NCBI RefSeq assembly: GCF_027595985.1
Contig: NC_073305.1
Coordinates: 84,141,626-84,205,625, forward strand
Direction of reading: 5' to 3'
Length of the DNA: 64,000 nt
From: Sorex araneus
Lineage: Eukaryota; Chordata; Mammalia; Eulipotyphla; Soricidae
The translations under genes and the position numbers were made by a program. Shown here in pieces: positions 1-64,000 of this stretch. The first letter of the stretch is position 1. Each line of letters begins with the position of its first letter. The notes under the pieces were generated by a model that saw only the letters and a program-made list of their open reading frames with translations, ran no database searches and was not told where the DNA came from.

Positions 1-697
1 TTAACAAAATCTAATCTAAGGAGATTACTCCAGATTACTAGGAGATCCACTCAAGGGTGGGATCCAAACAAGGGTGTGTCACTTTCTTCCTTCCTCAGCT
101 AGTAATCCGCTTAAATAGTTACAGTAAATTTACTTCTAACATTTCTAGCAATGTCATTCTGTATGAGCACAGTAAGAAATATATCAGACTTAAAGTTTGC
201 TTCTTCCTGAGGACATTCACTACATATTCCAAACCACAGTCCTCAGGTCAGGTTAGTCTTCCTAACCCCAACAGGGTCCTAGTCTCGTCCTTACTTTTGA
301 ATCATGACAGCATTTGTCTATGACCATGCTCTCAACTTATAGTTGAGTATTGTGTAACTTTGGCCTGGAGCATTTTGATGCCAGGGTAGCTCACAGCTTG
401 CCGTGGGTCCATTCCGTCCCTCGTCGGGGACCCTGCTTTTGGGGTGCTAGTAACTAAGGGCAACTGAGTTGAGAAAGTAGATGCCCAGGAGTAAATATTA
501 TTTGAGTCAATCAGCTCCCAGGTTACAAAGCATAATATTAACTGTCTTCCTGTGTCCATAGGGAAGGACATTGCTTTAAGGTAAACTAAGTTCCCTGTGA
601 CAAGGCTAAAAGGACAAACCCAATGTTATCCTACAGGGAAGTGCATCGATATCCAAGCCACAGACTCAACAACACTAAAAACATGAGATCCAAACTA
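1..697. other. Unassigned intergenic DNA
   Basis: I see no exon, RNA gene or recognisable repeat here. The open frames are short and lack any familiar motif. Confidence 0.4.
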
Positions 698-701
698 CAA
701 C

Positions 702-1447
702 TGATGTCGGTGGGTCCCACGGGTGACTTACGTGAAGCAGGGAGGAGAAAGACGGTCACTTTCTCCCCAGCTGCCTCTACCACCCGGGACCCAGAGTTAC
801 TGGGTTCTTGTCTTCGCTCTCGGAAAAGAATTTCAGGAGTAGACAAGCAGTGAAGTAACAGATTTTATTTAGAGGTTTCTGGGGGAAGGAGGAAGGGATA
901 AGTAGAAAGGAAAAAAACAGTAGGAATAACGCGCTCAAGAGAGAACGCGGGCTTCTCCAAGGGTGGAGGAAGCTCTACAGACATCCTAGCACTGAACACG
1001 AAAGCATGAAAATACACATCTCAAGGGGGGAGATGCGGGCGACACATGTGCTCGGCCACGTGGGCACAAGCAGCACATGGGCTCAGGCAGCATATGTGCG
1101 CACTTCCTTTGTTCAAGGTGGCCTTTATAGGGTTTCTCCAACCTGCCCCCACGTGGGGGCTTCTTCCCAGGTAAAAGTCCGTTGTTGCTAAGGAGGTTAC
1201 CAGGGAGGTTGGGAGTGGTGATGGTCTTCTTTAAGCTGGATCACATTTTAATCAGATTAAGGGAGAGGTAGAGGGAATTTGAGGAACTTCATGGGGAGGG
1301 GTCCAACCTCCTCAGGGTCTGCTGAAGGTCTTATCAGGTTTATTTTCTGTATCCACAAGGTGGGTCGGTCTCAGGATTCTCCTTCCCAGAGACTTTGTTA
1401 ATCTGTTTCATTGCCAAGGGCTTTTCCCTATCTATCTGCCTACATCA
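702..1447 (-). mobile_element. Solo LTR of an endogenous retrovirus (LTR family 1)
   Basis: A 746-bp unit begins TGATGT and ends ACATCA, so it has the TG...CA ends of an LTR. It is flanked by a 4-bp direct repeat, CAAC (698-701 and 1448-1451). On the - strand there is a TATAAA box (complement of 1124-1129), then about 255 bp downstream an AATAAA signal (complement of 864-869), followed by an R/U5-like end. This order fixes the orientation as minus. No gag, pol or env remnant adjoins it, so it is a solo LTR. Related copies are at 2677-3116, about 16827-17742 and 21673-22707. Confidence 0.8.
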
Positions 1448-1638
1448 CAACCACCACGCTTAAGAGGGTCTGCCAAGGTGGAAATTTGAGGAGGAAGGGT
1501 AGCGGGGCCAGGAGGGAGCTTGGAAATACTGCTGATGGGATTAGTACTAGAACACATGTTTAAAACTCAACTGCCAATAACTCTGTAAGTCATGGCTCTT
1601 TAATTAAATAAGTTTAAATTTAAAAATAAAAGGAATAT

Positions 1639-1814
1639 GGGGCCAGAACAATAGCACAGTGGGTAGGGGTTTTTTCTTGCACACAGTCAACCCGGGTTCA
1701 ATTTCCAGCATCCCATACAGTCCCCCAAGCACCCCCAGGAGTAATTCCTGAGTTCAGAGCCAGGAGTAACCCCTGTGCATCGCCGGGTGTGACCCAAAAA
1801 GCAAAAAAAAAAAA
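1639..1814 (+). repeat. SINE-A copy
   Basis: It has a tRNA-like head with a B-box-like 'gggttcaattt', then the body 'aggagtaattcctgag' and the end 'gggtgtgacccaaaaagc' with an A-rich tail. It is nearly full length. Confidence 0.9.
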
Positions 1815-1899
1815 TTTTGTAAAGAAAATTAAAAATAAAAGAAATAGAAAGTGCTGATTGAACCAAGAAAGTTTTAATACTGGGGTTTAAAAAAAAAAA

Positions 1900-2055
1900 G
1901 ACTGCCTAAGAGATAATACAGAAGGTAGTGTGCTTGCCTTTCATACAACTGCCCCAGTTCAATTTGAGCACCCTATATGCTCCCCCTAAGCCCCACCAGT
2001 GGTGATCCCTGAGTGCAGAGCCAGAGAGCCACTGAGTGTGGCCCCAAAGCAAACC
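1900..2055 (+). repeat. Degenerate SINE-A copy
   Basis: The SINE-A body is recognisable ('ccctgagtgcagagcc', 'gagtgtggccccaaagc') but strongly diverged, so this is an older insertion than the copy just upstream. Confidence 0.65.
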
Positions 2056-2676
2056 TTGCTTACAGTGGAACTATTGCTTTCAGTTCAGACGGTGCAGTTA
2101 CTAACTATGAACACTAGATGCCACCTTTCAGTTCTAGATTATTCCCCAACTGTGTGAGCCCCTGAATTGTTTTGAGTTGTTTCATTAGAATTTTTTCCAC
2201 ATTGCGGACTTAATTCAGTTCAACAGATTCCTAAGACTAGATAACTATATTCTAGGACTCAACTAGGAAATACACGTATAAGAATCACAGTACAAATTCT
2301 GAACAAATCGAGATTTAAAAGTAACCACTGAGCATTGCCGGGTGTGACCCAATCACCCCTGCTACAAAACCCACTGTGAAGCTTATCTAACTTGTTCCAG
2401 CTCGTCAAAAACCAAGTTCATAACTTTTTCTTTACATTAGTCAAAATTTACAGGAGATACCATGATCGCTAGGTTTGTTTTCCCAGGGCGAGACTTATCC
2501 ATTGCACTCCAGATTCGATGACCCCTGGATTTTCCCTGGTAGCAGTAGTTCTCACAGTCCCCTAGCTTAAAAAAAAAAAAAAAAAAGTTGTAAGGCATCA
2601 GTTGTGTCCTGGAGTTTGGCAAATTTGCCTTCCCAAAGACCACAGTTGGGTTGATTCTTGGATCTACCAGTCCAGT

Positions 2677-3116
2677 TGATGTCGGTGGGCCCCACGGGTG
2701 ACTTACGTTAAGTGGGGAGGAGAAAGACGATCACTTTCTCCCCAACTGCCTCTACCACCTGGGACCCAGAGTTACTGGGTTCTTGTCTCGCTCTCGGAAA
2801 AGAATTTCAAGAGTAGACAAGCAGTGAAGTAAATAGATTTTATTCAGAAGTTTCTGAGGGAGGGAGGAAGGGATAAGTGAGAGAGTGATAGTAAGAATAA
2901 CGCGCTCAAGGGAGAACACGGGCTTCTCCAAGGGTGGAGGAAGCTCTACACACATCCTATTTACTTCACTGCTTGTCTACTCCTGAAATTCTTTTCCGAG
3001 AGCGAGACAAGAACCCAGTAACTCTGGGTCCCGGGTGGTAGAGGCGGTTGGGGAGAAAGTGACCGTCTTTCTCCTCCCCACTTAACGTAAGTCACCCGTG
3101 GGGCCCACCGACATCA
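2677..3116. mobile_element. Palindromic LTR fragment (LTR family 1)
   Basis: The left arm (about 2677-2838) matches the U5/R end of the 702-1447 LTR in the same minus orientation. The spacer (about 2839-2957) continues into more LTR sequence. The right arm (about 2958-3116) is the same U5/R end in plus orientation. The element therefore starts TGATGTCGG and ends CCGACATCA, with ~160-bp arms that are near-perfect reverse complements. I see no clear target-site duplication (cagt versus atag). The cause is unknown; inversion, gene conversion or an aberrant integration intermediate are possible. Confidence 0.8.
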
Positions 3117-4475
3117 ATAGCACTGAAAGTATAATGGTTGTACATAGTTATTTAGAACAATGAGGGGGGAAAGGCCCAGAAATTAAAAAAAATACAGAGA
3201 AAAGTTTAAAATAAGATCAAAGTGGTATCTTAATGGGAAGATGATGACATTTTAAACAAATAACATTAGGAACATTAATAAAATATAGCAACTTGGGAAA
3301 AAAAGTAAAATTAGTTTCAGATTTTGCATCCTATAGTGGAAATTTTTTTAAATCAATTAAAAGTATAAAAAATTAATAAGACAAAGAAGACATAAAAACA
3401 GTGGAAGAAAACATTGGTTGTTCTTTTTATAACCTGAACATTAGAAAAAAACAGTTCCAAAGTCAGAAACTACACAGATTTAGAAAGAAAGGAAAAATGT
3501 GAAGTTTGATCAATTCAACATGCATGCATGTGTATAATTTCTCAGTGGCAAAATATAATATTAAAACCAAAATGTAAATGGAAAACTAGGAGAAATAAAT
3601 AAAAGAATATTCTCTGTAGACTGTAAAGAACACTTCATATTGTACAGCTGTGTAGTCATGAAAATTATTTTTCCTGTTGTAAAAAAATATAAAGTAATAA
3701 AGAGTCCTTTAATTAGTCTGGGTGAGACAGGAGAACGGCCAACATAAAGTGTTATACAACTGAACTTGACTGAATAGGATCAGAAAATTTTCCCAGTCAT
3801 AAAAAAATTAAAACGTACTTGTGCAAGCATTGCAAAGTTCATCAACTACAATAGTCAGTTGTCCTCGTAAGCAAATATCTATGTGCTTATAAAAGAACTA
3901 GTAACTATTTACTCTGTCCTTTTAACTTATCACCCTCTTTCAATCTTTGCCCAGTTCCCATCTGTAAGGAGGTTCTTCTTGCAAGCTTCATCTATTTTTG
4001 TTAACAGTAAACCAAAAGATAAAAATATTTACATGAAAGCCACTCCCACTTGTATAGTACCATTTACATTTGCCATGGCAACCTCAGAAATGACCGTGCT
4101 GCCTCCCAAGTTTACTATCTAGCTTCACATGCCACTTCCTTCCCTAGCATTACTGGTCATAGCGCTGGTGGACCCCCTACCACTAGGACAAAACAGCATA
4201 TCACTGGATTCATACTGAACCAGCATGCCTGCACTTATGATATAATTCATCTGAGAGACAAGAAATGTAGAAGTAGAAATAGTAATCTCAAAAGAAAAAT
4301 AAGAGGACGCAGAACTCCCAAGAAGAAAAGCTGATATAAGTATAATAGAAATACAGTGATGATCGTTACATGTATTAACTCACTTAATCACAACAATAAT
4401 TCTAGAAGAATGATAATATTCTTACCATTGAGTTATAGATGAACAAACTCCATCCAGTAAAGAAAATGTAAAGTC
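3117..4475. other. Unassigned AT-rich intergenic DNA
   Basis: No conserved exon or recognisable repeat. The short open frames near 3883-4334 look random. Confidence 0.4.
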
Positions 4476-4650
4476 AGGCCAGAGCAATAGTACAATGAGT
4501 AGGGTGTTTGCTTTGCATGTGGCTGATCAGAGTTTGATCCCCAGCATCTCATATGGTTCCTCGAGCACCCCCAGGACTAATTCCTGAGTGCATAATCAGG
4601 AGTAACCCCCTGAGCACCTGACAGTGTGACCCAAAAAGCCAAAATAAAAG
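4476..4650 (+). repeat. SINE-A copy
   Basis: Head 'ggccagagcaatagtacaat', body 'taattcctgagtgcat' and end 'agtgtgacccaaaaagcc' followed by an A-rich tail. Confidence 0.85.
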
Positions 4651-7590
4651 GGGGGGGGGTAAAGTCATGCAACTAATATGTAGCAGGTCAAACATTAAAT
4701 TTAGGAACTTTGAATCCGCTCACTGCCTTAAATCCTGCCCATGTCACATTGTAAACAAGGGATCACATCTAAGACACCCTCCCCACCCCACAAAAAGAGA
4801 ATGAGAAAGTTTAGATATAAAGCATGGTCAGAGCCAAGGTAACTGTCAAGAGGAATAGGCTGAAGGAGGCTAAATTACATGCCTTTATTAATTAATGTTT
4901 TGAAAATCAGAAAATAAACTGGTTGTCCTGAATATGAGTTGAGAAAGAAGAGGGGCCGGAACAGGCATTGCGGTTGTGATTGTGATAACCGATTCAACCT
5001 CCTCTAACCACATTATTTAAGCCTTATCCTTGAGGAGTAAATAATGAAGAGCGTCCAAGTAAAAAAGGGGGAGGGTTATTCAGAAATTGAGTTTAAGGAC
5101 ATTGCAAATTAACTTGTTTGCAGACTTGCTAAACATAAAGACTCAGTATTTTCCAATGACTTTGCTTTGTTGATAGAATCTTGGTACGATGTTAACTAAG
5201 CTAGATATTTGTGAATGCAAAATAATATTGACCATTTCCACAACTATTATAACCCTGACCTGATCACATGTACTTTGATTAATATAATTATGTAATGGCC
5301 ATGGGTTGGGGGGTAGGGGAAGGCAGACAAAAGGACCTGGACCTGTGCAATCTGATCCCCTTCCTGGGAATGTGTGTTTCCAGAGGATCCAACATGTATT
5401 CCAGGGATACAGTGTTTATTCCCAAAATGGGATGCCCTGTTGTTGAGGCTATCTGAACTGCATGTATGACAACACAGTTAAAAAGCCCCTATAAAATTTT
5501 GAGATTATGGCAGGAGGTGGGGATGGTGCAGAAAACTACTCATCTTTTGGCCACCTGGACAACGTCTTGTTCATTAAAATTGCCACCTGCCAGTCTGGAG
5601 GAGCCTGTCTTTTATTTTAGTCTCAATTTGTCCTCCCAGGAATAAGGAAACTTTTTTCTGCCAAGGGGCATTTGGATATTTATACCATCTTTTGCAGGTC
5701 ATGCAATATAGGCAGATGGTTCGAGCATCCCATGAGAAGCATGTGTGCCTGTCCCATCATGTACTAGTGATTTCACAGGCCTATCCTTTCACGGATCATA
5801 TATTCCCCATCCCTCATTAAGTTTCAGATTATATCTGAGAGGAATTCATGTTGTAACTGCAGTCTTGGCCCCTTAATTTTTTTTATGTCATCAAGATCAT
5901 TTTTACGTTATTGTCCTTATTTTGCTAAGAGAAGTGATTGTTTTTGGGGAAATATTTAGTAAATTTTGGTTCACCCGTATTGAGTCAAAGATGAAACTAT
6001 CTTTGAAATTAACACTACATGCTGTGGTTGAACAGGCCAAATTGTTTTCATGTTCAGGATAGGTGTAAGGTAGAGAACATTGGTTCTTTATTATCATCAT
6101 TAAATGCTGACTCAATTGGTAATGATGTAATTTCCTGTTTAGTAAGTTGCTTACTCATACACCATGAGAGACCCCATCTGAAGTCTTGATCTCTGAGAAG
6201 AGAGGATAATGGTAAATATGTTTTGAAATATTGGATAATGCAGACCATGATAGTAAATTGTAATTTTGGAATCTTATGTAAGCACTTGTACTACTTGGAG
6301 ATTCATGAGTTATCTCTTACAGTTAACATGAACAACTAAACTCTTTTTCTAAATGTCCTGTAGTTCCAGATTTCAGAGTGCCTGGCCAACATAATTAAAG
6401 GGTCACCACTAGTCTGAAAAGACATGTTTAAGTATTTTATTCAAAAATATATATACATATTAGTTTCAGGGTCACATGTTAGGGGGACTAGGCCTATGTT
6501 TTCTTCTCCCAGGTACATATATATGTTTACACTCAAAATTTAAGACAAACGTGCCTTTTTAGAAGTTTGTTTACTTTTTAAACAAAGGAGCTAAGGAGAT
6601 AGTGTAAGACGTTTGCCTTTCATGCAGCATGATTATATTCCCATTACTAAATACCAGAGCCAGGAAATAGCCCCTGAGCACCGAGGAGGGAGTATCCCAG
6701 GCTTCTCCTAAGGGGTGAAGAAAAGGGTTATTTTTATTTTCTTTCAGACTGCTTGGCAAAACTGATACCAGAATTGTCATGCTCCCATTCTTTCTTTTTC
6801 TTCCCCTGCGGCTTCCCAATTTATAACTATTAGCTACTTCTTCAAGCCAAAGATTCAGAATCTGTTTCTCATTTCCTAGTTCAAGCCCATGACTCTTTCA
6901 TATTTCCTGGAGGAGCTCATTATAAACTATGCTTCAGATTCCCAGTTCTAAGTTGCAACAATGATACAATTTTTAAAAAATTAATTTTGCAGGCCTCCTA
7001 GTTTTCAGAATACAACCCAGAGAATTGCTTCACTTGATTTACACAACAGCCCTAGAAAACAAGGATAGGTACTGTTTATACTTTGCAGGTAAGAACAAGG
7101 GCTGGGAGAATTGCCCAAGAATTTATGGCTCATCAGAGTCTCCTGACTCAGACCAAGTTGATTTTCTTTATAAGGTCTGAGTTCTCTAGGTCAAAAGTAC
7201 CTTAGTTGTCAAGGGAAAGAGGATTACAATCTCTTTTTTAAATTTATTTATTTAATTGAATCAGCATGAGCTACAGTTACAAAACTTTCATGTTTGAGTT
7301 TCAGTCATCAAACACCCGTCCCTCATCCAGTGTACATTTTTACCACCAATGTCCCCAGTATCCCGTCCCCTTAAAATCTCTTTTAAATGATGTGTAGTTT
7401 TAAAGATATTTACAAAATAATACTGGGTTTTATTTGTATAGAATAATCCTACGCTATTCTCAAGTTTGTACTTTTTTAAGTTGGATGACTTGTTCATTTT
7501 TTTTTTCATTCATTTAACAAAACACAGTGATAGGCTGGACAGGTTTACAGATAATTTTAAGTCCTAAGATTAATTTTTAAGATTAATTTT
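4651..7590. other. Intergenic DNA, mostly unassigned
   Basis: No exon recognised. At about 6590-6700 there is a very degenerate SINE-A-like stretch (+), and at about 7240-7370 a degenerate L1 3' UTR-like stretch (-; 'tttcagtcatcaaacacccgt'). The rest shows no structure I can name. Confidence 0.35.
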
Positions 7591-7596
7591 AATCTT

Positions 7597-7835
7597 GGAC
7601 TGGAGCGATAGCACAGCAGGTAGGGCATTTGTCTTGCACGTGGCTGACCCGGGTTTGATTCCTCCGTCCCTCTCAGAGAGCCCAGCAAGCTACCCAAAGT
7701 ATCCTGCCTGCACAGCAGAGCCTGTTAAGCTACCCATGGCGTATTCGACATGCCAAAACAGTAACGAGTCTTACTCTCACAATGGAGACATTACTGGTGC
7801 CTGCTCAAGCAAATCGGGATGACAGTGATACAGTC
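7597..7835 (+). repeat. SINE-B copy with target-site duplication
   Basis: A tRNA-like head ('ctggagcgatagcacagc', 'cccgggtttgattcc') is joined to the SINE-B body ('gagagcccagcaagctacc', 'atgccaaaacagtaac') and ends 'gatgacagtgatacag'. It is bounded by the 12-bp direct repeat aattttaatctt at 7585-7596 and 7836-7847. The end is a gacagt-type microsatellite, not poly(A). Confidence 0.93.
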
Positions 7836-8212
7836 AATTTTAATCTTAAAAAAGTTTTTTCTTGGTCTGAGGGAATCAGAGAGGGACAGAAAGGGGTATC
7901 TCTTAAGGGGAAAGTGGGATAATAAATGTATCAAACATGCTAATATTTGAGACAAGAAACAGAGAAAGAAAGGACTGATGAGAGAAAATCAGCAAGGAAT
8001 TCAATTTTACAGTATTTGGGGTTTAGAGAAAAACTGAAATACCAAGAAGAGGTGTTAAATAGAAAACTAAAGAGAAACAATTTTTACTCAGAGGTTAGTA
8101 AGAAAACACAGTCCCCAAATTTCATTGGTTTATGATAGCAAAAGTTGATTTATTTCACCAACTCTATCTCCATCATAGTCTTCTCAGCTCAGGCCCATGT
8201 GTTGCCTTCCAC

Positions 8213-8402
8213 TAAAAATAAAATTATTTATTTTTATTAAATCACTGTGGGATACACAGTTACAAAGCTGTTCATGGTTGGGTTTCAGTCCTATGACTTT
8301 TCAACACCCATTCCTCCACCATGTATATTTCCCACTACAAAATAAGTTTCCCTCTTTCCAACCCCCATCTTCTCAGCCTGCCTCTGTGGCAGGCACTTTT
8401 CT

Positions 8403-8443
<41 letters not shown>

Positions 8444-8900
8444 GGGGGGGCATTATGATTTGCAATACAGATACTGAAAGGTTATCATGTTTGTTCCTTT
8501 ACCATCTTTCAGCATGCAGTTCATTTCCAACTTCCATTGTCATAGTGGTCTCTACTCTATCCCAACTGCATTCTCCACCAACACTTGAGTCAGGCTTCCA
8601 ACTGTAGACCAATCCTCCAGGCCCTTATTTCTATTTTCCTTGAGTGTTAGTCTTATGCAAAGTTGTTTTATATCCCACAAATAAGTCCAATCATTCTATG
8701 TCTGTCCCTCTCCTTCTGACTCATTTCACTCAGTATGTTACTCTCTCTCTATAGCCATCCATTTATAAGCGAATTTCATGACTCCATTTTTCCTGACAGC
8801 TGCATAGTATTCCATTGTGTAGATGTTTCGTAGTTTCTTTATCCATTCAATAGACAACTTCTTGACATCCAGATATTCAGAAACTATATGGCTGGTGAGT
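8213..8900 (-). mobile_element. 5'-truncated L1 3' end
   Basis: Read on the + strand it runs from the complement of the L1 tail and 3' UTR to the complement of the ORF2 C-terminal region ('gcatagtattccattgtgta'). A (TC)n run at about 8401-8441 is expanded from the pyrimidine tract of the 3' UTR. No coding capacity remains. Confidence 0.8.
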
Positions 8901-9150
8901 TCGTTTCATTCTTTAGCAAACAGGTTGTCCCCACTTCCCATGCAAATTAAACTCTATCCCCAATGGCAAAAAATCAAACAAACAAACAAACAAAAAAAAC
9001 CCTCTAATAAATCTTGTGGTTTATATTACTATTCCCACAGAATACAGGTATTTTAATTGGCGAGTTCTCAATATTCCTGCTAAGAAGAAATATATACTGC
9101 TCATATTGCTACTTGAAAGCATACCAAAAAAGTATTTGTCCACAAAAACT

Positions 9151-9321
9151 TGGGGGTTGGTGGGCAAGCAGTGGGGGGAGGGCTTTGCAAGGGCATTTGC
9201 CTTGCAAGTGGCTGACCTGGCTTCAATCCCTGAATTTCATATGGTCCCAAGAGTAATTCCTGAGTACAGATTCAGGAGTAAACCCTGAATTTTGGGTGTG
9301 GCCCAAAAATTAAAAAAAAAA
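9151..9321 (+). repeat. Degenerate SINE-A copy
   Basis: It has 'gggcatttgccttgcaagtg', then 'agtaattcctgagtac' and 'gggtgtggcccaaaaatt' with an A-rich tail. The 5' head is poorly conserved. Confidence 0.75.
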
Positions 9322-10184
9322 TACTGAATAAATAAATTTGTATTGAACAAAATTTTTGTATGTTACTTGTACAGCTGATCCTCAGATAGCATCACTTCCT
9401 TCCATATCATTTCGTTTTTTCATTTAACACTTACGAGTATAAAACGAACTCCTGAAAAAAATATATGAAGTTACTGAAAAACTTACTTTTATTAGCTTAA
9501 AGTAACAAGCTTATTACTTTATAATTATAAGCTTAATGCTTATTAGCTTAAAGTAACAGTTTTCAAGAGCCAATCAACAACAATTGAAAACTTATTATAC
9601 AAATGATAAAATCTGGAAAAAGAAAAGCAATTTTGCTACATTTTTAATGTGTTGTAAGGAAGAAATGTTTTATTTTATAGAATATTCACAATAATTCTTG
9701 TATAAAACACTCAAAATCTTCCACTGTGATTTAGCAGTAAATCAGTGCATGATCAGGCATCTTATCAGCCAGATCTGATCCAGGTTTTCTCGTACCACCC
9801 ACGCTTCTTTTGTTATATCAGCTGGTAGACACCAGAACATCCTCTGTCCAGATAAATACCTTTCACCATACTACAATGGCAGGAATGACAACATGGCAGT
9901 CATTCTTCTGCATCAGGCAGGAAAAACAGCCAGCATGATTTGATAAAACCACCACCTATTAACCATAGATGAAATAAACAGCACAAATGAAGAGCCTAGC
10001 TTTTTGTTGTTGTTTTCCCTATTCACTAGCTTTCCCGTTAAATTCAGGCAAAGACTAATGTGTCAGAGTGTCTGCCCAAAGCCTGCCCCCAGAGACGGAT
10101 GTTTTTAACCTCTGGGATTAAAGAGATGGAGATGGGATAGAAGGGTAGAGAAAAGATAGGGGAAAATACGTGTGTGTAAATTGA
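9322..10184. other. Unassigned AT-rich intergenic DNA
   Basis: A short local duplication of 'gcttattagcttaaagtaac'-like sequence occurs at about 9490-9560. Nothing else is recognised. Confidence 0.35.
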
Positions 10185-10312
10185 ATCACCATGAGATATA
10201 GTTAAAAAGTTGTTTATGGAACTTATGGTTATGGTTTCAGTCATGGAATGTTCCAATAACCATCCCTTCACCTCTGTACATTGCCCACCACCAATGTCCC
10301 CAATAAGACAGG
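10185..10312 (-). mobile_element. L1 3' UTR fragment
   Basis: It matches the antisense L1 3' UTR seen repeatedly in this window ('tttcagtcatggaatgttcc', 'cattgcccaccaccaatgtc'). Confidence 0.65.
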
Positions 10313-10344
10313 AAAATAGTTCAAAATAACACAAGCTAAAATTA

Positions 10345-10545
10345 AATTTTATTTTTATTAATTTAGTTTTTAATTAAATCACCATGAGATAGTTACAAAG
10401 CTGTTCATGGTCAGATTTCAGTCATAGCGTTCCAACACCCATCCCTCTTCCAGTGTACATTTCCCACTACCAATGTCCCCTGTTTCCCTCCCAACACCCT
10501 CCCCCCAGCCTGTCTCTATGGCAAATACTTTCTCTTTGTGTCTCC

Positions 10546-10590
<45 letters not shown>

Positions 10591-10735
10591 CTTTTGGGTA
10601 TTATGATTTGCAATACAGGTACTAAGATGTTATCATGTTTACTCCTTTACCTATTTTCAGCACACAGTTCTTATCAGTGCTCATATCTAACTATCCTTGT
10701 CAAATTGGTCCCTTCCCTATCCCATCTTCCTTCGA
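10345..10735 (-). mobile_element. L1 3' UTR fragment with (GTCT)n
   Basis: Antisense L1 tail and 3' UTR, with a (GTCT)n expansion at about 10541-10587 at the place where other copies carry a pyrimidine tract. It lies just after another L1 fragment of the same orientation. Confidence 0.75.
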
Positions 10736-11091
10736 AATTAAATTTTAAATCTTAAAGCTCTCTTAACCAGTTTTGGCTTTTTTGTTTGTTTTGTTTTTTT
10801 CTGCTTGACATCCTGTTTTGAATCAAAGACTGAGCCCCTTCTTGAACCGGTCATTACTTAAAATGAAAATAGGTGAAACCTGCTGTCTCACTAATATTGA
10901 CGTCTCCAAAGGATGGTGGTGGTGGGCGGGGGGAGGGGGGAATCAAAAAACCATGTTCATTTCTTAATCACAATAATCAAGATTCGGTCTCAATGTTCAA
11001 TCTCAATGATAAAGATTCAACCTCAATGTTCAAGTCAATCTTAAGTTCAAGTCAATTCCAATGCTCAAAGTAAATCTCAATGTTCGAATTT

Positions 11092-11204
11092 CCAGTGAAC
11101 ACCAGAGAGCGCTCAGAAGTACATGGTACCTGAGACTGAACCCGGGGATGGACACTTGCAAGGCAAGTAAGTGCTTGTCCGCTGTCCTATCCCTCCAGCC
11201 CGGG
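11092..11204 (-). repeat. SINE fragment (5' half)
   Basis: It ends 'ctatccctccagccc', the reverse complement of the tRNA-like head, and contains 'gactgaacccggggatgg' (degenerate B box). Confidence 0.6.
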
Positions 11205-11316
11205 AGCTCAGCTGCTAATTGGATCTTTTGACCTGCATTCTCTACTGAGCAGAAGGCGGAAGTGGGATGAGATTCCTAGTAGACACGAGCTCCTTATCAG
11301 AATTTCAATAAATCTA

Positions 11317-11318
<2 letters not shown>

Positions 11319-11355
<37 letters not shown>

Positions 11356-11367
11356 ACTCACACATAC
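11319..11367. repeat. (CA)n microsatellite
   Basis: About 15 CA units followed by interrupted CA-rich sequence, just 5' of the CpG island. Confidence 0.95.
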
Positions 11368-11706
11368 ACATCCACGACACTTCGTGCAATCTTCCTTAGA
11401 GAACAGTCCTTGAAAAGAGAACGTTTGTCCTGAGCTCTCGGGGCGGGCTCAGAGCCGGGCTGTCCCGCGCCTGGTCCATGGGGAAAGTGACCAGGCAGAC
11501 GGGAAGCTAAGATGCACCGATGAGGTGTGGGGAAGCCCGCGCGGCCGCGCAAGAGGCGGCGGCGCGCTAGGGAGCAAGGACACCTCCGCTCTGGGCCCGG
11601 AGCCGGCGGGAAGGGGCGGCGCTCGGCTCCCGGCCGGCCGGAGTCTGACCGTGTGTCGGCTCCCGCGGGCCGGAGGCCGGCGCGCCCCGACCCCACTGCC
11701 GCCCTG

Positions 11707-12235
11707 ATCTACCCGCATCTCCCGGGCGGGGAGTTGGCGACGGGACCCCCTGGAAGAACTGACGCCTGAACGATCTTCCCAGCGGGCGGGGCAGCCTGGG
11801 ACCCCCTGGAAGAACGAACCAACGCTGAACGATCTTCCCAGCGGGCCGGGCAGTCTGGGACTCTCTGGAAGAACCGACTCATGAACGATCTTCCCATTCG
11901 ACCGTGCAGCGCTGGGCGCCCTGGAAAAACCGACGCCTGGAGGAACCCCCACCCGGCCGTGCAGCCCTGGACCCCCTGGAAGAACGGACGCCTGGAGCTC
12001 CTCCCACCCGGCCCGGCAGCCCGCAGCCCCCCGGAAGAACCGACGCATGAACGGTCTTACCACCCGGTGGCACAGCCTGGGACCCCTTGGAAGAACCGAC
12101 GCAGGAACGATCTTCCCACCTGGCCGGGCAGCCCGGGACCCTGATCCTCCCATCCGGTGGGAAAGCCTGGGACCCCCTGGAAGAACCGACGCATGAACGA
12201 TATTCCCCGCCTGTCGGGCGGCCGGGGGCGCGCCG
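11707..12235 (+). repeat. ~55-bp minisatellite spanning the C6orf141 start codon
   Basis: Nine or so diverged tandem units of about 42-58 bp. Each has the core 'ctgggaccccctggaagaa' followed by 'ccgacgc' and often 'atgaacgatcttcccacc'. Units begin near 11764, 11825, 11881, 11938, 11993, 12046, 12102, 12147 and 12193. The last unit supplies the initiator ATG of the downstream gene. Earlier units also carry ATGAACG (11881, 12046), in contexts that end at stops. Confidence 0.85.
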
Positions 12236-12804
12236 GGGTCGGGGCGCGCGGGGAACCCCCGGCCGTGGGCGCGCCGTGGTCCGCCGTGGCGGCGCCGAGT
12301 GCAGCCCGGGGCGGCGCCCACGAGCCCGGAGAGGCCGGTGAGTCCTGGGTGAGAGAGAAGGTGCTTTTCCTGCTGCATCCAGAGAGATGCTTGGGGACTC
12401 TCCAGGACCCTGGCGGGGAAGGGCCGGCCCGCGGCTCAGACGGGGACGGCGGCGGCCTCTCTGCACCCCTCGGTTCCCGAGTGCGCACTCCGGACAGCCG
12501 CGATGCAGACCCCGCCGCCCGCGCCCCGCTCCCGGACCCCGCCGCCCAGACCACGTCGGTGCTCGTACGGGTCGTGGATTATCAGGTGACGCAGGAAGTG
12601 CTGCGCAGCGCGTGGACCCAGGGCCAGATGACCAGGCTCACCGAGGAGCGTTCGGTGACCGCCGTCACATTTCCGCACCCGCAGGGAGTGAGGCCGGGCG
12701 TGTGGGGTCCTGGCACCCCCGCAGGAGGGACCCCCCCACCCCCACCCCCGGCTCCCGTGGCTCGGACAGTGGCACTCCCCGCGCCCGCAGGGAGGATCGT
12801 TTAA
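12193..12804 (+). CDS. C6orf141: C6orf141 orthologue, uncharacterised protein (203 aa)
   Basis: Two blocks match what I remember of human C6orf141: residues 51-65 (SWVREKVLFLLHPER) and residues 123-135 (VLVRVVDYQVTQE, continuing to about residue 160). Human C6orf141 is of similar length (about 240 residues) and starts MND, as here. I chose the ATG at 12193 because it is the first in-frame ATG after an in-frame TGA at 12142-12144. Its Kozak context is weak (C at -3). The N-terminus and residues 71-120 are low-complexity, rich in Gly, Ala, Pro and Arg. I know of no assigned biochemical function, and I see no signal peptide or membrane segment. The C-terminus after about residue 161 is Pro-rich and unlike the human one; a frameshift in the C-run near 12730-12750 is possible. 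It is a single exon as far as can be seen. Confidence 0.8.
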   Translation: MNDIPRLSGGRGRAGVGARGEPPAVGAPWSAVAAPSAARGGAHEPGEAGESWVREKVLFLLHPERCLGTLQDPGGEGPARGSDGDGGGLSAPLGSRVRTPDSRDADPAARAPLPDPAAQTTSVLVRVVDYQVTQEVLRSAWTQGQMTRLTEERSVTAVTFPHPQGVRPGVWGPGTPAGGTPPPPPPAPVARTVALPAPAGRIV

Positions 12805-13654
12805 ACACGGTTCCCGGAGCATGTTCACCAGGAAAGAAGAGCCCGGGAGAAGTACCCGGCTGGGCAAGGAGTGATAATCCTTCCCGGTGGAGGTAAAGAC
12901 TCTTCCAGGAACGTTAACTTGTAATGAACCATAAGGACGTTTTCTGTGACCGGACCAAGCCTCACGGGGCCTGGAGATGCCCACCACAGAAGGAAGAACT
13001 TCATGAAAGTCAACATAATACCTCCTATTTGGCTTTAACACTGAGCCCGTTTCCTATGTCACTTAGAAGAGAAGAAAAGGTATTTTCAAGCTGGCAAATT
13101 GTGGCGATTTTGAAATAAGAAAAGCTGTTGTTTTTCCTTTTCACAGCACCGCCTAATTTGGTGTGTTTTCTCCCCCCTTTCTTCTGTAGGGTCCCCCCAA
13201 AAAGCACAGCAGGTGAAGTTTGAGGTCTGCCCTGATTAGCAAAAAGAGGTAGGACTAGACGGAGGAGGGGAGAGGGGAGAGAGACCGAGAGAAACTTATT
13301 TAAAAGATAAAAAGGAAGTGGGAAACTTTTTTAAATAAAGTGAGAAGTAAACGCCATCTTTTCTCTTTGCTCTCTTTCCATGCGCCTATTTTCCTGTTTT
13401 TCACAATGTGTTAAGTAGGTAAGAGGCCTTAGCAGTTTAGCAGTTGAAGGGGGCTGGGTGGGGTGTGTTGGGAGGGTGGGCAGATTGAAAGCTGTGCTTT
13501 GAAGGTGAAATACTATTGAAATGGGCTCTGCTGAGGTATCTTTAATCAGGAGCCATGTTGTTAATCTGAAATTTCATTTAATCCTAAACTATGTTAACAT
13601 GTAAATTGCTGCATAAGAATTCTTCTGATGCTTCCTTGAAATGTTTAGTTTTTC

Positions 13655-13660
13655 AATAAA
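13655..13660 (+). terminator. Candidate poly(A) signal AATAAA for C6orf141
   Basis: AATAAA lies 851 bp beyond the stop codon, followed by GT- and T-rich sequence. The assignment to this gene rests on distance and strand alone. Confidence 0.35.
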
Positions 13661-13699
13661 GGGGCTGAATATCTCATTCTGGGTCATACTTCCTAGTTA

Positions 13700-15690
13700 A
13701 TACTACTGTGGCCAAGTGACTAACATACACCCCTGCTGATGTAGTTAAAATAGCTTTCTCTGGGGCAGTTGCAAAAATTCATCTTAATTGTATGTATTCT
13801 GCTGTTTTTATCAAATAGCCTGTTTTTCATTTCTTTAAAGAATAGCCTCACCTCCTTTGAAGCAATACACACCCTCTGGAGACTAATTTGCTTGAATTTA
13901 TCATCGCTGAAGGAATATTTGGTTATTGCGAGAATTTATAAATATCTGGGGCTCTGGCTTTTGGGAAATATTAAACTGTTGAATATAGAAGTACTGCCCT
14001 CACTTCTTCTTCACCACTCATTTTCAGTTTAGAGCTTCACTGTTCTCAAATATCTAATCCACTTCTTGTCTCTTGGCAGACAAGATAGGCTGAGATATTT
14101 CCTAAAGTTCTAGATGAACCAGTCAAGGCCTGGAGGTCATGTAGCATCTATAGACCACACATGCTAAATGCTATGTATTTTGTACGGTAATTACACACAT
14201 TAAGTCATTATAAATGCGATCATCACTCTCCTAAAGGTTTGGGGATGGCTTGTAAAAGAATTTACTTCTGGGGGGCATCCAGAGATACTTGAGCCTATAC
14301 TGGATTTCCTACTGTAGAGATCTACACACTTATTTGAGTCACCTGGACAAATTTGGAAATACCTAGTGTCTTTCTGATATTTGTAATAATATGGTTGAGG
14401 ATCAGACCACAGCCATGACTATTACATCAGAATCATCTCTGAGGGTGGGGCCTCAGCATCAGTGTTTTAAAGTCCATTCAGATGATTGCAATGTGTGATC
14501 AACTTTGAGAATCACGGTTCTAACTCATGTTCATGAGAAGTCCTGCAATCACGTGGGTGTCACTGGGTCTGGCAAGGTCTGTTGGCGGGAGAATCACCCA
14601 CAACAGTTCTTAGGCCAATGAGTACAGCACCTGATAGAGGAATCCCACACCTTGAGCTAATTTGTTTGCAGACTGCTTGGTAGAAGAAAAGGTAATGTAA
14701 TCTAAGCCTCATAGAGTGAACGGCCTTTTCCACCAGCAACTCTGCCTGACTCCTGTGTGAGGTTAAAATTCCTGACAATTACCAAACCTGACACTAAATT
14801 TGGTTGTGAGTCATCATATGTCCCAGTGACTGAACACTGAACATAGTCAACAAGAAAACCCTCTTTTTCATTAACTATAAAGAATAATATCACTTAGTTG
14901 CTTTGTCTATATAAGCAAACTTTGGAGATCAGCTTCTTGGGTTCAAAAGAGGCATTAACTTTTACTGTTTGTTTTGGGGCATATGGATGCCTATGAAACT
15001 TTACTTGTTAATTGTAATGGCAAATACTATCTGTCTCACAGGGTGTCCCCAAGGATTAAATTAAATAAAAGAAGCTTAGAACAATACCTAGCATGAACAA
15101 ATGACCAAAGTTAGCTATTAAAGTGTTGTTATTATTATTATTTAATTCACTTTTCATTCTAACCATAACACAAGAAGTCATATAGAATCAAAACCAGTAT
15201 CATTTATGAACTCTTTTCTGCATTCCTCAAAGTGTTACTTGAGCTTTTGCTGATACTAAATGGATTAGTAAACACATTCCATAAATTCCTTAGACATGAC
15301 CTCCAGGACTTGTGAGAAAGATTCATTCTAAGGCTTAACAGCTTAGCATGCACCAGGCCCCACAGTTCCATGGACTGTTTCTCCTTGGCAGGCAGGAACT
15401 TTGAACAGTTTTAGGACAAGGCAGTTAAGTTTGTTTTCCCGGTGGGGTTATTGACATGATGTCTGTTATCTCAGACAAGCAGAACAGGCTCAATTTTTCC
15501 TTTAGCTCCTTTCTGTGAAATATACATTGAGGTCAAAGCATGTAAGCCTATTCCACTCTGTTAAGTGAAATATGTTTGGGTTAATTTCACTGCTTTAAGG
15601 GAAACAGAGGTAATATTGCATTGTTTCAGGTGTGTACCATTGAAAATCAGTTTGTATATATGTGTGTGTGTGTATATACTATAAATTGGC
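13700..15690. other. Unassigned intergenic DNA
   Basis: About 2 kb without a recognisable transposon or exon, unusual for this repeat-dense window. Open frames (for example near 13769-14032) lack family motifs. Confidence 0.4.
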
Positions 15691-15700
15691 ATATCAAATT

Positions 15701-15797
15701 CGATATGCCAAAAACAGTAACAACAAGTCTCACAATGGAGACGTTGCTGGTGCCCGCTCTAGCAAATCGATGAACAACGGGATGATGGTGCTGTAAC
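15701..15797 (+). repeat. SINE-B 3' fragment, inverted against the next copy
   Basis: It carries 'cgatatgccaaaaacagtaa' to 'gatgaacaacgggatga' in plus orientation, then meets a minus-strand SINE-B tail to tail. Confidence 0.85.
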
Positions 15798-16036
15798 TGT
15801 CACTGTCATCCCATTGCTCATTGATTTGGTCGAGCGGGCATCAGTAACGTCTCATTGTGAGACTTATTGTTACTGTTTTTGGCATATCCAATAAGCCACG
15901 GGTAGCTGGCCAGGCTCTGCCATGCAGGCAGGATACTCTGGGTAGCTTGCTGGGCTCTCTGAGAGGGGCGGAGGAATTAAACACGGGTTGGCCGCGTGAA
16001 AGGCGAATGCCCTACCGCTGTGCTATTGCTCCAGCC
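15798..16036 (-). repeat. SINE-B copy
   Basis: A full-length minus copy, from 'tcactgtcatcccattgctc' through 'gtttttggcatatccaataa' to the head complement 'gctattgctccagccc'. Confidence 0.93.
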
Positions 16037-16110
16037 CATGATGGTGCGTGCTACTATAGATTAAGTTTACCACTAAACCTATCTGATTCCTTCACTATGC
16101 AATTATTATG

Positions 16111-16325
16111 CTGTAGCACTGTAGCACTGTCACCCTGTTGTTCATCAATTTGCTCAAGCAGGCACCAGTAACGTCTCCATTGTGAGACTTGTTACTGTTT
16201 TTGGTATATCAAGTACACCATGGGATACTCTCCGTTGCTTCCTGGGCTCTCCGAGAGGGACGGAAGAAATAAACCCAGGTCGGCCACATGCAAACGCCCT
16301 ACCCACTGTGCTATCGCTCCAGTCC
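16111..16325 (-). repeat. SINE-B copy
   Basis: Minus copy running from a 'gtagcactgtagcactgtca' tail to 'gctatcgctccagtcc'. It lacks a segment of the body near 16218-16230. Confidence 0.9.
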
Positions 16326-16472
16326 ATATTATACTGTACTTTATGATATTATAATTGTTAAAATATTACATATAATTACATAATGTATTATCAGTTTTAA
16401 TATCTTATAACTATTATACCACATTTCTCTATGCTTAATATTATGCTCTAATAATATATATTACATATTAAG

Positions 16473-16702
16473 TTGGAGTGATAGCACAGCGGGTAGGGTG
16501 TTTGACTTGCACACGGCCAACCTGGGTTGTTATCCTCAGTCCCTCTCGGAGAGCCCGGCAAGCTACCGAGAGTATCCCACCCTTACAGCAAAGCCTGGCA
16601 ATCTACCCATGGCATTCTCAATATGCCAAAGACAGTAACAAGTCTCACAATAGAGACGTGACTGGTGCCCGTTCGAGCAAATCGATGAACAATGGGAAGA
16701 CA

Positions 16703-16704
<2 letters not shown>
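16473..16704 (+). repeat. SINE-B copy
   Basis: A plus copy from 'ttggagtgatagcacagc' to 'gaacaatgggaagacagtga'. Its tail runs straight into a (TA)n array. Confidence 0.92.
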
Positions 16705-16742
<38 letters not shown>

Positions 16743-16782
16743 TATATATATGTTATCCATTTGAGGCCCCTATTACACACCA

Positions 16783-16813
<31 letters not shown>

Positions 16814-16814
16814 T
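16705..16814. repeat. (TA)n and (CA)n microsatellites
   Basis: (TA)n at 16705-16751 and (CA)n at about 16783-16814, separated by unique sequence. The TA array grew from the SINE-B tail. Confidence 0.95.
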
Positions 16815-16826
16815 TCTATTTTATGA

Positions 16827-17742
16827 AGTTGGTGGGCTCATGTGAGGGGGGGAAAGGGGAGATGATTAATTTCTCCCTATTCACCTCCGCCACCCAGGGA
16901 CTGGCTGGAAAAACTAGGACTGGTAAAAATCTGCCGTGAGCCCCTGCCAGCCCTACCAGGTGGCCGTCAAGCCACACCTGATGTCCATTTGGTCTTCAAG
17001 GTATGGGAGTTGATCCCCACTACCCAATTTCAAGGGGAGGCACAAACTCAGGTTGGAATGAGGATTTGCTCTTCATAGGAAGGGAAAGTCAGTCAGTCCT
17101 AGGCCTGACCCAGGGTTTCAGGGTTCTTGTCTCGCCTCACAGGAAGGAATTTCAGGAGGAGATGAGCAGTGAAGTAAAAACAGATTTTATTTGGAGGCAT
17201 TTAGGAGGGGAAGGAGGGAGAGAAAGTGAGTAAGGCTCAAGTGAGAGCAAAGACTACTCCAAAGGTGGAGAGAGCCTTTACACACATCCCAGCGTTGGAT
17301 ACGAAAGAATGAAAATACACATTTCAAAAGGGGAGATCCGGGCAAGACATGTTCAGGTGCCACATGTGCTGGGCCATGTAGCACATGGACTTGGGCAGCA
17401 TATGTGTACCCTTCCTTTGTTTAAGGTGGCTTTTATATGGTTTTTCCATCCTTCCCTGCCAGGCAGAGCTTATACCTAGTAAAAGTCTGTTGCTAGGGAG
17501 GTTGCCAAGGAGTTGAGTTGAAAGTGGTGATGGGCCTTCTTCGAAATTCCTTTCCTGATCTTTTATTCCTGCTGGAGCTTCTCTCCAAGGGAGGTCCAGC
17601 ATTCTCTGGGTTTGGTGCTGGCTCTAGGTGAGGGTCTTATTTGGCCTAAATTCTTGTGCTTGCAGCCTTGGCCCTACTAGTTTTATTACTTGCTTAGGAA
17701 TTCCATTGCCATGGGCCCATTCCTGTCTAACTGCCTCCATCA
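16827..17742 (-). mobile_element. Diverged solo LTR related to LTR family 1
   Basis: The interior aligns by eye with the 702-1447 LTR: 'gcagtgaagtaaaaacagat', the -strand AATAAA (complement of the TTTATT at 17184-17191), 'gaatgaaaatacacat' and -strand TATAAAA (complement within 17427-17439). It ends 'ctgcctccatca'. The U5 side (16827-17090) is more diverged and its exact edge is uncertain. No target-site duplication found. Confidence 0.65.
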
Positions 17743-19285
17743 CTTTCGCTTCTGGTAGCTAGTAATATTGTAAATTAGTCTTAATATCTAAAATGTTATT
17801 TTTGTTTTATTTACACCATCATTTATTTTTTTCTGAATAACATACATGAGTGAAATCCTATGATGTTTGACTTATTTTCCTAAAGACAACGCTATCTAGG
17901 TTCATCTGTGTTGTTACAAAATTGTGGGGATTTCATGGTGTTTTTCTTTAATATCCAAGTAATATTATGTATACATACCAGGTATTCTTTATCCATTTGA
18001 GATAAGAGAGGACTGCTATAAGAAACAAAAAGCACTGTCTTAAGTGGCTGAATGGGTGAGGAACATGCCTTCAAACCCAGGGCAAGCTGCCCTTGAGGCT
18101 GCCAACACACTGACAAAGAAATTACTTGGATCCAGGGTTGGAGTGAGAAGAGAATAGGGAACACCGGTGGAGGTAAGTTGATACTGGTGGTGGGACTGGA
18201 GTTGAAATTCGAGTTGACATTAACTTTGTAAATCACCGGCTTTTGATAAGAAAATGAATTAAAAAAATAAAAAAGAAAAATTGGAAAGACAGCCCATTAC
18301 TGTAGCATGCACAGATAACTGTACCCTGAGCTGGTTTTCATTTATCTCTTCATTAAGCTTTAAGTCACTCCCCCCCCCATACACACCTACACAATGAGAT
18401 GCTACCGATTCATATCCTGTATGAACAAGAATGCAAATCATGTTACCCCTTAGGCATAATACACCCCTCCCCCCTCTCCCCACCCTGTTTTGGCTCCCTC
18501 CCAAACCTCTGCTTTAGCTCCCTCTCGGCCTCTGGGCTCAACTCCTGGATGTGTGGTATTCCTACAGTAAATCTTTCTACCTATACCTATACACTCTTGT
18601 CCTTGAATTCCTTGTCTCAAGGAATGAGTCCCTCGGTCTGGGATGGGAGCGGGGTTTGGTAGGGGAGGGGAACCAAGGTAGCTCCTTTTTACAAAAATCA
18701 GTGCCTGCCAAGACAAGTATTTATCTTTGCCTAAGATCCACAGCTCTCCAGACAGGAGGTGGCAGGGACCAATCGAGGCCTTGAAGAGCCTGTGAAACAG
18801 GTGAGGTATGAAGATTGCCCCAAGTGGCCTGCAGGCATTTGCTACAGGCTGGAAGGCCTCGAAATCACCTTTTCTGCTTCTTACTTCTCTGGGAACAGTG
18901 TCAGCAATATCAGTTCAGTTTAAGGCCACTCCTTTGTTTTTAGAAACCTGAAAGAATTCAGTCTTACCTCAGGCATTAATTCCCATGGCATGCATGTCAG
19001 TCAGGTGGACAGAGGCATGGTCTGATGACCACTTTGTGGGCACTGGCAGGGTCATTGTCCATTCTGCTGAGCAGGAACTCAGATACTTATCACTGGCCTT
19101 TTCCAAGATTGATCTGTGGCAATCATTCATTTCATCTAGTGACTTTTAGGTGGTTTCCAGCTCTTTGCTAATGCAAATAATGCTGCAGTACCTGGAAGGT
19201 GCACATATCCCCTTGAGTTAGTGTGGAATTCCACTGCTTTATACGGAATTTTGAAACTTTTGGATGAATCTCCAGAATGTGTCAT
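17743..19285. other. Intergenic DNA, unassigned
   Basis: No exon recognised. Part (about 17800-18240) has the look of an old, decayed retroelement, but I cannot name a family. Confidence 0.3.
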
Positions 19286-19290
19286 ACCAC

Positions 19291-19371
19291 TAGGGTTAAT
19301 TCCTGAGTGCATGAGCCAGGAATAACCATTGTGCATCACCGGGTGTGACCCAAAAAGAAAAAAAAAAAAAG
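19291..19371 (+). repeat. SINE-A 3' fragment
   Basis: Only the 3' half is present: 'gttaattcctgagtgcatga' to 'accgggtgtgacccaaaaag' plus a poly(A)-like tail. Confidence 0.8.
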
Positions 19372-19974
19372 GAATGTGTCACAAGTTTACATTTCACTGA
19401 AAAAAAAATTTTTGTAAGTCCTTACCCAACCTTCCTGTTAGCTATGTCCAATGTACTTAAAGATTTTCTTTCAACAGGTGCCTCCCTGATGGGAAAATAA
19501 TAAGTTGAAGTTCCTTCACAGACTTACTTAGACAAGCAGAACCCCATCTGTGCAGAAGCAGAAGAATTGTTTCCCCTTCACAATGTCCTAGAGGACAGCA
19601 AAGGAGACAGAAAGAAAGAAGGCTACTTATTCAAAGAAGTTGCATTGTTGCCAGAAAGAAATGAAATCATATTTTGCAAGGAAAAAGAGTGGAATAAAAG
19701 AAAATTAAAATTTGCCAAATATTTTCAATATTTGGTATGTTTTTAAAATGTATTTAATATTTTCACATACAATCAAATGACACTTTTCTGAACATAACCT
19801 ACGTATACCATGTATAGCCTGGGTAAGTTCTAAGAAATAAGTTGTTAGTCACTTTGTGAATGCAACAGAAGCAGGCAGACAGGTAGATAGGGAAGGGTCC
19901 CCTATGGCAATAGTTCCTGTGAAGTAATAAAACCAAGTAGCCATAAGGCTGCTAAAAAAAAATCTATCTAGTGA

Positions 19975-20164
19975 GGGGCTGGAGCGATAGCACAGCGGGT
20001 AGGGCGTTTGTCTTGCACAAGACAGACCCAAGTTTGATTCCCAGCATCCCATATGGTTCCCTGAGCACTGCCAGGAGTAATTCCTGAGTGCTTGAGTCAG
20101 GAGTAACCCCTGTGTATTACCGGGTGTGACCCAAAATGCAAAAAATTAAAATAAATAAAATAAA
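19975..20164 (+). repeat. SINE-A copy
   Basis: Full length: 'ggggctggagcgatagcaca' head, 'aggagtaattcctgag' body, 'gtgtgacccaaaatgc' end and an (AAAT)-rich tail. Confidence 0.93.
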
Positions 20165-20477
20165 CTGCCTAGTGAGCCTAGGAGCTGATAAGACCTTGGG
20201 CCAGCAAAGGCCCAGAGAAGGCTGGACCCCCTCCTCACCACTTGGAGAGATGCTTCAGCAGGAACAAAGGCCAGGAAAAGTATATCAGAGAAGACCATCA
20301 ACTACGCCCAGCTCTACTTCCCTGCCAAACACCCTAGCAAGTTGACCCTAGGTAAAAAGGCCCATGCAAGGCAAAAGAGCACTGGCATATGCTGCCGCTG
20401 CCTGTGTGCCCCTGTGTTACAGCCAAGTGTATATGGGGCTTGAGCATGTGTGTCTCCCGTATCTTCCCTCCTGAGAT

Positions 20478-20486
20478 GTGTGTGTG

Positions 20487-20527
<41 letters not shown>
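20478..20527. repeat. (GT)n microsatellite
   Basis: About 20 GT units with few interruptions. Confidence 0.95.
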
Positions 20528-20529
<2 letters not shown>

Positions 20530-20539
20530 CTTCATACCT

Positions 20540-20962
20540 TCATACTTTAATGCTGGGGTGTGTAGTGGGCTCTCCACCCTGGAAAATATGGTGTTCTCTC
20601 TTGAGCATGCTCTGTCTCATTCTGTCTCTGTCCTCTGTCTCTCTGTGTGTCTCTGTCTGTCTGCTCCCCCCGCCCCCCGCCGACCAACTCACTTCCTCAT
20701 TACTTCCAAATAAAATGTTATACTTTATTGTTTGTCTCTTCTTGAAATTCTTTTCTATGAGGGAAATACTTTTCTATGAGGGAAATACTTTTCTATAAGG
20801 GGACCCAAGAAGACCTGGGTAAGGTCCAGGACTGATCTTCCTTTCCTGCAAGGAGAAGGGCTCACAGCCCTAGATTTCCCCAGCTGTTCCCCAGGTTCTA
20901 GAGTGGCTGCTGCCTCTCTCCTCCCCATTTCTCTTAAGTCCCTGGGGACCCCACTGGTATCA
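20540..20962 (+). mobile_element. Partial LTR, plus strand
   Basis: It contains AATAAA (20711-20716), then 'ttgtttgtctcttcttgaaattcttttc', which corresponds to the R region of LTR family 1 in the opposite orientation. A U5-like stretch ends '...actggtatca'. A 21-bp unit 'ttctatgagggaaatact' is triplicated at about 20752-20800. The 5' edge is not visible. Confidence 0.5.
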
Positions 20963-21025
20963 CAACATTCTTCATGGATTTTATGCTTTGTGGCCATGGT
21001 GAACAAAACATCAGGTTAAATCAAA

Positions 21026-21610
21026 CACTGTCACTGTATCACTGTCATCCCATTTTTCATTGATTTGCTCAAGCAGGTGCCAGTAACGTTTCCATTCGTC
21101 CTAGCCCTGAGATTTTAGCAGCCTCTCTTTACTTGTCCTTCCAATGGCACCATATTGGAGGCTCTTTCAGGGTCAGGGGAATGAGATCCATCATTGTTAC
21201 TGTTTTTGGCATATCAAATATGCCACGGGGAGCTTGCCAGGCTCTGCTGTGTGGGCAGGATACTCTCAGTAGCTTGCCAGGTTCTCCAAGAGGGAGAACT
21301 AGACAATAAGAGGTCCTTTGGCCTCTAATGCAACCGCGCACTTCAGGGAGCTTTGTTTTATAGTCTCTGGATCTTGGCCATTGATGGGATTACACAGTGC
21401 CAGGGGCAGTTTGTGGGTGTGACTGCCTAGCAACTGGAAAAGGGATCTGGGTGGAGGAGGCCCAGTCCCGACTGAGCAGGCTTGGAGATCTCAGACCCGG
21501 GTCCTGCACACCTGGATTCTTCTGCCAGTTCCTTCATACATGAAGCTTGTCTGAGCGTGTGGAGAGTGGCCTTGAGCATGGCAGCCGAAGACCTCCGGAA
21601 CCCAGCCACA
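21026..21610 (-). mobile_element. Element D copy 1
   Basis: Read on the minus strand, a GC-rich 5' region is followed by a block shared with SINE-B ('cctggcaagctactgagag', 'gatatgccaaaaacagtaac'). Next comes a ~95-bp stretch absent from SINE-B. The 3' end is also shared with SINE-B and the RTE-like LINE ('ggacgaatggaaacgttact', ending 'gatgacagtgatacagtgac'). I read D as an internally deleted, non-autonomous derivative of the LINE. The 5' edge is approximate. Confidence 0.7.
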
Positions 21611-21672
21611 AATCAAACACTAGGAAAAAATAAACATAAGATTATGAGGCCACTGCCAGCCTAGAATTACAA

Positions 21673-22707
21673 TGTTGCTGAAGTCCATGGGTTCCCTAAG
21701 GTGACGTATATGAGGCAGAGAGGTCACTTTCTCCAGATCTGCTTCTGCCACCCTGGAACCCAGGGTTACTGGGTTCTTGCCTCATCTCACAGAAAAGAAT
21801 TTCAGGAGTAGAGGAGTAGTGAAGTAAAATGACTTTACTTGAGGATGTTGAGGATGGGGTGGAGCCACACCCTGGAGGAAACTAAGGGGACTTTTAAATT
21901 GTTTGGGGCAGGAAAAGGGAACCAGGACTATTGAAACTGGTGCACTTGGTCTGACTCTTGTTATCTGCAGTGGGGGTTGATGGTGAGGAAGCATGGAATG
22001 CAGCCTGGTGGCTTCCTGGCGCCATGGGGACCATAACTCCTGTCTTCCATGCTGGGGACAGGGTGATTCCTGATTCCAGGAATGTTGCTGTCCCATCAGC
22101 CGGTTGACATTTGGTCCTGGTCACCATTTTGTCCGAGCAAACCTCACAGGTATTTTGGAAGGGGAAGGAGGAGGAAAAAGTGAGAGAGTAACATGCTTAA
22201 GAGAGAACATGAGCTTCCCCAAAGGTGAAGCACATTGCAGCGTTACATATGGAAGCATGAAAGTCCACATCTCACGACGGGAGATGGGGCACACATGTGC
22301 TCAGCCACATGGGTGCAAGCATCACTTGGGCTCTGGCAGCATATGCACACACTTTCTTTGTTCCAGATGGCTTTTATAGGGTTTTTCCAATCTGCCCCCC
22401 CCCCCCAGGGCTTCTATCTAGGTAAAAGTCCCTTGCCAGGGTGGTTGCTAGGAGATAGAGTTGGGAGTGGCTGTGGGTTTGTTTGAAATTCCTTTCCTGG
22501 CCTTTTGTTCCTGTAGGAGTTCCTCTTGGAAGACGGTCCAGTCCTCTCTAGGTCTGTACTGGCACTGGGTGAAAGTCTTATCAGGCCTTAGTTCCTGTGC
22601 TAACAAGGTGGGCCCTGATGACCTTAAGGCTAGGCGGTTTTTTTATTATTATTACCTCTTAGGAAGTCCATTGCCAAGGGCCCTTTCCTGTCTACTTTCT
22701 TATATCA
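21673..22707 (-). mobile_element. Long solo LTR related to LTR family 1
   Basis: It begins 'tgttgctgaagtccatggg' and ends 'tcttatatca'. Along its length it repeats the landmarks of the 702-1447 LTR: 'gttactgggttcttg', 'gaatttcaggagtagag', 'gggagatggggcacacatgt', and a -strand TATAAAA (complement near 22370). It is about 290 bp longer, the extra sequence lying at about 21840-22150. No clean target-site duplication seen. Confidence 0.65.
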
Positions 22708-22883
22708 TTATGGTGATTTCATGTTTTATCATCAGGAAGCATTACGAATTGGGGGCCTTCTCTCCTATATATGACTGATTTCACTGTGTGTTCATGTGAC
22801 TAGAGAAAATTTGAGGAGTCCCTATAAAGTAACAGACTGATGCTGCTTACAATTTGCTTTGTAACGTGGTCATGGGCAGCTCC

Positions 22884-22888
<5 letters not shown>

Positions 22889-22934
<46 letters not shown>

Positions 22935-22947
22935 TGTTTGTTTGTTT
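22889..22947. repeat. (TA)n followed by (GTTT)n
   Basis: (TA)n at about 22889-22931, then a short TTTG-rich run that forms the tail complement of the adjoining minus-strand SINE-A. Confidence 0.95.
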
Positions 22948-23113
22948 TTGTCTTTTGGGTCATACCCGGCGATGCACGAGGGTTAGTCCTGGCTCATGCA
23001 CTCAGGAATTACTCCTGGCAGTGCTCAGCGGACCATATGGGATGCTGGGAATCGAACCTGTGTTGGCTGCATGCAAGGCAAGTGTCCTATATACTATATT
23101 ATCTCTCTGGACT
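22948..23113 (-). repeat. SINE-A copy
   Basis: Complement order: 'gggtcatacccggcgatgca', 'caggaattactcctgg', 'gggatgctgggaatcgaacc', ending 'attatctctctggac'. Confidence 0.88.
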
Positions 23114-23117
23114 AAGG

Positions 23118-23212
23118 ATTTTTTGTTTGCTTGTTTGGGGTCACCCGAGCCATGCTCACTGGTTACTCCTGGCTCTTACTCAGGAATCGCACCTGGAGGC
23201 GGGTCTCTGAGT
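23118..23212 (-). repeat. SINE-A fragment
   Basis: Only the 3' half is present ('ggggtcacccgagccatgct', 'cctggctcttactcagga'). Confidence 0.6.
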
Positions 23213-23264
23213 TCGCTCAAGATTTCCCAGTTCTTCAATATTTTTAAGGGTCATAATGTTGAAT

Positions 23265-23575
23265 AATAAAGATGCTCAGACTCAGAGTTGGAAAGTAGAA
23301 ACGTTTATTGAAAAGCAGAAGAGAGAAGAAAAAGAGCTCCCTAAGGGTGGAGGAATTTAGTATAGGACTAAGTTAAAAGTAAGAGTTTTGTGTAGGCCTT
23401 TTTAAAGACCCTTTGCATTTCTTATCAGTCCACAAGTACTAAAGAGAGAGAATGCAGCGAGTCTAAGGGTGGTCGGGCTGTTTGAGTCTTTCTAGCCATC
23501 TGCCTCAGGTATTGTTCATTACCGTAGTCTCCCTGTGAGCCTAAAGCTCTGAGGCAGAATTTTAAGATTGAAAAT
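23265..23575 (-). mobile_element. Possible LTR fragment
   Basis: The -strand AATAAA (complement within 23310-23318), and 'ctccctaagggtggaggaat', which recalls 'ctccaagggtggagga' of LTR family 1, suggest a distant LTR relative. No edges are defined, so this is a weak call. Confidence 0.3.
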
Positions 23576-23712
23576 TGTTAAGTCCCTGTTTAGTCCCTGG
23601 CATTCCTGTAATGCCAGGAATTTGCAGAGAGCCAAAATGTAAGATGGGCCAGCCAAAAGTGGGAGAGCTCACAGTAGCTGGCAAGAGTAAACTGAGGCTT
23701 CCTCTTGCAGCC

Positions 23713-23802
23713 GTGCTCAGGGGATCACATGGGATGCCAGGGATCAAACCCTGGTAGGTTAAATGCAAGGCAAGTGCCTTACCTGCTATCTCTCTGCCTT
23801 GA
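23713..23802 (-). repeat. SINE-A 5' fragment
   Basis: It contains 'gctcaggggatcacatggga' through 'ctatctctctgcc', a diverged head complement. Confidence 0.6.
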
Positions 23803-23936
23803 TCAGGATTTTTTATAATGATCTTCTTTTCATTGTCTCCCCTGTGTTGTAGGTAAGTTGTAATAACTGGCTCTCATGCTTCTTTGGTTTCAGTTGTACT
23901 CTCACACACGTGGTTGTAGCGTGCTGAATAGTACGC

Positions 23937-24108
23937 TTTTTTTTCTTTTTGGGTCACACCCGGCGATGCTCAGGGGTTACTTCTGACTCTGCATCTCAGG
24001 AATTACTCCAGGCGGTGCTCCGGGGACCATATGGGATGCTGGGAATAGAACCCGGGTCAACCGCGTGCAAGACAAATGCCCTACGCGCTGTGTTATCGCT
24101 CCAGCCCC
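23937..24108 (-). repeat. SINE-A copy
   Basis: Nearly full length, from 'ctttttgggtcacacccggc' to 'tgttatcgctccagcccc'. Confidence 0.93.
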
Positions 24109-24530
24109 TGAATAGTACACATTTTTTGATGTTGTGCTGGGGTTGGTCACACATGGGCATGCATGTGGGGTATGCCAGGGACCAAACATAAGTATTTATG
24201 CTATGAAGTAGGTGCTCGCCTAGGCTAGATCCTTCCTCACGCCCCTTCAGAAAAGACTTTAGAAATAGAATATACTGAATGAGAATTGGCATTTTGACAG
24301 GATTGTTGGGTGATTCGCATTACATTTTGAGAAACAATGATCTATATACTGTATTCAATTCTGTATGCATGTGTGGTGTCACTAACTTACTGACAATGCC
24401 ATGTAAACAATATGTTTATGAAATTATTGAATTATGAAAATATTGAGACTACAAAAAGGGGAACTGTTATACTCATTTGCTAATTGGCAAGGATATTCCC
24501 CAGAAGCTTTCTGATTAAAAAAGAAAATTT

Positions 24531-24713
24531 GGGGCTGGAGTGATAGCACAGCGGTTAGGGCGTTTGCCTTGCACGCGGCCAACTTGGGTTCGATTCCCAG
24601 CAACCCATCCTCCAATCACCGCCAGGAGTAATTCCTGAGTGCAGAGCCAGGAATAACCACTGTGCATCATCGAGTGTGACCCCCCTCAAAAAAAAAGCAA
24701 AAAAAAAATTCAC
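24531..24713 (+). repeat. SINE-A copy
   Basis: Full length, from 'ggggctggagtgatagcaca' to 'gagtgtgaccccc' and an A-rich tail. Confidence 0.92.
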
Positions 24714-24989
24714 AGGTTATCCTTAAGTATTTCCTAAAAAAATATTGATGTTGGGGAAATATGGCTCTTTTATTATCTTAGAATGTAAATTTGAAAGAGG
24801 AAACCTTAGTTTCCCCTTGCTGACAAGAGGGAAGCTCAGTTTCCCCTTTCCAGCAGTTCCATTTCTTCCCATCCACCTACCACATCCCATCCCCAAGACC
24901 CTATCTTTACCATTTCTGGTCCCCGGGATCATACTTTTCGTCCCAGAACTAGGAGTCACAGACTAAGATAATAAACAGTACCCAAGGCA

Positions 24990-25520
24990 GGTGTCCAGAA
25001 AGACAAACCAACCTGACCACCCTGTAGATCAGTTACATTTTCTAACACCAAAGTCCCCAGAATCCCATCCACCACCACCATCCCACCCCACCCCCTGCCT
25101 ATGACTGTCACTGTCATCCCTTTGCTCATCGATTTGCTCAAGGGGGCACCAGTAATGTCTCCATTGTGAGACTTGTTTTTACTGTTTTTGGCATATTGAA
25201 TACACCACGGGTAGCTTGCCAGGCTCTGCCATGCGGGCGAGATACTCTCGGTAGCTTGCTGGGCTCTCCGAGAGGGGCGAAGGAATCGAACCCGGGTCAG
25301 CCACGTGCAAGGCAAACGCCCTACCCGCTGTGCTATCGCTCCAGCCTATACGGCAAACAATTTACTTCTTACTCTCTCTCTACTTTTGGGCATTATGGTT
25401 TGCAATAAAGATACTGAGAGGCCGTCATGTTTGGTCCTTTATCTACTTTTAGCACACACCTCCCATCCCGAGCGATCCCTCCATCATTGACTTTGTGATC
25501 CCTTCTCTCTCCCAACTACC
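24990..25520 (-). mobile_element. L1 3' UTR split by a SINE-B
   Basis: L1 3' UTR-like sequence before 25102 resumes at about 25350 ('tttgggcattatggtttgca', 'caacacacctcccatcccga'-like). A SINE-B sits between the two parts. Confidence 0.6.
25103..25347 (-). repeat. SINE-B copy
   Basis: Full-length minus copy with a well-preserved head ('gaatcgaacccgggtcagcc', 'tgctatcgctccagcc') and a 'gactgtcactgtcatccc' tail complement. Confidence 0.95.
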
Positions 25521-25660
25521 TTCTGCCTCACAGAGCTACTTTTCTTTTCTCTTCTACTTTCCAATGAACTTCTCTACTTTCCTTTCTCAGTCTGAGCATC
25601 TTTATTATTCAATATTTTCATTCTTGAAATAGTTGAAGAACCTGGGACAGAACAGAGACT

Positions 25661-25696
25661 CTGTTGCTGTTGCTGCTGCTGCTGCTGCTGCTGCTT
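25661..25696. repeat. (GCT)n microsatellite
   Basis: About 11 trinucleotide units (TGT/TGC), not within any coding frame I recognise. Confidence 0.95.
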
Positions 25697-25699
25697 CTT

Positions 25700-26786
25700 G
25701 TGCCTCACCTGCATCAAAATGATACACTTAAAACCCCTTGAGGTAAGAAGGGCAGGAAGTCATTAAATGAAGAACAATTACAACACCACTGCGGGCTGAG
25801 TCAGGGCTTGTCAGCCACTTGTTAGGAATTGAGAGCGGGTGGCGGAAGGTGGAGCCTGCAATTGATTCAAATGATTCAGATAAGAAAACAAAGGCCAAAA
25901 TTCTTGAACTCTCTGCATCTTTATAAAGCTAGCCAGTTCTTTGCTGTTTAATTAAAGAGGGCAACTCTTTTAACTTCTCTAGATGTAGATTAGAAAGTAG
26001 TTTACTTTGGAAAGGGTAAGAAATAATCATCAGTTCCTTAGGAACTGTATGGCAAATAGCCACAAAATATGAGATTTGGCTTTCTTCAATGCAGGAAATT
26101 TATTGGGTATTAAGACAGAATGAATGCTTTCAGGGGCCTGTAACCTTCACAGACACAGTACTAAATCTGTTCAGGGATTTGAACGGGGGGGTCAGCTTCC
26201 AGTTTGTTTTTGTTTATTGGGAATCAAAGCACGGTAGATTTTTAAAAATCAAGATGATCTTTCGTTGTCCTTGGCTTGATGAAACTTTAGACCCATTTAG
26301 ACATGGGGTATTATGCAGTGGTCCCTAAGGTTATTTGGCCTAATCTTGGAATTTGACTTATGAACAATTTAGGCCTTAATCCCAAATGTTGAACTTGATT
26401 TGCGTGTTCTCTGGATTTTCCTTATGTGTTTGTCCTACTTTCACCAACAAATTGTGACTTTTGACTTTGAGGTTCTTTTGAAAACCTACTAGGTTCAAGG
26501 AAAAGTGTCTACAATATTCTAAATTCAACTGAGTATGAAGAACATCAGATAATTCTTATCAAACAAAGAAAACTTTCAGGCCAGGTTTTTGAACATCTTC
26601 AACATCTGAAAAGATTGTCTGACTACTGGTGTCTATGATTCAATCCCTGAACATGCTAATGAGCTTCCTCAATATTGACTCAGATGTCTGGAGTTATGTT
26701 TCAGGCTATTCTTTCCATCCTAATATATCTGGGTGTAAATGTATATAAACTTACATGCGTTTATATAAATGTAAAATTATTTTGCA
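25700..26786. other. Unassigned intergenic DNA
   Basis: An open frame of 79 codons at 26089-26328 has no family resemblance I can name. There are no recognisable repeats. Confidence 0.35.
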
Positions 26787-26968
26787 GGGGCTGGATCAAT
26801 AACACAGCAGGTAGGGCGTTTGCCTTGCACGCAGCCAACCCGGATTTGATTCCCAGCATTCCATATGGTTCCCTGAGCACCACTAGGCATAATTCCTGAG
26901 TGCAGAGCCAGGAGTAACCCCTGTGCATTGCCAGGTGTGATCCAAAAAGAAATATATATATATATATT
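26787..26968 (+). repeat. SINE-A copy with (TA)n tail
   Basis: Full length, from 'ggggctggatcaataacaca' to 'aggtgtgatccaaaaagaaa'. The tail has become a short (TA)n. Confidence 0.9.
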
Positions 26969-27349
26969 TTGCAATTAAAATATTGAAGTGGAAGAAAAAA
27001 AGAGTCTGTGACCTTTATTCCTGGTTTACCAAGTACTAGGTAATGAGTAGGACTGACCAATGAGCAGTGTGCATCATCTTTTAAAAAGTGTTAAGCAATG
27101 ATAAAGCTTTCCCCTCCACACATATGCCTACACACAGAATCAGCTGCATGAATGCATTTTGACAACAGAGTTTATAGGAATTTGGGCATTCTGTCATATA
27201 TGTGGCTGATTGTTAATGACTTAAACCATTCTAAAGTAAAAAATTTAAGTCACTTGTAGTACCTTATCTATCTCCAATGTATGTATTTTCTTCGAGAATG
27301 TACTGAACAAAAATAAGCAGTGGTTGTATTTTTATAAGAAAAGTAGCTT

Positions 27350-27515
27350 GGAGCCAGATAGATAGTAAAGGAGTTAAGGTATTTGCCTTACATGTGACTG
27401 ATATGGGTCTAATTCCTGTCACCACATATGAGCTCCTGACCACTCCTAGGAGAGATTCCTGAGCACAGGCTCAGGAGTAAGCCCTGAACACTGCTGGGTG
27501 TGGCTCAAAAACTTA
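27350..27515 (+). repeat. Degenerate SINE-A copy
   Basis: 'gtatttgccttacatgtgac', 'gagattcctgagcacaggc' and 'ctgggtgtggctcaaaaac' remain. Confidence 0.7.
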
Positions 27516-27686
27516 AAGGAAAAGGAGTTTAAGTTATTTGAACTCTGACATGATATGTGACTTATTTGTATAAAAACTTAAACAGGAAACAAAGAAATTA
27601 CACTTATTGCTTAGTAAATAGAAATTTAGTTCACACTTGAACTATTGTTTTAATTTGAATAATCTGTATATTTAAAGTCAATTTTT

Positions 27687-28270
27687 ATTTATTTATTTTT
27701 TTATTAGTGAATTACTTTGGGGTACAGATACAGGCTTACAAACTTTCGTGCTTGTGTTTCAGTCATACAGTGATCGAGTACCCATCCCTCCACCAGTGCC
27801 CATTTTCCACCACCAATGTTCCCAGCATCCCTCCCACTACCTCCACCCCATCCCCACAACCCTGCCCCAACTCTGTGGCAGAGCATTCCCTTTTGCTCCC
27901 TCTCTCCTTTTGGGTGTTGTGGTTTGCAATAGAGGTATTGAGTGGCCATCATGTTCAGTCTATGGTCTACTTTTGGCACATATCTTTCAGCCCGAATGGG
28001 TCCTCCCAACATCGTTTACTTGGTGTTCCCTTCTCTAACTGAGCTGCCTTTTCCTTCAGCCTGTGAGGCCAGTTTCCAAGACGTGGAGCAGACCTTATCT
28101 CTACTACTCCTGGGTCTTAGATTCCCTCCCATTCTGTTACTTTATATTCTTTATATACTTTATATTCCACAGATGAGTACAATCTTTCTATGCGTGTCCC
28201 TCTCTTTCTGACTCATTTCACTTAACATGATACTTTCCATACTGATCCACTTATATGCAAATTTCATGTG
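27687..28270 (-). mobile_element. 5'-truncated L1 with target-site duplication
   Basis: L1 tail, 3' UTR and the very end of the ORF2 region in minus orientation. It is flanked by the 13-bp direct repeat aagtcaattttta (27674-27686 and 28271-28283), which marks a target-primed insertion. Confidence 0.9.
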
Positions 28271-28339
28271 AAGTCAATTTTTACTTGTCAATATTTTAAA
28301 ACTGGACAATGAATCAAGAAAATAAAAACGGGGGGGGGG

Positions 28340-28500
28340 GGGCTGGAGCGATAGCACAGTGGGTAAGGTGTTTGCCTTGTACTAGGCCGACCCGGATTCG
28401 ATTCCCAGCATCCCATATGGTACCCTGAGTACCACCTGGAGTGATTCCTGAGTGCAAAACTCAGCAAACCCTGAGCATCACTGGTGTGACCAAAAAGGAA
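28340..28500 (+). repeat. SINE-A copy
   Basis: From 'ggctggagcgatagcacagt' to 'actggtgtgaccaaaaagg', just 3' of a G-run. Confidence 0.92.
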
Positions 28501-28620
28501 AAAGAAAAGAAAAGAAAAGAAAAGAAAGGAAAAGAAAAGAAAAAAGAAAAGAAGAGAAAAGAAAAGAAAAGAAAGGAAAGGAAAAGAAAAGAAAAGAAGA
28601 GAAAAGAAAAGAAAAGAAGA
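28498..28620. repeat. (AAAAG)n microsatellite
   Basis: About 120 bp of AAAAG/AAAGG units, expanded from the tail of the preceding SINE-A. Confidence 0.95.
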
Positions 28621-28931
28621 CATGACTGATTCAATTATTTTCCCATTTTCCCTCAGTTTTCAGTTTTGCTAATTTGCTTATTAGGAACTTGTCAGTTATT
28701 TACATAAATTATTATATTAAAAGTTATTAAAATAATTTATTTTACATTAAATATTATTACTGTGTTATTTTATAGATTGGTATAATATGAGGAATTATTC
28801 TGGCATCAGATTCACTAAATTCTGATGAATTATTCTGGTTTCAGATTCACTAAACACATCACTGAAGACTTGTAGTCAGTAAAGTGAAAGAAATGGAGGA
28901 CTGAAAGTTTAGACTTAAAATTCACATTTCT

Positions 28932-29105
28932 GGCCCTGGAGGATAGTACATTGGGTATAGACATTTGATATTTGATCCCTGACACCCATACCATATCCTG
29001 AGCCCGCCAGGAGCCATCCTTGCGTAGGGGGCCAAGGGTAAGCCCTGAGTATTGCTGGGTATGGCCCCAAAACAAACAAACAACAGCAACAAAACAAACA
29101 AAACC
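28932..29105 (+). repeat. Degenerate SINE-A copy
   Basis: 'ggccctggaggatagtacat' to 'ctgggtatggccccaaaaca' with an (AAAC)n tail. Confidence 0.7.
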
Positions 29106-29109
29106 CCTC

Positions 29110-30185
29110 ACATTTCCTGCTCTTTAATCAAGACTGTTTTTATTTCCTATCTCCAATCAAGACTGTTTGCCTGTGTAAGAGAAAAGCAGTAACTAAGAGT
29201 GGCTTTACATTTAGAATAAACGGATATACTGCTAAATAACCGATATGTACTAAGTGTAACCTATTACATGCAACTACTTCTTGAACGAATTCAAATAATA
29301 AAATAAGCATATCCCATATCTTTGTTATTTGTGGTTTCATTTCATTTAAATGGGAAGGTAGAGACCTTGAGTATTCCCCATTTAATTTACTCTAAATAGT
29401 TTCTATGGAAAATGCTGATTGTCATCCTGACTCTAGGTCTTGACCTCCCTTTTCTGAACAAAACTTTTCTTATTAAGAAAATTTTCCAGTGTAAAATTTA
29501 TTCTCTGCCCCTTTGAGTTTTAATTTTTTTTAAGATTATTTTATCTGTTTTACAATCTAGGACTGTCTCCTTAGGACCTGAGAACAATCTTTTGAAATAA
29601 TATTCATCAAAACCAAATTTGGAAAATTTTAAACAAAAGAGAAAAATAAATACAGTACCCCTATCTCCTTGTCTTTGTGGAAGGGCAAGATTCTAATTTC
29701 AATGGACACTAATTAGCAAACATTATAATGTCTAGTGACAAAGGGCAAACAATAGTAAATGAAGAAATAAGAGCTTGTGGCATACATCTCCATTAAAGTT
29801 TTCAAACACTTTACTTCTAGCTCATCTCAGCACTTACCCCTATACCATTTTATATCAGCAGTGTCAAATCATACTGTTATATCTGTGTCTCTTTTTGCTT
29901 CAGGCTTACTTACAAGTTTTCTTTGTCTGTCTAACTTTATCCTATATAACTTTTACATTGCAGTAAGAACTGCATTTGACATCACAAAAGCCAATGATGC
30001 TTTGTGTTTCATAGGAATTGACAAAGATTTTAAAAAATTCTGGTGACAGGGAAAGCAAATGCCTTTACTAGATGTACAGAGCTCTGAAAATAGGGTGTGG
30101 GGCTTCATGTTCCAGGTGTTAGGAGCATGTGAGCTCTGAACTCAATGATCCAACTGTATTCACAAGCAACTGTCTGTTCTCAAAT
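29110..30185. other. Unassigned AT-rich intergenic DNA
   Basis: No exon or recognisable repeat. Confidence 0.35.
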
Positions 30186-30188
30186 ACA

Positions 30189-30462
30189 GTTTGTGTGTGT
30201 GTGTATCTTTGAGTGTGTATGCGAGTGTATGTTTGTATCAATGTATGTGTGAGTGTGAGTGTGTGTCAGTCTGTGTGTGAGTGTATGTGAGGTGTGTGAG
30301 GGTGTGTGTGAGAGTGTATGTGAGTGTGTATGAGGGTGTGTGTGAGTGTATGTGAGTGTGTGTGAAGGTGTGTGTGTGTGAAGGTGTGTGTGCATGTGTG
30401 TGTAAGGGAGGGTGTGTGTGTGTGAGTGTGAATGTGTGTGAGATTGTGTGTGTGCATGTTTA
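30189..30462. repeat. GT-rich compound microsatellite
   Basis: A long alternating purine-pyrimidine tract built of GTGTGTGA, GTGTATGTGA and GTGTGAGG units. Its even base composition opens false frames on both strands. Confidence 0.95.
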
Positions 30463-30790
30463 TCACAAAATGAAACCAAGGCCTTGTGTTCAGTGTGACC
30501 CTCATTTAAGAGTTAGATTTACTCATTTACTTTTGCATATACTCATTATACAAATTAATTATTATTTTACAACAATATCAATATTGTAAAGGTTAAATTT
30601 TTTTCATTACAATTATAAATATGTTCATGGACCTCATAGGACAACTGTATACATTTCCCTCACCCTCCCCTGCCACCCCCCAAAAAACAAGTTTTAATTA
30701 TTCATTGGTCATACATAGATATTTCATAAGCTTTAGGAAAAAGACATTGTGTTTAAAGGTCAAATCCTAAAATGCCAAGTGAAGGTTCTT

Positions 30791-30796
30791 TTTAAT
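30791..30796 (-). terminator. Candidate poly(A) signal (ATTAAA) of the P450 gene
   Basis: ATTAAA on the minus strand, about 220 bp beyond the stop codon. No AATAAA was found closer. This is weak and based on position only. Confidence 0.25.
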
Positions 30797-31018
30797 CAAA
30801 CATTTTGCTTATTTTCTGCCTTAGAGAATGGCTGTGAGGCGTCTAGTATAGTGATTAAGAAACTTAATCTGACCTGGCCTAAGAAACTTCTGCAGTAATA
30901 TATGGCTGACTACTTAGACACTGTTAAAATGCTAATTCTTGGGTTAGCAAAATGCAGAGAGAAAAGATCTGTGGTCTGGCTCATGCCGTGAAGTGGGGAT
31001 GCCGCTCTCACATCTTGC

Positions 31019-31206
31019 CTAGGCCTGGGCTACAGCACATATCTTGTAAGGCCTTGGACGACTAGTGAAGCCAGTGTCTGAGGTTAAGTCCAGGTCCAGG
31101 TGGGAGACCCCCTGAGGTGGTTGGAAGGTGAACTTCTGCATAAGGCTGGTGAAGAAAAGGAAAAGTTCCATCTTGGCCAATGACTCGCCAGCACACATCC
31201 GGCGAC
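31019..31206 (-). CDS. CYP2AC1: P450 exon 9 (coding part)
   Basis: 188 bp to the stop. Begins [18 protein letters not shown] with the haem-ligand Cys439 and continues with [13 protein letters not shown] to the C-terminus ICAVAQA. Acceptor 'tctccag'. Confidence 0.96.
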
Positions 31207-34200
31207 CTGGAGAGATGTACACAGTCAAATGGCATAGACACAAAAAAAGGAAAGACACTCTAGGCAAGTACAAAAGCAATCATATGTGATTCTGTGCTTT
31301 GGAGCGTATGATTCTGTCAATTCTTCTCATGGGATCTGGTTCCCAGCTTAAGGACTGGGATCATAAAATTAAATCCACAAATCAGGGATATACCTGATGG
31401 GCTCCATTTAGGGAGACAAGTGATTACATTTCAACGCAAAAATGTGACAGGCAAAGCCAAGGGTGCCTTAACAATACAGCAAAGCTACCTAATGTTATTT
31501 GGAAGGCCAAGGTGTCCTCATTCTTTGTATGAGAGCTTTGAGACTGCTCTTGTACAAAAGATGGGATGTTAGCCAGGAAAAGATAGGGGGAAATGTAGAA
31601 AGGATCATTTGAGGGCTGAAAGAAATTGGACACTGGAGCATAGAGAATGAAACAAGGAGTCTCAAACCTGGGACTGGGCCAGTAGAAACTGGATCAAACT
31701 GAAGCACAGAGTGCCACAGAACAAGTAGTGACTAGGCAAGGGGCCAGGCTTCCTCCAACTCCAGAACTGTCCCTGTCAGGTTAGCTGACCAATCCCTTGG
31801 GAAAAAGCTCTCATCCTGACAAGATTCCTTTTCCAGGAGTACAATATAGCCAAACTGATCATTGGTCTTAATGTGATCCTACTGGGTTTATAATGGTTGT
31901 CTGGTGGGAAGCATTCATGACGCAAAGCAAAAAAATACAAATTATCTTCAAATTTATTTATTTATTTAATGTAATTAATTAATTAATATATTTATTTGCT
32001 TTTTTGGTCACACCCGGCAATGCACAGGGGTTATTCCTGGATCTGCACTCCGGAATTACTCCTGGCGGTGCTCAGGGGACCATATGGGATGCTGGGAATC
32101 GAACCCGGGTCAGCCGTGTGCAAGGCAAATGCCCTACCCGCTGTGCTATTGCTCCAGCCCCTCAAATATATTTATTTATTTTTAATTATTTTTTTATTTT
32201 TATTTTTTTGCTTTTTGGGTCACACCCGGAGATGCACAGGGGTTACTCCTGGCTATTCACTCAGGAATTACTACTGACAGTGCTCAGGGCCCCATATGGG
32301 ATGCTGGGATTCGAACCTGGGTCAGCTGCGTGCAAGGCAAACACCCTACCCGGTGTGCTATCGCTCCAGCCCCCTCAAATTATTTTTTTTTAAAAGTATA
32401 TGGACCATACAGTGTACCTTTTTGGTTTAGGCATTCTTTGAAAGGTTGGTTTTCAAGTAATAAATAAAACTTAAAATTGCTTTAAAATTAAAGGACAGAA
32501 TGATGCCTCACAGTTTCTTAGTATGTCTCCTTATGTCTGAAATTTTGTGCCACAGAGGGAAAACCCAGAATCTTAACATAGTGCTAAGAAAAGCCAGTAA
32601 TTTTTTTAAACGATCAGAATTTTTCAAACCACCCTTCTTAAGCAAGATATCTTACCTGCTGAAAAGGGCATGAAAGCTTCTTTCTTGATAAACTTTCCAG
32701 TAGGACTGAGGAAATGCTGAGGATTAAATGTATCTGGTTTTTCCCACTGTGTCTGATCGTGAAGGACAGAGGCCAGCAATGTGATTACCTCAGTGCCCTA
32801 GAAATAAGAATGCTGTTAGTGACAGATTAAATTCCTTCCTAAAAAGGTGACTTCTGGAAGATGTCTATCAGCTCTTTAGACAACTGTTGTGAAGCAGTGT
32901 GTTTTGAAAGGTAGTGGGGAAAGGTGGGGAGTGGAGAGGTAGCAGATAGGCTCTGAGATTGAGAGTGGAATATTTATTTCAACCATATTTTCATTCAGTA
33001 TCACTGTATCACTGTCATCCCATTCATCATTGATTTGCTTGAGTGGGCATCAGTAACGTCTCCATTTGTACGAGCCTGAGATTTTATTTATTTTTTAAAA
33101 TTTATTTATTTTAATTAGTGAATCACTGTGAGGGTACAGTTACAGATTTATACATTTTTGTGCTCATGTTTCCCTCATACAAAGTTCAAAAACCCATCCC
33201 TTCACCAGTGCCCATTCTCCACAACCAGTAAACCCAGCATCCCTCCTACCCTCCTCAATCCCATCTCCCCCCACCCCACCCTGCCACAGTGGCAGGGTAT
33301 TCCCTTCTGTTCTCTCTCTCTAATTAGCTGTTGTGGTTTGCAATAAAGGTGGTGAGTGGCCACTGTGTTCAGTCTCTAGCCCACATTCAGCCCGCATCAC
33401 CCTTCCCCCCGCATGGCCTCCGACCACATTATACTTGGTGATCCCTTCTCTGAGTTGCCCTCTCCCCAGAATGTGAGGCCAGCCTCCAAACCATGCAGTC
33501 AACCTCCTGGTACCTATTTCCACTATTCTTGGGTGTTAGTCTCCTACTCTGTTATTCTATATTCCACAGATGAGTGCAATCTTTCTATGTCTGTCTCTCT
33601 CTTTCTGACTCATTTCACTCAGCATGATACTTTCCATGCCGATCCACTTATATGCAAAACTCATGATCTCCTTTTTTCTAACAGCTGCATAGTATTCCAT
33701 TGTATAGATGTACCAAAGTTTCTTCAACCAGTCATCTGTTCTAGGGCACTCGTTTTTTTTCCAGATTCTGGCTATTGTAAAGAGTGCTGCGATGAACATA
33801 TAAGTGCAGATGTCATTTCAACTATACTTTTTTGCTTCTCTGGGATATATTCCCAGCAGTGGTATTGCTGGGTCAAATGGGAGCTCAATATATAATTTTT
33901 TGAGCATCATCCATATTGTTTTCCAAAACAGCCGAGCCCTGAGATTTTAGCAGCCTCTCTTTACTCGTTCTTCTCAGCGGTGCCACATTGGAGGCTCTTT
34001 CAGGGTAAGGGGAATGAAACCCATCATTGTTACTGTATTTGGCCTATTAAATACGCATGGAGAGCTTGCCAGGCTCTGCTCTGTGGGCAGGATGATCTCA
34101 GTACCTTGCCAGGTTCTCTGAGAGGGAGAACTAGGCTATAAGAGGTTGCGTGGCTGCAAATGTGGCAGCGCACTTCCGGAAACATTGTTTTATAGTCTCT

Positions 34201-37200
34201 GGATCTTGGCTGTTGATGGGACTACACGGTACTAGTGTGGCTGCCAAGCTACTGGAAAATCGGGGGTCTGGGTGGAGGAGGCCCAGTCCCGATCCAAGCA
34301 AGTTTGGAGATCTCAGTCCCAGGAACCACACACCTGGGTTTCCCTGACAGTTCCTTCATGTGTGGAGAGGAGGTTTGGAGGCTGGCCTCACCACATGAAG
34401 GCTTCTCTGAACGTGTGGAGAGGAGCCTTGAGCATGGCTGTTGCTGGGTTCAGGAGGTCTTTGGAGCTGCAGGGTCTCTGTTCAGGGTGGGGAGGGAAAC
34501 TCAACCCGCCCCGCTCCTAGGGGCCCCGGTGAAGACAGCCAGGCGCGGGGGTAAGTGACTCTGCCTTTCATTCAGTACCAACTGAAAAATGAGAACAGCT
34601 TTGAACTTAGAACCGGGAAAAAAATTCTTGCTTAGTCATATTTTTGCTCTGTGATAACAATATCTTATTTAATTTGAGAATCTCTAAGTTCATATGATAT
34701 TTTTATGTTTCTATGATAGGTGTCAAATAGTCTTTATATGGTAACTGTGAACCTAAGGTGAAAGGAACATGTGGAAGAAACTGGTGCAGTTCTGGCTGGT
34801 TTTGGGGCAAAGTGAAAGACTGTCTTTTACCTACATCAACTATGAAAGTCGATAAGCGAAATCCTCCAAATGATGGAAGCCAATTCTGCCATATAAACTG
34901 CAATATTTCCACACCTCATCTTATACTTTTTATTACATGAATGTGATACATGAAAAATTACTCATAACACTAAAAACAAATAAAAACAAAAGTTTTATTT
35001 CAAGTTATTATTCACTTTTTCCCCTAAGTTAATCACAGTTTCTTCTTCTGGAAAAAATTGGAATACTGTCACTAGAGTTAGCTGTTTAATCATAAGAAGT
35101 GTTATAGTTTTGAGTTATGAAAAACAAAGTTCTACTTTAAGGGTTTTTTTCTACTGTTTTTAGGAACTAAAAAGATTGTACAGCAGGTAGTGCATTTATC
35201 TTGCACCTGGCCAACCTGGATTTTATCCCCATCACCCCATATGGTCTTCGAGGCCTGCCAGAAGTGATCCTTGAGAGCAGAGCCCGGAGTAAGTCCTGAA
35301 CACTGCTGGGTGTGGACAACCCCCTCCCCCCAAAAAGATCTTTTTCTAAAATGACTAATTTAATTATTTACTTGGGCACTAGACATGAACTTTATCCTCC
35401 TCCTTCTAATAGTGCAAGATTATTTTCATTTCATGAAAGAGAAGATCAAAACTCCATGAAGCTGAAGAATCCGAATATTGGTAAATCAGTTAAATCCCCT
35501 TTAAATGCAAAGCTCTTTCTAATACCATACTCCAGCCAGCAAGCACAGAGAACTAGAACCAAAATCCTGCCACTACCACTGCTTCCTTACCTCCTTACTC
35601 CATTTTTTACAGTGGTTTTAGTTTATTATTATCATTATTATTATTATTACTGTTGTTGTTGTTGTTGTTATTTCAGTTGCTAATCTGACTAATTGAATTC
35701 AATAGTGTGCTTAACATCAGCTGAGGTGTTCAGAAGGTGCAGGTAACTCTTTTGTTCCTAGGATCTGTACAAGGGTTGGGGTTCACTTCACCATGGACTT
35801 ATGTAGAGATGGAAATAGCAATAGTGAACCAATCAAGTATTGAGGGAAATAATTGTTCTATGGGAAACTCCAAGCATAGCTGAGTGGAAAACCACCTGCC
35901 TTCCAAGCATGAAGCAAATGAGACTGTGAGTTTGATCTCTGACACTGGCCTACATGATTGAGTGCTCTCCCAAGGGCTCTGCTACTTGGGATCCCATAGG
36001 CATAGTCAAGAATATGAGGCTCCCTGTCATCATGGAACCAGGAGTAACCCCCGGCCATTGCCTGGTGTGGCCCCAACACAATATAAAAAAAGAAACAAGA
36101 AAAGGGGGAAGAAGTGGAGAACTCAGGACTTAAGAGGGTAGATAATTAATTTGTAATCCTGACTCCATTATGTACCAATCCCTGAACCCCATTTTCCTGA
36201 ATAATAGCATAAAAAGAGAGAAAGAGAGAAGTCTGGAGAGATAGTACAGAGGTCATGGGGCTTGCCTTGCACTTAGTCAGCCAGGGTTAGAACTCTGACA
36301 CCTCATATAGTCCCCTAATTACCAGGCATACAGACCTCTGAGCTCAGAAGTGGAAGTAAGCCCTGAGCACAGCTAGATATGGTTCAAAAACAAAATAATA
36401 GCATTAAATTTTAAAAGAAAGAAAATACGAAGAATGCCTTATAAAGTTGTACAGAGTAAATATTACCTATGCATGCATAGAAAACCAGTCGCCTTCTGTC
36501 TGATGGTAGAGAAGGAGAGAGAGAAAGAAGAAAAAAGAGAAAAGGTGGGAGGAAAAGTAAAGAGTATCTCAATTTTTTGGGGGGTACTTCTGTGGTACTT
36601 CTGAGCAGCTGACATGCTTTCCTTCTTCCCTCACTTCCCCTTCCTCAATTCTTACCTTTGGAAGATAGTAATTTTTAAATGTCACATTTGTGGTGGTTGC
36701 ATGAGGTATACTTGTGGGCAGGATGTTAGCAAATCTCTGCACTTCATGAATGACAGCATCTGTATATGGCATTTGAGTTCGGTGTGTGATCCGAGGCTGG
36801 CCTAAACCCACAACTTTGATAATCTCATCACGAACCTTTTCTGGATGAAACGAAATGAGAGAAATGACAGCGTGGAGAAGAGGAAATGCTGAAACAACCC
36901 TTCCCGTTTCCTCTACACAAGAAAGTCATACCCAAGCACGTCCCAAATTCTACCACTGCTTTTTCCAGACCATCAACCCACAGTCATCTGTTTCTAAGCC
37001 TTTCTGAGGACTGTTAGGTAGTTATGTCTCTTGTGATGCCTCCAGAACTGGAGAAGTTATCCAGTGTGGTGATAGAATACTCCATCATCCAGACTTCAAT
37101 AGTGAATGGATGTTCCAAGCTTAATAATTTTTAGTTGTGTAAGAACTGCTCCTTATTGGTGTAATTAATATGCTCTACAACATAGTCCATTTCAGATTTC

Positions 37201-40200
37201 TGATTTCTCTCCTTTTAGCAATGCTCTCCATGTTGGTGACTTACTCTGGATTTCAGGATAGCGCATCATGAGTAGAATCCCCCAGCGCAGTGTGGAAGAT
37301 GTGGTCTCGGTACCTGCCGCAAACAGGTTACTAATAACGGCCACTAGGTTTTCATCACTGAAAAAGTTTGTTGACATTTTTTTCTCCTGAAAGAAGCAGA
37401 TAGCAATTTGATCATTTTGTAGTGGAGAGCCATAACCTTCTGTGAATTTAAACAAATAAAACATTGTGTTCTTTGTTTTTTTTTTTCTTTTTGGGTCATA
37501 CCGGTGATGCACAGGTGTTATTCTTGGAGGGTTACTTCTGGCTCTGCACTCAGGAATTACTCCTGGCAGTGCTCAGGGGACCATATGGGATGCTGGGAAT
37601 CGAACCCGGGTCGGCCGCGTGCAAGGCAAACACCCTACCTGCTGTACTATTGTTCTAGTACTCAAATACTGCATTCTTTCTTCAAAAAATTTTTTCAACT
37701 AATTTATTGTGAGAAATTTATCTGAATCTTTGTCTAAAAATAAATTAAATTTAATAGTTTAAACTGTTGAAAACTCTTTGGTACTATTAAAGAATTATTA
37801 TCTAAGTGTGATAATGGTAGTTTGGTTATTTTTATTAAGTCTTTTTTTTTGTTTGATTTTGGATCACACCTAGCAATGCTTAGAGCTTACTCCTGAATAG
37901 TGTTCTGAGGACCATATGCAATGCTGGGCATCAAACCTTCATTGGCATGTGCAAGACCTTATCTGCAGTATTATCTCCCAATCCCGTAAGTCCTTATTGT
38001 GTGTGTGTGTTTGTGTACATTGGTGCACACATGATATATACTAAAATATTTATCGCTGTCACTGTCACTGTCATCCCATTGCTTACCGATTTGCTCGAGT
38101 GGGCACCAGTAACGTCTCCATCATGAGACTTGTTGTGACTCTTTTTGGCATATCGGATATGCCATGGGTAGCTTGCCAGGCTCTGCTGTGGGAGACTAAA
38201 ATATTTATAGGAAAAATAATTCAATGCTTGGGATTTGCTTCACAATAATCTAAGAGGTGGGCCAAGATGATGACTCAAAGGACTGGAGTTCATGTTGTAC
38301 ATGTGGGAGCCCAGGGTTTGAACCCTGACATGACATGGTCTCCTGAGCACTGCCTGGACTTCTTTCTAATCTTGAAAATGTTGTGTAGATATTTAGAACA
38401 GAGCAAATTCTGGGTCCTTCCAATGATCAATTATTGTAATATTGGGACAGTCTCTGACTTTTAGGAAGATTGCATCGCTTGTATCACTTGTCATCCGTTG
38501 ATCTTTGATTTGCTCGAGTGGGCAACAGTAACGTCTCCATTCGTCCCTATCACGTGCTAGTGTAGTCCAGTGGTATCTGCTTGCTCTACAAACAGGAAGA
38601 GCCTCAAACCATTCATTCAGGGTTTTGAAGAAGTCTGACCATCTTGTTGGTGAGCAGTCACGTGGTCTTTTGATGTTTCACGGAATCCAATTGGTAACAG
38701 CTCTAGTTCAGCAGTTGTCTCTGAATTGCATTATGTGTCCGGCCCAACTTGGGGTGTAAAACTCCTTTCCTTTATTTATTTTTATTTTTTGTCTTTTTTT
38801 GCTTTTTGGGTCACACCTGGCGATGCACAGGGGTTACTCCTGGCTCTGCACTCAGGAATTATTCTAGGTGGTGCTCACAGAGGGTCTCTTGCCCGCATGC
38901 CTGGCTGTCTTCCCCGGGTCCCCTTGGAGGGGATGGGCTCCAGCTTTCCTCCCCGCCCCAAGCAGAGCTCCCAGTGGCCGAAGACCACCAGAACCTAGCC
39001 ACAGCCATGCTCAAGGCCCCTCTCCACATGTTCAGACAAGCCTCATGAATGAAGGTACCAGCAGCGGAACCCAAGTGTGTGTAATCCCGTCAATGGCCAA
39101 CATCCAGAGACTTAAAAGCGACCTCTCAGAAGTGTGCAGCCGCTTTGCGCCACAATATCTTATAATCTACTCCCTCTGGGAGAAACTAGCAAGCTACTGA
39201 GAGTTTCTGTCCACATGGGACAGCCTAGCAAGCTTCCCATGGTGTGTTCATATGCTAAAAGCTGGGTCTCATTTTCCTCACCCTGAAAGAGCCTCCAATG
39301 TGGCATCGTTGGGAAGGCCGAGAAGAGAGAGGCTTCTAAAATCTCAGGGATAAGACAAATGGAGAGGTTATTTTGCCCGCTTGAGAAATCGATGATCAAC
39401 AGGATTCGTGATCGTGATCGTGATTGGTGCTCAGGGGACCATATAAGATGCTGGAAATCGAACCTGGCTGTGTGCAAGGCAAACACCCTACATGCTGTGC
39501 TCTCGTTCCTGGCCTCTCCTTTCCTTTATGTGATGAACTCTCCTCTTTCTGGAGAAACCTGCACTCACTTTTGGGTATGTTTTCTTTTCTCTTCCTTTTA
39601 AAAGCATTTCTAAAATACAAAAAATCATTCTTTAAAACGTCTCAATATTTTGAACATAGTAACTGAACAAAGAACTGACATCTAAATTCCTCTATGTTTT
39701 TCTTTTATTTAAGTGAAATGAAAAAAGTGGCATGTATCTGAGACTGTAATACATTGTACTTGTAGTATACAAATCAACCATTAGCCTCTTAACTGAATCT
39801 AGCCATCTCTATGTTGAAAGAAATATTTCTTTGATGTCGATGTATTAATCACACCAAATTATAAACACTGGGCTAAGGTAAACTCTGATAAAAAAAACAC
39901 CATTACCTCCTGCTGTTTGATGAGAAATGCATCAATAAAACTTCGTGGATCATTTGTGTCCAATTTCTGTCGGTATTCTAGAAAAGTTTTTCTTATAAAA
40001 GAAAATAATTCATCTCTATTCTTGAGTACTTTTTTATGACTTTTTAGAAGAAACCCTAAAGCAGGAAACATATTAAAAAGCTAAAAGAATAAAAGAAATA
40101 ATAATATTCAGTATAGACATATGATTCTTATGGTCGTAAGAATGACACAATTATTTTCAAAAACTTGTTTTCTAAATAAGTTTTGAAACTTATTTAGAAC

Positions 40201-43200
40201 ATACACAGCTTGAATTTTACCTCAATTCACAGTGTCAGAGAGTAAACTATAAGATGATATTTTCTCATTAATTAAAGTTATAAAATTATAGTGAAAATGA
40301 TAGTGCTTATAGTAAGTTCTATTTCCCACAGTATTTTGTTTATTATGTATGTGGTAGCAGACTGTGTTAGATGAGATGTGAAAACAGTACTGATTTTTAT
40401 GGTCAGAGCTATGAATGTTTTTCTTTCAAAATTCCTAAATGCTTTTCTTTGAAAATTCTGGGTTATTTCAGGTTTCCAATCAATCTATTTTATTTCTGTG
40501 TAGCATGTTAAAATTGTCACTATTTTTTTTCTATAGGAGAAAATAATAGTTTAATTTAGGTTTACTGTCTTTAGATCCTATAGAGCAACACTACTTAATA
40601 TAAAATTCCCTGACCCTTAAAAAGTTTATTGTTTTCAAAATTTTGTATATTTGTCAGGATATTCATTTTTGATAGATAAGCTTTTTACATTTTGTCAGAT
40701 TCTCAAAAGAGTTCTTAACTCTCCAATTACTTACTGAATACTGACCTAAAACATCATGCTTGGAATTAGGCATTATGGTTGCCTGATCCATCTGTACTTG
40801 GAGTAAACTTACACTTGTCAAAACAGAGTAAAATCTCTGAGGGGAATGCTCTGGTTGCTAATATTGTTTTGAAAGTGAGTATTATTTGAAAAAATTCTGC
40901 ATTTAGAAAATAGCAACATTACCACCTGCAAATACAGCCCCCAAATTTGACTGTGTTATGTTACACCACTCAGAACAAATATTAAGTATTTATTTATAAT
41001 TTCTTTAATTGGGGCTGGAACGATAGCACAGTGGGCAGGGCATTTGCCTTGCATGCAGCTGACCTGGGTTCAATTCCCAGCATTCCATATGGTCCCCCAA
41101 GCATGACCAGGAGTAATTCCTGAGTGCAGAGCCAGGAGTAACCCCTGTGCATTGCCGGGTGTAACCAAAATAAATAAATAAATAAATAAAATAATAATAA
41201 TTTCTTTAATAATTTTAATTATTCAAATTATTTTTGCCTGAGCAGGTACCAGTAACATCTCCATTGTGATACTTGTTGTTATGAACAACAGGATGACAGT
41301 GCTACAGTGCTGTTTAAATTATTAATTTTAATTAATTTCCCTTGGGTCCCTTGATAGACATCCTTTGTTAAAATTCACATTTTTTACCTAAATTCACTGT
41401 ATCACTGTATCATTGTCATACCATTTCTCATCGATTTGTTCGAGCAGGCACCAGTAATGTCTCCATTGTGAGACTTGTTGTTACTGTTTTTAGCATATCA
41501 AATATGCCACGGGGAGCTTGCTAGGCTCCGCCATGTGGGCGAGATACTCTTGGTAGCTTGCCAGGCTCTCTGAGAGGGACGGAGGAATTGAACCCGGGTC
41601 TGCCTCATGCAAGGCAAATGCCCTACCTGCTGTGCTATCGCTCCAGCCCTTTATCCCAATTATCATATATAATTAGTGACATTAGTAAGATATTATAAAA
41701 TATTGGATGCAATGGGACAATAATTGTTTAATAATAATAAGTTAATTATGCTATTTAGCCAGGCAAACTTGCCAATGTGTCTCTGTGTTCAGGATTTACC
41801 TTTTCTCTAATACTTTTCTCTAATACTTTTCATGATCTCTCCTACAATCAAACGTAACTCTGAGTAACTAAAAGTAGTTAGGAAAGGTACAGTTACCACA
41901 ACTTTAGGACATCCGATGAGTTTCACATTTTCACTTATCAAGTGTAAAAGCCTCAGGAATTGAGGGTCTTGGTAGTCAAATCGTTTTCCAAATAACACCG
42001 ACACGATGACATTAGCAACAGAAGCATTCATTACTGTCGTGACCTCAAAGGGCTTTCCTACAATAAATTAATCAGACTATAAATATTGACTAAGTGTTAA
42101 ACTAATTTAAGTTTTATTTGGACAGAGCAACAAAGAATTTCAAGAAGAATGTTTTCAAAAGAGAGTTGAGACTAAAAGGACCATGAAAAAAATATTCAGA
42201 TTTTTGTCCAAAGGTTGCCATAAGGAAAACAAGAAATATATCTCAAAGAAAATCTGCATTTGGCTGAGTCCAGTTGATATGTGCCAGGTGAAACCGTTCA
42301 GTGTGTGTGTTGCTGGAAGTAGGGTGGAGGGGATTAATGCATAATATCTGGCAAAGTATCCTTTTAATTAGGAGTTTGCACTCAAGTTAAAAGTTTCAAG
42401 TAGAGAGGCTGCTTAATGGCCATGATACCAGAGACTCAGGAACAAGTCTCGGAACCCAGCGGCTTTTGGCAGAAATGTGTCCTGACTCTACATTAGATTA
42501 CCAGCCCGAGGCCACCTCAGGTGGGAAAAGGTTCTGATTCACGGCCTGCTCCCCCTGGCAGCTCAGTGGCTGCCATATTCCAGAGGCCAATGGACAGCCA
42601 GGTAGGGGCCCACAGTGAGGAGACACATGGGGCCTCACAGGGTGGGGATGGAGCCGGCCCTTTCCTCCCCCACCCCAAGACCCTCAGTCACCGCCCACGA
42701 AACGGCCTCTGTGGCTCCTGATCAGGCTGCTTAATGGCCTTGATCCCAGAGACTTAGAAACAAATCTCAGTACCCAGTGGCTTTTGGCAGAAATCCCTCC
42801 AGATTTAATTATTAAAATTTCAGAATTCCAAAATCATATACTATTCATAATCGGCAATAGAAAACAAATTGTCTAACATTGCCTTTTTGGCAGACCTGAA
42901 TTTTGGGGTAAAATCTCAAATAATAATTGTGGGTCCGGTGTCAAAATATTGAATATAATTAAAGTAGAGAGTAATGTGGAAACCATCTGCCACACAGGTA
43001 GGGGGAGGGTGTGGGATGGAGGTATACTGGGGTTGTTGGTGGTGGGAAATGTGCACTGGTGAAGGGGCAGGTGTTTCATCATTGTATGACCGAAACTTAA
43101 ACCCTAAAACTATGTAACTGCTCTCACGATGATTCAATAAATAAATTTATTTTAAAAAAAAAGTTTAAAATAGAACTTTTAGTTGATTAAAATAATTCCA

Positions 43201-46200
43201 CTTAAAGGGATTTCATCAAGAACAGTCTTATTTCAGTTTTTTCTTCAGTGGATCTTGTTTTCCTTAACGTCTAGATCATGAAACATGTGGATGAACATTG
43301 GTCTTTAAGTCAAAGCATTTTAGTTGCTAAGAGACACTCAATATCAATATCTTTAATATGAAAGCCTAGGAAAATTTTTGCGAAGAACATATTTTTTTCT
43401 TTATGTATAAAAAGAAGCACAAATAAAATTAGCACTTATTAGGACCTTAATACAAAAGAAAGAGTAATTTTTGGATTTTTTTTTTTTGTATATGTAATGT
43501 CTCCAAACTGCCGAGACCCTCTCATTGTAAGTGTGGAGAAACTGCTAAATTAGCACAGGGGATGGCTGAGCCTTCTGTTTCTTCTCCGCACTCACCTCAG
43601 GCTTGTCTTCCTTTGATCATTTCTCCAAGTTAATTCTTGCATCAGTGAAGATACTATGCAAATGAGCTAATTTTTAATAAGAACTAGCTAAGTTTAATGA
43701 GAAAATGCAACACAAAATGAGTTTTTGCATTATTCCACATAGCACAGTGGATAGGGCGTTTGCCTTTCACATGGCCGACCCGTGTTCGATTCCTTCGCCC
43801 CTCTCAGAGAGCCCAGCAAGCTACCAAGAGTATCTCCCCCACACAGCAGAGCCTGGCAAGCTACCCATGCCAAAAACAGTAACAATAAATCTCACAATGA
43901 GAGACGTTACTGGTGCCCGCTTGAACAAATCAATGAGCAACGGGATGACAGTGACAGTGACAGCATTAGTTTTATATTACTTAAAGGGATCAAAAATAAA
44001 CCCACTAATAAGAAATCGTTTCAGATTAAAACAAACAAAAGAGGGGTCTGAGTGATAGTACAGTTGGTAGGGTGTTTACCTTGCACAAGGCAGACCCAGG
44101 TTCGATCCCCTGCATCTCATATGGTCCCTCAAGCACTGCCAGGAGTAATTCCTGAGTGAAGAGCTAGGAACAACCCCTGAGCATCTCTGGGTGTGACCAA
44201 AAAAAGCATAAAATAAAAAAAAGAAAAACAAAAGAGGCACGATATACTACATGATTTCAACTTTTTTTCACTATTTGGTATGTTAATGGTATAGTGGCAA
44301 AATAGGAGTAAATTCTGCAGATTACATAATAATATGCTATCAGTGTTAATTTCATGAGTTTTTAAAATTGTGTTTTTTTGTTATGCAGAAATTATTTTTT
44401 TGCTACATTTAAGGAAACAAATATTTTAGAATATAGAAACAGTGTATCTGCAAATCAATCTCAAACAGTTCACAGAAGAAGAGATAGATGTTAAATACTG
44501 ACATTTGGGGAAACTTAAAGAACAGTAGAAAGATATTGCAATAATTGGTGTGACTTGGAATTTTCCTACAAATTTGAAATTATTTCACTATCAATAATTG
44601 AGCTTATACAATTTGTTGAAGAATACCTCATGAAAAATAAGATGTGTTTTATATTGTTTCTACGCACCTCTGTGAAGCTCAAAATTCTGTATGAGATGTT
44701 TGCATTCCTCAATAATTCTGTCTTCAATGATCCTTTTGCCCATGCCAAAGTTTCGTAAAGTAGTCAGGCTGAATCTTCTCATGGTTTTCCATGTTTCCCC
44801 ATGAGAGAAGACAATTCCTGATGGTGAGGAATTATTTTTAAATTAGTTCCTTGAATTTTACAAAACTTAATTTGCAAAGACAAATATAATTTTATAACAG
44901 CTCAATTCTCTCTGTAAAAAATAAAGAAATGACATTTCATCTTTTTTTCTTAGGCCATTTATTTTAGAAAACTTTCTAAGTTCTCTTTCACCTCTTTCAA
45001 CTATGTCTGTATCATATTGAAAACTAGATAGGACTCCTGTTAGCTTTGTGACCTAAGAAACTTTTTTACAGAGACCTGGGTACCACCTCTTGGGAGAGGG
45101 GTGGAGAAGGGAGAACCAATCCCATATTCCCCCCTTCCCCTCTCCTTATTTTACAGGTATGAACCTGATTTTGGTGTATGCCTTGTTTCAACTTACAAAA
45201 CCACCTTGTGTTATGAAGATATGAGAAAAATTTCCTGAGTACAAGTCAATTAACGCCGATGGTCACCCTAATTACTAGAAATCTAGGATGAACAATGTGG
45301 CAATGGTGCTGTCAAGCCCTCTTACTTAAGAATGAGTTATTACTTATTTTTCTTTTTTCCTTTTTAGGTCATACCTGGCGATGCACAAGGGTCACTCCTG
45401 GCTCTGCATTCAGGAATTTTAATTTTAATTTTAAGAGGCTCACACTTGACAGTGCTTAGGGACTGCTACTAACTCTGTGCCCAGAATTCATTCCTGGCAG
45501 TATTTGGGAACAGGATATGGTACCAGGGATTGAACTGGAGTCAACTGCATCCAAGGCAAGTGCTGCAAACCCTGTATGCAAATCTCTTTGGCTAAAATTA
45601 AATAGGCTTTTCATGATTTTTCTCAAGATCAGTGAGATCTAATGTATCCAAGGAAGAGGTCATAATATGCAGCATTTTCAAATTCAATTTACTGGCTACA
45701 CTTTCTGTCTAGAAGGTTTACTGACATTTTGTGGAACTAGTTTTATTGTTTTTAGGATAGTAATATCCTAAAATCCTAAAATAAATACTTTCCAAAAATG
45801 TTATTGAAGCATTAAAATGGCTATGCAACTTTTACTAGGAGTCAGTATTACTTTACTAAAAACATTCATAACAAAGTGAAACCATACCTATTTTAAAAAG
45901 CTATTAAGTCAGTGTCAAAGAATGAAAAAGTTAGCTTTAGTATTAAAGAGATAATCTGATAATATAAAGTGTTGCTTGAACGTTCATGCCGTAGGAGGCG
46001 CTGAGACAAGGAACGCAGAAGAAATGTATTTCATGGAGGGTGTAGGTTCTTCTCTCTGACTCTTAGACAAAAGTAGAGAGCCTCGTGATCTCCTTTTATT
46101 GATCATGGTACCACAAAAGGGCGCAATACAGTGAAGTCACCAAAGGCATCAAAAGAAGTTACAGGAAGAACATTGAGGCAGTAGAATATGTTGTTTCCTT

Positions 46201-46890
46201 GTACCTGCAGGCTTGTAGCCTGGGGAAAAAGATATAAAGCCAAAACTGAAAGCTTTCTTGGGCTATAGGCACTTGGATTTACATCCCAAAGACAAGGCTG
46301 GGCCAGAGCCAGCAATTTACAATATCAAAGATCAGGCCTGGCCAACATCTGAGATCTGTATGTCAAAGACCAGCCAGGCTTCAGTGAGAAAAGGAAAACT
46401 GCTCTTTTCAATATACTGAAATTATTTTCTGAAGGCAGCTTGAAGGGGGAAATTGTTCCTGGCTGTAGTACAGTCTATGTAGGCTCGCCCTGATAGCTCA
46501 GTCCATCCCTAACAATAAAGAATCATTCTTTTAGTTGGGATGCCATAAAAAGAGTATCTGGATTTCACCAAGGGATTTACCTAAGGATTTTATGAACAAA
46601 GTACAACCGTTTTTCCAGGTAATAATGTAATTCACCGTATTTCTAACAGTGAATGCATTGTTTAATGGATTTATGTCAGTCCTTAGGCTGTGACCTCCTT
46701 AATCTGGTGGCTCTTTTTATCTTTGTATTTCTTTGTCATTGTGCTTGTTTTGTTTTGTGGTCACACCAGGCTGTGCTTATGGCTTTGTGCACACTCTGCA
46801 CTTAGGGATCACTCCTGGTGGGGCTCAGGGATCAAAACCTTTTTGGCCAAGTACAAGGCAAATGCCCTATCAGCCCCCAAGGCAAGAGCT

Positions 46891-46952
<62 letters not shown>

Positions 46953-49900
46953 GAAGACACAGTTAGCTGGTTGGCTGTGGGGTTTGGTAGACCATATAGG
47001 ATTCCTGGGGTGGAACCCACTTCTGCAAGGCAAGTGCCCAAACTTCTGTACTATTGCTACAGCCTAGCACTGTGTTTTTGTTTGATTATTTGTTTTGTTT
47101 TGGCTTTTTTGGGTCATACCTGGAGATGCTCAGGAGTTACTCCTGACTCTGCACTTAGAAATCACTCTTGGCGGTTCTCTGTGGACCATATAAGATGGCC
47201 GGGATTGAACCTCAGTCGGCCTCATGCAAGGCAAACCCCAACCAGCTGTACTATTTCTCAGGCCCTAAGGCACTGTGTTCTTTAACCTAATAACTGGTCA
47301 ATAATTATTTTCTTAATAGAAATTATCATGTATAATAATAGAACAAAACTATAAACATACATTTTTACCCTAGGCAAATCCTGTTTGTGTAATCTATATT
47401 GATACTAGAAAGCTAAACCTTGGAAAGAATAAAACAAACCTGATTTGATAATAACCGCAAAGCTCTATTGTCAGTTTAGAGAGCATTACCTTTTCCTTCA
47501 AAAAGTCTTTCAAACATAGGCACTTCAGGTCGTTCCGAAAATTGATCACCAAAGTTGACCAGAGCATCTTTAATTGTTTCATATCCAGAAAGCACCACCA
47601 CCTTCTTTGGCCCCATTTGGATACTATAAATGGAGCCATATTTCTGTGAAAGCTCAAGTATAGAAGAAAAGAGAAGCCACTAAAACATTTTCATAATAAA
47701 AATGTGAACTAGATCTTGATCTTTGATAACTTGGTTAATTTCAACAAACCAGTTTTTTGATCTTATGAAATAAGAATATTGAACTAGTTTACTCAGGATA
47801 CTTTTCTGACTGCTGTACCTAATTATTGTATGATTATCATTTGATTGTCTCAACTTTGTCTGAGATTTCATAGTACCTAAGCACTGACATCAGATAATTG
47901 GTTCTTAATCTCTTTTTCTTATACTTTTTCTTTCTGCTTTAGGAAATGTCCACCTAGGTCTCATGGGATAAAAATAATTTTCTCACTACCCCACTTACCA
48001 CCTGATCACTTTATGTATGCCTTGTCCCTTGGGGTGCATTAAGACTAAAGTAGATCCAAGTTAGTTTTGCATTACTGTGACAAGTCTTATGCATTTTCAT
48101 AGTGAAACGTCAAAATGTTAGCATTTCACTTTTATTTCTAATTGAAATATAACAAAACCCCAACAATTATTGTCTCCTAACCATATCTTTTTAGCATGAT
48201 TATCTCCATAAAAGCATATAACAAAATACTGAAGTAGATGTTACCATTATTTCCTTTGTATTGGCAAGGGTGGCTTTCAGAAATCATCCTGCTTTAAGGT
48301 AGCAATGTCAGTAAAACATACATGTTCTATATTACTGGTTGTAGGACTATAATCTTAGCCTGATTGAGGTTCAGGTAGAGAAAAAAATGGGAATTTCTAA
48401 TGTTGCTTTGTACAATAAACCTGATCTTAAAAGATAGCATTAGAATTGTGATAAGAAATGCGGAAGAGTAAAGCAATTTAGTAAGGTAATGTAATTAAAA
48501 CTACAGGAAATGAAAACTAAAATGGAAATTGGAGGCTGTGAGGAAAGTCTTTAAGATAGAACCAAAGTTTATCGGACTATGCCCTACCTGTATAGTGGAT
48601 ATGGCATAGTGAGGTATACAAACCTCAGGGAGGTACATTGTAGGGGACAAAAAAAGGTAGAGGTTAAGAACTGTGAGGAACTGGCCCAGGACAGACCACA
48701 GGAATCTATTTAGCTTTCTTAAGACTCTTTTTACAGGAGCCCGCATTGTAGAAAACTTGTCTATTTGTCCCTGAGCAAGGAATTTGGATACAGGCACCGT
48801 GGGTCGCAAGAAGGGTGGTGGTCAGACCAGATAACAAGACCCATATCACAAGATCCAGGACTGCCCCCAGAACCGGGACATTCCTGAATATTGGCTCAAA
48901 TACTGATCGCTAAAACCATAGGCTAAGGAGTGATGTCCTTTTAAATGGATTGGTTAAGAAAGTTTGTAATATTACAAATCTATTGACTTTGAAATGTGCG
49001 GGCTCTACTGTAAAGGCCAGGGAAGGCCTATGTAAGATCTCCTTTGAAGAAGCTCAAGGTCTTGCCCAACCTGATTGACCTGTGCGTCCACGTAGGTGGC
49101 TGTACCCTGGCTAGCCAGTCTTACAATAAATCCTGCTTGCTGTTTGCAGTCTCTGGAGTCTCTTTGTCAGTAAGGGAGATCTCGATCCGAGCCCTAACAT
49201 TACAAGTGAATAAGGTTTATTTCATTGGTGAAATTATCCTAGTACACTAGCACTAAGGTAGAATTGAGGAACAATGAGAAATAATATTAGAGAATTAACC
49301 TGTGAGTTGACCTTTGAGTGTAGGAGAAAGAACCATAAAATATTATTGGCTGGTTAAGATTAAAAATTCAAATCCTGTATTCTTTAGTTATTAAGAGGTC
49401 AGACTTTTCCAATCATATTTAAAATAAACTATATTTGAGCTTTATCCTGGGTCTCAAATAACGGGTTGATGCTCTTAATTGTGCTTTTTCTATAAACCGT
49501 CTTTATTAATTAATTAAAAGGCTCTAGAATAAGCCTATGACCACAATTCAGCTTCTTTGTAGTAAGGTATTCATGAAATACTTAGAACAAAATGACTGAG
49601 GTAAAGGTTACAAATCATAAGTATTGCAAAAAATCCACTTCAAACAGAAATATATTTATTTAATATAGTTAGAAGAAATTAAATATCAATTTAGAAGAAA
49701 CTAAAATATTAAGTTTCAGGCAGCTCCATTTATTTTGAGTCATCCTTAATTACCTCATTATCTATATAGGAACCAGTTGTAAGTACATGCATGCTAATTA
49801 ATCTGAGGGCAAGAATGATTTATGAAATTATAAATATGTATGAAATGAACAATTAATTATATTTTTACCTCCAGCATGGTTTGATGTGGCCTCTTCAGAT

Positions 49901-50054
49901 TGAGGATGTGCAGGTTTCCAATGATAGGCAAAGGTCTGGGTCCTGGAGGAAAATGTCCTTTGGAAATGTTAGTCATGAAAATTTTAATCTTTAAAATTAA
50001 AATAAGGATTAGGCTCAGAATTGTAAGAATGACTGAACAATCAAAGTCACTCAT
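31019..50054 (-). CDS. CYP2AC1: Cytochrome P450 family 2, CYP2AC1-like (nine exons, 496 aa)
   Basis: A haem-thiolate monooxygenase expected in the endoplasmic reticulum, with electrons from P450 reductase. Substrate unknown. The nine exons join in phase with GT-AG introns throughout and no stop or frameshift. Exon lengths are 186, 163, 150, 161, 174, 142, 185, 142 and 188 bp, the CYP2 gene plan. Motifs: N-terminal membrane anchor (8-21), FPPGP hinge (35-39), helix-C WKTMR (126-130), I-helix AGTETT (302-307), K-helix EVQR (358-361), PQHF (413-416), haem loop FSAGRRMCAG with ligand Cys439. Similarity over the whole length, for example '[15 protein letters not shown]' in exon 6, is to fish CYP2K and mammalian CYP2AC rather than CYP2C or CYP2D. 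C6orf141 about 18 kb beyond its 3' end supports CYP2AC1 by synteny. The subfamily is inferred from memory; CYP2K1-like is the fallback name. Confidence 0.85.
31998..32160 (-). repeat. SINE-A copy
   Basis: Full length, well preserved: 'ggtcacacccggcaatgcac' to 'tgctattgctccagccc'. It lies in P450 intron 8, on the gene's strand. Confidence 0.94.
32208..32373 (-). repeat. SINE-A copy
   Basis: Second copy in tandem with the one at 31998, ending 'gtgctatcgctccagcccc'. The shared flank 'tcaaat(t)atatttattt' suggests insertion into the A-rich tail of the neighbour. Confidence 0.94.
32656..32797 (-). CDS. CYP2AC1: P450 exon 8
   Basis: 142 bp, standard. From [14 protein letters not shown] through FNPQHF to EAFMPFSAG. 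Acceptor 'tttctag', donor gtaaga, ends in phase 1 just before the haem cysteine loop. Confidence 0.96.
32998..33086 (-). mobile_element. Element D copy 2, 3' part (before the L1 insertion)
   Basis: It carries the 3' end of D ('cactgtatcactgtcatccc', 'agtaacgtctccatttgtac'). The element resumes at 33933 after the L1. Confidence 0.8.
33087..33932 (-). mobile_element. 5'-truncated L1 nested in element D
   Basis: L1 tail, 3' UTR and the ORF2 C-terminus in minus orientation, including the family-typical '[14 protein letters not shown]' at 33557-33799. The target-site duplication is cgagccctgagatttta (33933-33949), with its left copy lacking one C (33071-33086). The coding remnant is a short open frame without the catalytic domains. 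Confidence 0.93.
33933..34555 (-). mobile_element. Element D copy 2, 5' part
   Basis: Continues D beyond the L1 with 'gattttagcagcctctcttt', the SINE-B-like block (about 34027-34130) and the GC-rich 5' region, which reaches further ('gaagacagccaggcgcgggg') than copy 1. Confidence 0.78.
35170..35335 (+). repeat. Degenerate SINE-A copy (intron 7)
   Basis: 'gtgcatttatcttgcacctg', 'ccccatatggtcttcgagg' and 'tgctgggtgtggacaac' remain. Confidence 0.75.
35620..35672. repeat. (TTA)n/(TTG)n microsatellite
   Basis: A trinucleotide run that switches from TTA to TTG units, in intron 7. Confidence 0.93.
35870..36095 (+). repeat. Very degenerate SINE-A-like copy
   Basis: 'ggagtaacccccggccattg' and 'cctggtgtggccccaacac' mark the 3' end. 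The 5' part is hard to align. Confidence 0.5.
36228..36395 (+). repeat. Degenerate SINE-A copy
   Basis: 'gtctggagagatagtacaga', 'gggcttgccttgcacttag' and 'agtaagccctgagcacagc' remain. It ends about 260 bp from exon 7. Confidence 0.7.
36656..36840 (-). CDS. CYP2AC1: P450 exon 7
   Basis: 185 bp, one codon shorter than the common 188 bp. Encodes the K-helix [11 protein letters not shown] (Glu358, Arg361) and ends NYYLPK in phase 0. Acceptor 'catccag', donor gtaaga. Confidence 0.95.
37245..37386 (-). CDS. CYP2AC1: P450 exon 6
   Basis: 142 bp, standard. Carries the I-helix oxygen-activation motif [14 protein letters not shown] with Thr306/Thr307. Acceptor 'ctttcag', donor gtaagt, ends in phase 1. 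Confidence 0.96.
37474..37655 (-). repeat. SINE-A copy
   Basis: Minus copy only about 90 bp upstream of exon 6 (intron 5), with 'ctgggaatcgaacccgggtc' intact. It contains a small internal duplication around 'ggttattcttggagggttac'. Confidence 0.92.
37845..37985 (-). repeat. Degenerate SINE-A copy
   Basis: 'ggatcacacctagcaatgct' to 'attatctcccaatccc'. An older copy in intron 5. Confidence 0.7.
38056..38192 (-). repeat. SINE-B, 5'-truncated
   Basis: The 3' end and body are present ('gtcactgtcatcccattgct', 'ggcatatcggatatgccatg') but the tRNA head is missing, as expected for a 5'-truncated insertion. Confidence 0.85.
38268..38358 (+). repeat. SINE-A-like fragment
   Basis: Weak match: 'gggtttgaaccctgacatga' and 'tctcctgagcactgcctgg'. 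Confidence 0.45.
38478..38755 (-). mobile_element. 3' end of an RTE-like LINE (ORF C-terminus)
   Basis: The minus strand carries an ORF remnant with one stop. It reads WIP, stop, NIKRPRD, then [30 protein letters not shown] and finally a PLEQIKDQR end. This is the layout of the C-terminus of RTE-clade non-LTR retrotransposons as I know it. The 3' end then matches the last ~70 bp of SINE-B and element D ('gacgaatggagacgttactg', 'ctcgagcaaatc', then a short tandem tail). No endonuclease or reverse transcriptase domain is present here. It lies in P450 intron 5. Confidence 0.72.
38793..38877 (-). repeat. SINE-A 3' half, interrupted by element D
   Basis: 'gctttttgggtcacacctgg' to 'ggtggtgctca'. 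The rest of the same SINE resumes at 39426. Confidence 0.88.
38878..39425 (+). mobile_element. Element D copy 3, nested in a SINE-A
   Basis: Plus orientation: GC-rich 5' region, then 'ggcctctctccacatgttc'-like sequence, the SINE-B-like block and the RTE-like 3' end, closing with a (GTGATC)n tail. It is flanked by the 8-bp direct repeat ggtgctca (38870-38877 and 39426-39433). The two halves of the host SINE-A match across it, so the borders are those of a real insertion. Confidence 0.82.
39426..39515 (-). repeat. SINE-A 5' half, interrupted by element D
   Basis: 'ggtgctcaggggaccatata' to 'tgctctcgttcctggcc', the continuation of 38793-38877. Confidence 0.85.
39907..40080 (-). CDS. CYP2AC1: P450 exon 5
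   Basis: 174 bp, one codon shorter than the common 177 bp. Two acceptors are possible. The one at 40081 ('ttcttttag') gives [16 protein letters not shown], which fits the family. The downstream 'gctttag' would delete eight residues. Donor gtaatg. Confidence 0.92.
41011..41191 (+). repeat. SINE-A copy
   Basis: Full length with an (AAAT)n tail, in P450 intron 4, antisense to the gene. Confidence 0.94.
41238..41320. repeat. SINE-B tail fragments in inverted order
   Basis: A minus fragment ('ctgagcaggtaccagtaaca' to 'gatacttgttgtta') is followed at once by a plus fragment ('atgaacaacaggatgacagt'). It resembles the inverted pair at 15701-15890. Confidence 0.65.
41395..41649 (-). repeat. SINE-B copy
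   Basis: Full-length minus copy ending 'tgctatcgctccagccc', about 250 bp from exon 4. Confidence 0.94.
41897..42057 (-). CDS. CYP2AC1: P450 exon 4
   Basis: 161 bp, standard. Encodes [19 protein letters not shown], typical of CYP2 helix E. Acceptor 'attgtag', donor gtaact, ends in phase 0. Confidence 0.95.
42407..42794. repeat. GC-rich block between 70-bp direct repeats
   Basis: A ~70-bp sequence starting 'aggctgcttaatggcc' and ending 'ggcttttggcagaaat' occurs at 42407-42476 and again at 42724-42794. The ~250 bp between them is GC-rich (42500-42720), unlike the surrounding intron 3. The family is unknown to me. Confidence 0.75.
42940..43165 (+). mobile_element. L1 3' UTR fragment, plus strand
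   Basis: It is the sense version of the 3' UTR seen elsewhere on the minus strand: 'ggtggtgggaaatgtgcact', 'tcattgtatgaccgaaactt', 'gatgattcaataaataaat'. In intron 3, antisense to the P450. Confidence 0.8.
43736..43965 (+). repeat. SINE-B copy
   Basis: The first ~15 bp of the head are missing; the rest is intact to 'gatgacagtgacagtgacag'. Read in the right frame its end reads [10 protein letters not shown], echoing the LINE at 38478. Confidence 0.9.
44042..44226 (+). repeat. SINE-A copy
   Basis: 'gggtctgagtgatagtacag' to 'tctgggtgtgaccaaaaaaa', in intron 3. Confidence 0.9.
44668..44817 (-). CDS. CYP2AC1: P450 exon 3
   Basis: 150 bp, standard. Encodes [17 protein letters not shown] and the helix-C WxxxR pair that contacts a haem propionate (Trp126, Arg130). 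Acceptor 'ccatcag', donor gtgcgt, phase 1 to phase 1. Confidence 0.95.
45354..45592 (-). repeat. SINE-A fragments
   Basis: A recognisable 3' piece ('ggtcatacctggcgatgcac' at 45365) breaks off at 45418. A second, much older minus piece follows to about 45592. Confidence 0.6.
45970..46514 (-). mobile_element. Solo LTR with 6-bp target-site duplication (intron 2)
   Basis: A 545-bp unit has TG...CA ends ('tgttgcttgaac' to 'ccctaaca') and a perfect 6-bp direct repeat ataaag (45964-45969 and 46515-46520), as in ERVK-like class II insertions. A minus-strand AATAAA (complement of 46095-46100) sets the orientation, the same as the P450 gene. It is unrelated in sequence to LTR family 1. No internal retroviral genes adjoin it. 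Confidence 0.88.
46750..47066 (-). repeat. Old SINE-A-like sequence split by (GT)n
   Basis: 'ggtcacaccaggctgtgctt' to 'aaatgccctatcagccccc' and, beyond the (GT)n, 'aggcaagtgcccaaacttct' to 'ctattgctacagcc'. Confidence 0.6.
46891..46950. repeat. (GT)n microsatellite
   Basis: About 29 perfect GT units in intron 2. Confidence 0.97.
47093..47265 (-). repeat. SINE-A copy
   Basis: 'ttgggtcatacctggagatg' to 'gtactatttctcaggccc', about 225 bp from exon 2. Confidence 0.88.
47490..47652 (-). CDS. CYP2AC1: P450 exon 2
   Basis: 163 bp, the standard CYP2 exon 2 length. It begins at [10 protein letters not shown] after acceptor 'acttgag' and ends in phase 1 in FEGKG with donor gtaatg. Confidence 0.93.
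48815..49199 (+). mobile_element. Partial LTR, plus strand, in intron 1
   Basis: AATAAA (49125-49130) is followed by 'tgcttgctgtttgcagtctc', 'tctttgtcagtaagggaga' and the end 'gagccctaaca', the order of R and U5 in class I (gammaretrovirus-like) LTRs. The 5' edge is not clear and no target-site duplication was found. It is antisense to the P450 gene. Confidence 0.5.
49869..50054 (-). CDS. CYP2AC1: P450 exon 1 (coding part)
   Basis: Residues 1-62. The ATG at 50054-50052 is the first in-frame ATG before a hydrophobic anchor ([14 protein letters not shown]) and the proline-rich hinge. In-frame sequence upstream (to about 50129) has no ATG. It ends in phase 0 at MLE with the donor gtaaaa. Confidence 0.9.
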
Positions 50055-50100
50055 TTTTTTTAAAGAATGAGTAATAATTAAAATGATAGGAATTTTTATG

Positions 50101-50106
50101 CTTATA
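50101..50106 (-). promoter_or_regulatory. Weak TATA-like box upstream of the P450 ATG
   Basis: TATAAG on the minus strand, 47-52 bp upstream of the ATG. The distance would suit the short 5' UTRs of CYP2 genes. The box is imperfect and unsupported otherwise. Confidence 0.2.
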
Positions 50107-50129
50107 ACCTGGCGGAACAGTACCTTCAA

Positions 50130-51246
50130 TGTATTTCAAAACACAACAGCATTGAAAATAACATTTAATTTAACCTACACTCAACTTCTACCGTATTACA
50201 GTTAAAATGAATTAAACCTGATGCAGTATGCTTGTTTTATTTAAGTTCTTCCCCCTCCCCCTCCCTTTGTGATTCAATCTGTTTTATTTCTCCAATAACA
50301 GCTGGAGGGATTCCACCCCCCACCTTGTAAATCAGGGATTTACATTTGAGGATTAAGTTGGAATTTCAGGGAAATTTAAATTTCAGAGAAACATAACATG
50401 TTTAATCTTCAATGTGAAATCTATACTTGTAAAATCCAATTAGTTGCACTGTTTACTATAATACAGCATGCTCTGTGTGGTTGGCTAAATAATAATGTTA
50501 CACAATGAAATTCAAGTTCTTTTAAATGTCTACAGCAGTCCTACCTTTGTGTACTGTGCCTTCCTGGTAACCTCACCCAGCTGACACTCCCCTACTCCCC
50601 TATTTATCAATGGCAGTGTCTTTAAAACCATAGCCAGAGCACAGAAGCACATTGTATATAAACTATATTACCTTATATATGTAAGGACCACACACACACA
50701 CACAGACACACACATATAATATATGACACTAATATGTATTATTATTACATATAAGCTATATATTATATTATATCCATTTATGGCACAGATATTATTTTTT
50801 ATATAGCACAAATGTGATTATTAAGTTTTTTCTCTTAAAGAATAAATATCAAGATTATTATAAATGAAGAAGCTCATTTCTTTTTACTCCCTTAAAAGAA
50901 TTTCAGGAGGTTCTCAGTGCCTTGGGGAAAAAAAGCTTTATGACTTAGTGAGTAGGGCTGGAGGTTTTTGGCACAAATATTTAGCAAGTTAATCCATGAT
51001 CCTCTTTGTGCTTTGGTTTCCTAATTTTAAATTGTAGGAAATAATAGCAATAGATAAATTGATACATTTTTTGTGATGCATTAACAATAGACATATCGAT
51101 CCTAACATATACTGAAATTCAATGCATGGCATTCTTCATTTATTTCCCCTTTTTGTTTAGTGGCAAGCATCCTCCTTTGCTTATATCTGTATTCTCTGCT
51201 ATAGTGGTGAATTATTTTTTAAAGCTTACTGTCATAATTTATAAAG
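50130..51246. other. Region upstream of the P450 gene
   Basis: AT-rich, without a CpG island. It holds a short (CA)n at 50691-50715 and no named repeat. Regulatory sites probably lie here, but none can be identified by eye. Confidence 0.4.
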
Positions 51247-51498
51247 CACTGTAGCACTATCGCACTATCCTCCTGTTGTCCATCGATTTGCTCAAGCGGG
51301 CACCAGTAATGTGTCCATTGTGATACTTATTGTTACTACTTTTGGCATGGGTAGCTTGCCAGGCTCTGCTGTGTGGGCGAGATACTCTAGGTAGCTTGCC
51401 AGACTCCTAGAGATGGGCGGAGGAGTTAAATCTGGTTCGAACCCAGGTTGGCTACATGCAAGGCAAATGCCCTACCCACTGTGCTATTGCTCCAGCCC
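51247..51498 (-). repeat. SINE-B copy
   Basis: 'gtagcactatcgcactatcc' to 'gtgctattgctccagccc'. Confidence 0.93.
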
Positions 51499-51584
51499 AA
51501 TTTAAAAAAACATATATAAAAATGATTTTTTAAATTTATTTTTTTATTAATTATAAAAAATGATTTTTATATTTTACTTATTAT

Positions 51585-51757
51585 TTAGGTTTTTGAGCCA
51601 CAGCTAGCTGTGCTCAGAGCTTGCTCCTGGCTTAGTACTCAGGGATTAGTCGTGGCACGGCTGGGGTTGGGGGGGGAGGTGGTAGTCCAGGGATGCAACT
51701 TGGGTTGCCGTGTGCAAGACAAATGCTCTACCCTGCTGTCCTACTTCTCTGGGCCAA
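51585..51757 (-). repeat. Degenerate SINE-A copy
   Basis: 'tgagccacagctagctgtgc', 'gcttgctcctggcttagtac' and 'tctacttctctgggcc' remain. Confidence 0.65.
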
Positions 51758-52481
51758 TATTGTGGCAGGTTTTAAAAAATTATTTTGTCCTGCATTTAAG
51801 TACGCATCTGAGGATAATTTATTCTAGTTTAGGGTTCTTCAACGTTTTTATTCCCGTGGATTGATTGCTCCATGGACTGGCAGTTTTAGCCAGTGGTTTT
51901 CAACATTTCAACATGTGCAGGCCTGCACTGTTTCTAGTTGACTTGCTCAAGAAAGAAATATTTGGATGGAAGAATCTTTTATATATCACCCTTTCTTCTT
52001 CCCTTTGTGGTGATGATTGGGGTTGGTGGAGTGAGTTTCATACTTGGTTGCATTGTTTCCTGAGGATAAAATACTTTAATTGCAGTGCTCCCACACTCTT
52101 ACTTGTGGTGTCCCTGAACATGCATACTTTGGTGGTGATGTCAGAGATCACAAATGGCAGGGCTGCTGGGACTGCACTTTGATTGTGGGGGGCTGGCAGT
52201 GAATAAACTCTACACTTATGTCTGGAAGGAAACGGCTCTACCACTGAGACATCCCAGGCCGCCACACTGCCTCTTTGATGCAATATTTTCTCATATCTGG
52301 ATTATGACCCCTAATATTGCATATTTACATTTCAGTTTATAAACTAAATTTCTGTAAGGAATTAAATTGTTTTATTTTGGGTATCAGTGGCATCCTGATT
52401 ATGCTGAGGATGAAACTCAGCAGAAGTCAACAAGGAAGGCCTTAACCCCTATACTATCCAGCCCACAAACTTAAATTTCTT

Positions 52482-52759
52482 TTTTTTAATTAATTAATTT
52501 TTTAATTAGTGAGTCACAGTGAGGGTACAGTTACAGATTTATACATTTTCGTGCTCATGTTTCCCTCATACAAAGTTCGAGAACCCATCCCTTCACCAGT
52601 GTCCATTCTCCACTACAAATAAACCCAGCATTCCTCCCACTCCCCAATCCCATCTTCTCCCACCCCACCCTGTTACTGTGGCAGGGTATTCCCTTTTGTT
52701 CTCTCTCTCTAATTAGGTGTTGTGGTTTGCAATAAAGGTGTTGAGTGGCCATTGTGACG
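52482..52759 (-). mobile_element. L1 3' end with target-site duplication
   Basis: Only 278 bp of L1 tail and 3' UTR, flanked by the 14-bp direct repeat aacttaaatttctt (52468-52481 and 52760-52773). Confidence 0.92.
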
Positions 52760-52779
52760 AACTTAAATTTCTTGAGAAC

Positions 52780-53527
52780 CTCCTTCTTCCCTTGTCCCAA
52801 AATATACATAACGATATGGAATTCTCAATGTCTAGAATGGTGCCTGGTACTAAATGAATTTAAGTTATTCAATAAATGAAAAGGTAAATGAACGATTTAA
52901 TTTTTTGGAAGATAATATTTCCTCTGGGATAGTCACTCCTAGTAAGATGGAGTTTGGGAGATCTGATTAATTCTATGTACCATGTACCAAATTCTGCATT
53001 TTAGAGACAAGGAAATTGAGATCTAGAGCATCTATATATTTTAAGGGCTATGCAGCTTCATCCTAACAGAGTTGCAGTTAGGACTCTTCCTGTTACATTG
53101 TTCTTTATACCTCATGGCTGAATACTTCATATCTTGACTCCTTTGGCTTGGCATGGATTTGGAATTCTGGACACAATTTCAATGAACCTGGTATGGAAAT
53201 CTTCTTGGCTAAGGTTTAAATATTTGACCAGTCTAAAAGCAGCAATTACAAGTCCCAAAGAGAGAACTCTGTTTCTTTGTAAGAAATGTGACTTAGTTTC
53301 AGAGCTATCTTTTCAATGACATCCACAGTTAAGTGTTACTAAGGAGGGCCTTTTTCAAAAACAAAGGGAAGAAGAGACACAAAGAATACATGAGGGCATG
53401 TCAGTGAAAATGACTTGTGGTTGAACACTGCAAGTGTCGTATACTGGCAGGCAATATAATAGGTAATAATTAATCTAAACTCTACTTTATTTTTTATCTT
53501 TATTTTTAGCACCTAAAACAAAAATTT
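52780..53527. other. Unassigned intergenic DNA
   Basis: Nothing recognisable. Confidence 0.35.
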
Positions 53528-53692
53528 AGGGCTGGTGTAATAGTACAGCAGGTAGACCTTGCATGCAGCTCACCAAAGTTCAATCCCTAACATCCCATAT
53601 GGTCCTCTGAGCACTGCCAGGAGTAATTTCTGAGTGCAGAGCCAGGAATAACCCCTGAACATTGCTGGGTGTGACCCCAAAACAAAAAAAAA
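53528..53692 (+). repeat. SINE-A copy
   Basis: 'gggctggtgtaatagtacag' to 'ctgggtgtgaccccaaaac'. Confidence 0.9.
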
Positions 53693-54402
53693 TACTTTAG
53701 CAATACTTTTATCTGAAAATCACATAAAAAGAGATCACATTAAAAGAGGAATACCAAGGCTTCAAGAATTTAACTGGTCAACTGAAGAAAGGCAAGATAA
53801 ATGATTTCACTAATATGTTGCATGTTGAGAAAAACTGATTAAATAAGTCAACCTTGTAGATGATAAAACCAGAGTTATAGGACTCAAGTTACCAGAGGCA
53901 GGGGAAAGAAGACACATGGGTAAATCAGGACAAGGGAGCCAATTGTATGGTAGAGGGCAGAATTGAGCATTAATGGTGGACTTAACACAGCATATACATA
54001 CGCTAATTTTCAGTGATGCACACATAAAACTTATGTGATGTAATAATGTAATGTTACTTGAAGAAAATGAAGAAGTAAATAAGTGATTTATATGAGTAGA
54101 AGCCTCTATTTTGAATCTACAAAAAGTGCAGTTTTAGAGATCCCTCATGTTTAATCATTTGTTAGAAAGACTCAAAGGATTCAGGAAAGCCATTATGTTA
54201 ATAAGTATGGTTTATTACAATACAAATAGTGCATAAAAATCAGGCAAGAGAAAAGAATAGGACAGGACTGAGAAAAGTTCCAGGTATAATTTTCCAATTG
54301 TCCTCTCCTAGTTGCATGAAGTAAACAAGGTTTTCTTCTAACAATAATGCATGGTCACATGCGTAAGACTGCCAACCAGGAATAGATTCCACTTCTGGTT
54401 TT

Positions 54403-54568
54403 CTTTTTTTTTTTTTTTCCTTTTTGGGTCACACCTGGCATTGCACCGGGGTTACTCCTGGATTATGCAGTCAGGAATTACTGACATATGCCAGGATGCT
54501 GGGAATTGAACCCAGATCAGCCGTGTGCAAGGCAAATGCCCTACCAGATGTTCTATCACTCCAGCCCT
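54403..54568 (-). repeat. SINE-A copy
   Basis: 'tttttgggtcacacctggca' to 'gttctatcactccagccc'. Confidence 0.92.
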
Positions 54569-54569
54569 G

Positions 54570-56188
54570 ATTTTCGGTTTTCATAACTTTTATTTAACTG
54601 GTTACGTGGACATGGTAAGCCACACCATGGCTGACCCAAGCCTCCATCCCTTCAGAAATTGAGCTGCTATTGCATGATCTGATATCACACCATATTTCAC
54701 ATTGTTAGCATTGATTAGCATGACCCAAGTTTACTGGTTAAATAAGTACAATCTTATCAGACAAAGGACATTCCAAGGGTTGAGGTTACCTCTAGAAACT
54801 GAGTGTAAAAGCCAGACTTCAAACAATGATAGTTTATCATTTCATTTAATATTTGTTTGAATCATGCAATTTTTGTAACTTGTCTATATGGAGCTTTCTA
54901 AAACATCCAATTTATACTCATTTATGTTTTATAAATGCAACTAATTAAAATAGTCATTTTAAAATTGGGTATACTAGGGATATCAGTTACTAAAAAAAAT
55001 AAAAACTGAAAATAAGCACAATAATCTAGATTCTTCATTCAGATGACCTGTCAAATTTTTTTTATGTTACTTAAGTAACCTAAAGGTTAACATCTTAGAC
55101 AATACTTTTTTGGAGTAGTTAATGTGAGGAGGAAGATAGAAATTTTCATTTAGCAGACAAAGAAAAGTCTTTGACTTTACAGCAAAATGCTGGTGAATGA
55201 ATACATGTGCTATTCCTTCTGGCTTTGATTATTCCTCACTAGGTAGCCATGGCAATGTCTAGGTGAACAGGGACTGAAAATAATAGTAAGGTCTCCAACT
55301 TTCATACGAGATAGCACATATATCTCAAGCCAGGTCAGGTTTAAGATACATACATGTACTATAGCAAGGCTATGGTATCAACGGGCTTTGCCATCTATAT
55401 TCATGTAATTACATTCTATGACATAAATAAAATGAAGAAACTGCCTTAAGGAAAAATGTCTCAGAATGTATCCCCTTCTGAGTAAGAAATAAATGTAGTC
55501 ATAAGTCATTTGCACACGTTATTATAATTAACATTCACTCTATGCAATAGTTTGAATAGTCTCAAATATTTTCTTTTCTGAATCTAGATTTTTTAAAATA
55601 ACAGATTAAAAATCTATATGGGTATATGGAAATAAATCTATATGAATCTATATGGATTATCAATTACATTTGTATAAGGGAAATCAGGTTAAAATTCACA
55701 AGAATTTTTGGACGAAAGAATGTGGCAATGTATACAAGACAAAAATAAGATATAATCTATAAAGTAAATTATAAAAATCTATAAAGTAAATTAACAGAGA
55801 GGTTATTATACAAGTATAATTTTAATATCATGGCAACCTATGTAAGCTATATAAGCAATCTATATAAGCAAATAAAAAATCTAAGCCTGCAAATACTTTA
55901 GGTTTTAAATTCAAAATGCTAAAGATAGCAAATCACAAACTTGCAGTCAGGCTTTATTTTGCAATCATTAATTTCCTTGTTTTGTATCTTCCTTTTCTCT
56001 TAGAATTTTTTCCCGAGCTCTTCTTCATGGAACGCATCTAACCACTTCTGCTTTGGTGCTACCAGATTCAAATATATATATTTTGCTCAAAAAGAAAAAG
56101 TAAGAAACTCCAAAAAAAAAAAATTTCAGTTTTTTTTTTGTAATAACACCTAAGGTGAATGTGAAAATGTAGGTAGAGTCTCATTTGC
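54570..56188. other. Unassigned AT-rich intergenic DNA
   Basis: About 1.6 kb with no exon or named repeat. A 'gtaatctatataagcaa'-like local repetition occurs at about 55600-55870. Confidence 0.4.
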
Positions 56189-56421
56189 ACTGTAGCACTG
56201 TCATCCAGTTGTTCATCAATTTGCTCGAGTGGGCATCAGTACCGTCTCCATTGTGAGACTTGTTGTTACTGTTTTTGGCATATCGAATACTCCACGGGTA
56301 GCTTGCCAGGCTCTGCTGAGCGGATGGGATACTCTTTGTAGCTTGCTGGGCTCCCTTCGAGGGACGAAGGAATCAAACCTGGGTTGGCCACGTGCAAGGC
56401 AAATGCCCTACCTACTGTGCT
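56189..56421 (-). repeat. SINE-B copy
   Basis: 'cactgtagcactgtcatcca' to 'ccctacctactgtgctgg'. The very start of the head is lost. Confidence 0.92.
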
Positions 56422-56459
56422 GGAATCTCATTAGTGGCAGGAAAAGTTTGTTTTTATTT

Positions 56460-56575
56460 GGTTTGGGGGCCACACCTGGCTGTACTTGTGGGCTAATCCA
56501 TGGTAGCACTGGGCTTGCTACCATGGTGCTTGGGAGACCATATGGCACCATTGAATGAAACCAGGCCTCCCTCTG
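56460..56575 (-). repeat. Degenerate SINE-A-like fragment
   Basis: 'gggggccacacctggctgta' and 'gggagaccatatggcaccat'. Confidence 0.5.
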
Positions 56576-56579
56576 ACTC

Positions 56580-57185
56580 ACTGGAACAAGCTCAAAAGAG
56601 AAGTTTCACCCTGTAAGAGGCAATGAGACACCAAGAGGTTCACTTTTGGGATAAAACTGCCAAGTTGTTAGCCTGAACCCACTCATTAGGAAACACCAGG
56701 CTCATATTACGGAGATATAAAAAAATAAAGGTTTTATCATCTTCAAAAGTATTAAGATATAAGTCAAAGAAAGATTGAATACTTCAGAAGCTGCAACTTA
56801 ATTTTACAGAAAAATCACCAAATGGACATAAACATAACAGGCATTACACCCTCACTTTGGGTGAAGAGAATCAAGAGAATCCACAAAATAAATGCTTTCT
56901 AGCAAAATGCAAGCTATTGGAAAAATTCTTCTACCATCCAGAATCACCAGAGCTCTTATCTTTTTATCAAGTAACTAAAGACTTTGTAAACAAAGGTGAG
57001 AGATAGCTGAAAATATCTCAGATTTCATCAAACTATAAATTTGCACTAAGTAGTTATAAGCCAGTTTTTCAGATTTAGACAAAAACAAAGCTTAAGTGAA
57101 ACTTCCTGAAATTGATCATCCTAAACAGAATATTAAAATCATCAGACTAGGATTAGGATATATAGTAGTATCATATTATACTATG
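56580..57185. other. Unassigned intergenic DNA
   Basis: Nothing recognisable. Confidence 0.35.
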
Positions 57186-57189
57186 TTTT

Positions 57190-57416
57190 CTGGCATATCG
57201 AATACGCCATGGGTAGCTTGCCAGGCACTGCCATGTGGGCAAGATACTCTTGATAGCTTGCTGAGTTCTTTGAGAGAGACAGAGGAATCGAACCCAGGTT
57301 GGCCACATGCAAAGTAATAAGCGCCCTACCCGCTGTGCTATTGATATGCCAAAAACAGTAACAAGTCTTACAATGGAGATATTACTGGTGCCCACTTGAG
57401 CAATGGATACAGTGAA
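57190..57416. repeat. SINE-B, minus body joined to plus tail
   Basis: A minus body and head ('ctggcatatcgaatacgcca' to 'cccgctgtgctattg') is joined directly to a plus tail ('atatgccaaaaacagtaaca' to 'ttactggtgcccacttg'). The expected 3' tail of the minus copy is absent, so this is an internal inversion or a hybrid. Confidence 0.75.
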
Positions 57417-57743
57417 ACAGTGATTATAATATGTACTAAAATGATTTAATTATAAAATAAAAGTAATATTTTTTATCTTAATACTTAATGCTTTTGATCT
57501 TTGGGTGACAGTACAACTAATGCTAACTTAAAGTTAAAATTTGAACTTATAAAAATTAAAGTCATAAAAGCAATAGTTAGCGCATATACACAATTTTGCT
57601 GGGCATCTAAAAACAACAATAAATTTCAGATCAATTAGTAGATGAAGCAACCAGAATGTCTGTTGTAATCATGAAATAATAATTGAAACGATATCACATT
57701 TGAGTAAGAGATTCAGTAAACTGTCCAGAATTGAGAAAAGAAA

Positions 57744-58105
57744 GATTTTTAAAAAATTATTTATTTTTTAATTAGTGAATCACTGCAAGGGTACAGTTAC
57801 AGATTTACATATTTTTGTGTTTCCCTCAAACAATGTTCGAGAACCCATCCCTCCACCAGTGTCCATTCTCTACCACCAATGAACCCACTATCCCTCCCAC
57901 CCCCCAATTTCATCCTCCCCACCCCACCTCTGTGGCAGGGTATTCCCTTTTGTTCTCTCTCTCCTTTTGTGTGTTGTGGTTTGCAATAGGGGCATTGAGT
58001 GGCCATTGTGTTCAGTCTCTAGGCTACTTTCAGCACGCATCTCCCTTCCCGATCGGGATCTCCAACCACATTTTACTTGGTGTTCCCTTCTCTATCTGAG
58101 CTGCC
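57744..58105 (-). mobile_element. L1 3' end with target-site duplication
   Basis: L1 tail and 3' UTR, flanked by the 12-bp direct repeat tgagaaaagaaa (57732-57743 and 58106-58117). Confidence 0.9.
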
Positions 58106-58194
58106 TGAGAAAAGAAAATTCTTAAATGGAAGTTTACTTGAGTAGAAGATCCAAATATTAGATTAAAAGATTTCATTTAATTCTAGGATAGATT

Positions 58195-58386
58195 TTTTCC
58201 CTTTAAATTTTATTTTCTTAAAGCACCATGATTTACAAAGTTATTCATAGTTGAGTTTTAGACATACAATATTCCATCTTCTGTCACCCATCCCACCACC
58301 AGTGGCAACTTTCTTCCACCAGTGTTCCCAGGTTCTCTCTCTTACCCACCTACTCCCAGCCTGCCACCTTGACAGGTACCTTTGTA
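58195..58386 (-). mobile_element. L1 3' UTR, older, interrupted by SINE-B
   Basis: 'catagttgagttttagacat' to 'ccagcctgccaccttgacag', a diverged 3' UTR that stops at the SINE-B. Confidence 0.7.
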
Positions 58387-58634
58387 TCACTGTCATATCA
58401 CTGTCATCCCATTGCTCATCGATTAGCTGGAGCGAGCAACAGTAACGTGTCCATTGTGAGACTTATTACTGTTTTTGGCATATTGAATATGCCACGGGTA
58501 GCTTGTCAGGCTCTGCTGTGTGGGCGAGATACTTTGGGTAGTTTGCCAGGCTCTCTGAGAGGGACAGAGGAATCGAACCTCGGTTGGCCGTGTGCAAGGC
58601 AAATGCCCTACCCGCTGTGCTATCACTCCAGCCA
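58387..58634 (-). repeat. SINE-B copy with target-site duplication
   Basis: Full-length minus copy flanked by the 11-bp direct repeat gtacctttgta (58376-58386 and 58636-58646). Confidence 0.95.
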
Positions 58635-59059
58635 AGTACCTTTGTAAATTTGGTTATTAAAGGTTTGGTCTCAGGATTTCAGTGTTGCTGACTCTGTGGT
58701 TCAGGAATTTAGCTCTATTATTCTTTAAAACCACTTGACCCTTGTCCCCTGTTGCTTTTCATCTGTCTTTTATTTGCCCCCACCCACATTGTCTTTCCTT
58801 CTCCTCCCTAAACTTTCGGGCCAAGAGTAATCTAGGAAGAACAGACTTTTTTCCTTATTATTTTTTATTTCATATACTATGAATTATTTCCCATGTTATG
58901 AAATAATTACATCAGAATTTGAAAAATATAAAACTAGAAGAGGAAAAGTAACAACCATATCCTGAAGATTATCTCTAACTTTTGGGAAGGGGAGATTAAA
59001 TGCCTTAACTGTCTTCTTTAGTTTTTCTTTTGTGTTCTTGGAATTTTCTTTTCTTTTCT

Positions 59060-59408
59060 TTTACTTTTTAACTTTTTAAAAAAATTTTAATCACCATGAG
59101 ATACACAGTTAAAAGTTGTTCATGATTGGATTTCAGTCATACAATGTTCTAACACCCATCCCTTCATCAGTCTACATTTTCCATCACAAATGATCCCAGT
59201 ATCATTCTCTCCAACCCCTCTTCTAGCCTCTACATAGCCTCTACAGCAGGCACTTCTCTCTCCTCTCTCCCTCCCTCCCTCCCTCCCTCCCTCCCTCCCT
59301 CCCTCCCTCCCTCCCTCTCACCCCCTCTCTCTGACACTATGGTTTGCAACACAGATACTGAAAGGTTATCATGTATATCCCTTTACCTACTTTCAGCACT
59401 CAGAAGTG
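59060..59408 (-). mobile_element. L1 3' end with (CCCT)n
   Basis: L1 tail and 3' UTR. The pyrimidine tract is expanded to (CCCT)n at about 59265-59317. Confidence 0.8.
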
Positions 59409-59778
59409 ATTTTTAAAAGGATGCATTGTAAAATACACTTCCTCAGAGTGGAGAGCGACTATATTATAGGAAGAAGAAAGAAGAGAGCAAAACAATATTC
59501 ACCAACCAGGGATATCTGACCATCACAACTCAATTCCTTAGCACATAAAACTGAGTACTTGAGTACAGCTAAGATCCTCCAAATTTTACTGTAAAATCAG
59601 CAGGGAATGAGAAAGTCTAAGGACATCCTGATATGGAAGATGATTCTTCATGATGATCAGCAAGGGAGATAGCAGTGGAATTTATGTTTATAAATGAACA
59701 TGTTTCAGAAAACTTACTTGGGAGAGAAACTGATGCATATTGAAATATTTTATTGACCTTGTAAAATATTTAGTATTG

Positions 59779-59985
59779 GAGTTGGAGTGATAGCACAGCA
59801 GGTAGGGCATTTGCCTTGCATGCGGCTGACCCAGGTTCGATTCCCAGCATCCCCCGTATGGTCTCCTGAGCACCGCCAGGAGGAATTCCTGAGTGCATGG
59901 AACAGAAGTAACTCTTGTGCATTGCCAGGTGTGATCCAAAAAGCAAAACAAACAAACAAACAAACAAACAAATAAACAAATAAAT
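59779..59985 (+). repeat. SINE-A copy with (AAAC)n tail
   Basis: 'ggagttggagtgatagcaca' to 'caggtgtgatccaaaaagc', then (AAAC)n. Confidence 0.93.
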
Positions 59986-59999
59986 AGATTAGGATCTCT

Positions 60000-60650
60000 A
60001 CTTGGAGTACTTTTCCCATAGAATCAATACTATATTATTCAGTTTTCAATTTTTATGTTCTAGCATTCAGATTCTAAAGTTTTGTTAATTATGCTAAGAC
60101 TGATTTGTTCATGAGTACTTTGTCATATCCAGGGAATATTTTGGAGTAGTGATAATACAGGCAAGTTCCTAACATTTTCAAAGAGGGTAAAAGTGTTATT
60201 TGGGCTTAACCCCTGCACCATCTTTTCAGCAGGTCACCTCCACGTTTCTTGGACCACTGTTTGGTGCTCCAACCCTCCAGTTGAGGGAAACCTCCTGGGT
60301 GACATCCCAAGGTCTTTTCCAGTCTGGAAGCAGATTCCTTCCACCTGGGTCCCAGTAGCCTCCATGCCAAAACCTTTTTGCCTTAATCTCTTGACCATGT
60401 CATAGCTTTACTCATCCTCATCGCCGCTCACACAGCTCACACTTACACACATTCTGTTCTTAGGTGAAAACAAGTAGAGCAAGAAAGGAGCAACATGCTT
60501 ACTATTTGCTCAAAGACTCCCAGGGGGAATGACTAGAAATATTTACCCGTAGCACAGCAGGGACCCAGCAAACACAATGGGGAAGACACTTAGAAGCCAA
60601 TGAAGTTCAAAGATAGAAAACAATAATAACACAGAAGACTCTACCAGTTG
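60000..60650. other. Unassigned intergenic DNA
   Basis: A GC-richer patch at about 60200-60420 has a 70-codon open frame without recognisable motifs. Confidence 0.35.
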
Positions 60651-61416
60651 CAACCAGTCCTATAAACTCTCAGAGAGTTATTTTACTTACCACAGTTAAG
60701 GATCTTTAAGGAGCTCAAAGAAATGATGGCACAGGTAGTCAGCAAAGCACAGAAAGTATGAGTGAAAATAAGAAAACTACATTCAGAAGTGACAGATATG
60801 AGGAGTATGGTTAGTGAATAAAACTCACTATAGAAGGTTCGAGGAGCAGAATAATAGCAGCTGAAGAAAAGATTAAGGAGCTCCACAATGAGTTGCTAAG
60901 AATCTTTAGAGAACAACAGAAGTCGAAAAAAGCTTGAATGGAAATGAATAGCACATCAAAGAACATTGGACACCAGCACATTCAGACACAGATCACACAT
61001 CAGGTCAAGAAGAAGAATACTAGAAGAATCATCGAAGTCCCTATAGAAGAGAATAGCAAATTCAATGAAGAATGATTAGTTAAGAGGGTTGGAAGATGGA
61101 AGGCACCCAGATCCAAGAAACCAGAAAAGTCCCAGAGAAAATAGAATCAAATAGAAAAACTTCAAGATAAATTATAATCAGAATTACAAAATAAAAAGAT
61201 AGAGACAGAATATTGAAAGCAACAAGACCAAAAACAGGAACTTATGTATGAAAGAAAGACCCAAAGATTAATTCAGCAGATCAATGGCGATTCTATGAAC
61301 CAAAGAAGTAATGATGGTATAAAGTAACAAACAAACAAACAAACAAAACCCTCAATGAAATACAAACCTCACCAAGAACACTTTACCCATCTGGAGTATC
61401 ATTCAGATTTAAAGGA
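60650..61416 (+). mobile_element. Old L1/HAL1-like remnant
   Basis: A-rich plus-strand sequence with phrases such as 'gacagaatattgaaagcaac' and 'tatcattcagatttaaagg' that recall older L1 or HAL1 elements. The frame is destroyed. The younger L1 has inserted directly at its 3' side. Confidence 0.4.
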
Positions 61417-63434
61417 AAAATACAGTAAAGGAGAGTCCCTTTCTCCCCACATCCGCGCCAACACCGGTTGCTTTTGTTCTTTTGGATGTGGGCCAGTCTC
61501 TGTAGGTGTGAGGTGATATCTCATTGTTGTTTTGATTTGCATCTCCCTGATGATTAGTGATGAAGAGCATTTTTTCCTGTGCCTTTTGGCCATTCAGATT
61601 TCTTCTTTGAGAAAGTTTCTGTTCATTTCTGATGGGGTTGGATGTTTTCTTCTTGTAGAGTTCAACCAGTGCTTTATATACCCTTGATATCAACCCTTTA
61701 TTGGATGGGTATTGGGTGAATATCCTTTCCCATTCTGTAGATTGTCTTTGTATTCTGGTCACTGTATCTTTTGAGGTGCAGAAGCTTCTTAGTTGAAGAA
61801 AGTCCTATTTGTTTATCTCTGTTTCCACTTGGTTGATCAGTGGCTTGTCATCTTTGAAGATTCTTTTAGCTTCAATGTCGTAAAGGGTTTTGCCGACCTT
61901 GTCTTCAATGTATCTTATGGATTCCGGTCTGATATTTAGGTCTTTAATCTATTTTGATCTGACTTTTGTGCATGGTGATAGGTAGAGGTCTGAGCCCAGT
62001 TTTTTGCATGTGGCCGTCCAGTTTTGCCAGTACCATTTGTTGAAGAGGTTTCCTTGCTCCACTTCACATTTCTTGCTCCCTTATCAAAGATTAGATGATC
62101 ATATTTTTAAGGGTGTGTGTAAGGATATTCTAACCTGTTCTATTGGTCTACTGCTCTACCTTTGTTCCAGTACCATGCAGTTTTAATCATTACTGTGTTG
62201 TAGTAGAGTTTGAGGTTGGGGAAGGTTATGTCTCCCATCTTCTTTTGCGCCAAAATTGCTTTAGCTGTTTGTGGGGATTTGTTGTTCCATATGAATTTCA
62301 GGATTGTTTGTTCCACTTCTTGAAGAATGTTGTGGATATCCTTATAGAAAACGCATTGAATCTGTATAATGCTTTAGGGAGTATGCTCATTTTGACAATG
62401 TTAATTCTCCCAATCCATGAGCAAGAAATATGTTTCCATTTTCTCGTGTCTTCTTTTATTTAGTGAAGCAGAGTTTTGTAGTTTTCTTTGTACAGGTCCT
62501 TTACTTCCTTAGTTAAACTGATTCCTAGGTACTTGATTTTCTGGGACATGATTGTGAACGGGATTACTTTTTTATGTCACTTACCTTGGTCTCATTATTT
62601 GCATATAAGAAAGCCACAGACTTTGAGGCATTGATTTTATAGCCTGCAACTTTACTGTGCAAGTCTATTGTCTCTAGGAGTTTTTTGGTGGAGGCTTTGG
62701 GCTTCTCTAAATGTATTATCATATCATCTGCAAATAGTGATAGCTTGATTTCTTCCTTTCCTATCTGGGTGCCCTTAAGATCTTTTTCTTGCCTAACTGC
62801 TATTGCAACTACTTCCAGTAATATATTGAACAGAAGTGGTGAGAGTGGGCATCCTTGTCTTGTCCCTGATCTTAGAGGGAAGGCTTTTAGTTTTTCCCCA
62901 TTGAGGATTATGCTTGCCATAGGCTTGTGGTAGATGGCTTTCACTATCTTGAGGAAAGTTCCTTCAAAACCCATTTTGGTGAGAGTTTTCATCATAAATG
63001 GGTGTTGGATTTTGTCAAATGCTTTCTCCGCATCTATTGATATGATCATTTGATTTTTATGCTTTCTTTTGTTGATATTATGGATTATGCTGATTGATTT
63101 CCAAATGTTAAACCATCCTTGCATCCCCCGGAGATGAATCCCACTTGGTTTTAGTGTATGATCTTTTTGATGAGCGGTGGATTCTATTTGCTAATATTTT
63201 GCTGAGGATCTTTGTGTCCGTGTTCATCAGGGATATTGGCCTGTAGTTTTCTTTTTTTGGTAGTGTCTTCGTTTGCTTTTGGTATTAGGGAGATATGTGC
63301 CTCATAGAAACTGTTTGGGAGAGTTCCTGCTTCTTCAATTTTCTGGAAAAGCTTGAGAAGAACTGGCAACAGTTCCTTTTTAAAAGTTTGGAAGAATTCA
63401 CTAGTGAATCCATCTGGACCTGGGCTTTTGTTTT
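61417..63434 (-). mobile_element. L1 inverted 5' segment (ORF2 remnant)
   Basis: On the minus strand this reads L1 ORF2 from the start of the reverse transcriptase ('[16 protein letters not shown]', 63184-63468) through [33 protein letters not shown] and the catalytic FADDM box (62564-63124) to the C-terminal domain ('[12 protein letters not shown]', 61399-61593). Frameshifts and stops break it into several frames, so it is not functional. It forms the inverted half of one insertion with 63435-63957. Confidence 0.9.
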
Positions 63435-63957
63435 TAGGTAGAGAGGGACAGACATAGAAAGATTGCACTCATTTGTGGAATATAAAGTAACAGAAAGGGA
63501 GCCTAACACCCAAGAATAGTAGAGATAAGCACCAGGAGGATTGCTGCATGGCTTGGAAGCCGGCCTCACATGCTGGGGTGATAGGTAAAAGACCTATCAC
63601 AGGCAGATAGGTAAGAGACCACCAAATAAAGGGTGCTTGGAGGGCCCACTCAGGATGGGAGATGCTTTCTGAAAATAGATTATAGACTGAACACAACGGC
63701 CATTCAATAACTCTATTGTAAACCACAACACTCAAAATGAGAGAGAGAGCAAAAGGGTATGCCCTGCCACAGAAGCGGGGAGGGGTGGGGAGGACAAGGT
63801 GGGGGTAGGGGGAGGCACACTGGGATCATTAGTGGTGGAGAATGGGCACTGGTGGAGGGATGGGTACTGAGCATTGTATGACTGAAATATAAGCACGGAA
63901 GTTTGTTAAGTCGATAACTGTACCTCACGGTGATTCACTAATAAATTTTTTTTTAAA
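63435..63957 (+). mobile_element. L1 sense 3' segment (3' UTR and tail)
   Basis: Plus-strand end of ORF2 and 3' UTR ('gagagggacagacatagaaa', 'ggtggagaatgggcactggt', 'tcacggtgattcactaataa') with an A-rich tail. It meets the inverted ORF2 segment head to head at about 63434. I infer one target-primed insertion with a 5' inversion. Confidence 0.88.
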
Positions 63958-64000
63958 AAGTAAGATGCTCAAAAATATAAATAAAACTAGCATAACTACA

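What the first reader, a model, noticed from the sequence alone, without database searches (positions are those of the whole stretch)
38478..38755. RTE-like LINE 3' end shared with the SINE-B family: a partner LINE
The minus strand encodes [22 protein letters not shown] and a PLEQI end typical of an RTE-clade C-terminus. Its last ~70 bp are the 3' end of SINE-B. SINE-B ends in gacagt-type repeats instead of poly(A), as RTE elements do, whereas SINE-A with the same head has an A-rich tail. So one tRNA head seems to have been paired with two tails: one for RTE machinery and one perhaps for L1. RTE elements have a known history of horizontal transfer, so their source in shrews is worth asking about.
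Basis: partly seen in the sequence, partly recalled or inferred. Interest (0 to 1): 0.75.

Follow-up and report, generated by a model that had tools for sequence, protein, structure and literature searches.

The report
Shrew SINE built from invading LINE
A short jumping element in this shrew genome is a tRNA-like head joined to both ends of a longer jumping element related to ones in parasitic worms, and its insertion sites suggest that it is copied by that longer element's enzymes.

Summary
38475-38749(-) is a broken RTE-clade C-terminus. The window holds three copies of a headless relative; other deletion classes occur in the genome. Insertion sites fit two machineries: SINE-A is L1-like (AAAA in 24/33 flanks); SINE-B is not (4/49) and shows the published RTE 'Tn-TA' signature. 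Against a simple partner story, tails differ by one base: LINE ends with the SINE-type tail number 6, with the LINE type 1203. The LINE is very probably RTE1_Sar, whose nematode-shrew transfer was published in 2019; 113 of the 120 best RT homologues bear strongylid names. SINEs with bipartite RTE tails are known in birds and hagfish. I found no held paper linking one to RTE1_Sar; Repbase and Dfam were unavailable. New member of a known kind.

The parts
38475..38749 (-). RTE LINE 3' piece: 5'-truncated, broken C-terminus ending ...[14 protein letters not shown], then tail repeats
   Evidence: nhmmer to the LINE 3' consensus, positions 55-333, E 7.6e-66; translation
38480..38544 (-). Segment shared with the SINE-B 3' end (coding end of the LINE, no 3'UTR)
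   Evidence: blastn to SINE-B copies; consensus match 54/59
38881..39406 (+). Headless internally deleted RTE derivative (SIDE-1): 5' part + RTE 5'UTR + last ~70 bp of the RTE
   Evidence: nhmmer to the SIDE-1 consensus, 4-201 and 317-667
21028..21600 (-). SIDE-1 copy
   Evidence: E 1.5e-150
33899..34565 (-). SIDE-1 copy, cut short at the 3' end
   Evidence: E 7.7e-133, SIDE-1 1-645
25108..25346 (-). SINE-B, near full length
   Evidence: E 4.2e-66
7598..7827 (+). SINE-B, near full length, 12-bp duplication AATTTTAATCTT
15800..16037 (-). SINE-B, near full length, duplication GCACCATCAT
16125..16324 (-). SINE-B with internal loss
16472..16706 (+). SINE-B
41411..41649 (-). SINE-B
43739..43954 (+). 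SINE-B
51263..51498 (-). SINE-B
56196..56422 (-). SINE-B
58398..58633 (-). SINE-B, duplication TACAAAGGTAC
38066..38194 (-). SINE-B, 5'-truncated
   Evidence: SINE-B 111-239
24531..24739 (+). SINE-A example (tRNA-Ala-like head, A-rich tail)
41011..41199 (+). SINE-A example
59779..59953 (+). SINE-A example

Best explanation
38475-38749(-) is a dead, 5'-truncated copy of a shrew RTE LINE, very probably RTE1_Sar. The LINE ends inside its own coding sequence: in the consensus its stop codon is part of the tail repeat. Deletion of the middle of this LINE gave short headless elements (SIDEs) made of its 5'UTR and last 60-100 bp. A tRNA-Ala-like head identical to that of the older SINE-A became joined to such a deleted RTE and gave SINE-B. 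SINE-B RNA is probably made by RNA polymerase III from the head. The RTE protein probably recognises the LINE-derived 3' end and tail repeat, nicks DNA at T|A about ten bases after a T run, and copies it in. SINE-A, with the same head, uses L1-type machinery. Shown by sequence: the composition, the deleted forms, the two kinds of insertion site, and the nematode kinship of the LINE. Inferred: transcription, protein recognition, the direction and order of the deletion and joining steps.
For: Head 66/66 to SINE-A; body 103/109 to the RTE 5'UTR consensus of 4 loci; tail 54/59 to the 3' end consensus of 20 LINE loci. The body lies directly before the reading frame that leads into the endonuclease region in L028, L026, L016 and L019. 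SIDE-1 consensus from 20 fetched of 41 listed places: 165/192 to the RTE 5'UTR, then the LINE 3' end, with a 10-bp direct repeat (CAGGGACGAA) at both parent breakpoints of the consensuses. Further SIDE classes: 15 of 20 fetched of 690 pattern matches. L120 has the head on a longer 5'UTR and longer 3' end, flanked by TACACTAAAATA on both sides. AAAA at 6-22 bases before the element: SINE-A 24/33, SINE-B 4/49, p=1.2e-9. Duplications in 24/49 SINE-B (control 3), median 12, against 9/33 SINE-A (control 2), median 16, p=0.025. Tn-TA: T at -10/-11 in 36/48, T at -1 in 18/24, A at +1 in 17/24, as published for Bov-B and Sauria SINE (PMC13295347, passages). SINE-B copies are young and uniform (K2P 0.048, n=10), close to the LINE (0.055, 17 matches in 20 selected loci) and below SINE-A (0.120, n=31). 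RVT_1 E 1.6e-14 and 3e-16. Strongylid homologues.
Against: The LINE tail unit differs: with one upstream anchor, 1203 exact LINE ends have ...GATGACAAGTGA and 6 have ...GATGACAGTGA. No shared RNA fold: LINE 3' end z=+1.0, SINE-B z=-2.3. RTE's own insertion sites are few and only weakly alike: T at -1 in 4/7, A at +1 in 4/7, T at -10 and -11 in 2/7 and 3/7, TTT at -14..-7 in 2/7 (one of the 8 duplications was dropped as low-complexity). The endonuclease match is below Pfam's cut-off (Exo_endo_phos_2 E 5e-4). The 5'UTR consensus rests on 4 loci, because the genome search with it did not complete. I saw no RTE1_Sar sequence, so the name is inferred.
Confidence: 0.88

Rival explanations
1. SINE-B and the SIDEs were driven not by the LINE family seen today but by an earlier or now rare RTE lineage with a different tail; the present LINE is a sister, not the driver. 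This is a variant within the RTE explanation.
For: SINE-type tail on LINE ends 6 against 1203. SIDE-1 18/20 (1 unread) and SINE-B 14/19 (5 unread) carry a T-ending codon (mostly GAT/AAT) where 20/20 selected LINE copies carry an A-ending one (AAA 12, GAA 7, TAA 1); 21 of the 22 proteins that show this place have D there, and the other, unnamed, has K. L127 ends ...GACGACAGGTGATGCAGGTGA, which reads DDR-stop, as 13 of the 29 proteins end.
Against: LINE copies with the GAT/AAT codon and the ordinary ACAAGTGA tail exist (L115, L123, L126, L128). L127 is too short (about 100 bp of the element) to tell a LINE from a truncated SIDE. SINE-B and LINE copies have similar divergence. The count of ACAGGTGA-tailed LINE ends did not complete.
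Confidence: 0.35
2. Reverse direction: the RTE picked up its 5'UTR in the shrew from a resident SIDE or SINE, so the SINE-B body is not of LINE origin.
For: LINE 5'UTRs do turn over (established knowledge). I could not see nematode 5'UTR DNA.
Against: SIDE-1 joins 5'UTR and coding 3' end at a 10-bp repeat present in both parent places of the LINE consensuses, and three SIDE breakpoint classes keep the LINE order. SIDE-1 also shows weak similarity to the RTE's further upstream 5'UTR (42 bp, 79%, E 9e-6).
Confidence: 0.1
3. SINE-B is mobilised by L1 like SINE-A and its RTE parts are passengers.
For: Same head as SINE-A; L1-type sites occur in this genome for SINE-A.
Against: No A-rich tail, AAAA flank in 4/49 only, short duplications, Tn-TA signature.
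Confidence: 0.03
4. The RTE pieces are nematode contamination or assembly error.
For: Nematode contamination of an older shrew assembly is reported (PMC6542046).
Against: Copies lie across long contigs and are nested with shrew SINEs (L016, L019, L025); the 2019 paper tested and rejected contamination for RTE1_Sar.
Confidence: 0.01

Closest known systems
RTE1_Sar (Dunemann & Wasmuth 2019, PMC6542046; abstract, three of six parts of the text and searched passages seen)
   Same: RTE LINE of the common shrew, closest to Heligmosomoides and Nippostrongylus elements; the best 120 of 727 proteins here are strongylid where a species is shown (113), and the shrew rows fall in a fork with those two genera in my tree.
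   Different: The paper has no occurrence of SINE, short interspersed or non-autonomous. The parts seen give no sequence, so identity with this copy is inferred.
AviRTE and its SINEs, e.g. ManaSINE1 (Suh et al. 2016, PMC4844689; passages)
   Same: SINEs with a promoter-bearing head and a bipartite tail of 5' and 3' pieces of an RTE shared horizontally between nematodes and vertebrates.
   Different: Birds and filarial nematodes, another RTE. There the 3' piece is a ~40 bp 3'UTR; here it is coding sequence.
Hagfish SINE1-1_EBu and relatives (PMC7245038; passages); general rule in Kojima 2018, GBE 10:370 (cited there; not held)
   Same: Internal deletion of an RTE, then fusion to a small-RNA head.
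   Different: 7SL head in SINE1-1_EBu, tRNA-type heads in its relatives; no horizontal origin claimed in the passages seen.
Persaeus SIDE / Zenon CR1 (PMC6740152; passages)
   Same: Short internally deleted elements of a LINE, short direct repeats at the breakpoints, high activity, several origins.
   Different: CR1 clade in Lepidoptera with poly(A); no head-bearing SINE derived from it in the passages seen.
Bov-B / Sauria SINE (PMC13295347; passages)
   Same: Tn-TA insertion signature and microsatellite-like tails.
   Different: Another RTE family, reptiles and ruminants.
Sor SINE of shrews (Borodulina & Kramerov 2001, cited in PMC11240701, passages)
   Same: Probably SINE-A: both shrew SINE primers in PMC8608897 (passages) occur in the SINE-A consensus.
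   Different: No sequence of Sor itself was seen here; SINE-B is not described in the passages seen.

Membership tests
RTE-clade LINE | Reverse transcriptase domain | tested here: met
   PF00078 E 1.6e-14 (L010) and 3e-16 (L028), both above cut-off
RTE-clade LINE | APE-type endonuclease | tested here: inconclusive
   Exo_endo_phos_2 E 5e-4 and Exo_endo_phos E 0.036, below cut-offs; several homologues carry PF03372
RTE-clade LINE | Short or no 3'UTR ending in short repeats, no poly(A) | tested here: met
   ORF stop lies in the tail repeat of the consensus; 20 printed ends
RTE-clade LINE | Tn-TA insertion sites | tested here: inconclusive
   RTE itself 7 sites: T-1 4, A+1 4, TTT 2. SINE-B 24 sites clear
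RTE-clade LINE | Placement in a tree with other LINE clades | not tested
   The tree held shrew rows, homologues named as strongylids and 5 unnamed homologues only
RTE1_Sar | Sequence identity to the Repbase entry | not testable with these tools
   No Repbase/Dfam. Species fits: the RTE exon (residues 89-158) of a predicted Sorex araneus protein is 99% identical at one place in G000, next listed identities 86% or less
SINE with bipartite RTE tail | Small-RNA (pol III) head | tested here: met
   66/66 to the SINE-A head consensus; ARAGORN calls tRNA-Ala on 3 SINE-A copies
SINE with bipartite RTE tail | 5'UTR piece of the partner RTE | tested here: met
   103/109
SINE with bipartite RTE tail | 3' end of the partner RTE | tested here: met
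   54/59, but the tail unit differs by one base
SINE with bipartite RTE tail | Mobilised by the RTE protein | not testable with these tools
   Only indirect: insertion-site signature
L1-driven SINE (SINE-A) | A-rich tail and TT|AAAA-type sites | tested here: met
   AAAA flank 24/33; A at each of +1 to +3 in 8/9 sites; A fraction 0.63 after the element. That L1 itself is the driver was not tested

The most novel reading that the evidence does not exclude
The non-autonomous elements keep the 3' end of the founding, nematode-like LINE. They read I(D/N)EQRDD where the present LINE consensus reads IKDQRDD, D is the state of the nematode proteins, and their tail unit ACAGTGA is almost absent from LINE ends (6 against 1203). 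They would then be fossils of the element as it arrived, and parasites that reached order 10^5 copies with a tail their host LINE does not use. A SINE head, deleted LINEs and a head-bearing intermediate (L120) all survive in one mammal, so the birth of a SINE after a horizontal transfer can be followed step by step.
Probability: 0.35. Interest if true: 0.65.

Novelty: new member of a known kind. Interest (0 to 1): 0.5.

Why it matters
It connects a published horizontal transfer (worm LINE into shrew) to a large consequence in a mammal: a SINE family of order 10^5 copies that seems to depend on the newcomer. The copy number is a rough extrapolation from 10 near-full copies in this 64-kb window and 9 in the 84 kb of LINE loci. 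Because the same head also exists with an L1-type tail, the pair is a natural experiment on what a SINE needs from its LINE, and the one-base tail difference asks how strict RTE recognition is.

Tried and rejected
Pfam on the 92-aa window fragment found nothing. A whole SINE-B consensus as a DNA query returned 0 candidates (the tool skips very common words); an exact 62-mer gave 129 matches, reversed control 0. RNA folding of the shared 3' end gave no common structure. I first took SINE-B as a child of SIDE-1; its body is equally close to the RTE 5'UTR (103/109) and SIDE-1 (96/102), so the parent remains open. I also expected a LINE subfamily with the SINE-type tail; the count of 6 against 1203 went against it. 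Contamination was considered and rejected.

Selections and dropped rows. Young SINE-B set: 60 loci fetched of 129 exact 62-mer matches; 37 were full length with enough flank and were counted. SINE-A set: 34 before and 33 after dropping one hit whose flank carried the SINE-B end; one SINE-B copy (window 16037) escaped that filter and is still among the 33. RTE duplications: L028 was the reference, 8 of 19 loci gave one, and one low-complexity case was left out of the site table; in L010, L014, L015 and L025 the 5' point was mis-set by a nearby SINE-B, so no duplication could be expected there. Divergence: 17 matches of at least 80% length in 20 RTE loci. LINE loci were 20 of 40 listed and SIDE-1 loci 20 of 41, all picked by similarity; the 20 loci were picked by me on contig C1 from the part of the 690 that was listed. 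Ages of the selected sets are biased to young. The backgrounds in the binomial tests (0.42, 0.30) are my rough values. A matching count of LINE ends with the A-ending codon did not complete, so the 690 has no partner count. The tree rows were 41 proteins that I chose of 149 held, plus two shrew pieces.

Literature searched. RTE1_Sar is in 2 held papers; the second, PMC8384839, was seen only in listings. Passages of PMC12026660, PMC3272025 and PMC11544316 were also seen and added nothing on shrew SINE-B.
Full report
What is there. The minus strand of 38475-38749 is a 5'-truncated, stop-bearing copy of the C-terminus of an RTE-type LINE. The genome held as G000 is 2.41 Gb in 65 contigs. The RTE exon of a predicted Sorex araneus protein (P0004) matches one G000 place at 99%, the other listed places at 86% or less, so the genome is the common shrew or something very close. 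The copy has many relatives: 4769 first-look candidates, 40 scored, all 40 listed at E<=3.8e-51.

The LINE. Twenty loci, of the 40 listed, were read. Their 3' consensus translates to ...[25 protein letters not shown], and that TGA is already part of the tail repeat (TACAAGTGA)n. In the consensus the element therefore has no 3'UTR; whatever the enzyme recognises in the last ~60 bp is coding sequence. Pfam finds the reverse transcriptase (E 1.6e-14, 3e-16) and a sub-threshold endonuclease. The protein search with the L010 reading frame gave 727 proteins at E<=1e-20; of the 120 listed, 113 bear names of strongylid nematodes and 7 show no species (that these genera are strongylids is from my own knowledge). 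In a quick tree of 43 rows (41 proteins that I chose, 2 shrew pieces) the shrew rows fall in an unresolved fork with Heligmosomoides and Nippostrongylus, with midpoint rooting only. This agrees with the published case of RTE1_Sar, a transfer between a strongylid nematode and the shrew (PMC6542046). That paper contains no occurrence of SINE. That this LINE is RTE1_Sar is inferred; I had no Repbase sequence.

SINE-B is a three-part chimera. Its 66-bp head is identical to that of SINE-A (66/66). Its last 58 bp match the LINE 3' end (54/59). So SINE-B is head + 5'UTR piece + 3' end: the arrangement called bipartite in AviRTE SINEs of birds (PMC4844689, passages) and hagfish SINEs (PMC7245038, passages). 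The search of the genome with the 5'UTR did not complete, so its consensus rests on four loci.

Deleted forms. The window holds three copies of a headless element, SIDE-1, made of RTE 5' sequence and the RTE 3' end: 38881-39406(+), 21028-21600(-), 33899-34565(-). Its ~690-bp consensus from 20 genome loci matches the RTE 5'UTR over 165/192 and then the LINE 3' end. Both parent places carry the 10-bp repeat CAGGGACGAA in the consensuses, although a few extra bases (CTAG or CTA) sit at the join. Its more upstream part resembles the RTE 5'UTR only weakly (42 bp, 79%). Six of the 20 copies show duplications by my criteria. A genome pattern for the LINE-type sequence before the shared segment plus the SINE-type codon gave 690 matches, control 0. 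Of 20 fetched, 15 were internally deleted forms with two other breakpoint classes, 4 were LINE ends, and 1 (L127) is too short to tell. One, L120, carries the tRNA head on a longer 5'UTR and longer 3' end and is flanked by TACACTAAAATA on both sides: a single head-bearing relative less deleted than SINE-B. These are short internally deleted elements of the kind known from other LINE clades (Persaeus, PMC6740152, passages).

Two machineries. SINE-A and SINE-B share a head, so their insertion sites are a fair comparison. AAAA lies 6-22 bases before the element in 24/33 SINE-A but 4/49 SINE-B copies (2/37 young, 2/12 from the window and LINE loci; p=1.2e-9). The SINE-A excess is confined to that distance: 3/33 at 22-38 bases, where SINE-B has 8/37. 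One SINE-B copy is still among the 33. Duplications: SINE-B 24/49 found, control 3, median 12; SINE-A 9/33 found, control 2, median 16; p=0.025. A 2026 paper describes for Bov-B and Sauria SINE a signature in which the duplication starts with A after T, about ten bases after a T run (PMC13295347, passages). The T|A at SINE-B sites had been tabulated before I read it; the T run was looked for afterwards. In 24 SINE-B sites T is at -1 in 18 and A at +1 in 17. T is at -10 in 19 and at -11 in 17 (36/48; p=3.6e-6 against my rough background of 0.42). TTT lies in -14..-7 in 16/22, against 5/17 further up, p=0.011. In 9 SINE-A sites A is at each of +1 to +3 in 8. Six SIDE-1 sites agree with SINE-B (T-1 5, A+1 5, T-10 3, T-11 6, TTT 4). 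Seven RTE sites agree only weakly (T-1 4, A+1 4, T-10 2, T-11 3, TTT 2). So RTE-type insertion is well supported for SINE-B and under-sampled for the LINE itself.

Timing. K2P without CpG sites: SINE-A in the window 0.120 (n=31), SINE-B in the window 0.048 (n=10, quartiles 0.045-0.052), SINE-B near LINE loci 0.065 (n=9), RTE 0.055 (17 matches in 20 selected loci), SIDE-1 0.073 (20 selected loci); SINE-A against SINE-B p=0.0034. SINE-A looks older and longer-lived; SINE-B amplified in a narrow burst at about the age of the LINE copies read. One SIDE-1 lies inside an RTE 5'UTR (L016), so that RTE copy was there first.

What does not fit neatly. The tail unit of SINE-B and nearly all the SIDEs read is ACAGTGA; that of the LINE is ACAAGTGA. 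With the same upstream anchor the genome has 1203 LINE ends of the LINE type and 6 of the SINE type. At the seventh codon from the LINE's stop, 20/20 selected LINE copies end in A, while SIDE-1 (18/20, 1 unread) and SINE-B (14/19, 5 unread) end in T. Of the 22 proteins that show this residue, 21 have D and one unnamed protein has K like the shrew LINE. LINE copies with the T-ending codon but the LINE tail do exist (4 of the 20 fetched: L115, L123, L126, L128). L127 has the tail ACAGGTGA and reads DDR-stop, the ending of 13 of the 29 proteins. One reading is that the deleted forms left an early LINE lineage and then changed the tail by one base. I could not count the L127-type tail: no attempt was answered. 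No common RNA fold of the shared 3' end was found.

Verdict. The LINE and its horizontal origin are known; the kind of SINE is known; the shrew member and its chain of deleted forms were not found in the held papers, with the caution that Kojima 2018, Repbase, Dfam and SINEBase were not available.

Noticed in passing
G000:C12:263635286-263635495 (P0004): NCBI's predicted Sorex araneus F-box only protein 36 isoform X3 ends in 70 residues of RTE C-terminus: a predicted exonised LINE piece.
   Followed up: partly
L025, end of the LINE near 3756; window 15696-16037: SINE-B inserted tail to tail next to an RTE tail (duplication ACTTGTAT) and next to another SINE-B; insertion into existing tail repeats may be favoured.
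   Followed up: no
L016 2504-2974: A SIDE nested inside an RTE 5'UTR, showing that that RTE copy was there first.
   Followed up: partly
window 31948-32389: Two SINE-A copies head to tail, period 212.
   Followed up: no
window 11742-12141: GC-rich tandem array, period 56 (7.1 copies) with a 111-bp double unit.
   Followed up: no
window 32996-33086: Short 3' piece that matches LINE and SIDE-1 slightly further up than SINE-B; probably a truncated SIDE or LINE end.
   Followed up: no
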